From NCBI GenBank assembly GCA_902385255.1, contig CABMEV010000007.1, positions 1 through 45,170 of the forward strand: 45,170 nucleotides of DNA. The letters run 5' to 3'. Below are positions 1 through 45,170 of the stretch, one piece after another. The DNA comes from Candidatus Tiddalikarchaeum anstoanum (GTDB taxonomy: Archaea > Nanobdellota > Nanobdellia > Tiddalikarchaeales > Tiddalikarchaeaceae). Position 1 is the first letter of the stretch. Each line of letters starts with the position of its first letter. The notes under the pieces are model-generated. The model was given only the letters and a program-made list of their open reading frames with translations. It was not told where the DNA came from and did not search any database. A program made the position numbers and the translations under genes.

Positions 1-2
1 GT

Positions 3-2504
3 AAGACTATCACTCCTATCATTGCCACTGTTTTATTAATATTAATGACTGTTGTTTCTGTCGCTGCAAGTTTTATCTGGGTTACAGAAGTAAGCACTAA
101 TTTAGAGGAGAATGCAGGAAGCAGTATCAGTCAGGAGGTAAGCAGTTGCTCTGGAATAAGCTTAATCAGCATGAGAGGCGATGAAGTATTAATCCAGAAT
201 ACAGGCTGTGACACAATCAATAATATCACATTACTAATTGACGGAGTATTAACAGATTATGATTTAAGTTCACCTTTAACCCCAGGGGAAAGCACCACAT
301 TATCATATACGAATCTTGCAGAAGGCGAAGACCACTGTGTCAAAATTTCATTAGGCAGCGGAGCAACATCTCAAGCGTGCAGCAATGCCATTCAGAACAC
401 TTTGGAAGGCGGATATGGCAGCAATTTTTCATCCTGGTTTTCAGGATGTCCCGTAAATAATCCCATTGTAGACTTTGACAACAAATTAACTTTTGAATTA
501 TCAGACAACATAAAATGCGGATGCCACAACTTATCTCCTGATAATCTTTTTGGCAACCCAAGTTTTGAGGATGATTCATACTGGACATTTTCAAACGCAA
601 CTATAAACAGCAGTGTTTCTCACTCAGGCAGCAGGTCTGCTTATTTATACAGGAATTCTGCTTTGCATGGTGCATCACAGAGTGCTTTTGGCACTGATCT
701 TGATTATAATATTGAAAACTTGAATTTTTATGCGCTTGTCAGTTCTAACTCTACAGGAGGATATTATACAGGTGTTATGATTGAATACCGTGATGAAAAT
801 AATACAGTCAACAGTCTTAGAATTTTATACATTGTTAATTCAAGCTCTGCACTGATTCCCATATGCGGCGGCTTCCCTGACCCGTCCAATACAACATACG
901 TTGACTGCTCAGCGGCATCCGGCGTCCTTGATGTCTGGCAGCATTATTCAATAACAGGAATTCATGATGAATTCCATACTATCTGGCCTGCTAATTTTAC
1001 AATACAGAATACTAAAACGCTTTCATTTACAGTTCAAAACCCTTTTGGTTCAGGAATTGGCGAAGCGTACTATGATGACATCTTCACAAATGCAACAGAA
1101 GAAGGTTACTTATGCGACAGCGAAAACGATAATGGTGTAGCTGACGGTTTATGCAGCAGCGGAAATTGTATTTCACAAACCGCTGACGCTAGTTCAGAAT
1201 TCTGTACTGCAGGAGGTTATACTTGGTTTACTGGAACTATATATGGAACTAATGGTGCATGTTGCGGTGATGATGGAGTAAGTGACTCATTTGTTAATAA
1301 TTCGGCAGGATGCTGTGATGGCAGCAAGTTTTTCAGCTGCACTGATAATAGCATTGGTGAAAAGTTCTGCGTCTGTGTTGGAGCATCATACATTGACACC
1401 TGCGGAGACAATATCTGCCAAAGTTGGGAGAACGCATCTACGTGTTCGTATGATTGTCCAAGCTGGGGTTCTGACGTTTTACTTGTAAATTATAATAATT
1501 ATACTAACCCTGTTTCTGATAATTCGGCAGCGGCAAACGGAAACAATATCTACTTTGCATTTTATGGTATGAGTGGAGCTAGACGTGATGTATATTTTAT
1601 GAACTCTTCAAATTATGGAGTTAACTGGTCTATTCCAATGAATATAACTAAGAATACTGATATTGACTCTGCTTTTTGTAACATAGCTGTCAACGGTTCA
1701 AAACTTCTTATCACTGATAATAATGCAGTAATAATGAGATTGTTTAACTCATCTGATGGGGGAGTTACTTGGTCAAATCAAACTTTAATGAATGGTATTG
1801 GTCCTATGATAGCTACGAATAATAATAATATTTATTTGGTGTATAAGACTGATTCAGCAGGCAAATCTTATGTGAATTTTGCAAATTCATCCGATTATGG
1901 TGTTTCATGGTCTAATAAAAGCATAACAACTAATGGTTCAGACCTTTATGCTCCAACTATTTCAAATAATGGTGATAATTTGCATGTTATTTGGAGAGAT
2001 GACAGGTATGGTATCCCTCAATTATTTTACAAACGTTCAACTGATGGCGGAATCACTTGGTCAAGTGATATGAATTTGTCAGGTTTTGCAAATGATATGC
2101 ATGTTGCTACAAGTGGAAACTACGTGCATATTATCTATACAACTTTAATAGGCTCTGCTGAGATTGTTTATATACGTTCAACTGATGGCGGAATCACTTG
2201 GTCTAATTATACTATTTTAAGCATAATGGATTCTCGCAGCGGAGACGTTCCAAGCTTGGCAGTATACGGCAGTGATGTTTATGTTGTTTGGCAAGAATTA
2301 GGAACACCGAACTTGATGTATTCAAGATGGTCAAATGATGACGGTTTAACATGGTCAAATTATACACAAGTTACTTCAAATACGTCATACAAATGGGTTA
2401 ACTCACTTACTGCAACACAAGATGGGGCATATTTCTTCTGGGATGATTATAGAAATGGCAATGCTGATGTTTACTATAACAGGTTTGCAACATCTAAAAT
2501 CTAG
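3..2504 (+). CDS. Pilin-like anchored surface protein with Asp-box (BNR) repeats, 5' partial
   Basis: The frame is open to the left edge, so the true start lies outside the window; the first visible internal Met is at 45. The first residues read KTITPIIATVLLILM, the hydrophobic segment of an archaeal type IV pilin (class III signal peptide). After this come a small beta domain, a carbohydrate-binding-like domain (around NPSFEDDSYW, about 550-1100), a Cys-rich region with CCGDDG, GIGEKFC and CGDNICQSWE motifs (about 1255-1465), and at least six Asp-box repeats of the type SSDGGVTWSN (about 1600-2370), suggesting a sialidase-like beta-propeller. Many N-x-S/T sequons fit an extracellular glycoprotein. 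Probable role: adhesion or glycan binding at the cell surface; enzymatic activity is not shown. It stops in a CTAG shared with the convergent nreA. Confidence 0.75.
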   Translation, partial: KTITPIIATVLLILMTVVSVAASFIWVTEVSTNLEENAGSSISQEVSSCSGISLISMRGDEVLIQNTGCDTINNITLLIDGVLTDYDLSSPLTPGESTTLSYTNLAEGEDHCVKISLGSGATSQACSNAIQNTLEGGYGSNFSSWFSGCPVNNPIVDFDNKLTFELSDNIKCGCHNLSPDNLFGNPSFEDDSYWTFSNATINSSVSHSGSRSAYLYRNSALHGASQSAFGTDLDYNIENLNFYALVSSNSTGGYYTGVMIEYRDENNTVNSLRILYIVNSSSALIPICGGFPDPSNTTYVDCSAASGVLDVWQHYSITGIHDEFHTIWPANFTIQNTKTLSFTVQNPFGSGIGEAYYDDIFTNATEEGYLCDSENDNGVADGLCSSGNCISQTADASSEFCTAGGYTWFTGTIYGTNGACCGDDGVSDSFVNNSAGCCDGSKFFSCTDNSIGEKFCVCVGASYIDTCGDNICQSWENASTCSYDCPSWGSDVLLVNYNNYTNPVSDNSAAANGNNIYFAFYGMSGARRDVYFMNSSNYGVNWSIPMNITKNTDIDSAFCNIAVNGSKLLITDNNAVIMRLFNSSDGGVTWSNQTLMNGIGPMIATNNNNIYLVYKTDSAGKSYVNFANSSDYGVSWSNKSITTNGSDLYAPTISNNGDNLHVIWRDDRYGIPQLFYKRSTDGGITWSSDMNLSGFANDMHVATSGNYVHIIYTTLIGSAEIVYIRSTDGGITWSNYTILSIMDSRSGDVPSLAVYGSDVYVVWQELGTPNLMYSRWSNDDGLTWSNYTQVTSNTSYKWVNSLTATQDGAYFFWDDYRNGNADVYYNRFATSKI
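2033..2203 (+). repeat. Two identical 30-base copies inside the Asp-box region
   Basis: Positions 2033-2062 and 2174-2203 are identical over 30 bases and encode the same RSTDGGITW motif in the same frame, 141 bases (47 codons) apart. Neighbouring Asp-boxes are diverged at the DNA level, so this pair looks like recent duplication or gene conversion between propeller blades. Confidence 0.85.
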
Positions 2505-3667
2505 ATTATAAAACTCGTAATTTTTTTCTGAGTTTTAAAATGATTATATAATTTGCTGTCTTTCAGTAAAAAGTGTATTGGTGTAATTATAGGGAGATAA
2601 TTTAACAATTCATTCTCAGAATTGAACTGTTTAACATTACTTGCCGCGTTTCTTGATGCCTGCCTGACAACCCAGACTCCAATAGGGCAATAATATTCGC
2701 TGGTAATTTGGCGCAGAACAATTACCGCAGCTTGTTTTTTTATCTTATTTAAATATTCAAGCACTCCAAGCCTTGCGGCGTAATACCCTCCTGCGGTGTT
2801 ATACGCGTAATCACTCCTGCCTTTGTACATTTCAACATCACGGCAGTACTCATTGCCGTTGGTAGTCTCAAAAAGTTCATAGCCAAAAACATCAGGGAGG
2901 AGTATAATAGTATAATAGTTGCCGTACAACGAACCGTTAAGTATTTCATAATGATCGATTAAAGGATAATTCTTGACATTCGCGATTAATTGTTTGCCAA
3001 CCCCGTCATCTACTGCAGTGATGCTCCACCTAGTTGGTACGAGTTTTCGCTCTTTCTTCACGCCTAACGCACCGCTTGATAAAATATGAGATATTGTATT
3101 CTCGTCAAAACCTTTATTGTAAAGTAAACCCATTGCTTTGGTGCTTTTCAAGTCAGTGTCATTGAAGCATTTTTCAACAACAGGCTTAATCCTCGGATTA
3201 TCGCAGACAGTAAGTTTTGCAACTTCGCTTGAAGGGCCCATAGGATTACTTATGAAATCGTACTTTAAACTTGGAGTTGGAGCTTTCTTCAATGAGACTT
3301 CTATATCTAAGGGCTTATAAGACAACGCAACCTCCTGCACTTTTCCAATAAAACTGTCGGATAATTTTTTTACACAACTCGCACTTTTGTTGTTCACCAG
3401 GTTCCTTCTCTTATCAACAACTTGGGAAATATTGTAAGACTTGCTCCATAGTTTCGGGTCATCGTAAGTCTTTGCAAGAGGTGTCTGAAACTGCAGGCTC
3501 ATAATTCCCACATAAACATTCGGATAATTGTAGTGCCCGATGAATACAGAAGGGCTCGTTCCGGTGAAATCTTTCTTGAATTCTATGCTTTTGAAAGCCT
3601 CGCTCTGCCACTTGCAGGTTTTCCCGCAGAAGCCCCTCCCTTTGCAGCGAATACATTGAATCTCCAT
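2501..3667 (-). CDS. nreA: NreA-family DNA repair protein
   Basis: Archaeal Nre proteins take part in DNA-damage repair and bind the sliding clamp PCNA. The N-terminus has four cysteines (C5, C8, C14, C18, as MEIQCIRCKGRGFC), the family's zinc-like signature. The C-terminus ends in QKKITSFII, a PCNA-interacting (PIP) box of the form Q-x-x-I-x-x-F-I placed right at the end. The length of 388 aa is normal for the family. I chose the ATG at 3667 because it begins directly before the zinc motif; an in-frame TTG at 3679 adds four residues. Its stop overlaps the convergent upstream gene's stop in a CTAG. Family assignment is from motifs I can see and recall of the family. Confidence 0.85.
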   Translation of the reverse strand: MEIQCIRCKGRGFCGKTCKWQSEAFKSIEFKKDFTGTSPSVFIGHYNYPNVYVGIMSLQFQTPLAKTYDDPKLWSKSYNISQVVDKRRNLVNNKSASCVKKLSDSFIGKVQEVALSYKPLDIEVSLKKAPTPSLKYDFISNPMGPSSEVAKLTVCDNPRIKPVVEKCFNDTDLKSTKAMGLLYNKGFDENTISHILSSGALGVKKERKLVPTRWSITAVDDGVGKQLIANVKNYPLIDHYEILNGSLYGNYYTIILLPDVFGYELFETTNGNEYCRDVEMYKGRSDYAYNTAGGYYAARLGVLEYLNKIKKQAAVIVLRQITSEYYCPIGVWVVRQASRNAASNVKQFNSENELLNYLPIITPIHFLLKDSKLYNHFKTQKKITSFII

Positions 3668-3760
3668 TAGTTTAAGCAATAATCTGTTTTCTTTAAAAAT
3701 GTTGCAGAGTAAACTTCCTTTAATTGGGACATTTTTGAAATACTGGGTTTTTTAGCAAGT

Positions 3761-3836
3761 TTTTTAAACTGCTTTAGCCGAATTATTATTTATCTTGCTG
3801 GATGATAAGCGTATCAGCTTGATCAGCAAAGAGGTG
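3761..3836 (+). promoter_or_regulatory. Promoter and Shine-Dalgarno of the L15e gene
   Basis: A T-rich TATA-like element TTTTTAAACT lies at 3761-3770, and a second candidate (ATTATTTATCTT) at about 3782-3793. GAGGTG at 3831-3836 is a good Shine-Dalgarno nine bases before the ATG at 3846. The L15e message therefore probably has a leader, unlike many genes in this window. Confidence 0.55.
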
Positions 3837-3845
3837 TAAAAATAT

Positions 3846-4424
3846 ATGGGTTTGTATAAGTATTTAAGCAAGTTGTGGCAGAATCCTAAAAAGCACAACT
3901 TACAATATCGTGACCACTTGGTTGCGTGGCGTGACGAGCCTGTGCTTGTCCGCGTAGATAAGCCGACGCGTGTTGACAGGGCTAGAAGCTTAGGCTATAA
4001 GGCTAAGCAGGGAGTTGTTGTCATACGCGCCAGGATAAGGAAAGGAGGCAGGAAGCGTGAAGCAACACATATGGGAAGAAAGCCTTCGAAAGCAGGTAAA
4101 GTGCACTTCTCGCCTAAGCAGTCACTGCAGAATATTTCTGAGATTCGTGTTGCAAAAAAATATCCTAACCTTAGAGTGCTAAACAGTTACGAAGTAGGAG
4201 ATGACGGAAAACACAAATGGTATGAGGTTATACTCATAGATACAGGTCACCCTCAGATTTTCAAGGACAAGGATTACGCACCGCTCTGCACTAACAAGCA
4301 CAGAGGAAGAGAGAGTCGTGGGCTTACAAGCAGCGCGAAGATATCAAGAGGATTAAAGAACAAAGGTATCGGCGCAGAAAAACTAAGGCCAAGCATAAGA
4401 GCACACGGCAGAATGGGAAAATAA
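3846..4424 (+). CDS. rpl15e: 50S ribosomal protein L15e
   Basis: Large-subunit ribosomal protein of archaea and eukaryotes that binds 23S rRNA. The sequence is typical along its whole 192 aa: MGLYKYLSKLW at the start, the basic RARIRKGGRKRE segment in the middle, YEVILIDTGHP about two-thirds along, and the glycine- and arginine-rich tail with RAHGRMGK at the end. Start is fixed by the conserved N-terminus and a GAGGTG ribosome binding site nine bases upstream. It is transcribed alone, between convergent or divergent neighbours. Nothing is odd. Confidence 0.98.
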   Translation: MGLYKYLSKLWQNPKKHNLQYRDHLVAWRDEPVLVRVDKPTRVDRARSLGYKAKQGVVVIRARIRKGGRKREATHMGRKPSKAGKVHFSPKQSLQNISEIRVAKKYPNLRVLNSYEVGDDGKHKWYEVILIDTGHPQIFKDKDYAPLCTNKHRGRESRGLTSSAKISRGLKNKGIGAEKLRPSIRAHGRMGK

Positions 4425-4427
4425 AAT

Positions 4428-4451
4428 TCCCTTTCTTATTTTATTTTTTTC
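4428..4451 (+). terminator. T-rich terminator after L15e
   Basis: A run of pyrimidines with several T-tracts starts just after the L15e stop. Oligo-T tracts are the intrinsic termination signal of archaeal RNA polymerase. It overlaps the end of the convergent gene at 4450. Confidence 0.5.
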
Positions 4452-5181
4452 AAATATTATTTTCCTGATTATTTTCAAGTTCTATAATATCCTTCAGATT
4501 ATATTTTGTTTTTGGAACATTGGTTATTAAATCTTTTATCCCAAACTCATCATAAGAATCCAATGCTATTTTGCGTTCTAAACATTCAGGGAATATTAGT
4601 GAAACAAGGAGATAAGTGCACCATTCCATCTTTTTATAATATTCAATACCTGCATGATTATAATTAACATGCTGTAATGCATGGTGTATCTCCTCATAAA
4701 TGTCAGGAGCCAAGCTGAACTTCGGGCTCAGCATTATATTCTTATCCTCGTTAGAAAATGTTCCAAGAGTTGAAGTATTGTTAAGTTCAACACTTATATC
4801 AGCATCACCTTTTGAAAAAAGCAAGTACCTGCCAACGCTCGATAATACTTTAATGTTCAGGTTTTGAACCGAAAAAGGCATTATTATCCTGTTCTGGAAT
4901 ATTAAACCTGAGTCTATTAACGTAATATCTTGCATAAGCTCTAAAGATTTTTTAACGCTTAAATCCAAACTGTTAACATCACCAGTCTCGTATGCATTTT
5001 TGATTATGCCAAACTCTTTTTGTGCATCAAAACTGTAACCTCTGATGAGCATTATTTTTTGGCAATAATTATCATTTTTAACATAATCTTTTATTTTGCT
5101 GTTAAACTCTTTGTCAGATATCTGGGACTTGGCCAGCCTGTTAAGTTTTACAATTAATGCTTCAAGTTCCCCCTCAATCAT
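4450..5181 (-). CDS. Unknown protein with degenerate zincin-like motif
   Basis: I do not recognise this 243-aa protein. It is predicted soluble, with no signal peptide. Residues 163-171 read EEIHHALQH. This resembles the zincin helix HELxHALQ, except that the first His of HExxH is Glu, while extra His residues are present nearby. A following acidic segment (PECLERKIALDSYDE, about 199-213) sits where gluzincins carry their third ligand. A catalytically altered or dead metallopeptidase is therefore possible, but this is inference. It lies 42 bases downstream of the large unknown gene at 5224-7128 on the same strand and is probably cotranscribed with it. Confidence 0.6.
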   Translation of the reverse strand: MIEGELEALIVKLNRLAKSQISDKEFNSKIKDYVKNDNYCQKIMLIRGYSFDAQKEFGIIKNAYETGDVNSLDLSVKKSLELMQDITLIDSGLIFQNRIIMPFSVQNLNIKVLSSVGRYLLFSKGDADISVELNNTSTLGTFSNEDKNIMLSPKFSLAPDIYEEIHHALQHVNYNHAGIEYYKKMEWCTYLLVSLIFPECLERKIALDSYDEFGIKDLITNVPKTKYNLKDIIELENNQENNI

Positions 5182-5223
5182 ACATTTAGTCTCTGAAAAA
5201 ATCGGAATTATAATATTGAGTTA

Positions 5224-7128
5224 CTACTTATCAGTAACATTACCGGCTAATTTGGGCAGTATTGAAATTACCGAACCTGCAATTGATTTTTCGTAATTGT
5301 TTTTAACAGTTTTGTACTCGTTTTCAAGTTCTTTATTATTTAACAAAAGGAATATTTTTTCTAAAATATTAATTAAATTATTATTATCCTTATTAACATT
5401 AATAGTTTTAATTAAGCGGCGGGATAAGTATTTCTTTGCATCTTCCATAATCTCCTTGTCAACACTTGTTTCATCAATGAAAGATTTAATCTTTTCAATT
5501 AACCTTTCAGCAGTTTCATGGCCGGACAAGACTTTTATGAAATCGGAATTTATTAATTCGATTACGTTTTCATTAACTTTACGTGCATATTCATTAATTG
5601 CTGCGCGTCTTATATTATATTTTTCTTTGCTGAATAAAGTGCTTGCCCTTATTAGATTGTGATAGAATTCTCTGAATAAGTCAGTCGAAAACGCGGTGCT
5701 GCTGACTTTTGAACTCTGTCTTAAATTGCTGAACACCATTTCAGGCTCCAATAATTTTTTAGAAGATAGTTTATTTTCAAGAATCTGGAGTATAGTTAAA
5801 TAAATGTCATACATAGTTTTTTTATCTTGAACTAGTTCATTGTCTTCAAACACATAACTGTTAATAATTTGTTCTGCTATTTTGTCATAATCTACGCCTT
5901 TAATATTTTTTTCTAACACGTATATTAATTTTGTATAATACTCTTTTGATTGAAAATTTATGATAATATTATTCTTCAAATTTTCAATTACATTGGTTAT
6001 TTGTGCTTTTTGTATAATTTCATCTGATAATAAATGATAACTTCCATCTTCAACTTCTATTACGTATCTCGAACCTTTTTCAGGTATATCACGGCGAAAC
6101 TCATTAAATATTGTTAAGCCGCCCATAAACGATTCCAAATCAAACGCGTTTTTTATTATTAACTCATCTTTTTCAGTTAGAGATGAAACATTCATATCTT
6201 TAATATTTAAAGATGTAAATAAACCTTCCACTTCAGTTACATTTTTAACACTATTTGATATATTCACTAATAATTTTACATTTGCGTTTACTATTTTTTC
6301 ATTTATTAGTCTAAATTTATTGATGTTGTTTAGGTTAAATTTAAAATTCTTATCTAAATTAATCCAAATAATATAGTCATCAAATTCTAAAAATTCCACC
6401 ATTTGATTTAATCCAATTTTTTTATCATCCATGAAAATAACATGGAATACTCTTTTTAGTGTTATACTTACATTTTTTAATAAGTTGAATAATGCAGCCA
6501 TATGGCTCATATAAATAGATTCAAACTCTTTCTCAGTTGGATAGTATCCGGAGTAGTAAGGAGTACTATTTTGCGTAATTCCAAAAAGTATTCCTCCATA
6601 TTTTTTAATTTCATAATCGGATAACTCTTTTTCTCTGACAGCTTGGCTTGCTAAGTTATTGTCAAACTCGATCTTGCCTTCCTTGTCTTTATTTTGCCTG
6701 ATTATATTGATAATAGTTTCGGGCACTTCAACAAATATGGAATAATTCTGAGTTCCCTTAAGTTTGCCTTTGTTAATCAGTAATATATTATGCACGCTTT
6801 CGCCGATTATACTGTCTTCACTGCCGGATTTTACATTGACAATAGTCCCATTAAAACTAGGCATGGAATATATTTCCTGTTCGTACTTTCGTATTTCATC
6901 ATCTGACTCTTTTCCATAACAAAAAACAGTGCCCGGGATGTTTATACCGCGCAAAGAACCATTATTATCGAATTCCAGCAAAACGTAAGGATTATGATTA
7001 TTTATTAATGAGGCGCCTTTAATTAAAACAGAAACTGAAGGATTATTCCTCTTTAAACCCTGTATTATACCCGCATCTATTTTTGATATCTTAATCTTCT
7101 TAATCTCATCTATGATAGTGCCGGCCAT
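5224..7128 (-). CDS. Large unknown soluble protein (634 aa)
   Basis: No family is recognised. The protein is rich in Asn, Ile and Lys, has no signal peptide or clear membrane segment, and appears mixed alpha/beta in the first 350 residues and largely helical in the last 250 (about 390-620), where spaced Leu/Ile and charged residues suggest helical bundles or coiled coil. The ATG at 7128 begins MAGTIIDEIKK. It is the first gene of a two-gene unit with the degenerate zincin-like gene and is divergent from secF. Its base composition looks more AT-rich than that of its neighbours, which may mean fast evolution or transfer. Confidence 0.6.
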   Translation of the reverse strand: MAGTIIDEIKKIKISKIDAGIIQGLKRNNPSVSVLIKGASLINNHNPYVLLEFDNNGSLRGINIPGTVFCYGKESDDEIRKYEQEIYSMPSFNGTIVNVKSGSEDSIIGESVHNILLINKGKLKGTQNYSIFVEVPETIINIIRQNKDKEGKIEFDNNLASQAVREKELSDYEIKKYGGILFGITQNSTPYYSGYYPTEKEFESIYMSHMAALFNLLKNVSITLKRVFHVIFMDDKKIGLNQMVEFLEFDDYIIWINLDKNFKFNLNNINKFRLINEKIVNANVKLLVNISNSVKNVTEVEGLFTSLNIKDMNVSSLTEKDELIIKNAFDLESFMGGLTIFNEFRRDIPEKGSRYVIEVEDGSYHLLSDEIIQKAQITNVIENLKNNIIINFQSKEYYTKLIYVLEKNIKGVDYDKIAEQIINSYVFEDNELVQDKKTMYDIYLTILQILENKLSSKKLLEPEMVFSNLRQSSKVSSTAFSTDLFREFYHNLIRASTLFSKEKYNIRRAAINEYARKVNENVIELINSDFIKVLSGHETAERLIEKIKSFIDETSVDKEIMEDAKKYLSRRLIKTINVNKDNNNLINILEKIFLLLNNKELENEYKTVKNNYEKSIAGSVISILPKLAGNVTDK

Positions 7129-7238
7129 TAGACGTAATATAAATCATTATTTTTTTATAAATTATATCTATTAAATGCTAAACCTGTAAAAATGGGCCAA
7201 GTAATATTTTTAAAGCCTTAGAGGTAACAATTTTACCT
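7129..7238. promoter_or_regulatory. Divergent promoter region (unknown gene pair / secF)
   Basis: TTTTTAAAG at 7207-7215 lies about 28 bases before the secF ATG at 7239, the spacing of a leaderless archaeal promoter. TTTTTATAAATTATA at about 7150-7165 can serve the minus-strand gene starting at 7128. A TAGAGGTAA element at 7219-7227 precedes secF; the same word occurs before the rubrerythrin gene. Confidence 0.5.
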
Positions 7239-8138
7239 ATGCGCATTACTACCAGATTGTTTAATTTCTATTATAATAATTATAAGAAGCTACTGATAAT
7301 ACCTATACTATTTTTAATATTCAACCTATCAGTCATATTTTACACATGGATAAATATAGGAAGCCCTGTATACCTGGATTCCAGCATCAAAGGTGGAGCT
7401 GTTTTCACATTCAAATACAACGGCACAATTGATATTTCAGCCCTCGAACAGTCAATCCAGACATCTCTTAATTCAAATGACGTATCTGTGGTGTTAATCA
7501 GAAGCGCTTTATCAAACGATATACTGGGCTATGAGATACATGTTGATGAGACTATAACTGAAGAAGATGTCAGATTATCTGTTGAGCAATACTTAAACGT
7601 ACAGTTGGATAATTCTATGATAAGTTTCACAAGACAGTCCAGCAACTTAGGTTCATCATTTCTGTCCCAGTCACTAACCTTGATTGCTATAGGATTCTTG
7701 TTCGTAACAATAGTGTCTTATTTGTCACTTAAAAAAAATATCATCCCGAGCCTTACAACACTTATATCAACAATACTTGACGTGATAGGTATTATCGCCT
7801 TCCTTGATTTATTCCAAATCAGGTTCAGTGTCGGAACAATAGGTGCGTTATTGATGATTATAGGATACTCTGCAGATTCAGACATACTTCTTGCAACTAA
7901 TATACTAAAAAGCGAGCCTGAAAAATTAAAAGAGAACACTAAAAATGCAATGATAACTATTTTTACAATGAACTTCACAGCATTATCCACATATTTAATT
8001 ATGCTGCTGTTATCCAACGTTGAAATAATAAAACATATAGCAACAATATTATTATTAGGGATATTCTATGATGCTTTAGACTCATGGCTTGGGGCAAGAG
8101 GAGTAATACAGAGAATGTATGCGGAGAAGAAAAAATGA
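7239..8138 (+). CDS. secF: Protein translocase subunit SecF
   Basis: SecF pairs with SecD in the membrane and supports protein export through SecYEG. The 299-aa sequence has an N-terminal membrane helix (about 18-36), an external P1-type domain that opens with the conserved glycine pair (SIKGGAVFTF), and a block of five membrane helices from about 145 to the end, including the RND-like segment GTIGALLMIIGYSADSD with its conserved Asp and Ser. Its ATGA stop/start overlaps secD by four bases, so the two are translationally coupled. The neighbouring export-dependent lipoprotein operon fits the context but is not proof of a link. Confidence 0.93.
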   Translation: MRITTRLFNFYYNNYKKLLIIPILFLIFNLSVIFYTWINIGSPVYLDSSIKGGAVFTFKYNGTIDISALEQSIQTSLNSNDVSVVLIRSALSNDILGYEIHVDETITEEDVRLSVEQYLNVQLDNSMISFTRQSSNLGSSFLSQSLTLIAIGFLFVTIVSYLSLKKNIIPSLTTLISTILDVIGIIAFLDLFQIRFSVGTIGALLMIIGYSADSDILLATNILKSEPEKLKENTKNAMITIFTMNFTALSTYLIMLLLSNVEIIKHIATILLLGIFYDALDSWLGARGVIQRMYAEKKK

Positions 8139-9664
8139 AATGGTATACTTTTCTTAAAGAGTGGAGAATAACATTAATGGTTTTAATGGTAATGATAAGC
8201 ATATACGCGCTAAAACCAAACTTTCAGCCGGATGGCGTGATGATAACGGGCGTAACTTCACCGGCAGCTAATTATTTGACAACAGGCAAAGTAATTGTAG
8301 AAATAAACAATTTTGCCATACATAACATTTCAGATTTTAATTATATAACCTCGAGAATAAACCCGAATGATATAGTAAACGTTGTATACTTGGATGGCAA
8401 TGAAAGAGTGCACGCGTACCCATTTTTTGCCGAGGAAATTAATAATGAAACAGCTGTTGGAATAAGCGTCACCCCTGTCTCTTTTTCAGATTTAGAATTT
8501 GGAATAGATTTGAAAGGCGGAACCAGAGTCATACTCGCACCTAACGAGACTGTAACAACAGACCAATTGGCTAATATTGTAGGTATAATAGAGCAGCGTA
8601 TGAATATTTATGGATTCAAAGAGTTAAGGATAAACCCAATAACTGACTTGTCAGGAAAAAGTTATGTACAAATAGAACTGCCAAGCTCAGTTGGCGTGAA
8701 CGGTATAAGAGACTTGCTTGAGCGACAGGGAAGGTTCGAAGCAAGGATTGGCAACGATTCAGTGTTCACAGGAAGCGACATAGTCAGTGTATGCTTGACC
8801 AATGTAGGATGCAATTCAGAGATTAGAACTACAGACAGCGGCACGTACGCTTTCATGTTCCAAATATTCATAAGCGAGGAAGGGGCAAGCCGATTCGCTA
8901 ATGTTACAAGAAATCTTACAAGGACAATTGGAACGCCATGCTATTTAAGTGAAGATATAAGCTTCTATCTTGACAATGAACAGTTAAGCGGAAGCAGTCT
9001 TAAAATATCCTGCGAGCTTCAGGGCGTCTCTGAAAGAAAACCGACAATAACTGGCGGCGCAAAAACTTACGAGCAAGCAGTTAATGAGATGAACCGCTTA
9101 AGAAGTATGCTGCAGACGGATAATCTTCCTGTAAGCATGAAAATAGAAAACATACAGACAATATCACCAATACTTGGTAATAATTTCTTAAACAACATAG
9201 TGGAAGTATTCTTAATAGCAATATTAGGCGTTGACTTAATAATAGTAATCAGGTACAGGAATCTCAGGCTGGCAATACCTATCATAATTGCAACATTATC
9301 AGAGATAACTATAACATTAGGTGTTGCGACATTAATGAAATGGACTTTTGACTTATCAGCAATAGCTGGAATGATAGCGGGAATAGGTACAGGAGTTGAC
9401 GATCAGATAATAATCAGCGACGAAGCACTTAGAGGAAGAGGCAAAGAGGAGGGTCATTTAAGGATGAAGGACAAAATTAAGAAAGCGTTCTTCATAGTTA
9501 TGGTCGTATTCTTAATGAATATTGCATTAATGGTGCCATTATCATTTGCAGGAGCAGGAATACTGAGAGGCTTTGCGATTACAACAATGATATCAGTCAG
9601 TGTTGGAGTATTAATAACGAGACCTGCATTTGGACGAATGCTGGAATTATCAATAAAAGAATAA
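8135..9664 (+). CDS. secD: Protein translocase subunit SecD with PDZ-like N-terminal insert
   Basis: SecD partner of the preceding SecF. I chose the ATG at 8135, which overlaps the secF stop as ATGA and gives 509 aa; an upstream in-frame ATG at 8084 lies inside secF and would add a non-hydrophobic extension. After the first membrane helix (about 12-26), residues 35-112 look like a PDZ domain: GVTSPAANYL, then a VIVEINN strand and a DFNYITSRI helix. The canonical SecD motif FGIDLKGGT follows at about 122-130. The C-terminal half has the membrane block with IAGMIAGIGTGVDDQIIISDE. The PDZ call is by eye from strand and glycine pattern. Confidence 0.92.
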   Translation: MKWYTFLKEWRITLMVLMVMISIYALKPNFQPDGVMITGVTSPAANYLTTGKVIVEINNFAIHNISDFNYITSRINPNDIVNVVYLDGNERVHAYPFFAEEINNETAVGISVTPVSFSDLEFGIDLKGGTRVILAPNETVTTDQLANIVGIIEQRMNIYGFKELRINPITDLSGKSYVQIELPSSVGVNGIRDLLERQGRFEARIGNDSVFTGSDIVSVCLTNVGCNSEIRTTDSGTYAFMFQIFISEEGASRFANVTRNLTRTIGTPCYLSEDISFYLDNEQLSGSSLKISCELQGVSERKPTITGGAKTYEQAVNEMNRLRSMLQTDNLPVSMKIENIQTISPILGNNFLNNIVEVFLIAILGVDLIIVIRYRNLRLAIPIIIATLSEITITLGVATLMKWTFDLSAIAGMIAGIGTGVDDQIIISDEALRGRGKEEGHLRMKDKIKKAFFIVMVVFLMNIALMVPLSFAGAGILRGFAITTMISVSVGVLITRPAFGRMLELSIKE

Positions 9665-9675
9665 AATTTTTTTTA
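9665..9675 (+). terminator. T-tract between secD and the Hel308 gene
   Basis: AAATTTTTTTT directly follows the secD stop. The T8 run is a plausible archaeal terminator for secD, and the convergent Hel308 fragment ends just beside it. Confidence 0.45.
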
Positions 9676-10125
9676 TTTCTCCCTAAGTTTCGTTGCAAGA
9701 GCTGGGCCGACTAGTTGTGCGACTTTCTCAAAAGGAGCGTTTAACAACTCCTGAAAACTTGTGATTCCATTATTGAACAATCTTCTAGCTCTTACTCTTC
9801 CAATACCAGGCAGGCTGACGAGAGTGAACAATTCATCCTTAATCCCGTAAGATATCCTCGTCCTTAACCTGTTCGCGAAGCCTATGCAGTCTTTAACATC
9901 CACGCTTTTTGCCAGCTCGGCAAAAGAGTAGATGAGCCAGTCAATGGTGTAAATATAATTTCTTAAATCCCCAGGGTAGACGTTGAAATTATCAGTCAAG
10001 TCCTGCTCGGCAACCTCGCTAATCCACGATTCAAACATCAAAGTAGTCTTAACGCTTTTTAAGAAATTATCATACTCGTAGGAGAACTCCCCAGGTTCAG
10101 GGCTTAACAATTTTTGTGCGCCCAC
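9673..10125 (-). pseudogene. hel308: Hel308 helicase, C-terminal part after an in-frame amber codon
   Basis: This 150-aa frame encodes the ratchet and helix-loop-helix domains of Hel308: SYEYDNFLKSVKT, then YPGDLRNYIYTIDWL and the HhH segment LPGIGRVRARRLFNNGI. It is in the same reading frame as the N-terminal part (10138-11775), separated only by a TAG at 10138-10140 and four sense codons (IQKI). A GTG at 10125 could restart translation, but no good ribosome binding site precedes it. Compared with archaeal Hel308 the sequence aligns through the stop without a large gap, so the break is a single codon. It may be a nonsense mutation, a sequence error, a readthrough site or a genuinely split protein. 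Confidence 0.85.
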
Positions 10126-10137
10126 TATTTTCTGAAT

Positions 10138-11775
10138 CTACAGGAAATCCTTATTGCCTATCCCAAGAAGCTTCACTCCGCCGCTGAAACATAATGTCTG
10201 CAGTACGTTGAAACTTGAAGGCTTAGTCCTCGTCGTATTCTTAATTCCCTCAATTATTTTTGAGGCAGTTAAGGGGTCAAGGTATAATTCCGAGACCCTG
10301 GTTCCTAAACTAGTTGCAAAAAAATTATTGCCTTCTTTTTCAACAAAACCCCACCGTTCTAAAGAAGTTACAACGTTTTCTAAAAGTGCATTAATCATTG
10401 AAAGGTTGCCGAATTGTTTTGCATAAAAAGTCCTTGAGAAGAACTTCTTCAAAGAATCATGATTAATAGTTAATCTGTTGGCGATGAGCGCTAATACGTG
10501 GGTTCGAAGCACAGGCTCCACCCCTAGTTTTGAATAAACTTTCTCAACCTCGCCATTAATATACTCCTTGAATAACGCTTCCTTGTCACACTCGCTTTTA
10601 GCTATGAGAATAGCTTCACCATAATCTTCAAGACCAGGCCTCCCGGCTCGTCCTGACATCTGCTTAACTTCTAATACAGGAATATAATAATTGCCCTGGC
10701 TCTGGCTGAAACGCGTCAAGTCCCTGATAACAACCCGAAACGCGGGAAGATTAATCCCTGCCGCTAATGTCGGAGTCGCGCATAACGCTTTGATTAATCT
10801 CTCACGAAAACCAGTCTCGATAACTTCCCTCTGGCTGTTTACCAAACCTGCATGGTGAAACCCGACGCCTAACCTTACAAGCTCAGCCAATTTCCTGCAC
10901 TGCTCAGTCGGCTGCTCTAAAGCATACAATACTTTATCAGCCAAGACATCCAGCTTTTCCCGTTCATTATCATTTAAGAAAGGTGCAACGTACTTAGCCA
11001 GGTTACTGGCCAAACTTTCAGTATTCCTCCTGCTGCCAAGAAAGAATAATACTTGTTTGCTGCGCTTTAAAGTATCATAAGTGATTGAAACTTCATCCCT
11101 CACTTTCTTCTCAATAGTGTAAGACTTCTCCTCAAAATATAAAGTATCATTAAAAAAAACCCCTTCATATAACTTGATAGGCCTGTAATCACTCTTAACC
11201 AAGACTGCACTCAGCCAATCGCTTAACTCTTTGTCATTACTAATAGTTGCGGAGAGCGCCAAGAACTGCGCTTTCGGAAGCATCTCCTTCAGCCGCGTTA
11301 TCAAAATTTCAAGAGTTGGACCTCTCGTTTCATCATCTATTAAGTGAACTTCATCAATTACTACGCACGTTAATCCCCTGATGAAAGGCGCCTCGTGGCG
11401 GATGAGGCTGTCTGCTTTCTCGCAAGTTGTAATTACGATGTCAAACTGCGCAAGGTACGGGTCTTTCTCATCCAAGTCTCCGATGCTTAAAGCGCACCTT
11501 AAACCGTAAGGCTCATATTTTTTTCTCAAATCAGCATATTTCTCATTAGCCAAACTCTTTAACGGGACAATATACAAAGTTTTACCCTTATTCTCAAAAT
11601 GTTTCACTGCCGCCATCTCAGCAACTAAAGTTTTCCCGCTGCTCGTAGGACTGCTTACGACAATATTCTTTCCTTCAAGCACTCCAGCTTTGATGCTTAA
11701 TTCTTGAGGAGGTCTTAGAGCAGTAATCCCTTTTTCTTTTAAAATTTCAGCAATAATGCGAGGCAATTCATTCAT
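10138..11775 (-). CDS. hel308: Hel308-type Ski2 helicase, N-terminal part ending in an in-frame TAG
   Basis: Hel308 is an ATP-dependent 3'-5' DNA helicase acting at stalled replication forks. All motor motifs are intact: Q-like motif LRPPQ, Walker A SSPTSSGKT, DEVH, SATIS, FLGSRRNTE, GVGFHHAG and QMSGRAGRPG, followed by the winged-helix domain. Translation stops after KDFL, between the winged helix and the ratchet domain, at a lone TAG; the remaining C-terminal domains continue in frame at 9673-10125. I chose the ATG at 11775 (MNELPRII), 545 aa, because a TATA box lies about 36 bases upstream; an in-frame start at 11826 is also possible. Without the ratchet domain the helicase would be expected to be impaired. 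Confidence 0.9.
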   Translation of the reverse strand: MNELPRIIAEILKEKGITALRPPQELSIKAGVLEGKNIVVSSPTSSGKTLVAEMAAVKHFENKGKTLYIVPLKSLANEKYADLRKKYEPYGLRCALSIGDLDEKDPYLAQFDIVITTCEKADSLIRHEAPFIRGLTCVVIDEVHLIDDETRGPTLEILITRLKEMLPKAQFLALSATISNDKELSDWLSAVLVKSDYRPIKLYEGVFFNDTLYFEEKSYTIEKKVRDEVSITYDTLKRSKQVLFFLGSRRNTESLASNLAKYVAPFLNDNEREKLDVLADKVLYALEQPTEQCRKLAELVRLGVGFHHAGLVNSQREVIETGFRERLIKALCATPTLAAGINLPAFRVVIRDLTRFSQSQGNYYIPVLEVKQMSGRAGRPGLEDYGEAILIAKSECDKEALFKEYINGEVEKVYSKLGVEPVLRTHVLALIANRLTINHDSLKKFFSRTFYAKQFGNLSMINALLENVVTSLERWGFVEKEGNNFFATSLGTRVSELYLDPLTASKIIEGIKNTTRTKPSSFNVLQTLCFSGGVKLLGIGNKDFL

Positions 11776-11805
11776 AATAATTGGTCTAAACTTATTTGGG
11801 CAAAA

Positions 11806-11818
11806 CTTATAAAATAAT
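11806..11818. promoter_or_regulatory. Shared TATA box between Hel308 and the envelope operon
   Basis: CTTATAAAATAAT is nearly symmetrical in its TTATAAAATAA core. Its centre is about 26 bases before the plus-strand ATG at 11837 (leaderless spacing) and about 36 bases before the minus-strand ATG at 11775. One box may therefore serve both divergent genes. Confidence 0.5.
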
Positions 11819-11836
11819 AGTGTCATCCTTAAATGT

Positions 11837-13012
11837 ATGAATCGAGGTCAGGTGGCTGTTCCGGGAGTAATCCTCACCGTGCTCGTTTTACTAATATGGT
11901 ATATATTATGGATATATCCTCAGCAGAGATACGAATTATTATTCGGAGAACAAACTAATACAGGCAGTACAACTACACCTACTCACGTTCCTGTTTATCA
12001 AACAATTGTTGGAGAAATAGGGCAGTCAAGCGGCGAATTATTAGACACTCAAGTAATCAGCAACTTATCAGTAAGTTATCCTGTAACGAGGACTTTAATA
12101 GCAGCATACTCTAATATTATATTAAATGCAAATGTTTTAGGCAGCGAGTTTAAAACAATAGACTTATCAAGTTATGACAGTGATTTTTATAACGTTGAAG
12201 CGATTTCAAGCTCAGTTGTAGGACTGCCAAAGCTTAGGATAGAGTTGAATAATACATTAATGTATGATAATTCCCTGCTTCCAGACTCAAGCACTAATTA
12301 TAACATTACACGCTCAAATATCGAAGAGATAGGTCCTTTTTTGAAGATTAGCTGCGCATTTTCAGGATTCCAATTCTGGAGCAACCAGCAGTGCGGCTTG
12401 TCAGAATTAAACATTTATCGTTCAATTTTCTACCCTAGAAAGCTGAATGACAGCGACATATTCTACTTAACCCCTATGAGCAAGGATGCAGAACTAGTGG
12501 AGTTATCATTCACACCAACAAGGGCGACAACGTACCCTGTGGAATTATTCATCAACGAACACAGCATACTAAACTCGGTATTAGTGCCTAACCAGAGAGT
12601 GACATTAAGCCTTGACGGAGAATTACTCGGATTAGATATTGACAATACTTTCAAGGTTTCAGCAATGCCTGGAGCTGAGTACTCATTATCAAATATTAAC
12701 ATGAAGTTCAGTTCAGTGCCAAGCGGAATGGCTGCCAAGTACTTAATCTTTGACGTGCCAGCGAGAACACTCAGGAATGAGAATGACTTAATATTAACAT
12801 TCAATTTGACTAATATAATAGAGCCCGGCGACTTAAACATTAATATTTTAAATACAGGAAGAAACTATATTGTCAGAAAAGAAGACATGATTCCAGGATT
12901 AAATCGTTTATCAATCAGCACCGCTGACCTGGATGAGTTCGGCAATAATCTTAAAGTATACAGTACAAATGGAAGATTAGTGCTTAGTTCATTAATAATA
13001 GATGAACCATAA
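11837..13012 (+). CDS. Membrane-anchored extracellular beta-rich protein, first gene of the envelope operon
   Basis: No named family is recognised. The 391-aa protein begins MNRGQVAVPGVILTV, then one membrane helix to about residue 26, reminiscent of archaeal pilin-like or anchored exoprotein N-termini. The rest is Asn-, Ser- and Thr-rich beta sequence with several sequons, resembling stacked beta-sandwich domains; two or three repeats of about 100 residues are likely. It is followed after 23 bases by a small membrane protein and then by three lipoproteins and an anchored exoprotein on the same strand. It probably acts on the cell surface as part of a complex with them. Confidence 0.7.
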   Translation: MNRGQVAVPGVILTVLVLLIWYILWIYPQQRYELLFGEQTNTGSTTTPTHVPVYQTIVGEIGQSSGELLDTQVISNLSVSYPVTRTLIAAYSNIILNANVLGSEFKTIDLSSYDSDFYNVEAISSSVVGLPKLRIELNNTLMYDNSLLPDSSTNYNITRSNIEEIGPFLKISCAFSGFQFWSNQQCGLSELNIYRSIFYPRKLNDSDIFYLTPMSKDAELVELSFTPTRATTYPVELFINEHSILNSVLVPNQRVTLSLDGELLGLDIDNTFKVSAMPGAEYSLSNINMKFSSVPSGMAAKYLIFDVPARTLRNENDLILTFNLTNIIEPGDLNINILNTGRNYIVRKEDMIPGLNRLSISTADLDEFGNNLKVYSTNGRLVLSSLIIDEP

Positions 13013-13035
13013 AAGGGAATAGTGATTAAATAATA

Positions 13036-13380
13036 ATGGCTGACCAGAAAAAAATATCTCCTCAAGAAGAAGCGATGAGAAAAGCTTGGAGTTACGAGTT
13101 TAACAAACCAGGGAATAAAACACCAGGCATAAGTAAGTCAGTCTTAACATCAATTGGTTTAATATTAATTTCAGTATTCTTCATAATACCTGCAATCATA
13201 GGAATGGTAAGTTCAGGATACGTGAACCTTTCAAACCCTTTAGCAGTAGGATTGGGCATAACAATTGCAGTATTCATATTCATAGGCTCGTTTTACATGC
13301 CTGGAATGGAAAAACCTACTCCTAGCGGACAATCAGGAACCGATGCTAAAAAAGAAGAAGAAGCGAAGAAAAAAAATTAA
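13036..13380 (+). CDS. Small membrane protein, two helices, charged tail
   Basis: This 114-aa protein has a charged N-terminus (MADQKKISPQEEAMRKAW), two membrane helices at about 35-57 and 66-88, and a Lys/Glu-rich C-terminal tail ending AKKKN. Both ends are probably cytoplasmic. Upstream GTGATTAAATAATA resembles the 3' part of the archaeal Shine-Dalgarno (GGTGAT). It sits between two membrane-anchored surface proteins in the operon, so it may be a membrane scaffold for them. No family recognised. Confidence 0.7.
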   Translation: MADQKKISPQEEAMRKAWSYEFNKPGNKTPGISKSVLTSIGLILISVFFIIPAIIGMVSSGYVNLSNPLAVGLGITIAVFIFIGSFYMPGMEKPTPSGQSGTDAKKEEEAKKKN

Positions 13381-13404
13381 TTAGGAAAATGAAGTGATTA
13401 AAAA

Positions 13405-15207
13405 ATGGATTCAAAAACTATACGCATGATATTATTATTCGTATTCTATTTTATATTAATAATAATACCCTTCGGAATTGACGGCTGGACAGGAGGCACG
13501 ACAACTAATTTCGTATTAATGAACGCTGCATTCTTCACACTAATTGGCTGCGTAATATTCGCAATAGGAGGATTCCTGCTTGCAGGATTTAAGACTGCAA
13601 AACTTGAAGGTGATGCGACAATACCAAGCGGGACTCAAACAGTCAAGATTAAGACTTTAGGAAGCGGATTAAGCCCCCAAATAATAATGTACAACTTAGG
13701 CAGAGTTCTTGCAATCGCCACATTCTTATTAATACAAAGCTGGATATTCTTAGTAAGCCCATTCTCACTAATGGGCGGAAGCTTATACGGATTCTTCATG
13801 CAGATAATAATAATGGTGCCGTTATTTTTCATAATGCTTAACTTCTGGACCAGCGGAAACACCACCGGCCTTTTTATAATAGTCGCAGCAAATATATTAC
13901 TGCTGCCTTTAAGTTTCAGCTTCCCAACACTATTCTCAAACTTGTACGTATTATCAACAGGGACTAGTGCAGCAGCAGGCGGAGCAGCAGGGGCATCATT
14001 TGCAGTAATTAATCCTATGAGTTATTATCGAAGTGCAGTATTAAAAGCAGGACAGACAGAGCCTGTAGTCGGACCAACTTATGAAGAAATATCAGATGAT
14101 GTTATTGGCGTTGACGTAGCTGTAAGCGGAAGATTATGCGATGACAGCGATATCATAGTTACAGCAAGACTTGACAACCAGGCTAAGTATGCATTAAGGG
14201 ATGTATTTGTTAAATTCTCACCCATACTTGATGTTTATACAAGAAGAGATTTTTGCAGCACTCATTACAGGCCTAACTCAACTTCTCAGCCGACAGACAC
14301 TTACTTTTCAGTAAAAATAGATACTATAGCAAAAGGTGCACCTGCAAGCAGACAGGCAGGATTCAGGACTCACCTTCCTGCAGATGTATTATCACAGATT
14401 TGCACAATGAGAACAGATATAATATTAAATTATCACTCAACAGCGGTATTCCCATTAACATTTGTAAATTATGATTATTACCAGTTAAGCCCTGAAAATC
14501 TTGGAACACCAGTCAGCACCAGCAGCTTTGGAAAAGTAAGAATTGATATGGGAGTTGGACAACAGCCCGTACCAGTACGCAACGATTCAGTAAGCAACTT
14601 ATTAATGTTAAAGATAGGATGGGCTCCGAAAACAGACGCGTTAACCAGCAATCCTAAATTATTCTTATTCCTGCCTAAAGATTTAGGTTTTTGCGTGCCT
14701 GCGAACCTGGTTGGTTTGGGATTAACTAATGGCAGTGCTGCAGGTTTAGGCATCCCTTATTATGGAACTTTAGTAAGTAATCGTTCAAGAGTAAACGCGG
14801 AAAACTTCAAATGTTATAGTAATAGTAACCCAGGAGATTCAGGAGACCCTTGCAGTATTTTCAAAAGCAACACCACTCTTAATGCTATATTACAGGATCC
14901 TTTAATGGCTCTTTCAAATACGAGTCTGCCTACAAGTTCATCAATAGGTGTTCCAGGAACAGACCTCGTCTGCAACGAATTAGTTAAAAAATTAGGATAT
15001 ACTGTGTGCGAAAGTACTTTTAGCCCCTCACCTAACGATTTATTAATCTGCATGCTTGATTTAAACTATAGAACTGATGGAACTACTTTAGGCCAGAAGA
15101 TTGCAGATGCAACTACTAATACATACTTAATACGCGCGGATGCGGTGTACGACTTCCACGCTGTCACAACAACAACGTACAATATTGAAAATTGTGATGC
15201 GATATGA
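13405..15207 (+). CDS. Polytopic membrane protein with exposed two-module C-terminal region
   Basis: Residues 1-190 contain about five hydrophobic helices; a short Ala/Gly-rich linker (about 192-202) leads to an extracellular region of about 390 residues. That region shows two modules also seen in the three downstream lipoproteins. Module A begins near GVDVAVSGRLCDDSD and ends with a YHSTAVFPLTFV-type strand pair. Module B begins near GKVRIDMGVGQQ and ends with a TYLIRADAVYDF-type strand. Several Cys pairs suggest disulfides. A GTGATT element precedes the ATG. Its stop overlaps the next gene as ATGA, so the products are probably made in step. The family is not recognised. Confidence 0.72.
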   Translation: MDSKTIRMILLFVFYFILIIIPFGIDGWTGGTTTNFVLMNAAFFTLIGCVIFAIGGFLLAGFKTAKLEGDATIPSGTQTVKIKTLGSGLSPQIIMYNLGRVLAIATFLLIQSWIFLVSPFSLMGGSLYGFFMQIIIMVPLFFIMLNFWTSGNTTGLFIIVAANILLLPLSFSFPTLFSNLYVLSTGTSAAAGGAAGASFAVINPMSYYRSAVLKAGQTEPVVGPTYEEISDDVIGVDVAVSGRLCDDSDIIVTARLDNQAKYALRDVFVKFSPILDVYTRRDFCSTHYRPNSTSQPTDTYFSVKIDTIAKGAPASRQAGFRTHLPADVLSQICTMRTDIILNYHSTAVFPLTFVNYDYYQLSPENLGTPVSTSSFGKVRIDMGVGQQPVPVRNDSVSNLLMLKIGWAPKTDALTSNPKLFLFLPKDLGFCVPANLVGLGLTNGSAAGLGIPYYGTLVSNRSRVNAENFKCYSNSNPGDSGDPCSIFKSNTTLNAILQDPLMALSNTSLPTSSSIGVPGTDLVCNELVKKLGYTVCESTFSPSPNDLLICMLDLNYRTDGTTLGQKIADATTNTYLIRADAVYDFHAVTTTTYNIENCDAI

Positions 15208-17816
15208 ATAAGATAATAATAGCAGTAATATTAATGGTAATAATAGCAGGCTGCACCACTAGCCAGACAACCAGTGAAATCCAAACACCAACCCAGGAGA
15301 CAGTTTGCCAATCAACCGAAGATTTATGTATTATAGGAACGCCCGGATTATTAAGCGAGAACAGTATCTACAGCAGTGCTGACACGTACTTCAGCGTAAT
15401 CTTAAGAAATAATATTCAGGGACAGGAAGCGAGCAATGTAGAAGTGGAATTGAAGAATGTCGGGCCTTTCAAGATAGTTGAAGGATATAATTACACAAGC
15501 GAAACTTGCACTCCAAACAGTACGGTTGAAGGATTATGGGACCCTTATAGGATAAGGGATGTTTTCCACTCACCTGACCCTTCATTCGCCGACGATTTAG
15601 GATTAGCTTATTCTAAACACAAATTATCAACAATGTATCCTGATGAAGAGATAGAATTCTTATGGAGGCTTAGGTCACCATCATACCAGGAGATAGCAAA
15701 CGTCGCGTATCCTCATACGTTCAACTACGTTATAAGTTATGATTACAAGACAGGAATACTTCAGACTGTTTACGTCTTAAGTGAGGAGGAATACCAGAGA
15801 ATATTAAGAGTTGAAGGTACAGCTCCAACCACGAAAGGAACAATGACTAGCAGCATAGGCCCCATAAACGTTGAAAGCAGCGTTGAAGAACCTGTAAGAA
15901 TTCAGGGCAACAACAGCCAATTCACGCTCACATATAAAGTAAAGAATCAGAGAAACGGCATCCCTACAAAACCTGCAATGTTCGTATTACAAGTCCCGGA
16001 CGGAGTGGAGCATGCAGGAAGATTCGACAAGCCTAGAGCATTAGAAGAAGAAGGATACTTGGATTTGGCTCAGGCAATAATATATTATAATACTACAGGA
16101 ATCGGAATGGAAGGCGGAGTATGCTTCCCAAACAGTTATGACGACGGCAACGTTTTACTTGAAGGAAACCCTGATGCGCCTATAGTTCCAGGCTCCTCAC
16201 TTTGCAGCAGCGATTACAAGATGATTTCATTATCAAACATATTAGCATACATAAGAGAAAACTTTCCGGACTTAGACTTAAATGGAGACACACCTAAACT
16301 TGTAGTCAGATTCATTTACCCTAATGATTTAGTAAGCGATTTAAACTACTTATACTTCCCTTTAAGAACAACCGAACAAGTGGCAATATCCAAATATTAC
16401 ACTTTCAGACTTAAAGCAAAGTACAGATACAGCTTCTCAGGCAGTGATAATATACTTGTTGTTCCAAACCCTGAAAATTTCGACACATCAACTTACACTC
16501 CAGGGCTAATGTGGGGTGACATGAAACCTTACTGGAATTATATGGGCAGTTATACAACCCCTGACAGCCGCACATTAAGGATATCTAAGAATAATACTGT
16601 GCTTGAGTCATACTTTAGGAATATGGGGGAAGCGACTAATACATTCCTTCACGTAGTTAACCTGACTAATTATAACCCAACTAACAGATATGTATCATGC
16701 AGCGCTGATTCAGACTGCGGATTAGATTACTGCAGAGAAGCAGGCGCTACAACAGGCACCAAGTGTACAGTATCAACATACTCATACTATTGCAGTTCAG
16801 CTTTGATTAGTGCTGACAAGATATGCAGCACTTGTTTAAATGCCACGTGCACGCCAATAAGCATAAACGGGGATTATTACAGCGTGGATATAGGATATAA
16901 CACTGCTCCAGCGAGAATAAATATGGAAGCGACTACAGGTTCATCGCTGATATACGTACCTGTTGGAAAGAGCCTGATATTCTTCAATGAATTCCCTTAC
17001 AGTAAAACATCTGCTACAACAATTAACGAAAGGACTAATTCTGTAAATCACAAATTAAATAATCAGGATATATTAGCGGCAAACAGTCTCGAACAATTGC
17101 AAACAGTCACTACTAATTTCATAAACGGGAGAGCATTCTTTGAAGTAAACCAGGGACAAGGATTACTATTATCAGATAATGACCCTATACAGACAATATT
17201 CGACAATAATAATGCAGTACAAACAACTAGCTTGAATATATTGTCAAGCACTGATAATGAAACAATGTTCAGATTCAGTCCAACATTAGGTGCATCCCCT
17301 GCAACCAGTACTGAATTAATAGGTGTTCACTACTCACCAATACTAAGTTCAGAACAGGATACTCTTATAGTATACTTCTTCAACGATGAAGCATTAGGAA
17401 CTTACCACACATTCACATTCAACGTTTCAATAATGAACTCGAGTATGGGATTCTCAGGACGATCATTAGAACAAAATGTAGTGAAAGTATACGACCATAC
17501 AATACTGCACCCTTCAGTGAACCCTACGGATACGGACAGCAGAACAATAAACGGTGGAAATTACCTGAAATATACATTATCATTCTCATCTAGTAATATA
17601 GTAAACTGCGCACCAACAGGAACGAACGTTCCAATACTAATAATCAGCTGGCTTGACGAGAAGAGAAGCAGTGATGGAACAGTAATCAGTGAGGAGCATG
17701 GAGATATAATAATAGGCCAGAATGTTGAAAGTGATAAGGCAAAGTACGGCTTATTTGGCCTGAACACGGCTCAAAAATTTTATAATGGAGTAGTAAATAT
17801 TTGTTACTCAGAGTAA
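15204..17816 (+). CDS. Large surface lipoprotein (870 aa)
   Basis: The N-terminus MNKIIIAVILMVIIAGC has a lipobox (IAGC) with Cys17 as the lipid-modified residue, followed by a Thr/Ser-rich spacer. Module A (about 50-200) has the CARDB-like pattern TYFSVILRNNI...ASNVEVELKN and ends YVISYDYKTG. Module B starts at GPINVESSVEEP (about 218) and ends YTFRLKAKYRYSF (about 410). A further region of roughly 450 residues contains a Cys cluster near CSADSDCGLDYC and more beta domains; it is absent from the shorter lipoproteins. Start codon overlaps the previous stop (ATGA). Function unknown; a structural or ligand-binding surface role is likely. Confidence 0.75.
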   Translation: MNKIIIAVILMVIIAGCTTSQTTSEIQTPTQETVCQSTEDLCIIGTPGLLSENSIYSSADTYFSVILRNNIQGQEASNVEVELKNVGPFKIVEGYNYTSETCTPNSTVEGLWDPYRIRDVFHSPDPSFADDLGLAYSKHKLSTMYPDEEIEFLWRLRSPSYQEIANVAYPHTFNYVISYDYKTGILQTVYVLSEEEYQRILRVEGTAPTTKGTMTSSIGPINVESSVEEPVRIQGNNSQFTLTYKVKNQRNGIPTKPAMFVLQVPDGVEHAGRFDKPRALEEEGYLDLAQAIIYYNTTGIGMEGGVCFPNSYDDGNVLLEGNPDAPIVPGSSLCSSDYKMISLSNILAYIRENFPDLDLNGDTPKLVVRFIYPNDLVSDLNYLYFPLRTTEQVAISKYYTFRLKAKYRYSFSGSDNILVVPNPENFDTSTYTPGLMWGDMKPYWNYMGSYTTPDSRTLRISKNNTVLESYFRNMGEATNTFLHVVNLTNYNPTNRYVSCSADSDCGLDYCREAGATTGTKCTVSTYSYYCSSALISADKICSTCLNATCTPISINGDYYSVDIGYNTAPARINMEATTGSSLIYVPVGKSLIFFNEFPYSKTSATTINERTNSVNHKLNNQDILAANSLEQLQTVTTNFINGRAFFEVNQGQGLLLSDNDPIQTIFDNNNAVQTTSLNILSSTDNETMFRFSPTLGASPATSTELIGVHYSPILSSEQDTLIVYFFNDEALGTYHTFTFNVSIMNSSMGFSGRSLEQNVVKVYDHTILHPSVNPTDTDSRTINGGNYLKYTLSFSSSNIVNCAPTGTNVPILIISWLDEKRSSDGTVISEEHGDIIIGQNVESDKAKYGLFGLNTAQKFYNGVVNICYSE

Positions 17817-17851
17817 AACAAAAATAAAAAAATGGAGGATATGATTTAAAG

Positions 17852-18763
17852 TTGAAAAAAACAATATTAATATTAATTGCAGTATTATTAATCGCGGGAT
17901 GTACAGGCGGTTCACAACAGACTAATACACGAACAGGTCCAGCTTCAGGAACATTGGAAACCTCTGCCAGTCTTGAAGACAGTTCAATACCTGCAGGTGA
18001 AAGTACGCAGATGGAAGTTACTCTTACAAACATGTTCTCACAGCCTTTAGAGAATATAGACATTAAGGTTGAGCCTACAATAACAGGGCTTTCTTACAAC
18101 GTTAACGGCGCCACAAGCTTGGACAGCAATGATACAAGAAAGTGGGATATAGAGATAATCACACTCCCTGGAATGAACAAAAGAGTATATAATATTTACC
18201 CCGTAATATGCTTCGATTATGCAGAAGAGTATAAAGGATTTTTCACAATATCAAACGGCAGCGCGCCAACATCAGAACTTGACACATCACTTTCAGAAAA
18301 TGGACCAATAGATATAAATGTCGAAGGGCTAAGCTCATTCAACGCGAGGAACACTGAAAAATTAGATGTGAAAGTTCTTTACGCATTCAACTCTAATATG
18401 GTCGGCGGAACAGGGCTTTACACTGACGAGTCAGAATTAAAATTCACTTCAGGATACTTCAAACTTGATGCGTTGAATAATAAACTGAAGCTGACAACGC
18501 TGGAAGGCGGAAGCCAGAACTATTTCAATAAAGATTCAACAAATACTTGTCCAGTGCAGGCCGGAGGCGACGACTTCGGATTCGGATTATGCCACTTTAC
18601 AAGCCAGCCAAACTATGACGCATCCAAACAATTCGACTTTGACATAATTCCTTCAGGAACATTATCAGGAGAATCTGAATCCTCCTTCGTAACAGGAGTA
18701 ACATACAGGTTCTGTTACAAAGCTACAGACAGTACAGCTCTTACAATAACGGAGGCAAGCTGA
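17852..18763 (+). CDS. Surface lipoprotein (303 aa), shared two-module architecture
   Basis: Starts at TTG, supported by GGAGGATATGAT about 10 bases upstream, which matches the archaeal Shine-Dalgarno. The lipobox is LIAGC with Cys17. Module A (about 35-145) has SIPAGESTQMEVTLTNM followed by LENIDIKVEP and ends with VICFDYAEEYKGFF. Module B starts at GPIDINVEGLSS (about 150) and ends with VTYRFCYKATD. These correspond to the modules in the two preceding genes and the next one. No enzymatic motif is seen. It lies 35 bases after the previous gene. Confidence 0.75.
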   Translation: MKKTILILIAVLLIAGCTGGSQQTNTRTGPASGTLETSASLEDSSIPAGESTQMEVTLTNMFSQPLENIDIKVEPTITGLSYNVNGATSLDSNDTRKWDIEIITLPGMNKRVYNIYPVICFDYAEEYKGFFTISNGSAPTSELDTSLSENGPIDINVEGLSSFNARNTEKLDVKVLYAFNSNMVGGTGLYTDESELKFTSGYFKLDALNNKLKLTTLEGGSQNYFNKDSTNTCPVQAGGDDFGFGLCHFTSQPNYDASKQFDFDIIPSGTLSGESESSFVTGVTYRFCYKATDSTALTITEAS

Positions 18764-18768
18764 AAAAT

Positions 18769-19857
18769 TTGAAAAACGCAATTTTATATGCATTATTCAT
18801 ATTATTAGTAGCAGGCTGCACCCAGCAGATGCAGGCTTACTCTGTGCAGGGTGTGTACCAGTCTGCTAAGACTGATTATAATCTTGACGTCTTAGTAACT
18901 GATGAATTAAAATTAAGGACTAACACTTTATTCAGCGGTGAGATGACCAGGCTCACCCTAAATGTGCTAAACTTGGCAGATGTACCTTTTGTTAACGTCA
19001 GAGCTATAGTTATTAATGCCGATGACCTGCATCCAACAACAGATAATCCAGTATTTGATTTAATAGAGCCGAACAATAGTGAAACATTCCAGTGGGACTT
19101 GACAGCTCCAAGACTAGGCATTGGTGAGACGCTTTACTTAAATAATATAAAAGTCAGAACTTATTATGAAACATACGCGGAAGCCAGTAAAGTAATACTT
19201 TTGAAAAAACCAGGAGACAGGACTTACGAGTCAACATATTCATTCTCGTCAGCCAGTCCTATAGTATTATCTTTCTCAACGAGTTACGAGACTGTTACAA
19301 CAATCAATAACAATATTAAGAATTTCACGATAAACATGATATATTTCAACAATTACAGCGGGATAATAGACTATTATGATAACAGCAACATAACTGATAA
19401 TTACGTTAGGTGGATTGTTTTAGGCGCGGATAAGAAATTAACATTCTACAATATACAGGATTCTAATACACCTTGGCATGACATTTCAAGCATGTATAAT
19501 ATTTGGAAATCAGATTTCGGACAAGCACTAGCTGATGAGAATATTGCAAAACTAGGATTAGCAGCCAGCGACTTGGAATTGAAAAATTATTACTTATTAA
19601 AGTATGAAACCATAGCAGGCAGCGGAATCGGAGGCTGTGGAGTTACAGGATTAACACCTGAACTTAGCAATATGTACTCAGAACAGAGAAGAGTGTTATG
19701 GATGACGAGGGGTACGACTAAAATTAATGTTTTAAGATTCGGTGCGCCTACTGTTGAAGATCTTACAGAAGTGCAGGTAGATGCCAGGATGAGTTATGGT
19801 TACTCGCAGGACTTTGGCGGACAAGACTTTGGAGCAGTAATATACGGATTAGGGTAG
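18769..19857 (+). CDS. Surface lipoprotein (362 aa), last gene of the envelope operon
   Basis: Starts at TTG five bases after the preceding stop; GGAGG inside the end of the previous gene lies 13 bases upstream. Lipobox LVAGC gives Cys17, the same position as in the other two lipoproteins. Module A (about 40-145) contains SGEMTRLTLNVLNL and ends with IKVRTYYETYAEASK. Module B begins SASPIVLSFSTSY (about 160) and ends VQVDARMSYGYS. The C-terminus is Gly-rich (FGGQDFGAVIYGLG). It stops at TAG directly before an A/T-rich palindrome that probably terminates the operon. Function unknown. Confidence 0.75.
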   Translation: MKNAILYALFILLVAGCTQQMQAYSVQGVYQSAKTDYNLDVLVTDELKLRTNTLFSGEMTRLTLNVLNLADVPFVNVRAIVINADDLHPTTDNPVFDLIEPNNSETFQWDLTAPRLGIGETLYLNNIKVRTYYETYAEASKVILLKKPGDRTYESTYSFSSASPIVLSFSTSYETVTTINNNIKNFTINMIYFNNYSGIIDYYDNSNITDNYVRWIVLGADKKLTFYNIQDSNTPWHDISSMYNIWKSDFGQALADENIAKLGLAASDLELKNYYLLKYETIAGSGIGGCGVTGLTPELSNMYSEQRRVLWMTRGTTKINVLRFGAPTVEDLTEVQVDARMSYGYSQDFGGQDFGAVIYGLG

Positions 19858-19862
19858 ATTAC

Positions 19863-19880
19863 TTTTTTTAAAAAAAATTT
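19863..19880. terminator. Bidirectional T/A-tract terminator
   Basis: A T7 run followed by an A8 run and TTT forms an A/T palindrome between the convergent lipoprotein and PAC2 genes, offering a T-tract to both strands. Confidence 0.5.
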
Positions 19881-19895
19881 ATGAGTTTTAGAAAC

Positions 19896-20654
19896 TTATC
19901 CTATATAGTTTCCTCTCTCTTCTGTACTTACTTTTTCTGCTTCTTTTGTTATCTCGCGAATCTGTTCGTTAATCTTTTTAATCTCATTATTCAGGTCTGC
20001 GAAGTCTAATTTAATGTTCAGATAATTGTTTAAGAATTGGAGTACGAATTTGCTTTCCTTAATGCCTATGTGCTGCGGGTGCGCCCAGGTCGAAGCGAGT
20101 ATCCCGAAAGCTGAAAGGTTATATTTTTTTGCAAAGCCAAGTATTAGTCCAGCGCTTCCGACTATTAATGCTACACTTTTTGGACCGTCGAATAATAATT
20201 CCTTATACTGCTTGAGTTTTTTCTGGACTTTAACATCAGCTGTTGCTATATGGAGTGTAATCTTGTTAGGCAGGTCTTTAAGTCCAATCCCTGCTATTGT
20301 GATTATCTCCTTAACGCCCTCTTTCTTCAGGAAAGACACTAAGTTCTCGGAGAATTCGTAACTATGAATTTGTTCTTTAGGCTGGTAATTGCTCAATAAT
20401 AATATTATTTTTTGCCCTTTTACCTCCTTTAAGTATAATTGGAATGACGGCAGGCTTACAGTGCAGTCCTTATTGACCAAGACTATATTAGGTAAGTATG
20501 GCGAGTAGATATTGCATACGAGTTCTGCCTTAAGCTTTGTCTTGATATAATCAACGCATATGTGTGATATGTTTCCAATTCCGGGAACTCCTTTTATTAC
20601 CGTTCCCCTTTTCAGGCTTTTCTTCTTCACCCATTCGATTTCGAAGCTTTTCAT
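19896..20654 (-). CDS. PAC2-family protein (archaeal proteasome-assembly-chaperone homologue)
   Basis: The 252-aa protein has the PAC2 family pattern: GVPGIGNISHICVDYI near residues 23-38, a NIVLV strand, LLLSNYQPKE, the IAGIGLKDLP turn and the later GLILGFAKKY/ASTWAHPQ region. The last 40 residues form a charged coiled coil. In archaea this gene often lies beside nop10 and aIF2-alpha, as here, but its exact role (proteasome-assembly-like chaperone) is not established from sequence. The start overlaps the nop10 stop as ATGA. Confidence 0.85.
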   Translation of the reverse strand: MKSFEIEWVKKKSLKRGTVIKGVPGIGNISHICVDYIKTKLKAELVCNIYSPYLPNIVLVNKDCTVSLPSFQLYLKEVKGQKIILLLSNYQPKEQIHSYEFSENLVSFLKKEGVKEIITIAGIGLKDLPNKITLHIATADVKVQKKLKQYKELLFDGPKSVALIVGSAGLILGFAKKYNLSAFGILASTWAHPQHIGIKESKFVLQFLNNYLNIKLDFADLNNEIKKINEQIREITKEAEKVSTEERGNYIG

Positions 20655-20803
20655 AATTGTCCTTTCACCTTTAATCGCTGCAAGGCATAGTTCTTGTCAG
20701 GATTGAACTTGCCAGGTTTCTTGTTAATTGTTGGCTTACCGCACTTGATGCACGTATCATTCAGTGTGTATTCTTTGCAATTGTCACAATATTTTAATGT
20801 CAT
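20651..20803 (-). CDS. nop10: H/ACA RNP protein Nop10
   Basis: This 50-aa protein is a core component of archaeal H/ACA ribonucleoproteins, which guide rRNA pseudouridylation with Cbf5, Gar1 and L7Ae. It has the four-Cys zinc ribbon (C6, C9, C18, C21: KYCDNCKEYTL then CIKCG), the conserved linker PGKFNPDKNYALQR and a basic tail. It overlaps the aIF2-alpha gene by 20 bases at its start and the PAC2 start by four bases at its end, which supports a single translationally coupled unit. Confidence 0.95.
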   Translation of the reverse strand: MTLKYCDNCKEYTLNDTCIKCGKPTINKKPGKFNPDKNYALQRLKVKGQL

Positions 20804-21563
20804 ATTTAACAGCTAAGTTTTTCATTAATGATAATACTCTGTTAAAGTAAGAATCTAATTCTTTGTAATCCTTACTGTTTATACTAACAAGGTATTCCGG
20901 AGCGTCGATGTATTTTATCTGGAAAGAGTTATCATCCTCTTTTGATTTCTTAATGAGTTCAATTATGAACGTTTTAATGTTGTCAACACCTAACGGGCCA
21001 ATAGCCATGAATTTAACTCTTTTGTTAACATTCACCCTGTTCTTCTGGAGTAATGCGTTGAACGCTTCAATTAAGTGCTCTTTGAACGTTTTAGGCAATG
21101 ATAATTCGTCTATTATCTTAGTATCTTCAGTGAAAGCTTCAAAGAATCCCTGCAATGAGCCATACTTTTCAACTATGTTAAAACCGTCTTTTTTGTAAAA
21201 ATCTTCAAGCTTAATCTTGCTTAAATGGCATGCGTGCTCTATTACTTTTTCAATCCTGTTCTCATTCTGGGAAGCATCTTTCTTCTTCTTGGCATCCCCT
21301 GCTGACACTCTTTTAATGCTTAAATCTATGAATCCTTTCTGCTCATCTACATTTTCAATCCTGCACACAACTTGTTTGTCTACACTCAGTACGTCAGAGA
21401 TATCCCTAGTCCATTTAGAGCTAACCTCGCTTATATGAATCATCCCTTCAAGATTATCATACTCTATCAGCTGTGCGAACGCGCTGTGAGGCAGAATCTT
21501 CTTAATCTTGCAAAGGACTATGTCTCCTTTAGCAGGTAAACCGCTTAATTTATAGAATACCAT
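20784..21563 (-). CDS. Translation initiation factor aIF2 subunit alpha
   Basis: aIF2-alpha is the RNA-binding subunit of the heterotrimer that brings initiator tRNA to the small ribosomal subunit. The 259-aa protein has an N-terminal S1/OB domain (about 8-84: GDIVLCKIKKI, GMIHISEVSSKWT, VDLSIKRVS-like end as FIDLSIKRVS), a helical middle domain (about 90-175), and a C-terminal alpha/beta domain (about 178-259, VKFMAIGPLGVDNIK). The length is normal. Its ATG overlaps the S27e stop by one base (TAATG). Confidence 0.95.
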   Translation of the reverse strand: MVFYKLSGLPAKGDIVLCKIKKILPHSAFAQLIEYDNLEGMIHISEVSSKWTRDISDVLSVDKQVVCRIENVDEQKGFIDLSIKRVSAGDAKKKKDASQNENRIEKVIEHACHLSKIKLEDFYKKDGFNIVEKYGSLQGFFEAFTEDTKIIDELSLPKTFKEHLIEAFNALLQKNRVNVNKRVKFMAIGPLGVDNIKTFIIELIKKSKEDDNSFQIKYIDAPEYLVSINSKDYKELDSYFNRVLSLMKNLAVKYDIKIL

Positions 21564-21742
21564 TATTCAAGAACTTCCACAACTTTTGCAACAATCTTTG
21601 ATTTCCCGCCACTGCACTCTGCTAATGGCTCGTTGCAAACCAAGCATTTCACACTTGTGGATGCGTTGCTGAAAATTATCTGTTCATTCTTGCATTTTGC
21701 GCATTTAACTTTTACAAATACTGAACGCATTTTTTGCTTCAT
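21563..21742 (-). CDS. rps27e: 30S ribosomal protein S27e
   Basis: A 59-aa zinc-ribbon ribosomal protein. Cysteines at 14, 17, 33 and 36 (KCAKCKNEQIIFSNAST, then VKCLVCNEPL) and the tail GGKSKIVAKVVEVLE are typical. Its start overlaps the L44e stop as ATGA and its stop overlaps the aIF2-alpha start, the usual archaeal order L44e-S27e-aIF2-alpha. An alternative internal Met at residue 5 would remove four residues; the overlap favours the first. Confidence 0.95.
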   Translation of the reverse strand: MKQKMRSVFVKVKCAKCKNEQIIFSNASTSVKCLVCNEPLAECSGGKSKIVAKVVEVLE

Positions 21743-22056
21743 TCTTTTCCACCTATACTGACTATTTCAAATTTTTTAGCTCTTACTGAATTCTTGTAAA
21801 CATTCTTCTTCTTGCACTCTTTACACTCGAATCTGATGTCAGGCCTCTTGCTGGTCTTGATTCGGTGCCTGCTTGAGTTCTCTATCTTAGGCCTTGGGAA
21901 TCCGCCGTATCCATGAATTCCACCTCTGCGTTCATGTCGTCTACCTCCCTTAGTTGTAGTGCTTCTTAAAGCACCAGTCTTATGTTGAGTGACTCTTTGT
22001 AAAGTATGTTTTTTACAGTGTGGACAGTATCTTTTTACTTCTTTTGGAATTTTCAT
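21739..22056 (-). CDS. rpl44e: 50S ribosomal protein L44e
   Basis: The 105-aa sequence carries the L44e hallmarks: MKIPKEVKRYCPHCKKHT with a first Cys pair, the basic glycine-rich loop KGGRRHERRGGIHGYGGFP, and a second Cys pair FECKECKKKN, which form the zinc site near the ribosomal E site. It overlaps the GINS gene by four bases (ATGA) and the S27e gene by four bases. Confidence 0.96.
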   Translation of the reverse strand: MKIPKEVKRYCPHCKKHTLQRVTQHKTGALRSTTTKGGRRHERRGGIHGYGGFPRPKIENSSRHRIKTSKRPDIRFECKECKKKNVYKNSVRAKKFEIVSIGGKE

Positions 22057-22676
22057 CTTATCTCTTCAGCCTTTTTTTGTTTCACGAGTATCTCGCCGAC
22101 TTTTTTAGGTATGAATACTACATCCTCCCTCTTTAAAGGCCCGACTGTAGTATTATCCTCGCATAATAACGTCGGCATATCAGATAATACTCTCACTAAT
22201 ATTTTATTTGAAGAAGCTTCTTCTCTTTTAAAAACTTTTTCCTCGCTAATATTCTCTAAAACAGGTTTGTTATTCCTAACTATATTGTACACGCAGCCAA
22301 GCGTGTACTTTGAGAATAGTTCTACAAGGGTGTTAAATAACTGTTTTTCAAACGCCAGCATGTTGCTGGTATCCTTTATCTTAATGTCTGTTTTGGCTGT
22401 TTGGAATGCCTGTTCTATAATCTTCCTCTGCCTTAATTCAAATATGTCCACTATGCTTTTTCTTGCATTTTTAAGCTCATAATCAACGCGGGAATACATA
22501 TCCTGGCTGAATAAGTTATCAGAACCTTTGTTCTTTTCAAGGAGGCCCTGCTTCTCGCTAAGGTAAGACTGCAATTGTTCGATAACATTCTCAGGGAGTC
22601 TTGTAATCACTGTCTGCGTACGCTCCTCTCTCTGAACTTCCCTAATCTTGTTATAAGTAATTATTTCAGCCCCCAT
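22053..22676 (-). CDS. GINS complex subunit (archaeal Gins15/51)
   Basis: GINS joins MCM and Cdc45/GAN in the archaeal replicative helicase and contacts primase. The 207-aa protein has the helical A domain first (YNKIREVQREERTQT, LPENVIEQLQSYL, the RQRKIIEQAF helix near 82-92) and the small B domain last (about 155-207: ILVRVLSDMPTLLCED, VGPLKREDVVFIPKK). This A-then-B order is that of the Gins15 (Sld5/Psf1-like) type. The gene lies 70 bases downstream of priS, on the same strand, and starts the overlapping L44e-S27e-aIF2-alpha-nop10-PAC2 chain. Confidence 0.88.
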   Translation of the reverse strand: MGAEIITYNKIREVQREERTQTVITRLPENVIEQLQSYLSEKQGLLEKNKGSDNLFSQDMYSRVDYELKNARKSIVDIFELRQRKIIEQAFQTAKTDIKIKDTSNMLAFEKQLFNTLVELFSKYTLGCVYNIVRNNKPVLENISEEKVFKREEASSNKILVRVLSDMPTLLCEDNTTVGPLKREDVVFIPKKVGEILVKQKKAEEIR

Positions 22677-22746
22677 AACTAAAGACTTATACTTACCCCC
22701 TTTGTAATTCTAGAAGAAGTACGAACTTTTTAATACTTTTCACTAA

Positions 22747-24054
22747 CTACTTTTTCTTAATATTTTTCTCTTGAAGCCATTTTTTATAACTATAATTCAA
22801 TGGGTTCTTTATGTTTTCGCAAATATTGTCTTTTTTGCAGACCCGGATATCCGTGTAATACATTGAAGCGTTGCAGTTTGGAGGCAGGTAGGAATTAGTC
22901 TTCTTCGCCCATGTTATCTGGGATTTGATGTATGAATCCTTTAACGGCTCCTTATTTTTCAAATTCCATGCCTTCGTAATATCATCAATTTCCTCAAAAG
23001 AATACTTCGCACTTCTCAGATAATTAATAAGTACGAATAATCCCCTCTTCTTGCCGTCCTCCATTCCAAGCAGTATGTTCTTGATGCAGGGAGGAAATTG
23101 CTCGGGTGGAACTTTATAGCCTTCAACGTTGCCAGTAAACTTCCTTCCAGTCTTCTTATTAATATCATCCTGCTGAGGTAATAATACTTTCTTATTATAC
23201 CAGTCGAAGGATTGGATGAGAAGCTCTGCCGCTTCATTCCTCTTTGACAATGAAGAGTCCAGGTATTTATACGTGAAACCTGCCTTTTCTATGCCTGCAT
23301 TTTCAGGATTGAAATCTGACAATTCTTTCCTGAGTATTGGCAAAGATACCCTGCCGCTTTTTTCATTAATGCTGTAAGGCATTCGAAATAAGTGCCTTGG
23401 TGATAGTGCAATAGTGTCAATCTCAAGAAGCGTGTAAGGGTTCAGGTTATTATTCTCCATTAAGTCTTTAACATTCTTGTCTAACTTTTTGGCCATTGAT
23501 TCTATCTGCTCTATTTCTAACAAGTTATTCGCGAGTTTATCCTTTATCATTTCGCGAAGGTATAGTGCAATCCTCTGCGAGGCGATTGGAAAGAGTGTTG
23601 AAGTCTTTACGCCGTCCACTTCTTCAGGGAATGCTGAGAAGGGGATTCCTATGTGAAACCCGGTGCCTCCACTGTATTTTAATGAATAATTATGGATGTT
23701 ATGATACTCTAATGCTTTGCAAAGGAGGTCTGCGCAGACTTTGGCGTAGTCTAATTGTTTAGTGTCAATATCAAGTATTAAATCCCATCCGAGTCTGAGT
23801 TCGTCCATTTCAATCTTTGAACTAACCTGGTTAAGGCTGAGTGGATTCCTCCATAATTCCTCGCTTATATGAAAACTGATAGCTCCGTTTCTTATACTGT
23901 CTAATAAGTCATTCTTGTACAATAATACGGCAGGACGAACGCCAAAACTTCCATTTGCAAACCTTGGCACTACTTCCCTGTTTGGGCAGATTCGCATGAT
24001 TTCATTAATAATCTCATCCTGATTGTAATATTTTAATAAGTCACTCGTTTTCAT
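22747..24054 (-). CDS. priS: Single-chain DNA primase: PriS catalytic domain fused to a PriL-type Fe-S region
   Basis: Catalytic Asp pair D95-I-D97, SGGTGFH at 128-134 and the third Asp D213 followed by SPRHLFRMPYS show an active archaeo-eukaryotic primase core. The C-terminal 115 residues resemble the Fe-S domain of PriL: Cys at 323 (FPPCIKNIL), 394, 406 and 412 (PPNCNAS, RVCKKDNICEN), ending NPLNYSYKKW. No separate priL is seen in the window. Monomeric fusions of this kind are known from Nanoarchaeum equitans and related DPANN, so the architecture supports that placement. The 435-aa protein ends in TAG, and GINS follows. Confidence 0.92.
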   Translation of the reverse strand: MKTSDLLKYYNQDEIINEIMRICPNREVVPRFANGSFGVRPAVLLYKNDLLDSIRNGAISFHISEELWRNPLSLNQVSSKIEMDELRLGWDLILDIDTKQLDYAKVCADLLCKALEYHNIHNYSLKYSGGTGFHIGIPFSAFPEEVDGVKTSTLFPIASQRIALYLREMIKDKLANNLLEIEQIESMAKKLDKNVKDLMENNNLNPYTLLEIDTIALSPRHLFRMPYSINEKSGRVSLPILRKELSDFNPENAGIEKAGFTYKYLDSSLSKRNEAAELLIQSFDWYNKKVLLPQQDDINKKTGRKFTGNVEGYKVPPEQFPPCIKNILLGMEDGKKRGLFVLINYLRSAKYSFEEIDDITKAWNLKNKEPLKDSYIKSQITWAKKTNSYLPPNCNASMYYTDIRVCKKDNICENIKNPLNYSYKKWLQEKNIKKK

Positions 24055-24351
24055 GCTAGTTTCAATTAATTTCTATAGATTACTTCTTAGTTTTAATAAA
24101 TTCCTACTTAATGATTGGTATGCAAAGATAGGTTGCGTTTTCTGCCATTTCAAATAGTAACTAATATAAGGACATAAATTCCTAATATTATTTGCTCGAT
24201 GAGGAAGTTATCCCTTACTGAAACTAGATGCAAAAAATGTAGTGAATATTATACCTTGGTATTCTGAGAGCAATTATTTCGTTTTTAACTACTAAATAGT
24301 CGTAATAAGAGCGATACTTTTTTAAATGGTAAAATTCCTTTTTAACCAGTT
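24055..24351. other. Intergenic region: HIT gene promoter and a 22-codon Cys-pair peptide frame
   Basis: TTTTTTAAATGG at about 24318-24329 is a good TATA box 25-30 bases before the HIT-like gene at 24352. In the middle, 24199-24267 is a 22-codon frame whose product contains TRCKKCSEYYT, a zinc-ribbon-like knuckle; it may be a remnant or chance. The divergent priS starts at 24054. Nothing else convincing is seen. Confidence 0.4.
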
Positions 24352-24978
24352 ATGGTTGAAAAACAAATCAACAGCGAAACAGAGCCTAAATGCTTATTCT
24401 GCGAGATAATAAAAGGCACAATTCCAGCGCTTAAAATATACGAAAACGAAGGCGCAATAGGTGTTCTAAACATTAAACCTGCAAATAAAGGACAAGTACT
24501 AATCATACCAAAACAGCATCACTTATTCCTGCAAACAGTACCTGACGACATAGTATTCAGTATTATGAATGCCATAAAAGCAGTTACAACAATTCTTTCA
24601 CAAGTCCTCCAGTGCCCGGGAATAACAGTAATGTACAACATGGGCAGCAGTGCGGGACAAAAAATAGGGCACGTAAGCTTTGACATAATACCAAGATACG
24701 CAGGCGACGCTGTAAAAATAGAAGTTCCGGAAACTCAAGTTAAAGAGAATGACTTAATAGACATGCAGAGAATGATAGTGAAAGCATTCCAGGAGTCAAC
24801 AATAAAATTATTGAAGGCTATAAAGAGCGGAGAGATAAAAGTATCAGACGACGTGAAAGCACAGGCAGAAAAGACTTTAGAAATGCTCGAGAAACAAAAA
24901 CCTCCAAAGAACCCCTTAAAGTCAGACAAGAACATAGACATGATGAAACTTGAAGAAGAATTAGGCAAGATTAATTAA
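24352..24978 (+). CDS. HIT-domain protein with a degenerate active site
   Basis: The 208-aa protein has the HIT fold: the CLFCEIIKG zinc pair (C14, C17), PANKGQVLIIPKQHH (44-57) and AGQKIGHVSFDIIPR (101-115). In a normal HIT hydrolase the last segment reads H-x-H-x-H; here it is H107-V-S109-F-D111, so the central His nucleophile is Ser and the third His is Asp. Nucleotide hydrolysis by the usual mechanism should be lost, while nucleotide binding may remain. Residues 125-208 add a helical, charged extension. A TATA box about 28 bases upstream supports the start. Confidence 0.85.
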   Translation: MVEKQINSETEPKCLFCEIIKGTIPALKIYENEGAIGVLNIKPANKGQVLIIPKQHHLFLQTVPDDIVFSIMNAIKAVTTILSQVLQCPGITVMYNMGSSAGQKIGHVSFDIIPRYAGDAVKIEVPETQVKENDLIDMQRMIVKAFQESTIKLLKAIKSGEIKVSDDVKAQAEKTLEMLEKQKPPKNPLKSDKNIDMMKLEEELGKIN

Positions 24979-24984
24979 GAAATA

Positions 24985-24993
24985 TTTATAAAT
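24985..24993 (+). promoter_or_regulatory. TATA box of the gene at 25018
   Basis: TTTATAAAT, 25-33 bases before the ATG, the spacing of a leaderless archaeal transcript. Confidence 0.55.
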
Positions 24994-25017
24994 TCATTTT
25001 TTATTCTACAATCCCTG

Positions 25018-25629
25018 ATGAATATACACGAATTGTATGATTCTATTCTTGAACAAGCAAGCATAATCAGCAAAGTAACAACATCAAGCCATTTACCTAA
25101 ATATATTATTTCATCTATTGAGACAGAATTATTGCTCGGCGGAGTATACGAAGGAAAAACTCCTCCAACTTACCCTTCAGGTTACGGCGAAGAACAAGGA
25201 CTTAGAAAACTTCACCAGCCTGCAAATATCACTTACAAAAATTACGGAATAAGGATAGGCATTACGGAACTCCACCTAACAGAGAAAAACTTAGACAATA
25301 ACATCAAATCCTTAATCATGCTGTACTCGAAAGGATTACAAAAAGAAAATAAGAGCGGTATTGATATGAGCACAACAAATACTTTTGCAGGTTTAGTCTG
25401 CGCACACGAAAACGGAGTAATATCAACAGGGTTAATTAATAATCTATTCTCCATCGTGTTGAGCTTCTACCCAACAAGCAGGGAGAATTTTGGCGGACAG
25501 CCTTACCCCAAGGATAGGGCAGAAGTCGAACACTTATTTTCCGGATTAATCAAGCAAGCAGGAATGCATAATATTCCTGAGTTAAGCTTTATTGGAGACT
25601 TATTCTTTTTAATTAAAGAACTAGTTTAA
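25018..25629 (+). CDS. Unknown soluble protein (203 aa)
   Basis: I do not recognise a family. No signal peptide or membrane helix is seen. There is a Gly/Pro/Tyr-rich segment (YEGKTPPTYPSGYGEEQG, about 44-61), then helices, and a second such segment (YPTSRENFGGQPYPKDR, about 149-165). Its own TATA box lies upstream. It is flanked by the HIT-like gene and an XRE regulator in the same direction, but each seems to have its own promoter. Confidence 0.6.
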   Translation: MNIHELYDSILEQASIISKVTTSSHLPKYIISSIETELLLGGVYEGKTPPTYPSGYGEEQGLRKLHQPANITYKNYGIRIGITELHLTEKNLDNNIKSLIMLYSKGLQKENKSGIDMSTTNTFAGLVCAHENGVISTGLINNLFSIVLSFYPTSRENFGGQPYPKDRAEVEHLFSGLIKQAGMHNIPELSFIGDLFFLIKELV

Positions 25630-25693
25630 ACTTCGACCCTTGACGTATAGACAACATTTTAAATAACTTAGAAAATAAGACTTATTCTACGAT

Positions 25694-26407
25694 ATGAGCG
25701 AGCAGGAATTATTTCAGCGGATACTTGGAGACGTCGTCGCAAACGAAGAATACGGCCTTGTGATGAAGAAGTGGAGAGAGTTATTCAGCGTTACGCAGGC
25801 AGAGATAGCAGGAAAACTTGATGTCAAGCCCAGCGTGATAAGCGATTACGAAAACAGCAGGAGAAGGAGCCCGGGAATAGTATTTATCCGAAGCTACGTT
25901 AACGCACTCATAGTGCTTGGAGAATTACGCAATAAAGACCTGCATGACTCAGTCAAAAAAGAGTTAGACATCAAAAAAGCAAATGATAACCTGATAATAA
26001 AAACATTCAACAAGCCAAAGAATAATAGTTACTTGATTAAGTTATTAAGAGCAAAACCAGTAACGAAAACTAATTCATCCGCAATTAACGGACTCATATT
26101 CTTCCATGACAATATATCAAGAGTCCTTATGAAACTTCCGACATATAAACTGCTTAATGAGATGAAAAAAGTAGGAAGCTACGCGTACATATTCTCAAAC
26201 GTAAAGTCTGGAAACCTTCCTTTGATACTGCTCACTTTATTGTCAAAGATTAACAAGACATCCATGCCTGCTCTTGTAATATTCCAGTCTGACAGTTTCA
26301 AGCCGTCAAATTTTTCAAAAAAGACGGCAGAGAAGAAGAATATCACTTTAGCAGTGACTGGCAAGGACGTTAAAGACATCAAAAAAATAATCGAAAAAAT
26401 GGCATAA
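25694..26407 (+). CDS. XRE-type helix-turn-helix transcriptional regulator
   Basis: Residues about 24-65 form a Cro/C1-type HTH (WRELFSVTQAEIAGKLDV, then PSVISDYENSRRRSPG). The C-terminal 130 residues form a conserved alpha/beta domain (RVLMKLPTYKLLNEMKK, ALVIFQSDSF). Archaeal proteins with this arrangement form a widespread family of predicted regulators (I recall COG1709). The ligand and targets are unknown. It starts about 30 bases after a TTTTAAATAA box (about 25656-25665) and is convergent with herA, whose stop lies four bases away. Confidence 0.8.
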   Translation: MSEQELFQRILGDVVANEEYGLVMKKWRELFSVTQAEIAGKLDVKPSVISDYENSRRRSPGIVFIRSYVNALIVLGELRNKDLHDSVKKELDIKKANDNLIIKTFNKPKNNSYLIKLLRAKPVTKTNSSAINGLIFFHDNISRVLMKLPTYKLLNEMKKVGSYAYIFSNVKSGNLPLILLTLLSKINKTSMPALVIFQSDSFKPSNFSKKTAEKKNITLAVTGKDVKDIKKIIEKMA

Positions 26408-26410
26408 GCA

Positions 26411-28543
26411 TTAACTCTTAACATATACTTGGACTATACTCTCAGACTTTAATTTATTATTCTCTAAATAATTCTTAACCTGTTCAGCGCCGGTTTTCAT
26501 GTTAACTAACTCGTTCTTCTTGACATTAAAAGTCTCAATATTCTTGTTTAACGAATAAGACGAGTAATCAACGCCTTTTATCATAATCTTCCCGCCGTTT
26601 ACAATGATAAGATTCATCTTGGCAAGCTCTTTCAGGCAGAAATCAATATCCTGAAAAGGATAGTTTAAAGTGTTAAATAATACAGATATGGTAGTTGTGC
26701 CTTTATCTTTAACCAGATTAAGCACGGCTTCAGCTTTTAATCCTAAACTCTTTGCATCATAAGGCTTGGTGTTAACAACAATTAGCTTATTATTCTGGAA
26801 TGAAACTATTCTGCATTCATCATTGACTAAGAGTTTAAACTTTTTAACGCCGTCATTCACTTCAGCCATGAAGAAAGGAAGTAATCCCTTATTGTCAAGG
26901 CTGTTTGGTGCGCTTATAATATTAACAGGTACTGTATCAATTTTTGGAGCCGTTATTTCAAATTCTTTCCTCTCAACTTTACCAGCTTCCACTGTAAATT
27001 TCACAACTACGGGTTTTGGAGGAAGGCTTATTTTAGCATTATTGTTCGGGTTAACACCAACAGGTTTAAGTGGGGTATTAAGTTTAACTTCAGGCTTTTC
27101 TTGGACATTAACTTTCTCAACTGGTTTACTTACAGGAGTCTTACCTACCACTGAGACTGTTTTTCCTCCATGCTCGCTCCTTCTCACTCTAATGTCAATA
27201 AATACAGGCTTTACTGAAGCACCAATCACTAACGCAGTACCTATAGGAAGAGTTGCGATATCATCAATTACGCCTTCACCTATATTCTCAGCGCTGTTAG
27301 CTATAGCCTTCAAATCATTGGGATTCGTGACTTTATGGATAATCTGAGTATTGCACTGGCTTAATACATTCTTGTCAACCCTTGCAGGGCGCTGGCTTAC
27401 AATGCCAAGACCTAATCCGAATTTTCTGCCTTCGCTTGCAATATTCCTTAAGATATAACTTGAAGGTGTCTCGCCGAAACTCCTCTCAGGGCAGAAATTA
27501 TGAGCTTCTTCAATTATTAAAAAGAAGGGCGGAAGCTCGTTAGTCTTCCTCTTCTCAAATAAGTCGCTGCATAATTTGGCAACTATTATCTGCTGAATAT
27601 CAGGAGGAACTCCTCTTAAATTAATGAGCGTAGCCCTTCCCGGATTCACAAGTTTGGAAACATCTATAGGGCTGTCTGAGAATACACCAACATTCTCTAT
27701 GAATTCAAGACAAGCGTATAATCCGTACTTCATATTAGAATTCATGCTATCCAAGTGCTGTCTTATATCAAGAAGGCTGTAATTCGAATTCTCCTTCTTG
27801 ACATCCGAGATTGCGTTGAATAATAATCCAAGCTGTGTGCCGCTCACTTTTATTGGTGTGAGAGTTGCTATCTCATGGGCTGACAAACTATTAATGCTAA
27901 TAGAAAGAGGCTTAGCTCCAGGGTTTACGCTGACATTAGGGCTGTACTCGTCAACGAATTGTTCATAACTTTTAGGCTGAACATCATACCTGTGCATGAG
28001 CTCCAAGTCATTCTTGCTTGTGTTCTTAAATTTCAGGCTGGAGTACTCGCCATGGGGGTCTATTACTACGCAGGGCACTCCTTTCTCTATCAAATCCTCA
28101 ACTATGACTCCGAGGGTATAACTCTTTCCAGCACCTGTTTTTGCAAGAACAGCCAAGTGTTTAGTGACTAAGTTCTTAACATCAATCTTCACCTGTATCA
28201 TGTTATAATTATCCAGGAGCCCAAGGTATAATCCATCCTCCTTGTCGAGCCCTAAAACATTTTTTATAAAATTACTGTCTGCTATGTAAATTTCACTGTT
28301 ATGCTTGACAGTGGAGTTTGGGACTTTTAAGACACCCCTACTATCCCTGTAGCCTATTATCTCGCATGTTGCAGTTATATTATTCTCCTCACTGGTTAAT
28401 TCGATAACTTGGGCGAGTATGAAACCTGCCTCTTCATGGTATAATTTTATGTAATCGAATTTTTTGATAGCAGCTTCAGCCTTGAATGTGAAATTATGCG
28501 TATTTATTTTTCCAAATACTGAGCCTACGAAACCAGCGTTCAT
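26411..28543 (-). CDS. herA: HerA-family ATPase/helicase
   Basis: HerA is a hexameric DNA translocase that acts with NurA, Mre11 and Rad50 in archaeal end resection. The N-terminal HAS-barrel is followed by Walker A AKTGAGKS (about 134-141), a Walker B-type segment PFFLIIEEAHNFCPE, the SEGRKFGLGLGIVSQRPARV sensor region and a CNTQIIHKVTN arginine-finger region. After about residue 480 a Pro/Val-rich linker (repeats of KPV) leads to a C-terminal region of about 200 residues with a winged-helix-like part. That tail makes the protein longer than typical HerA (about 500 aa). I chose the ATG at 28543 over TTG at 28549. Confidence 0.88.
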   Translation of the reverse strand: MNAGFVGSVFGKINTHNFTFKAEAAIKKFDYIKLYHEEAGFILAQVIELTSEENNITATCEIIGYRDSRGVLKVPNSTVKHNSEIYIADSNFIKNVLGLDKEDGLYLGLLDNYNMIQVKIDVKNLVTKHLAVLAKTGAGKSYTLGVIVEDLIEKGVPCVVIDPHGEYSSLKFKNTSKNDLELMHRYDVQPKSYEQFVDEYSPNVSVNPGAKPLSISINSLSAHEIATLTPIKVSGTQLGLLFNAISDVKKENSNYSLLDIRQHLDSMNSNMKYGLYACLEFIENVGVFSDSPIDVSKLVNPGRATLINLRGVPPDIQQIIVAKLCSDLFEKRKTNELPPFFLIIEEAHNFCPERSFGETPSSYILRNIASEGRKFGLGLGIVSQRPARVDKNVLSQCNTQIIHKVTNPNDLKAIANSAENIGEGVIDDIATLPIGTALVIGASVKPVFIDIRVRRSEHGGKTVSVVGKTPVSKPVEKVNVQEKPEVKLNTPLKPVGVNPNNNAKISLPPKPVVVKFTVEAGKVERKEFEITAPKIDTVPVNIISAPNSLDNKGLLPFFMAEVNDGVKKFKLLVNDECRIVSFQNNKLIVVNTKPYDAKSLGLKAEAVLNLVKDKGTTTISVLFNTLNYPFQDIDFCLKELAKMNLIIVNGGKIMIKGVDYSSYSLNKNIETFNVKKNELVNMKTGAEQVKNYLENNKLKSESIVQVYVKS

Positions 28544-28583
28544 AATCAACTAATTAGAAATTAGCAACTTTATTTAAAAGTTT

Positions 28584-29270
28584 TCAGAACTCGCAAAGTC
28601 TTGTAATAGTGGTAGTAGGCGTATTATTCTTGTTGTTTACTACGTTGATGATTACAGGCTTTCTCAACTGGAAAGCGTCAAAACGGTTAAGCTTGACGTT
28701 ATCTGCAAAGAATCCGAGCAGTTCAGCGTTGCCGAGGATTGCATCATCTTTCTGCAATATTACGAAAGGCTCACTAGTTGAATCCTTGAACTCCTCGAAA
28801 ACCTGCTCGATTATGTCATGTTCGGAGTCGATAGCGATGAATAATATGTCATTCCTGTACTCCCTTGTTGCGAACCTCTTCTGGAAAACTACTTCCTTGT
28901 TGACTATTTCATTTCTTCTCTGGAATACTACGCTTTTCTCAGTGTTGCCGTAAAGCGTACGCTCAGGGTATCTTAAATTTTCAGCGAGGTGAGTTATTAC
29001 TTCAGTGCTGTTGCTGTCCTTATGGCTTAATACGTTCTTGATTATTGTAATAATCTTCTCGTTCTTCAGCCAGGAGGGGATGCCATAATTCTGCTCTATT
29101 GCTTTTTTAAAATCTTTAACTCTTACAAAGTTAATATCCTCGTAAATCTTTGCTATGTTCAGCAAATCCTGGTTGTCTGAGTACTCTCTTAATATTGCAT
29201 TATTATTGTGATGTTTAACTACACTTGCAAGTATTATATCCTCAACGCATTTTCTGTAAAAAATTATCAT
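28584..29270 (-). CDS. Unknown protein upstream of herA
   Basis: The 228-aa protein is not recognised. It sits 40 bases upstream of herA on the same strand, the place often taken by nurA, but I see no NurA-type acidic motifs at the N-terminus. It looks soluble and mixed alpha/beta, with a helical first half and a strand-rich second half (ILFIAIDSEHDII, PFVILQKDD, PVIINVVNN). It could be a diverged partner of HerA or an unrelated cotranscribed gene. Confidence 0.6.
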   Translation of the reverse strand: MIIFYRKCVEDIILASVVKHHNNNAILREYSDNQDLLNIAKIYEDINFVRVKDFKKAIEQNYGIPSWLKNEKIITIIKNVLSHKDSNSTEVITHLAENLRYPERTLYGNTEKSVVFQRRNEIVNKEVVFQKRFATREYRNDILFIAIDSEHDIIEQVFEEFKDSTSEPFVILQKDDAILGNAELLGFFADNVKLNRFDAFQLRKPVIINVVNNKNNTPTTTITRLCEF

Positions 29271-29324
29271 TTACGAATCTTAGCAAGGTAATATTATAAT
29301 AAGAAACGAGCGGTAAAACTTCCC

Positions 29325-29618
29325 TTATTCCTTTAATCTGAATTTAATCCCGCCAATCAAAGGTGCAGTCTTATTATATGAGAAACCTATTAGCAGACCC
29401 AATAAGAACCCTATTATCGGGTATAACACTATTTTAGCCAAAGTCATCATTAAAAAAGTAGTAGCGTCAACGGTGTTTATCCTGCCTGTAACAATTATTA
29501 TTAACGTGTCGATGAGCGTTGAAACCAGGCTGATTATGAAAACTATAACTCCCTGAATCTTGGCGATAGATAACGCTTTTACATGTTTAACTTCCAGCCA
29601 TTCGCTTTTCATGAACAT
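29325..29618 (-). CDS. Small membrane protein, DUF3566-like
   Basis: I chose the ATG at 29618 (MFMKSEWLEV), giving 97 aa, because a TTATTTTTATA box lies about 25 bases upstream; an upstream in-frame start at 29660 exists. The pattern is VKALSIAKIQG, then two long hydrophobic segments, and a conserved end FSYNKTAPLIGGIKFRL. This resembles a widespread family of small prokaryotic membrane proteins whose end reads YN-x-x-A-x-x-x-GGI. Function unknown. Confidence 0.65.
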   Translation of the reverse strand: MFMKSEWLEVKHVKALSIAKIQGVIVFIISLVSTLIDTLIIIVTGRINTVDATTFLMMTLAKIVLYPIIGFLLGLLIGFSYNKTAPLIGGIKFRLKE

Positions 29619-29696
29619 TAAAATAAACAATTCGCTTATTTTTATAGCTTTAGTAGTCAAATTTAATAATAGCCATTGCTATTGAAAACTTTAAAT

Positions 29697-29912
29697 ATGT
29701 CTTTTAAGGAGAATAATGCAAGGTCAGTGCTGAAAGCCGTAACTTACAGGATTATTATAATAATATTAGATTTCAGCGTGGTTTACTTATTAACAGGAAG
29801 GACAGATGTGGCTTTCGGATTTATGATAATAAGCAATATTTACACAACAATCGCGTACTACGTGCACGAAAGAGTCTGGAATAATATAACTTGGGGCAAA
29901 CTAAAAAAGTAA
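29697..29912 (+). CDS. DUF2061 family membrane protein
   Basis: The 71-aa protein has the DUF2061 pattern: RSVLKAVTYRIIIIILDFSV, then TGRTDVAFGFM and the diagnostic YYVHERVWNNITWG at the C-terminus, with two membrane helices. I chose the ATG at 29697; an in-frame TTG at 29676 is less likely. It is a compact inner-membrane protein of unknown role, divergent from the preceding small membrane protein and convergent with the tRNA gene. Confidence 0.85.
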   Translation: MSFKENNARSVLKAVTYRIIIIILDFSVVYLLTGRTDVAFGFMIISNIYTTIAYYVHERVWNNITWGKLKK

Positions 29913-29929
29913 AAATAATAATAATTACT

Positions 29930-30004
29930 TGAGCTCGCCCGGATTTGAACCGGGGTCACAAGGTCCCAAACCTCGGATCCTAGACCAGGCTAGACTACGA
30001 GCCC
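29930..30004 (-). tRNA. tRNA-Pro (TGG anticodon)
   Basis: The minus strand folds as a full cloverleaf of 75 bases. The acceptor stem GGGCTCG pairs with CGAGCTC (one G-U). The anticodon stem CGAGG/CCTTG encloses the loop TTTGGGA, giving anticodon TGG for proline. The T arm has GGTTCAAATCC. Discriminator base is A; CCA is not encoded and no intron is present. Confidence 0.95.
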
Positions 30005-30113
30005 AAGATAAGAAAATAATTCAATTTTATATATTATAAACGTTATTACTAACTTTTAACAATAAGACACATTCAACAACCCTTATAAATAAATAATATT
30101 TACTAAAACGTCC
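30005..30113. promoter_or_regulatory. Back-to-back promoters for tRNA-Pro and the gene at 30114
   Basis: On the minus strand an A/T-rich TATA element (around 30027-30042) lies about 25-35 bases before the tRNA 5' end. On the plus strand CTTATAAATAAAT at about 30082-30094 lies about 25-30 bases before the GTG at 30114, supporting that start. Confidence 0.55.
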
Positions 30114-30560
30114 GTGACATCAGTAACTGTATCTTACACAAATATAGACTTTAAAACACCCAAATGGGTGAAAAAAGAAAATATTGCCTTATTAGCTTTC
30201 GACATATCCGCCATATTATCCAAGGTTATCCCAAAACAGATGTATTTTACAGGCAGGTATTTCCCAAACGAGCCCTTGAAAACTTATTTTTTCAAACATC
30301 ACGTTATCCTGAATAAACCGACAAAAATATCCGAATACATACTGCTAAAACAAGGATATTCCAACGAGTTTAAAAAAATAGACGAACTCTTGTTAAGAAA
30401 CATAACAGAGAAATTAGAATCTAAGAATTATATCCTAGAAAAAATAGAATCAGGTTCATTTGATGTTATGCATACGCCAGGCAACTTGATGGCAAATGAA
30501 GTTATTAAAAGCCACTGGGAAGAGAGGAAAAAAATTGTAGACGAATCATTACTTATTTAA
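30114..30560 (+). CDS. Unknown small protein (148 aa)
   Basis: No family is recognised. It begins at GTG, with a TATA box at leaderless distance. The protein looks soluble and alpha/beta, with basic segments (KTPKWVKKENIA; HWEERKKI) and a HHVILN motif in the middle. It precedes the SIS-domain gene by 25 bases and may be cotranscribed with it. Confidence 0.6.
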   Translation: MTSVTVSYTNIDFKTPKWVKKENIALLAFDISAILSKVIPKQMYFTGRYFPNEPLKTYFFKHHVILNKPTKISEYILLKQGYSNEFKKIDELLLRNITEKLESKNYILEKIESGSFDVMHTPGNLMANEVIKSHWEERKKIVDESLLI

Positions 30561-30585
30561 AAAATGAACAACTCTCTAATAAATT

Positions 30586-31521
30586 GTGAAGCTGATAAAA
30601 GACATACTGGATTCTAATGAGGAGTCTTTAAAGCAGGCTGCAAGCATTCTCAATAAGAGCAGCAACATAATAATATCCGGTGTTGGCGACAAGTACTACG
30701 CCGCACAAATAACCCAATTCTTAACTGATGCATTCTATAATAAGAATGTTCGGGTAATACATTCAAGAATCATAATAAATTACACGCCAGAATGGCTGGA
30801 TGAGAACACCACATGCATATTCTACTCAGAGTCAGGAACCACGACTGAAGTGGTAAATGCGATAAAACTAGTGCATGACAAGAAATGCAAAGTGTTATTG
30901 TTCACTGACAGAAGCAAACAAGTAGAGGGCGTTGACATGCAGATAATAGTTCAGGGAGGAATACAAAGCATAATCAGCAACGCTAATACGATGTTCATTT
31001 ACGCAATGATGGAGATTGGTCTTGAAGTGACGCCATTACTCACAATTCAGACAATAGACCTCCCTTGGGATATCCTTAACTTAGCAAAGAATATTAACCT
31101 CTCAAAGTGGTCCCGTGATACTGCAAAGAAAGTGAAAGACCTTGGAATAAACAGGTTCTACTTCTTAGGCGACGGCCCAAGATACCCTGCAGCGTATATA
31201 GGCGCGAAATTAAACAAGTTCGAATCAATCACGATGCGCAGCGAAGGCTTTGAGCAGATAATACCTTACGACCCAAAAAGTGCAGTAGTATTATTAAAAC
31301 CAAGAGAGAGCCAGGTGAGCGAGCAGGCATTGTACGAGTATAATAATCTCAAGACTTATTCGAGGAATGCAGTAATAGAAATCGACCCTTTCAGGTATAT
31401 GGAGCCAAGGGGCATAGGCAAGAAATTAGACATATTATTAGTGCCCTTGTATATCGTAGTGCTTGAGAATTTAATGAACGAGCTCTCCAAAGAAAGTGCT
31501 GGAACTGACAGTATCCCCTAA
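30586..31521 (+). CDS. SIS-domain phosphosugar isomerase-like protein
   Basis: Two tandem SIS (sugar isomerase) domains are seen. The first contains YSESGTTTEVV (80-90), the phosphosugar-binding loop; the second has FYFLGDGPRYPAAYIGAKL and a MRSEGFEQIIPYD active-site-like segment. The 311-aa length and the lack of a glutaminase domain resemble the isomerase half of GlmS or related aldose/ketose isomerases such as phosphoglucose isomerases; the exact substrate cannot be told. GTG start. It is convergent with the ADP-dependent sugar kinase, and their ends overlap by 51 bases, so a shared role in sugar-phosphate metabolism is plausible. Confidence 0.85.
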   Translation: MKLIKDILDSNEESLKQAASILNKSSNIIISGVGDKYYAAQITQFLTDAFYNKNVRVIHSRIIINYTPEWLDENTTCIFYSESGTTTEVVNAIKLVHDKKCKVLLFTDRSKQVEGVDMQIIVQGGIQSIISNANTMFIYAMMEIGLEVTPLLTIQTIDLPWDILNLAKNINLSKWSRDTAKKVKDLGINRFYFLGDGPRYPAAYIGAKLNKFESITMRSEGFEQIIPYDPKSAVVLLKPRESQVSEQALYEYNNLKTYSRNAVIEIDPFRYMEPRGIGKKLDILLVPLYIVVLENLMNELSKESAGTDSIP

Positions 31522-32787
31522 ACCAACAGTGTACTCTATCTTCTTATCCGGGTTCAAATTAGGCACAACAACAATATTAAAACCCTTGGATGAATATTTT
31601 TTTTCCGCAGACATTACTCCTTTCTCGTTTATTCCGTAATGCTCGGTGCGGCCTAACTCTTTTATGAAATCCTCACCTGCAACTCCCCTGCTGTTTACTG
31701 CCCTCATACCGAACATGTTTGCTTCCAGAACGTTCTTAACGCTTATTGGATATTTTTTATCAGTGATTGATATTATGAAATCTATAAAGTGAACATTAAC
31801 CCTTTTTAATTTGAACTTTTTAGCTATGAATAATCCCGCATTGACCAGTGATTCTGCGCTGAACTTAGACATCTCAATATCTTTGGATAGTTTCGTCTTT
31901 TTCTGGAATTTTATGAAATTCAGAGTTTCAACCTCGTTAAGGCCGAAACTGTCAACGTACTGCAGTAATTGTATCATGTTTTTCTTAATCCAGTCTTTAT
32001 GCAAGTCGACGTATTCCACATGCACCATACAGTCTTTTTCGAATTTCTTAATGAGTTTTATCTGCTTTATGCATTCAGAAAATACTTTGCCCGCCTCTTC
32101 CTCTTTGATATGATGGTATCCTGAGAGGAAAATCCTTTTAACACCTTTGAAAAGTTCCGGGACCAGTAATTCTTTAGGTATGAGAGGCTGGCTCATATAC
32201 GGCTGGTGGGATATTATAAGCCTGCTGTTTCTTGGAATAGTTATTAATCCATCTTTCAGCTCAATACGAGTTCCTTCCTTGTACTCTATTATAATATTCA
32301 CCCTTGTTGGGTCACTGGGTTTCCCGGCATCTCTTGCAGGTATAAATTCTACTTCGCCGTCTTTAACTATTGGAAAAACCACGTTATCTTCAAAGAGTTT
32401 CGCCTGGCTTACTGAAAGCATGTTAGAGTATACAATAACTTGTTTGACGCCAAGTTTTGAAAGCGTGTTTGCGACTATTCCTGCCTGGCCTCCGATCCTC
32501 CTCTCATCGAAAGGAAGCGTATTAATTAATTCATTGTACAATTTTTCGTTTTCTATCTTTAATTCCTGGGCTGAACCGTTAACGAATGAGTAGGCAAGCG
32601 CCTCCTTCAAAGAAGTCATGGAATTAATAGTGTTTGGAAGCCTGCAGTCTCTTAAGACATCCTTGAAATCTATAATCTTCAAAAATTTTTCACCAATGCT
32701 TATTATCGCATCAGTGTTAATATTGAATGCGATGAATGCTTTATCTACTCGTTTTAGATTATCATAAAAATAATCCTTGTTTTTCAA
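31471..32787 (-). CDS. ADP-dependent phosphofructokinase/glucokinase family sugar kinase
   Basis: This archaeal kinase family uses ADP as phosphate donor for glucose or fructose 6-phosphate. The sequence has the ribokinase-like fold, GGQAGIVANTLSKLG in the substrate region, FGLNEVETLNF (the NxxE metal motif) and VGLGDTVSS at the C-terminus with the catalytic Asp. No Met is available near the expected start: I chose TTG at 32787 (438 aa, first residues MKNKDYFYDN), 17 bases after the stop of the upstream membrane protein. The upstream-extended reading to 32877 would overlap that gene. Whether it prefers glucose, fructose 6-phosphate or both cannot be decided from the sequence. Confidence 0.85.
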   Translation of the reverse strand: MKNKDYFYDNLKRVDKAFIAFNINTDAIISIGEKFLKIIDFKDVLRDCRLPNTINSMTSLKEALAYSFVNGSAQELKIENEKLYNELINTLPFDERRIGGQAGIVANTLSKLGVKQVIVYSNMLSVSQAKLFEDNVVFPIVKDGEVEFIPARDAGKPSDPTRVNIIIEYKEGTRIELKDGLITIPRNSRLIISHQPYMSQPLIPKELLVPELFKGVKRIFLSGYHHIKEEEAGKVFSECIKQIKLIKKFEKDCMVHVEYVDLHKDWIKKNMIQLLQYVDSFGLNEVETLNFIKFQKKTKLSKDIEMSKFSAESLVNAGLFIAKKFKLKRVNVHFIDFIISITDKKYPISVKNVLEANMFGMRAVNSRGVAGEDFIKELGRTEHYGINEKGVMSAEKKYSSKGFNIVVVPNLNPDKKIEYTVGLGDTVSSSTFFGELVH

Positions 32788-32803
32788 GTATAATTTTTGC
32801 CAT

Positions 32804-33160
32804 TTATTGCTGGCGGTAGAATATGTCTTCAAATGTTTCTTCAACCTCTGCTGTTTCCTCGCCTGCGAACAATCCAAACTCTTCAGCAGGCTGTTCTTCC
32901 TTCTTTCCCCTGATAAGCACTATGTAGATTACGCCTCCGACGAATAATAAGTACATGAATCCAAGCACCCATGGAAGAAGCTGGAATATCTGCGTATAAT
33001 AAGCAACCCTTGTCGGGTCGCTCCCTACAAGTATGCCTATCGTGTTTTCGACGCTTCCAACAAGCACTAAAGCCTTGAATATGATTGCGAACACGAATAT
33101 ACCTACGAAGAAGATTAGTGAAGCACCTATAATTAGCTTGTCTGCTGATATCTGCGCCAT
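32804..33160 (-). CDS. Small membrane protein with acidic tail
   Basis: A 118-aa protein with two membrane helices (about 9-33 and 62-86) and a Glu-rich cytoplasmic tail (KKEEQPAEEFGLF, ending DIFYRQQ). Between the helices is a short extracellular loop with VGSDPTRVAYY. It lies directly upstream of the ADP-dependent kinase on the same strand and is divergent from the wHTH gene at 33215. No family recognised. Confidence 0.65.
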   Translation of the reverse strand: MAQISADKLIIGASLIFFVGIFVFAIIFKALVLVGSVENTIGILVGSDPTRVAYYTQIFQLLPWVLGFMYLLFVGGVIYIVLIRGKKEEQPAEEFGLFAGEETAEVEETFEDIFYRQQ

Positions 33161-33214
33161 GTATTACTTAAAATAGTTAAAGATTTATATACTATTTGCT
33201 TATCCTTTCCTTTA

Positions 33215-33658
33215 ATGGTTGCGAAGCGCGTTTTTAAGGATACACCTATTAATGAGATTACCTTGAGGCGTTTTGAGAAGCCGACAAGCGATGATGCATT
33301 GACGCTGGTAAGGAAGCTCGCCATAAGTATAGGCTTATTGCAGCCAGGTGACAGCAGGGATATAGTGAGTGAATTATTATACTTATTCGTAAATTCTGCC
33401 AAGAAGAAAGAGTTCGTAACAATAGAGAAAGTGATGGATAATTTCAAGGATAAGGACGGCGGCACGCCAAACAACGTGAGAAGGCAGCTTAGAAGGCTTA
33501 AAGAACTGAATATTATAGAGCGAACAAGCTACGGCTACAGGATAAAAGAGTTCATGCCGTTAACTGCAATATTCAAAGAGTATATCATGAAATACAACAT
33601 TGAGCCGTGCATAGAAAGGATACAGGAATACTGCAACTTAATAGATAACGTTAAGTAA
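33215..33658 (+). CDS. Winged-helix protein, probable regulator
   Basis: The 147-aa protein has a helical N-terminal part followed by a winged helix (about 64-115): TIEKVMDNFKDKDGGTP, then NNVRRQLRRLKELNIIERT and the wing YGYRIKE. No ligand-binding domain is seen; the C-terminus has two cysteines (C132, C140). A TTTATATAC box at about 33184-33192 gives leaderless spacing. Target genes are unknown. Confidence 0.72.
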   Translation: MVAKRVFKDTPINEITLRRFEKPTSDDALTLVRKLAISIGLLQPGDSRDIVSELLYLFVNSAKKKEFVTIEKVMDNFKDKDGGTPNNVRRQLRRLKELNIIERTSYGYRIKEFMPLTAIFKEYIMKYNIEPCIERIQEYCNLIDNVK

Positions 33659-33661
33659 TTT

Positions 33662-33964
33662 CTAGTCTTCATTCATCAGGCTTACAAGTTTTATCAGCGT
33701 CTCTGCTATCTTCGTCCCTTTCTTGGTTAACTGGATTGTTTTTATTCTGCCGTCTTTCTTAAACACTAATAATCCCTCTTTTTCAAAAGTTTGAATTATC
33801 CTTACTGTGTGAGAATATGTGCAGTCAACATCCTTTGCGATAACACTAGCATAGCATTTACCTGTCTTGTCAGCGCAGGTATAAACCCGCCTTAGAATTG
33901 ATGCAGGTTTGTCTCTTAAGAAGAGTTTAACTAAACTTTTTGCCTTGCTTCCGTCTTCAGCCAT
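33662..33964 (-). CDS. MarR/ArsR-like winged-helix regulator
   Basis: A compact 100-aa wHTH: LFLRDKPASILRRVYT, then YASVIAKDVDCTYSHTVRII (recognition helix), FEKEGLLVFKKDGR and the wing KTIQLTKKG. It has two cysteines around KTGKCYAS and DVDCTY that might sense redox or metal. Single-domain archaeal regulators of this type usually act as dimers. It is convergent with the winged-helix gene at 33215 and lies just upstream, on the other strand, of the RiPP-like cluster. Confidence 0.75.
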   Translation of the reverse strand: MAEDGSKAKSLVKLFLRDKPASILRRVYTCADKTGKCYASVIAKDVDCTYSHTVRIIQTFEKEGLLVFKKDGRIKTIQLTKKGTKIAETLIKLVSLMNED

Positions 33965-34016
33965 GAAAAATCAAGTAATACACTCGAGTTTATATACTTT
34001 ATTATATGTATTCCTA

Positions 34017-34679
34017 TTATATAGTTTCGACTATATTTTCAGAATTTTCAAAAATTTTATATATAATATTTTTAAGTTTTCCCTCAATAATCTTAGTTGC
34101 ATCTATAAAATTATCAAGAATCAAACTGTTTAATCCGTTCATTAACTTATTCTTCTTCAGATAATCGTAAAGTTCGAATCTTTTCGCAGTAATGACTGAT
34201 ATTTTTTTAACAGCATTGCCATAATCCTTGAATTCATTAATGATAACTTCTGAAAACATATCGCCATCCGCGCATAATATTAACTTTGACAGGCGAACCT
34301 GGTCATTGAATATTCCGCGTACGTGGTTGAAAACCTCTCCTCCTTCCTTGTTCTCCTTTGTCTCCCATAACATATCATCAAGGCCGCAGTAATACCTAAA
34401 ACAGTCATTGACATCATTTATTGTCCTGTTAGGCAAATCCATCTTGTTTCTGAATGTTTTAACCCCGTTGATTTTAGACATGTATTCAGGAAATGAGAAA
34501 TTTAAATTATAATCTGGCTGCATGCTTCCCGCTTTTACTGAGAGCATTAACTGCATGTTAACCCTTTTAAAAACGCCGCCAACAAAAGGAGTAATGAGAG
34601 GGTTCCTGTTCGTTACCTGCTTGTAAGTTTCGTCTATTACGTTGCCAAACTCGGTTAATAATAAGTTATAACTAATCAT
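34017..34679 (-). CDS. Unknown protein (220 aa) next to the RiPP-like cluster
   Basis: I do not recognise this protein. It is predicted soluble, begins MISYNLLLTEFG and has alternating helices and strands, with FRYYCGLDDMLWETKENKEG in the middle and a long basic helix (about 195-215) at the end. It is divergent from the peptide gene at 34824, separated by a 144-base region that holds the peptide promoter, so a functional link is possible but unproved. Confidence 0.55.
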   Translation of the reverse strand: MISYNLLLTEFGNVIDETYKQVTNRNPLITPFVGGVFKRVNMQLMLSVKAGSMQPDYNLNFSFPEYMSKINGVKTFRNKMDLPNRTINDVNDCFRYYCGLDDMLWETKENKEGGEVFNHVRGIFNDQVRLSKLILCADGDMFSEVIINEFKDYGNAVKKISVITAKRFELYDYLKKNKLMNGLNSLILDNFIDATKIIEGKLKNIIYKIFENSENIVETI

Positions 34680-34792
34680 TTAGGAGTTTTAATTAAATTT
34701 TTATCTATAAAAAGATTTTTGGATAGACGTTTGTCGATTTTGGCAAGGTTATAAGAAGTATAATGTAATATATAGAGATTGGGAACAATAAA

Positions 34793-34801
34793 GTTTAAAA
34801 A
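34793..34801 (+). promoter_or_regulatory. TATA box of the RiPP precursor gene
   Basis: GTTTAAAAA, preceded by AATAAA (a possible BRE), lies 23-31 bases before the ATG at 34824. This is the spacing of a strong leaderless archaeal promoter and supports the small gene as real. Confidence 0.6.
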
Positions 34802-34823
34802 CTAGAATAGTATTGCAAAACTT

Positions 34824-35000
34824 ATGGCACAGATGTATGAAACTAGTAGTTTAGAAGAAACTGTCGGGCAGGTTAAAATTAACAAAGAGAAGAATCCTGA
34901 AACGTATAAGTCTCGAAATTTGGCTACTTACGCAAAAAGAGCATTTGTTCTAGATTCAATATATAATCCAGTATCATGTCATTCCTGTAACGGCCCGTAG
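34824..35000 (+). CDS. Candidate RiPP precursor peptide (58 aa) with C-terminal CHSCNGP core
   Basis: The peptide starts MAQMYETSSLEETVGQ, continues with a charged region (INKEKNPETYKS), then ATYAKRAFVLDSIYNPV, and ends SCHSCNGP followed by TAG. The only cysteines are C52 and C55, five and eight codons before the stop, with Ser on both sides and Gly-Pro at the end. A charged leader with a short C-terminal Cys/Ser/Gly core is the usual RiPP layout. It has a well-placed TATA box and lies 48 bases before a radical SAM/SPASM gene in the same direction. Which residues are modified and where it is cut cannot be told. If TAG were read through, ten more codons would follow; I consider it a stop. Confidence 0.72.
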   Translation: MAQMYETSSLEETVGQVKINKEKNPETYKSRNLATYAKRAFVLDSIYNPVSCHSCNGP

Positions 35001-35009
35001 ATACTTAAT

Positions 35010-35018
35010 TTTATAAAG
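35010..35018 (+). promoter_or_regulatory. Possible second TATA box before the radical SAM gene
   Basis: TTTATAAAG lies between the peptide stop and the GTG at 35049, about 31-39 bases upstream. It would let the maturase be made separately from the abundant precursor message. Confidence 0.4.
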
Positions 35019-35048
35019 ACTAATTGTTGAACACATTAGCGAATACTT

Positions 35049-36467
35049 GTGGAAACTGAATCTTATAAGCGGTCTAGTAACGCGACATTAAAAGCGCCAA
35101 TAGGTGTACAAATATTAGTTAATAACATATGCAACCATTCTTGTTTCTACTGTAGTTCTGGCGCGGTACAGCAAGAGGAATCTTCTAACAAATACAGCGC
35201 TATGAGCAATGAAAACGCGTATGAATTTGTTGACATAATATCCAGGGATATCAATCCATATTATGCTGTATGCACCGGCGGCGAGCCTACACTTTCAATG
35301 AAGCCGCTTTCAGCATTAATGATGGGCTTTAAACAAAAAAATATACCCACTCATCTTAATACTAACCTGACGGCAGTTTCAGGCGAGGAGTTTAATGACT
35401 TAATCTTATTATTAAAAAGATGCAATTCTTCAGTGTTAACTTCACTGCCGCATTATGACGGGGCAGTTTACAAAAAAATAACATCTAAAGATGACATAAA
35501 CTTATTCTATAACAACTTAAACAGCCTGATTTCCGAAGACATAAATATTACAGTAAATATGGTTGTGCATAAATTAAACCATAAAGATGTCTATCATACT
35601 GGAAAATTACTGTTTGAAAAATATGGATTGAAAAATTTTGCAGCAACACCATTAGTAGTGTCCTCGAATAATCTTTTTCCTAATAAAAATATCGTCCTCA
35701 AACCTGATGAATTATTTGACGTATTCAGGGATTTGCTGAGATTGAATAGTGATTTAAACATGCAGGTAGACTGTCTTGAAGTAATACCCCGATGTTCCAT
35801 ACCTGAAGATATAAGATACAACGCTTCAGGATTGTTCAAACGCGCATGCAGTGCGGGGAGTTCAACACTCTTAATTGATTACTTAGGATTTATACGCCCA
35901 TGTTCCTTCTTTCCAGAAGTTAATGATGACAAATACAACATATTGAAAACACCATTCAGCGAAATCTGGGAGTATTTGAAGCCTTACCGAGATAATGAGC
36001 ATATAAGTGATGAATGTAAAACTTGTTATGAAATTGAAGACTGCAATGGCGGCTGCCGGGTTTTTGGAGTTGACAAGGATGGATTTACAGGGTCAGATTC
36101 CAGAATAACAGGGCCTATTTTTAAGACTGCAAAAAATGAGATTGAAAAATTATCACCGAATAATATTTATTCCTTTAATAAAGATATGAAATTCAGAAAA
36201 GAACAGCGGGATATTTATACATTCTTTAACGGCCAAATATCCAACAGGTCAAGCATAATATTCGTAACCTACGGTTTTAAACAATTTTGCGAAAATTTCA
36301 TCAAAGAAACACGAAACTACTTCACATTAGACGATGTTGTAAACGCTGCAGGTGTTGAGAATAAGGAAAAAATAACCGAACTAATGAAGTATCTGCTTCA
36401 GAAAAAATACATATACCCTGCAAATAAACATGATTTAACCACTTCCAGCGAGCCTTTGGGGGAATAA
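35049..36467 (+). CDS. Radical SAM/SPASM peptide maturase with C-terminal extension
   Basis: A radical SAM core binds the first [4Fe-4S] through C28, C32 and C35 (CNHSCFYC); the SAM-binding motif GGEP is at 77-80. The SPASM domain is very clear: C267, G280 and C285 (C-x12-G-x4-C) and C323, C326, C332 and C336 (C-x2-C-x5-C-x3-C), which bind one or two auxiliary clusters. SPASM proteins typically modify ribosomal peptides (thioether, C-C or decarboxylative chemistry). Residues about 385-472 add a helical, winged-helix-like tail that might bind the leader peptide, as RRE domains do elsewhere; this is inference. Start is GTG at 35049, 472 aa. The chemistry on the CHSC core is unknown. Confidence 0.9.
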   Translation: METESYKRSSNATLKAPIGVQILVNNICNHSCFYCSSGAVQQEESSNKYSAMSNENAYEFVDIISRDINPYYAVCTGGEPTLSMKPLSALMMGFKQKNIPTHLNTNLTAVSGEEFNDLILLLKRCNSSVLTSLPHYDGAVYKKITSKDDINLFYNNLNSLISEDINITVNMVVHKLNHKDVYHTGKLLFEKYGLKNFAATPLVVSSNNLFPNKNIVLKPDELFDVFRDLLRLNSDLNMQVDCLEVIPRCSIPEDIRYNASGLFKRACSAGSSTLLIDYLGFIRPCSFFPEVNDDKYNILKTPFSEIWEYLKPYRDNEHISDECKTCYEIEDCNGGCRVFGVDKDGFTGSDSRITGPIFKTAKNEIEKLSPNNIYSFNKDMKFRKEQRDIYTFFNGQISNRSSIIFVTYGFKQFCENFIKETRNYFTLDDVVNAAGVENKEKITELMKYLLQKKYIYPANKHDLTTSSEPLGE

Positions 36468-36524
36468 GCAGCACTCCTAGACACAAACTTTAATATATTA
36501 CGTTCTTATTAGTAGGTAATTACC

Positions 36525-37151
36525 ATGTTCATGCAAAAAGATAATTTTTTGATTAAATGCTCGGATGAAGATGAACGACTTATAAATTCAATAAATCTCT
36601 CAAAAATATACAAAGACGTAACCGCTTTCTTCGACTTTAAGAGAAAAATCACTATTAAGATATACTTTTTAGAATCAGTTGACGAGTTTCATTTCTTCTC
36701 AGGCTACAAGTTTGAAAAGTGGATGTGCAGTTATACAGGAATAAAGAATATGATAACACTATTCTCGCCAAGGGCCATTGAAAAATATACAATACACAAA
36801 GCTGATGAAGTGCCTGGTGTGATAACTCACGAGTTAGCGCATATAATTTATGAACAGATGGGTCTTAGGGATATAAGATTATTAAATGACGGCATATCCA
36901 ATTATCTTCAGTTTAAAGACAATAGCAGCAAAAGCAAAGAACACTTTAACCTCTCAAACATCGACTTCTTCTCTGACTCCTTAAACTATTACCAGGACGG
37001 GCCTGTAGTCATAAAAGAAATTATTGAAAAATTCGGCAAAGAAAAATTGTTCGAATTCTTGGAAGAAGCAGTTGATTACCCGAACGAGGAACTAAACGAA
37101 TTGTTTAAAAAATTCTTCGGCGATAAAACAAAAAAGAATACTAAAAAATAA
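36525..37151 (+). CDS. HELAH metallopeptidase, candidate leader protease
   Basis: The 208-aa protein contains PGVITHELAHIIYEQMG with H102-E103-L-A-H106 as zinc ligands and base. The segment LLNDGISNYLQ (120-129) takes the place of the usual gluzincin NEGxAxY third-ligand motif, with Asp122 instead of Glu. No signal peptide, so it acts in the cytoplasm. It lies 57 bases after the radical SAM gene, with its own TATA-like box (TTTAATATA near 36490-36498). It could remove the leader or trim the modified peptide; no substrate is shown. Confidence 0.78.
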   Translation: MFMQKDNFLIKCSDEDERLINSINLSKIYKDVTAFFDFKRKITIKIYFLESVDEFHFFSGYKFEKWMCSYTGIKNMITLFSPRAIEKYTIHKADEVPGVITHELAHIIYEQMGLRDIRLLNDGISNYLQFKDNSSKSKEHFNLSNIDFFSDSLNYYQDGPVVIKEIIEKFGKEKLFEFLEEAVDYPNEELNELFKKFFGDKTKKNTKK

Positions 37152-37172
37152 AAAAAATTATTTTATTTTTAA
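37145..37172. terminator. A/T-rich terminator between peptidase and rubrerythrin genes
   Basis: A-tracts followed by T-tracts (TTATTTTATTTTT) lie between the convergent genes and can terminate both strands. Confidence 0.4.
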
Positions 37173-37744
37173 TAGTTCTCGGATAATAATTCGTAGAACG
37201 CTTGAGGATGCTTGCATGCCGGGCACACTTTCGGAGCCTCGGTTCCTTCATAAACGTATCCGCAGTTTCTACAGTGCCATTTTGTCTTCTTTTCTTTTTT
37301 GAACACTGTCTTATTTTTGACATCCTCTAATAATTTTCTGTATCTCTTCTCATGCTGCTCTTCAACTTCAGCTATCTGCTTGAAGCTTTCAGCAACGTCA
37401 GCGAATCCCTCTTCCTTTGCAATTTTTGAAAACTCAGGATAAAGGCTGCTCCACTCCATCTTCTCTCCTTCTGCTGCTGCAAGAAGATTGGAATCAGTCT
37501 TGCCTATTACTCCAGCAGGGTAAGTTGCAGTTATCTCAACGCCGCCGCCTTGCAAGTATCCAAAAAACACCTTAGCGTGTTCTTTCTCGTTATCAGCAGT
37601 TTCTGTGAATATTGCTGATATTTGTTCAAAACCTGCCTTCCTCGCTTCCGATGAGAAATAAGTATACCTGTTTCTCGCCTGCGATTCCCCAGCAAAAGCC
37701 TTAAGCAGATTCTGTTCAGTTTTCGATCCCTTCAAACTTTTCAT
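37169..37744 (-). CDS. rbr: Rubrerythrin
   Basis: Rubrerythrin is a cytoplasmic non-heme diiron peroxidase that reduces hydrogen peroxide in anaerobes. The N-terminal four-helix bundle has the diiron ligands (AGESQARNRYTYF, TADNEKEHAKVF, then EVEEQHEKRYRKLL). The C-terminal rubredoxin-like domain carries two Cys pairs (HCRNCGYVYEG and VCPACKHPQ). The 191-aa length is normal. A TTTAAATTTAAA palindrome at about 37780-37791 is the likely TATA box, and TAGAGGTAATGG precedes the start. It indicates an anaerobic or microaerobic life. Confidence 0.96.
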   Translation of the reverse strand: MKSLKGSKTEQNLLKAFAGESQARNRYTYFSSEARKAGFEQISAIFTETADNEKEHAKVFFGYLQGGGVEITATYPAGVIGKTDSNLLAAAEGEKMEWSSLYPEFSKIAKEEGFADVAESFKQIAEVEEQHEKRYRKLLEDVKNKTVFKKEKKTKWHCRNCGYVYEGTEAPKVCPACKHPQAFYELLSENY

Positions 37745-37809
37745 ATTTAACCATTACCTCTAGGAATTACGTTAACAGCTTTAAATTTAAAACTTTTTAC
37801 TGCACTAAA

Positions 37810-38799
37810 TTAATATTTTATGATTCCTCTTTGTTTAAACCACTCAATCTGGTCCTTGTAAGATTCCTCAAAATTCCTGGGATTAAAGCCAAGCTCCTTA
37901 GCTGCCTTATCATGGCTTATTACTGCATTTCGTTGCAGTGTCTGTATGGAATAAGGAGTGAACACTGGTGTTGTTTTTGTAATCTGGTAATAAACTTGCG
38001 AAAAGAAAGAGGCAAAATAACTAAGCCATACTGGGACCCTGAAAGGAGGCTTAATGCCTGTAACTTTTTCAAGCACCCTGTTAAAATCATTCACGCTAGT
38101 CTTGCTGCCTGAGAGTATGAACACTTCGCCTTTCTTAGCCTTCTTTGCTGCATTAATCATTCCTTCAGCAACATCGCGGACATCGACAAAGTCGTACTCG
38201 CCGTCTATGTAGAAGAACTGCTTCTTGTTGACGTAGTTGACAACGTACTGGCTGAAAGGTGATACTGAAAAATCATAAGGGCCTATTATGCCTGTTGGGC
38301 AGACTATTACAGCATCTAATTCGTCCTGCTTCACAGATTTTAACACTTCAAGCGATGCTAAAGCCTTTGACTTATCATAATCCCCTTTGGTGTGCTCTGC
38401 GTCAAATCCTAAATCCTCAGTTATAGTGGTGCCTTTCTTCGGCTCGGAAAGAGCGTGGATAGTGCTAGTGTACACCAACCTTCTTACCTTATTACTAATG
38501 CATGCTTTGATAATATTCTTAGTGCCGTTTACATTAACATTCATAACTAAATCCTTATTGTAAGATACTATGCTGACAACTGCTGCGAGGTGGTAGACTA
38601 TATCTACATCTTTGAATGCCTTGTTTAAAGACTCATAATCCAATAAGTCTCCCTCAAATAGTTCTACACCTTTGACATCTTTAATCGAATCAACAGGCAT
38701 TTTTGGAGCAACTAAAACTTTGACTTTACCCCCAAGCTCGACGAGCCTTCTAACCAGGACATTACCAAGTCTTCCAGTTCCTCCTGTAACAAGTATCAT
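37810..38799 (-). CDS. NAD(P)-dependent epimerase/dehydratase (extended SDR)
   Basis: Rossmann fold with TGGTGRLG at 5-12, catalytic YTSTIHA Ser (S112) and the Tyr-x-x-x-Lys pair Y141/K145 (YDKSK). The family resembles dihydroflavonol-4-reductase and 3-beta-hydroxysteroid dehydrogenase (CPTGIIGPYD, FVDVRDVAEG, FNPRNFEESYKDQ). The substrate cannot be told; nucleotide sugars or a lipid alcohol are possible. It overlaps the next SDR gene by four bases, and both probably act in one pathway. Confidence 0.88.
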   Translation of the reverse strand: MILVTGGTGRLGNVLVRRLVELGGKVKVLVAPKMPVDSIKDVKGVELFEGDLLDYESLNKAFKDVDIVYHLAAVVSIVSYNKDLVMNVNVNGTKNIIKACISNKVRRLVYTSTIHALSEPKKGTTITEDLGFDAEHTKGDYDKSKALASLEVLKSVKQDELDAVIVCPTGIIGPYDFSVSPFSQYVVNYVNKKQFFYIDGEYDFVDVRDVAEGMINAAKKAKKGEVFILSGSKTSVNDFNRVLEKVTGIKPPFRVPVWLSYFASFFSQVYYQITKTTPVFTPYSIQTLQRNAVISHDKAAKELGFNPRNFEESYKDQIEWFKQRGIIKY

Positions 38800-39773
38800 A
38801 TCTTAATCGAATAATCAACAACTTCTTTTAAAGATTCATCCAAGTTGCCGACTTCGTATTTCAACACCTTCTTAACACTGTCAGAGTCAACAAAAGTATT
38901 CTTAGACTGCAATTCAACAAAAGATACAGGATTTAAACCGCTCTCCAGTCCATTGATATCATGCCATAATTTCAGGAAAAACATGCCTGTTTTAATCAAA
39001 AAGTTAGGTATAGTAATTATTATTTTCTTCTGATTCATTATATTTAATATTTTCTTAATAAAATCAGTCCATGCAAGGTTCTCATCACTCACAACAAAAG
39101 TTTCACTCCTATTGACGAATTTTGCGGCGCCAACTATTGCTTCACCAACGCTTTTTACAGACACCATACACGTTCCTCCTCCAGTGTAGAATATGATGGG
39201 TGCGTTTTTGAAATACTTAATAAGAGGAGTCCATAATGGTTTTTTACCCGGGGCTAAGCCGAAAATGTAAGGAAGTTCAAGTATGACAAGAGTGAAATCT
39301 TTACCAGCTTCTTTCAAGCATGATTCCTCCTGCTCTATCCTGCTTTTAATATAAGGGTGTTTTTCAGCAAGTTTCAATTCTGGCCAGATTCTTGCAAAGT
39401 GCGCGAAGTACGAGCTAAGCAAAATACCTTTTTTAACGCCTGCTTTTTTTGCAATTTTAAAAAAATTAGACGCTGTTTTGACATTGGCATTATAGAAGAA
39501 ATCATAAGCAGGCTTCTTTGGAAGCAGCCGGTCGTCAGCTCCCCCTGCAAAAACGACAACATGATAACCTGATAATAACCTGATTGCATCAGTTTCATTA
39601 AGCTTTGAAATATCCTTGATTATTACATTAACCTCTTTTTTGAAGAACCCTTCTTTAGGCGGAAATAAATCTAAAACCGTAACTTTATATCCTTTTTTTA
39701 AGAAAGCATTAACTGCGTGGTATCCTATGAATCCTCCTCCGCCTAGTATTAAAACATTCCTACCTGTTTTCAT
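38796..39773 (-). CDS. NAD(P)-dependent epimerase/dehydratase-like protein, atypical active site
   Basis: A second extended SDR of 325 aa, with GGGGFIG at 11-17. The expected catalytic Tyr-x-x-x-Lys region reads PYIKSR, with Arg in place of Lys; the Ser is present as SSYFAHF. The enzyme may thus be an atypical or non-catalytic member. The C-terminal part has a hydrophobic stretch (IITIPNFLIKTGMFFLKLW, about 246-264) that may associate with membrane. It is coupled to the following SDR by ATGA-type overlap. Confidence 0.82.
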   Translation of the reverse strand: MKTGRNVLILGGGGFIGYHAVNAFLKKGYKVTVLDLFPPKEGFFKKEVNVIIKDISKLNETDAIRLLSGYHVVVFAGGADDRLLPKKPAYDFFYNANVKTASNFFKIAKKAGVKKGILLSSYFAHFARIWPELKLAEKHPYIKSRIEQEESCLKEAGKDFTLVILELPYIFGLAPGKKPLWTPLIKYFKNAPIIFYTGGGTCMVSVKSVGEAIVGAAKFVNRSETFVVSDENLAWTDFIKKILNIMNQKKIIITIPNFLIKTGMFFLKLWHDINGLESGLNPVSFVELQSKNTFVDSDSVKKVLKYEVGNLDESLKEVVDYSIKI

Positions 39774-39806
39774 TTTTTACTTAGTAGAAAAATTTAGCCA
39801 GTTATT

Positions 39807-40292
39807 TTAAATTATTTGTTTGATTCTCTTTTTAACATCTATACTTTTTAACACTTTGAGCGCGCCTTTTGGCACCAACTCTTCCCATTTTTTGTCATTC
39901 TTATACATTAAGGCCCTGACGTCAGTTGCTGATAATTTAAGGCTAAAAACAGCATCACTGACAGGATAATCATAGTCTTGGAATAATTTCTTGGTTGCAG
40001 TATTTCCAGTATAAACAGTATCGAAACTTCCTGCTTTCTCTTCTACATTCTTAATCCATTCATCATCGCTTGGAACATCTGGCACTTGAATGATTTCATA
40101 ATTCCCTTTCACGCTTTTCCTAATCATATCCTCCCTTTCCTCGGCAGTGAAAGGGTTTTCATTAGTGTAAGCTTTATTGCTGCTCCCTATAACTATCACT
40201 ACTTTGTCATTCTCCTTTAATGCCTGCTTAATTAATTCTAAGTGGCCGTTATGCAATGGCTGGAATCTTCCTATAATTGCTGCAGTAGTCAT
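39807..40292 (-). CDS. nadM: Nicotinamide-nucleotide adenylyltransferase, archaeal type
   Basis: Makes NAD+ from NMN and ATP. The nucleotidyl transferase motif GRFQPLHNGH (8-17) with H14 and H17 and the late LSATDVRALM motif (the family's ISxTxxR) are intact; GSSNKAYTNENPFTAEER is typical of archaeal NadM. 161 aa, normal for the family. NAD synthesis fits the two adjacent NAD-dependent SDR genes, though no direct link is shown. Confidence 0.93.
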   Translation of the reverse strand: MTTAAIIGRFQPLHNGHLELIKQALKENDKVVIVIGSSNKAYTNENPFTAEEREDMIRKSVKGNYEIIQVPDVPSDDEWIKNVEEKAGSFDTVYTGNTATKKLFQDYDYPVSDAVFSLKLSATDVRALMYKNDKKWEELVPKGALKVLKSIDVKKRIKQII

Positions 40293-40350
40293 TAAAACCA
40301 GTGTAATTTACTCTTCTAATTTTTTTTAAACCTTTCTTTTAAATGATAAC

Positions 40351-40360
40351 ATTTAAATAA
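40351..40360 (+). promoter_or_regulatory. TATA box of the Cys-rich gene
   Basis: ATTTAAATAA lies 23-32 bases before the ATG at 40383, typical leaderless spacing. Confidence 0.5.
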
Positions 40361-40382
40361 GTGGTATTATAGAACTTTAATT

Positions 40383-40775
40383 ATGGTTGGCGAAAAAAAA
40401 TTCAATGATTTGAACATGACAATTATACCTTTATTAGAGTCGAAATTGTTAAACGCGGGCTGTAACTTCTTGTACTTGGATTGCCTGAAGCGTCAATACA
40501 TCTTCAAATACGTGGATGAGAAAGGACTAGTCTCTAACGAATTGCTCTTTAAAAACATGAAGAGTTACTATAATAATCTCAAAAGGATTATGCCTAAAAT
40601 AATTGGCGGCTTATTATGCAGGCAGAAAATACATGCCGAATCCCAAAGAATAATGGAATTAGAAAGATATGACACTGATATAAACTGCAGCGGTTATTAT
40701 GATGCAGGCTGTTACGATTGCGAGGGATTCGATAAAAGCTGCGGTTTTTACACTAAGAAACCTGAAATATTCTAA
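40383..40775 (+). CDS. Small Cys-rich protein, unknown
   Basis: The 130-aa protein is basic in its middle and ends with a Cys-rich segment CSGYYDAGCYDCEGFDKSC (about 102-120), with four Cys and several Asp/Tyr; three more Cys lie earlier (C27, C34 and C79). No signal peptide, so a metal-binding site (zinc or Fe-S) is more likely than disulfides. No family recognised. A TATA box upstream supports the start. Confidence 0.65.
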   Translation: MVGEKKFNDLNMTIIPLLESKLLNAGCNFLYLDCLKRQYIFKYVDEKGLVSNELLFKNMKSYYNNLKRIMPKIIGGLLCRQKIHAESQRIMELERYDTDINCSGYYDAGCYDCEGFDKSCGFYTKKPEIF

Positions 40776-40826
40776 ATATTGAAAAATAAACTTTAAAAAG
40801 AATCGGCTTGTTTTTTTAATCTCTTC

Positions 40827-43265
40827 ATGGTCGACAGCCAATTTTTAACAAAAGGATTAACAACGACTCAAGTAAATACTCACAGGGCCATTCATGGATT
40901 GAACAAGCTTCCTGAAAAGTCAGGAAAGTCAGCAGTTGATATTTTCATAAGCCAGTTTAAGAACCCTTTAATTTACATAATCACAATTGCTGCAATAATT
41001 TCAGCGCTCTTAAACGAGTACTCCGACGCGGCACTAATCGGATTTGTAATAATATTAGACAGCCTGATTGGATTCTTCCAGGAATACAAGGCAGAGAAAA
41101 CAATGAACGCGTTAAAACATTTATTAAACCCGACTGCAAGAGTTATCCGTAATTCCGCAATTGTGAATATTGACGCTTCTGAAATAGTTCCTGGAGACTT
41201 AGTAATACTGAATACCGGAGATAAGATACCTGCCGACGGTGAATTAATGGAGAGTGTTAGTTTAGGTATAAATGAGGCGATACTGACAGGAGAGAGCGAA
41301 CCAGTTCACAAAAAAATAGGCGAAACCGTATTTATGGGAACAATAATATTGTCAGGACGAGGGCTCATAAAAGTTTCAGTTACAGGTTTGAAAACAAAGC
41401 TTGGAAAGATTGCGGAATCATTAGTTACCATTAATGAAGAGCAGACACCTTTACAGGTCAGGTTAAACTCTTTCAGCAAATCATTATCAATTATGGTCTT
41501 GATAATCAGTTTTTTAATATTCGTTATAGGATTATTCTTAGGTATTAATATTTTCGAAATGGTTAGGTTGTCAATAGTTCTTGCAATTGCTGCAATACCT
41601 GAAGGATTAATTATTGCAGTTACCATGATATTAGTTATAGGTATGCAGATGATTCTGAAGAAGAAAGGACTTGTTAAAAAATTATTAGCAGTTGAAACAC
41701 TAGGCTCGGTGACAACAATAGCCACGGATAAAACTGGAACACTCACTGAAGGACAAATGCATGTTGTAAAAGCTGACGTTGTCAACAGTAAAATAGCATC
41801 TTATGTCATGGCATTATGTAATAATCTAGAGGACTCTCTTGAAATTACATTATGGGATTATGTGAAAAACGCATTGAATACTAATCCGCAGGAATTATTT
41901 GACAAGTATAAGCGTGTTAATGAGGAGCCTTTTACCAGCGAGAAAAAATTTATGCTTACAACAAATATTATTGACGGCGTAGAGACAGGTCTGATTAAAG
42001 GGGCACCTGATATTATAATAGAGTTCTGCAAGTTAACGAAGAAGGAGAAAGAAGCCATTCTTTCAAAATTTGAGGATTGGGCGAGGCTGGGCTTAAAAAT
42101 TATAGGTTTAGCTTATAAAGAAGGTTCACATCCTGCGAAACTAACTGATTATACTTGGGCTGGACTAATAGGGATAGAGGATCCAATAAGACCTAGTGTT
42201 AAAAACTCAATTGAATTATGCATGAGGGCAGGAATAAAGACTAAAATAATAACAGGTGATTTCAGATTAACTGCCGAGAAAGTTGCCAAAAATTTAGGGT
42301 TAGATGTTACAAACGGCCACATTCTTGAAGGATACCAGATTGATAAAATGAGCGAAAAAAACTTAATTAGTATGATAAAGAATGTAACTGTTTTTTGCAG
42401 AGTCACTCCTGAGCATAAGTTAAGGATTATAACAGCACTTCAAAAAGCAGGAGAAGTGACAGCGATGATAGGTGATGGGGTTAATGACGCTCCAGCTTTA
42501 AAGAAGGCAAATATAGGTGTTACTGTAGGAGGAGGCACGGATGTCGCCCAGGAGACAAGCAGTCTCATAATGCTTGACAGCAACTTTAAAACATTAGTCG
42601 ACGCTGTCGAAGAAGGCAGAATAATATTTGATAATATCAAGAAAGTAGCAGCGTACGTTTTATCAAACTCTTTCGCTGAAATAATACTTTTATTTTTCTC
42701 ATTCATATTAGGTTGGCCTGCACCTTTGACAGTGGGACAAATACTCTGGATTCACTTAATATGCGACGGCCCCGTTGATATATCATTGGGATTTGAACGA
42801 GGGGAAAAAGGAATAATGGATGAGCCTCCGAAGAAATTAAACGAGAACGTACTGGACAGACGAAGCACAGTATTAATAGGTTTAATAAGTTCAGTATCTG
42901 CAGTAATAAGCCTTATAATATTCGGATATTACGCGTTTTTTTTGAACGAAGTGGTTTTAGCTAGAACTTTGATTTTCACAATATTCAGCATTCAAACTTT
43001 AATTTACATATTTGCTTATAAAAGTTTAAGGCGATCTATTTTCCACGCAGGCAATATTTTATCAAACAAACCTTTAATCGGCTCTGTAATATTAGGATTG
43101 TTTATGACTTTAATCGCCTTATACGTACCATTCATGAATAATTTATTAAATCTGCAAGCATTAACCATTACTGAATGGGTTATACCTATCTCAGTTTCTA
43201 TGATAATGGTGATACTTGTTGAATTGGTAAAATATTCTTATACTCTTATTATGAAAAAGTCATAA
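40827..43265 (+). CDS. Cation-transporting P-type ATPase (type II, Ca2+-like)
   Basis: An integral membrane pump of 812 aa. TGES is at 154-157, the phosphorylated Asp D301 in DKTGTLTEGQ, PEGL in M4 at 258-261 (IPEGL) and GDGVNDAP from 549. The M6 segment reads WIHLICDGP (about 641-649), where Ca2+-ATPases usually have N-L-V-T-D; Asp647 is kept but Asn is His643. This points to the Ca2+/Mg2+/Na+ group with an altered ion site. An N-terminal cation-ATPase domain (LTTTQVNTHRAIHGLNKLPE) and ten membrane helices are in order. The nucleotide-binding domain is compact. Confidence 0.93.
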   Translation: MVDSQFLTKGLTTTQVNTHRAIHGLNKLPEKSGKSAVDIFISQFKNPLIYIITIAAIISALLNEYSDAALIGFVIILDSLIGFFQEYKAEKTMNALKHLLNPTARVIRNSAIVNIDASEIVPGDLVILNTGDKIPADGELMESVSLGINEAILTGESEPVHKKIGETVFMGTIILSGRGLIKVSVTGLKTKLGKIAESLVTINEEQTPLQVRLNSFSKSLSIMVLIISFLIFVIGLFLGINIFEMVRLSIVLAIAAIPEGLIIAVTMILVIGMQMILKKKGLVKKLLAVETLGSVTTIATDKTGTLTEGQMHVVKADVVNSKIASYVMALCNNLEDSLEITLWDYVKNALNTNPQELFDKYKRVNEEPFTSEKKFMLTTNIIDGVETGLIKGAPDIIIEFCKLTKKEKEAILSKFEDWARLGLKIIGLAYKEGSHPAKLTDYTWAGLIGIEDPIRPSVKNSIELCMRAGIKTKIITGDFRLTAEKVAKNLGLDVTNGHILEGYQIDKMSEKNLISMIKNVTVFCRVTPEHKLRIITALQKAGEVTAMIGDGVNDAPALKKANIGVTVGGGTDVAQETSSLIMLDSNFKTLVDAVEEGRIIFDNIKKVAAYVLSNSFAEIILLFFSFILGWPAPLTVGQILWIHLICDGPVDISLGFERGEKGIMDEPPKKLNENVLDRRSTVLIGLISSVSAVISLIIFGYYAFFLNEVVLARTLIFTIFSIQTLIYIFAYKSLRRSIFHAGNILSNKPLIGSVILGLFMTLIALYVPFMNNLLNLQALTITEWVIPISVSMIMVILVELVKYSYTLIMKKS

Positions 43266-43318
43266 AACATGAACAATAAGGTTTTAAAAGAATAAAATTT
43301 ACATAATTTTTAATATTT

Positions 43319-45170
43319 ATGAGTAATTTTTTCATAAAGTTAAGTGTTGTATGTCTAGTTATAATATTAGCATGCGCTGGTTACTTAGAGTCGAAAAACG
43401 TATTCGCATTAAAATATGAAAATAATCCAGGTGCTAGCGCAGGGCAGATTAGTAATACTCCTTTAAATATTATCAACGTTAACAGCGAAGGATTCATAGT
43501 TTACAACAGAGGATGGGAGAATGTCAACAAAATAGTTGCGCTAATAGACGGCACATTTGTCGACTTCGAATTAGATGAGCCATTAAGCCCGGACAGGGGT
43601 ATTTTTTTAAAATTCAGCCAGTCCTTCTACCACGGCAGTGAGAGTGTCATATCACTCGCAGCTGAACCTGTCAACGCATCAAATAATAAGCTCTCTTACA
43701 TGTATTATAACACTGCCTGCTCTAATAATTACTGCACTAAGAGCTCGTACATAAACAATACGTGCTCTTACTCGAACCTTGAAAATGGTGAATGGTTCGG
43801 ATGCTTTAACACTACAGGATGCCTCGACAACGGCATTGGTGAAAAGTTCTGCGCCTGCTTAAACGGTTCATGCGCAGACTCATGCGGCAACCAAATCTGT
43901 GAACCATGGGAAGTTAATTCCTGCCTTGACGACTGCAACAACTGCAGAGAACTAAGAGAAGACTGCACTTACCCAAACACTTGGTTCAGCGGAGGAGTAA
44001 ACTCCGAAACAGGCGATTACTGCGCTTGCTGCGGCGACGACGGAATGAATGATAACTTCAACAACGGAACCCTTTTTTGCAGCAACGGAGTAGTGTTAAC
44101 TGATGCTGACTCATTATACTCTTTCAATTGGGATAATAATGCAGATTACGCGCTTGGCAAAAGTGTCTGCGAATCAATGAATCATACATGGCTTTCTTCA
44201 AACATCAGCTTTGGCGTGATGAACTTAGTAAGCAATGATTTCGACCAAGCACTCAGCATTTTCAGCGCTGACATTGACACAGACTCCGACACTGATATTA
44301 TCACAACCAATATTAACAATAATATAGTATGGTGGGAGAATCACCTGCCTACTAATTTCTGGAGCAAGCACGTAGTTGATTTCAGCGTCGTAACACCAGT
44401 TGACGTCTTTAGCGCTGACGTCGACAATGACGGAATCATGGACATCATAAGCGTCTCAGAGTCGCAGGATGTCATCGTATGGTTTGATAATCTCGCAGGA
44501 ACAGGGACTTCATGGGATAAGCACTTAGTCTATGAAGGATTTGACGGCGCCTCAAGCGTTTTTAGCACTGACTTGGATGGCGACGGCGACTTGGATATTA
44601 TAAGTACAGGCTCCGGATTTAATTCTAACAAAATAATGTGGTTCGAGAACATTGACGGCGACGGCGATAACTGGACTGAGCACTTAATAGATGACTTCTT
44701 ATTCGGTGCTAAAAGCGTTTTAAGCGTTGACTTAAACAACGACGGCAGGAAAGAAGTTCTTGCAGCAAGCGAGATATCAAATGCAATAAATTGGTGGGAT
44801 TATAACGGCACCATGTGGAATAAGCATGTAATTGCGGAGAATTTCAGGGGCGTTAAAAGTATTTTAAGCGTTGACGTGGATGGCGACGGCGACCTTGATG
44901 TTATAGGCGCCGCTTATTACAATGACAGCTTTGCGTGGTGGGAGAATAAAGGCAGTGCAGCAATATGGGAAGAGCACATCTTGAATAATAGTATTAGCGG
45001 GCCTTTTGCCATATCAGCTGGCGACTTGGATAATGACGGAGACATGGATATCGTAGGCGCTGCGTATAACTCAATCATAGTCTGGGAGAACATTAACAAT
45101 AACATGTGGCGGCAGAGAATAATCACCAACTCTTTCAACGGCTTTGACTTATTCCTAACAGACTTGGATA
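43319..45170 (+). CDS. Secreted FG-GAP/VCBS-repeat surface protein, 3' partial
   Basis: The frame is open to the right edge (617 codons seen). The N-terminus MSNFFIKLSVVCLVIILAC is a signal peptide with a possible weak lipobox. A beta domain (LNIINVNSEGFIVYN, ALIDGTFVDFELDEPLSP) and Cys-rich modules (GIGEKFCACL, CGNQICEPWE, CCGDDGMND) match the left-edge protein. After residue 310 come at least six FG-GAP/VCBS repeats such as DLDGDGDLDIIS with Ca2+-binding Asp patterns, separated by VWWEN and WxxH motifs, which build a beta-propeller. A surface adhesin is likely. TTTTAAAAG at about 43282-43290 is a possible promoter. Confidence 0.82.
   Translation, partial: MSNFFIKLSVVCLVIILACAGYLESKNVFALKYENNPGASAGQISNTPLNIINVNSEGFIVYNRGWENVNKIVALIDGTFVDFELDEPLSPDRGIFLKFSQSFYHGSESVISLAAEPVNASNNKLSYMYYNTACSNNYCTKSSYINNTCSYSNLENGEWFGCFNTTGCLDNGIGEKFCACLNGSCADSCGNQICEPWEVNSCLDDCNNCRELREDCTYPNTWFSGGVNSETGDYCACCGDDGMNDNFNNGTLFCSNGVVLTDADSLYSFNWDNNADYALGKSVCESMNHTWLSSNISFGVMNLVSNDFDQALSIFSADIDTDSDTDIITTNINNNIVWWENHLPTNFWSKHVVDFSVVTPVDVFSADVDNDGIMDIISVSESQDVIVWFDNLAGTGTSWDKHLVYEGFDGASSVFSTDLDGDGDLDIISTGSGFNSNKIMWFENIDGDGDNWTEHLIDDFLFGAKSVLSVDLNNDGRKEVLAASEISNAINWWDYNGTMWNKHVIAENFRGVKSILSVDVDGDGDLDVIGAAYYNDSFAWWENKGSAAIWEEHILNNSISGPFAISAGDLDNDGDMDIVGAAYNSIIVWENINNNMWRQRIITNSFNGFDLFLTDLD

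Follow-up and report, generated by a model that had tools for sequence, protein, structure and literature searches.

We identified a gene cassette that probably encodes a peptide natural-product (RiPP) pathway in Candidatus Tiddalikarchaeum anstoanum, in which a radical SAM/SPASM enzyme with an RRE-like domain and a gluzincin-type metallopeptidase would convert a 58-aa precursor into a thioether-type cysteine product. The cassette lies in the window, i.e. the whole stretch of 45,170 nucleotides analysed here, which is contig 7 of a 1.16-Mb genome (94% complete). Three ORFs follow one another on the plus strand in the order 58-aa peptide, 472-aa enzyme and 208-aa HELAH metallopeptidase, with a gap of 48 bases between the first two (Table 1). 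A sequence-only reading had described exactly this arrangement, and the ORF coordinates agree with it. The TATA box that it had placed at leaderless distance was read from the sequence as a TATA-like box (TTTAAAAA), and its spacing to the ATG is of the leaderless type.

Table 1. Features of the cassette in the window (positions as in the window)
Feature	Position	Strand	Basis
TATA-like box TTTAAAAA	34794..34801	+	read from sequence; centre ~26 nt before peptide ATG
Candidate precursor peptide, 58 aa	34824..35000	+	ATG ORF, ends NPVSCHSCNGP
Presumed core SCHSCNGP	34974..34997	+	match to core grammar of relatives
Radical SAM/SPASM maturase, 472 aa	35049..36467	+	GTG start; Pfam/NCBIfam matches
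Radical SAM cluster motif CNHSCFYC (C28, C32, C35)	35130..35153	+	invariant across four closest proteins
SPASM region C267-C336	35847..36056	+	six of seven canonical Cys; last replaced
PqqD/RRE-like C-terminal domain, ~residues 374-460	36168..36428	+	free-standing homologues and hhalign
Second TATA-like stretch TTTAATATATT, 5' of peptidase gene	36489..36499	+	read from sequence
HExxH metallopeptidase, 208 aa, gluzincin/M1-like	36525..37151	+	ATG ORF
HELAH motif	36828..36842	+	H102, E103, H106 invariant in four homologues

The cassette is surrounded by genes for a rubrerythrin, two NAD-dependent epimerases, a nucleotidyltransferase-like protein and winged-helix proteins. That the window is archaeal is seen from an ADP-dependent phosphofructokinase/glucokinase gene located nearby and from a TATA-binding-protein sequence read in another locus of the same genome (L126). 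No transporter was found among the cassette neighbours in the window, and no dedicated transporter or immunity gene was seen among the neighbourhoods examined. The peptide ORF is adjoined by a divergent gene of 220 aa (34017-34679, minus strand) that has no match in Pfam or NCBIfam. Further downstream, a 130-aa ORF with a C-terminal Cys cluster, CSGYYDAGCYDCEGFDKSCGFY, lies upstream of a P-type ATPase-like gene (40383-40775, plus strand); it has no Pfam match, shows weak similarity over part of its length in two family genomes, and was weighed as a possible second substrate.

The 472-aa enzyme combines the C28-x3-C32-x2-C35 motif with GGEP and a SPASM region, and matches the Radical_SAM model of Pfam (E 3e-12, 47 bits) and the SPASM domain of NCBIfam (33.4 bits against a cut-off of 27). 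The SPASM domain claimed by the sequence-only reading therefore stands, whereas the "perfect" cysteine pattern does not: C267, C285, C323, C326, C332 and C336 are present, and the seventh canonical Cys (DPxC) is replaced by DSRI. This terminal Cys is replaced likewise in the other aligned cassette enzymes and retained in two further SPASM proteins that were aligned with them, including L093b, which adjoins a Cys-rich ORF of its own. According to profile comparison with the PDB, the nearest solved relatives are the peptide maturases CteB, SkfB and PqqE and a sulfatase maturase. A single-sequence search yielded relatives with 25-39% identity, among them relatives at 33-39%; a search for the enzyme in viral contigs found none. 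An AlphaFold model of the whole enzyme built from two sequences was unusable (pLDDT 51).

Six cassette enzymes (that of the window and five relatives) were scanned individually against the NCBIfam equivalogs. None reached its cut-off with the window enzyme, and those matched by the five relatives at E <= 1e-20 all stayed far below theirs, so that no membership in a non-peptide SPASM family, by which the sequence-only reading would have had its proposal judged, came to light. That the enzyme performs haem, MoaA-like or lipid chemistry next to coincidental neighbours is accordingly hard to credit: there are weak scores to the AhbD, NirJ2 and MoaA models, but all of them lie far under the curated cut-offs (e.g. 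38 versus 500 bits), and the conserved peptide ORFs, the peptidase and the adjacency test described below speak against it.

The SPASM region is followed by a domain of ~85 residues that the sequence-only reading had missed and that adds to the RiPP case. Its homologue is fused to the enzyme in most loci and encoded as a separate small gene in four of them (L085, L086, L093 and L119); in L093, the separate gene overlaps the peptidase gene by 4 bases and is followed by the precursor. Aligned by hhalign with six PqqD-type proteins from the class, the domain gave a match over 70 columns (Prob 85%, P 6e-6), and neither Pfam nor a sequence-profile search of the PDB returned a match. We consider the domain RRE-like with moderate confidence. 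The AlphaFold model of the domain (pLDDT 68) was devoid of clear strands, and the Foldseek matches of this weak model, although including the RRE proteins PbtF, TigE and MccB, were not significant (all E > 1). Proteusin epimerases are a known case of radical SAM enzymes that carry an RRE at the C-terminus (PMC8326336). Small PqqD-type proteins are also encoded at L126 1495-1776 (contig 3 of the window's genome) and L125 1390-1671 (G003), with no radical SAM gene within the 3-kb stretch around each.

In the 208-aa protein and its relatives, HExxH is followed downstream by N-[E/D]-G...Y, and the gluzincin EGxxxY signature is present; with HExxH and a downstream acidic ligand, the protein is predicted to be a metallopeptidase of the MA clan. 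The third-ligand position is D (NDG) in the window protein versus E (NEG) in most relatives. No Pfam family scored above its cut-off, the weak matches being BSP, M1, DUF2268 and Peptidase_MA, and profile matches in the PDB were M1 aminopeptidases (E 2e-5). Proteases of the M1 and M61 types remove leaders in lanthipeptide systems, where AplP cuts after E-(I/L)-(L/Q) (PMC10885120). Some HEXXH proteins of RiPP clusters, formerly annotated as peptidases and occurring together with radical SAM RiPP enzymes, are reported to be alpha-ketoglutarate-dependent hydroxylases (PMC12636437), and the cassette protein might be one of these instead of a peptidase. We regard this as very unlikely, as no such model was matched at E <= 1 in an NCBIfam scan of four homologues, and the M1 aminopeptidase profiles, the weak BSP, M1 and Peptidase_MA matches and the EGxxxY signature argue for a peptidase. 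At two loci (L079 3306-4076 and L080 6369-7079), an unclassified HExxH protein (HELMH, 236-256 aa) replaces the common peptidase.

A profile search over 378 genomes of the class revealed matches to the enzyme in 53 genomes at E <= 1e-25, among which those scoring more than ~210 bits form a clear upper group, and the phylum-wide search added matches from the same class only. The distribution of the cassette is patchy: it occurs in a few per cent of the sampled genomes, yet these represent about ten archaeal families. The tree groups the window enzyme with those of L073, L012 and L076 (support 100/99), and the cassette-bearing enzymes cluster as well, a value as low being reached by 2 of 500 shuffles. 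The cassette usually includes a homologous HExxH peptidase as well, the co-occurrence that the sequence-only reading had put forward for checking; the peptidase profile match adjoins the enzyme in G000, G003, G021, G124, G078, G292, G300, G107, G040 and G328, and also in L012.

On a side branch (L083, L089 and L118), each enzyme is accompanied by a conserved protein of 340-380 aa that belongs to no Pfam family, and L083 and L089 also carry an ATP-grasp-like protein; a mixed radical SAM/ATP-grasp peptide system is possible for this branch. In L084 (3405-6748, G300), the peptidase is joined by two radical SAM/SPASM enzymes that differ from each other and by a precursor with CAWGRCVWGQCNYSRK, a repeated CxWGxC, at its end; this cassette possibly performs a two-step modification. 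In L093 (3714-4818, G362), the genes for the RRE-like protein, the peptidase and a Cys-rich precursor each overlap by 4 bases, without a radical SAM gene; 5.6 kb away (10251-11551), a second Cys-rich precursor is found with an unrelated SPASM enzyme. In three cassettes of the closest group, long related Cys-rich proteins are encoded within a few kb downstream, namely in L012 (8600-9901), L076 (1235-2656) and L093 (5733-7316); they may be secreted, and their mutual similarity may be compositional.

The sequence-only reading had made its proposal depend on small ORFs near homologues of the enzyme, and the outcome is in favour of the proposal. Of 20 family loci, 16 have a Cys-rich small ORF adjoining the enzyme or the peptidase, compared with none of 25 control loci, which had the peptidase only or another SPASM enzyme (Fisher 7e-9). 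The count followed a fixed rule that was drawn up after examples had been seen (ATG start, length 40-95 aa, on the same strand and no more than 350 bp away, three or more Cys in 25 residues). L075 and L093 were counted with the peptidase as anchor, the enzyme gene being on another contig or absent. Examples are the precursors of L076 (...YCIACDRCDVCDVSCNSLPRP), L012 (...NCNATCDNICDDFCNDCAGDAP...), L075 (...NCDCDSCVCDAPSCDSCVCDSSCDSC...), L073 (...LCECHCDCYYECHCDNP...) and L084 (...NCAWGRCVWGQCNYSRK); the precursors matched no family. In L012, L075, L076, L078, L082 and L093, the precursor overlaps the adjoining cassette gene by a few bases, and such short overlaps of precursor, peptidase and/or radical SAM genes form a pattern as in translationally coupled operons. 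Five close relatives have the leader motif [LI]x[KR]AxI[LIFY] in common (0 of 150 shuffles as good). One motif for all 18 precursors was also tried and dropped, the total of 133 standing against a shuffle maximum of 131 with diffuse sites; the motif is clear only in the five closest relatives.

The relatives' peptides contain 3-10 Cys, and the cores follow a grammar in which D/E is favoured after Cys and S/T before it (z ~6). Spacing is mostly CxC and CxxC (22 and 27 cases), which resembles metal sites, so that the small proteins might be unmodified metal or Fe-S binding peptides and the radical SAM enzyme might act on another substrate. This is very unlikely in view of the RRE-like domain, be it fused to the enzyme or encoded separately, the overlapping genes and the leader-like N-termini with their common motif; moreover, the Cys of some cores are few or far apart, e.g. 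in that of L084 mentioned above.

The RiPP reading is at its weakest in the peptide of the window itself. It is the least typical candidate precursor of the set, its identity resting on its position and its two-Cys C-terminus. With only two Cys it falls outside the three-Cys rule applied to the relatives, and the window locus joins those with an adjacent precursor only if two Cys are allowed. The location upstream of the enzyme is atypical, relatives mostly having the precursor after the radical SAM or peptidase gene. No homologue was found in four family genomes, the fit of the leader to the relatives' motif is not significant (p ~0.13), and the codon score of -0.004 is lower than that of any of the window's 33 training genes (minimum 0.098) and is reached by 17% of spurious ORFs. 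A similarity between "SIYNPV" of the window and "SKIYNPI" of L075 had been picked by eye and was discarded, as the motif search did not choose it. Since cassettes can be split, as in L093, the RiPP family could be real and the 58-aa ORF a chance ORF, the true substrate being encoded elsewhere in the genome or lost. We consider this unlikely, if far from negligible. An ATG ORF of at least 58 aa in the 369-bp gap has a probability of 0.009 in Markov-random sequence, and the same length together with a CxxC within the last 10 residues did not occur in 20,000 such trials. The TATA-like box stands at leaderless distance, and SCHSCNGP agrees with the grammar S-C-x-S-C-[DN]-G seen in 17 other cores, ranking in the top 3.5% when compared with 115 background ORFs that contain CxxC. 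No other small ORF of such kind adjoins the enzyme or the peptidase in the window.

The analysis shows the gene content and order, the linkage and conservation of the cassette, the Cys-rich partner ORFs of relatives and an RRE-like domain that is also encoded separately. For the chemistry (bond type), the identity of the substrate and the order of steps, we infer the following course. The 58-aa precursor would consist of a leader of ~50 residues and the short Cys core SCHSCNGP, and the leader would be bound by the RRE-like C-terminal domain of the 472-aa protein. The radical SAM/SPASM domain would then abstract an H atom from a core residue, and the Cys sulphur would most likely be joined to a neighbouring residue in a thioether, by analogy with sactipeptides and ranthipeptides. 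Finally, the HELAH gluzincin would remove the leader, and the product may serve as a signal, an antimicrobial, a metal ligand or a cofactor. We favour the RiPP reading because of the adjacency of Cys-rich ORFs, the gene overlaps, the co-location of the peptidase, the RRE-like module, the leader motif and the core grammar, and also because CteB and SkfB are among the solved enzymes nearest to that of the cassette and leader peptidases of the M1 clan are known (PMC10885120). The pathway proposed by the sequence-only reading is thus supported, with reservations concerning the atypical 58-aa ORF and the six-Cys SPASM region. Besides the two Cys, leader fit, missing homologue and poor codon score of the window peptide, the weak structure model of the RRE-like domain and its lack of a Pfam match, D as third peptidase ligand and the lack of a transporter or immunity gene count against the RiPP reading. 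That the product is a cofactor derived from a peptide, or a metal ligand inside the cell, which only these reduced archaea possess, appears rather doubtful to us; it would explain why no obvious exporter was seen in the neighbourhoods examined, cores with down to two Cys, and the existence of free-standing and fused RRE variants. On this reading, the six-Cys SPASM region may catalyse a bond of a kind so far undescribed.

According to a bulk prediction by antiSMASH, radical SAM-modified RiPP clusters are spread over DPANN, with 221 biosynthetic clusters in Nanoarchaeota (PMC12144867). That paper describes archaeal RiPP clusters as abundant in prediction and names two lanthipeptides as the only ones validated before; its passages considered here describe no family that combines these genes or yields such a product. 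Our literature search found no description of this cassette, nor any peptide made by a radical SAM enzyme in an archaeon with a small genome (DPANN-type). The best reading is that the general kind, archaeal or DPANN radical SAM RiPP clusters, is already known (PMC12144867), and that this gene set is new as a RiPP cassette. This is in line with the sequence-only reading, which had recognised no known family, and with the equivalog scores below cut-off. The cassette indicates that genes are devoted to peptide modification even where the genome measures only about 1 Mb. About 17 natural precursor/enzyme pairs in a defined small cassette make the question testable, and the fused versus separate recognition domain represents a natural experiment on leader binding.

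Among known systems, CteA/CteB (SCIFF ranthipeptides of Clostridia) likewise consist of a short Cys-rich precursor and a dedicated radical SAM/SPASM maturase, and CteB is the top PDB match of the enzyme-family profile (5wgg, E 1.3e-9), followed by SkfB. The peptide-binding domain of CteB is N-terminal, whereas that of the archaeal cassette is C-terminal, and an HExxH peptidase is added here; the cores do not have the pattern of six Cys in ~45 residues that defines SCIFF, the window peptide having two Cys. PapA/PapB (freyrasin-type ranthipeptides) resemble the cassette in Cys-rich cores with Asp nearby and in a weak similarity of the enzymes. The score against the PapB model is 40.3 bits, below the cut-off of 340 (NCBIfam NF047865), and CxxxD occurs in some relatives only and not in the window core. 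The sactipeptide maturases SkfB, AlbA and StsB also unite radical SAM/SPASM and leader-binding domains and act on Cys cores; the StsB model scored 25.9 versus 625 bits, and sactipeptide-like transporter and immunity genes were not seen in the cassette surroundings. PQQ (PqqA/D/E) and mycofactocin (MftA/B/C/E) share the small precursor, the PqqD-type binding domain, the SPASM enzyme and the peptidase. Their cores are Glu-Tyr or Val-Tyr, in contrast to the Cys core here, and neither cut-off was reached (PqqE, TIGR02109: 29.5 versus 381 bits; MftC, TIGR03962: 36.1 versus 265 bits). The peptidase fold differs as well, the mycofactocin peptidase MftE being a creatininase homologue (PMC10885120). 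The M1/M61 leader peptidases of the AplP type from class III/IV lanthipeptides (PMC10885120) also represent gluzincin metallopeptidases in RiPP clusters. The cassette protein, a predicted leader peptidase, is far shorter (~210 aa), and the AplP cleavage motif E-(I/L)-(L/Q) resembles the A-E-I-L/I of the relatives' leader motif.

Follow-up and report, generated by a model that had tools for sequence, protein, structure and literature searches.

A Cys-tailed peptide gene beside a radical-SAM/SPASM enzyme and a zinc peptidase as a probable RiPP precursor in a DPANN-type archaeon

By analyzing a 45,170-nucleotide stretch of DNA (the window), one contig of the 1.16-Mb genome of a DPANN-type archaeon, we found a 58-aa peptide ORF whose product is probably a precursor that the adjoining radical-SAM enzyme turns into a modified peptide. 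The peptide ORF is followed after a 48-bp gap by a radical-SAM/SPASM gene and then by the gene of an HExxH zinc peptidase. Because this three-gene set recurs with other Cys-tailed peptides, the peptide is very probably raw material for a RiPP. The original prediction had called it a precursor peptide, and this is supported by the adjacent radical-SAM/SPASM enzyme with its RRE-like domain, by the zinc peptidase and by the same arrangement in 14 relatives. The position of a short precursor-like gene next to a radical-SAM/SPASM gene is also a general feature of radical-SAM RiPP loci.

The peptide ORF lies on the forward strand, from an ATG at 34,824 to a TAG ending at 35,000, and encodes MAQMYETSSLEETVGQVKINKEKNPETYKSRNLATYAKRAFVLDSIYNPVSCHSCNGP; its coordinates, strand and sequence were re-read from the DNA and agree exactly with those first reported. 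Its only two Cys residues, at positions 52 and 55, are indeed at the extreme C-terminus (...NPVSCHSCNGP), as had been noted, with a leader of about residues 1–49 and a core around V50–P58 (VSCHSCNGP), a putative boundary. The accompanying claim that default annotation would miss this gene was overstated, since its 58 codons exceed the 30-codon floor usual for gene callers. When small ORFs outside larger genes were filtered for a C-terminal C-x(0-4)-C pair, only this ORF (n = 1), adjoining the radical-SAM gene, passed in the 45-kb window. Codon usage by itself is inconclusive as to whether the ORF is real or spurious: its codon score is lower than that of 97% of same-length pieces of real genes, and is matched or beaten by 16% of spurious ORFs. 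This ambiguity is settled by the gene neighbourhood. A TATA-like box (TTTAAAAA, 34,794–34,801, forward strand), proposed from the consensus, of which it matches 7 of 8 positions, lies 30–23 bases upstream of the ATG; TATA-like scores of at least 7 were found for 14 of 37 genes versus about 8% of random intergenic places. A leaderless transcript beginning close to the ATG, or right at it, would plausibly fit this box, and the peptide is presumably expressed. If 34,824–35,000 were instead an untranslated, spurious ORF with the true precursor elsewhere, the ambiguous codon statistics would be expected, as would our finding no homologue of the peptide in the other four genomes of its family; we consider this highly improbable, given that the ORF fills the precursor's place in the gene set, that its C-terminal Cys pair sits in a family-like context (P = 0.0001, see below), that the TATA-like box is at the right distance, and that there is no other candidate nearby.

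The adjoining gene (35,049–36,467, forward strand, GTG start) encodes a radical-SAM/SPASM peptide maturase of 472 aa (Pfam PF04055, 3.3e-12; TIGR04085 SPASM, 4.6e-8), with the CxxxCxxC motif at C28–C35 (CNHSCFYC). An alignment of 13 of these enzymes shows that the three cluster Cys are kept, together with the SPASM-region residues C249, C267, C285, C323, C326, C332 and C336. The final SPASM Cys, which usually closes the second auxiliary cluster, is absent in all 13. The closest solved sequence is SkfB (E 2.1e-29), and the nearest solved enzymes also include the peptide-modifying 5v1q, PqqE and TigE. Dozens of NCBIfam radical-SAM models match the enzyme, of which only the general SPASM domain model TIGR04085 is passed (33.4 versus a cut-off of 27 bits); all the maturase models score far under their cut-offs. 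The sactipeptide maturase model StsB gave 25.9 bits (cut-off 625), PapB 40.3 bits (2.2e-10; cut-off 340), PqqE 29.5 bits (cut-off 381) and the mycofactocin maturase 36.1 bits (cut-off 265). None of the curated families covers this enzyme at its cut-off.

The last 100 residues of the enzyme make up a separate domain (36,150–36,464, forward strand), which is predicted to be RRE/PqqD-like from Foldseek searches with an AlphaFold model (pLDDT 85.6). Its best matches were TigE (prob 1.00, E 0.025) and the RRE of PbtF (0.99, 0.047), followed by a LynD-type heterocyclase, MadB, TruD, NisB and McbBCD; most of these proteins are known RRE carriers. All E-values were above 0.001 despite probabilities of 0.99–1.00, and neither a Pfam scan nor a profile search of solved sequences gave a PqqD match for the domain. 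An RRE is nonetheless the best reading of the model because the fold matches are coherent. In two relatives (G107 and G040), the RRE-like domain is a gene of its own, of 83–85 aa, directly after the radical-SAM gene. The match to the radical-SAM enzyme begins past residue 100 in SkfB, 5v1q and TigE (at residue 107 in SkfB), which would leave room for an N-terminal RRE in those proteins, whereas the RRE-like domain of the window enzyme follows the radical-SAM part.

The third gene (36,525–37,151, forward strand) encodes a gluzincin-like HExxH zinc peptidase of 208 aa, with HELAH at residues 102–106. Its model (pLDDT 89.5) matches M9 collagenase and M1 aminopeptidases in Foldseek (prob up to 1.00, E above 0.001), and its relatives match Peptidase_MA_2. 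The third zinc-ligand position is D122 (LLNDG) in the window peptidase and Glu (xxEG) in ten relatives, and an Asp as predicted third ligand calls for caution about the activity of the window protein. The proteases already known from RiPP pathways include M1 and M61 metalloproteases (PMC10885120). At one locus (L064 in G255, 1382–1879), a transglutaminase-like protein (PF04473) replaces the HExxH peptidase beside an eight-Cys peptide. As the transglutaminase-like gene fills the HExxH place there, this swap suggests that the protease of the set is exchangeable.

Relatives were collected from genomes of the class, queried first with the radical-SAM enzyme and then with alignments, plus one scan of named genomes with a three-member alignment that yielded three records; all belong to the same archaeal class, under public names such as Candidatus Nanoarchaeia and Candidatus Pacearchaeota. 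Leaving out the matches in G004 and G408, which lie at contig ends, all 14 relatives of the radical-SAM enzyme with a readable neighbourhood have a short ORF nearby whose C-terminal part is rich in Cys. A C-terminal core with modifiable residues recurs with the enzyme, another general feature of radical-SAM RiPPs. An HExxH gene is found beside 13 of the 14 relatives (14 of 15 loci counting the window), with G255 as the exception, and the order or strand of the peptidase varies among some loci. As a control, we applied one fixed filter, a same-strand Cys-tailed small ORF no more than 900 bp from the gene, and 12 of 14 radical-SAM loci passed (counting the window but leaving out G384, found later) versus 2 of 83 control genes. 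Both loci missed by the filter do have a peptide: that of L056 carries Cys in both halves, and that of G084 overlaps the next gene. No relatives were found on viral contigs.

The peptides next to these enzymes include those of G003 (Cys-rich part ...LCECHCDCYYECHCDNP...), G021 (C-terminal ...YCIACDRCDVCDVSCNSLPRP), L056 (Cys-rich part ...NCNATCDNICDDFCNDC...), G124 (C-terminal ...VCDDYCDCDGGVDGDTCDSGVCDIE), G084 (Cys-rich part ...SCNSCAGCNNGGPTCVSCVC...) and G384 (Cys-rich part ...SCEKPCVCVCVC...), and the pair from G107 and G040 (...ACKSCQC[NV]C...). Further Cys-tailed peptides occur at the loci of G246, G255, G292, G300, G328 and G078. In G003 (37% for the radical-SAM enzyme), the exact CHSCNGP is not conserved while the Cys-rich C-terminal part is kept. 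CxC and CxxC repeats occur in other cores of the family, and the number and spacing of core Cys differ between loci.

Among 15 of these peptides, including that of the window, the residues after core Cys are biased. D or N follows at +1 in 31 cases versus 16.8 expected (P < 0.001), S is in excess at +2, as is G at +3 (15 versus 6.4 expected; P ≤ 0.001), giving a family preference of C-[D/N]-[S/G]-G. Taken together, D, N and E are up at +1, depleted at +2 and +3, and show no significant excess at +4. The two window sites (C-HSC and C-NGP) fit the profile of the other 14 precursors with P = 0.0001, outscoring 99.99% of sets drawn at random from the window peptide's own residues. Whole-length similarity between the window peptide and the other precursors is unconvincing (best P 0.017 of 14 comparisons). 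Searches for a shared leader motif with widths of 8–12 were unstable, with 2 to 13 of 100 shuffles reaching the score, and we therefore claim no motif. As the window peptide is the poorest in Cys (2 versus 4–8 in the others), it appears from its sequence to be a minimal or diverged member of the family. CxxC is also a common metal or thiol motif, and the CxC and CxxC repeats of the other cores, together with a cation ATPase gene about 4 kb downstream, would suit an unmodified small metal-binding or redox protein, with the radical-SAM enzyme acting on some other substrate. We judge this to be distinctly unlikely, because Cys-tailed peptides are strongly linked to one radical-SAM family with an RRE-like domain, and to the peptidase, and because metal binding needs no preference for D/N and G after Cys.

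If the window peptide is instead a substrate of its neighbour, as we favour, the C-terminal RRE-like domain of the radical-SAM/SPASM enzyme would hold the leader, and the radical-SAM site would then modify the Cys-containing tail. By analogy with SkfB- and PapB-type enzymes, the most likely product is a thioether, in which a Cys sulphur is joined to a carbon of another residue; for the window tail we put this chemistry at roughly even odds. The gluzincin-type peptidase would then cut off the leader and leave a short modified peptide ending in ...SCHSCNGP.

The set resembles several known systems in part. Sactipeptides (SkfA/SkfB, subtilosin AlbA) likewise have a small precursor with core Cys and a SPASM-type radical-SAM enzyme with an RRE, but here the RRE-like domain is C-terminal, the linked peptidase is a gluzincin and the hosts are archaeal; SkfB, though the closest solved sequence, is only a remote relative of the window enzyme. 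Ranthipeptides (SCIFF/CteB, PapA/PapB freyrasin) share Cys-rich cores with acidic residues and a radical-SAM/SPASM maturase, but the +4 position of their C-x3-D/E spacing shows no significant excess here, where D/N is enriched at +1 and the window core has no Asp. Because the tested features of these two classes were not found, we class the set apart from both, as a variant of radical-SAM RiPPs. The C-terminal domain has its best fold match in the TigE system of Paramaledivibacter caminithermalis (PDB 8vpo), whose enzyme is also a sequence relative of the radical-SAM core. In this comparison of the enzymes, however, the radical-SAM/SPASM match covers residues 111–450 of the TigE chain, with its RRE part probably before it. 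In class II/III lanthipeptide pathways (AplP, MfuP), M1/M61 metalloproteases are similarly tied to peptide maturation (PMC10885120), but modification is by lanthipeptide synthetases rather than by radical SAM.

PQQ biosynthesis (PqqA, PqqD, PqqE and a peptidase) also combines a peptide, an RRE-like partner (separate here in G107 and G040), a SPASM radical-SAM enzyme and a zinc peptidase. It differs in that the cores described here are Cys-rich rather than Glu/Tyr, that the peptidase is M1/M9-like whereas PqqF is M16, and that the RRE-like domain is C-terminally fused in most loci. This likeness raises a sub-case of the modified-peptide reading with another product: the tail could be modified by the radical-SAM enzyme and excised by the peptidase as a small intracellular redox or metal cofactor, in the manner of PQQ or mycofactocin. 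The SPASM enzyme, the RRE-like domain (stand-alone like PqqD in two relatives) and the zinc peptidase would all serve such a pathway, PqqE is among the nearest solved proteins, there is no exporter beside the window genes, and a rubrerythrin gene is nearby, though on the opposite strand. As a rule, the core of a cofactor precursor is strongly conserved, whereas these cores vary in Cys number and spacing between loci; the distribution is also sparse (31 of 378 class genomes, even when the cut-off is loose enough to admit other radical-SAM families). We thus regard a cofactor as an unlikely product.

To our knowledge, the peptide natural products of DPANN-type archaea have hardly been explored; for many of these organisms, a life attached to other cells is assumed. 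The three-gene set lets one ask whether such archaea, whose genomes here are about 0.5–1.5 Mb, use modified peptides on their neighbours or as cofactors, and its compactness and hypervariable Cys-rich peptides make it a ready candidate for in vitro reconstitution. The enzymes should also interest radical-SAM chemists, as they lack the final SPASM Cys and have their RRE-like domain at the C-terminus. Radical-SAM RiPP classes have been reported in archaea, including DPANN, in work that does not describe the present set (PMC12144867). In literature searches of partial coverage, we found no description of this three-gene set and no work combining Woesearchaeota, RiPP and radical SAM. We tentatively raise the idea, which we think more doubtful than not, that these archaea have a class of Cys-rich RiPP of their own. 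Its peptides would be built around C-[D/N]-[S/G]-G units, and the SPASM enzyme that makes them would have an RRE at its C-terminus and a non-standard site for the auxiliary cluster. The linkage would then be unlike the sactipeptide and ranthipeptide ones, and the product might act between the small archaeon and its host or its rivals.

In a Pacearchaeota MAG (L058 in G021, 1860–4193), a second, different set lies within a few kb of the family locus, with a 54-aa tandem-repeat peptide (MELRCKGWCHDKYEMRCKGWCHDG), a 469-aa radical-SAM/SPASM gene and an HExxH-type gene; it resembles a further RiPP cluster, one in which the core is repeated. L065 (G292, 194–4734) is a hybrid cluster of an HExxH peptidase, an ATP-grasp-like protein (weak Pfam matches), a radical-SAM enzyme, a peptide with a Cys tail and a 342-aa protein that belongs to no known family and has remote relatives beside radical-SAM genes in G152 and G408 (BLASTP E ~5e-8). 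L066 (G300, 5905–9248) has two radical-SAM/SPASM genes in tandem, a zinc peptidase and a peptide with a NCAWGRCVWGQCNYSRK tail (C-x-W-G and C-x-W-G-like units).

In the window itself, we saw no transporter, dedicated exporter or second modification enzyme adjoining the gene set. Divergent from the peptide gene is a 220-aa protein (34,017–34,679, reverse strand) that matches nothing in Pfam or NCBIfam and has no relative among the family's other four genomes. The flanking genes of the window are mostly unconserved across those four genomes; rubrerythrin is present in one of them, on a contig other than that of its radical-SAM gene. The genes farther away are ordinary and include, besides the rubrerythrin, two epimerase-like proteins and the P-type cation ATPase. 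Directly before the ATPase gene, a 130-aa protein of unknown family (40,383–40,775, forward strand) has a Cys-rich C-terminal part (CSGYYDAGCYDCEGFDKSCGFYTKKPEIF).
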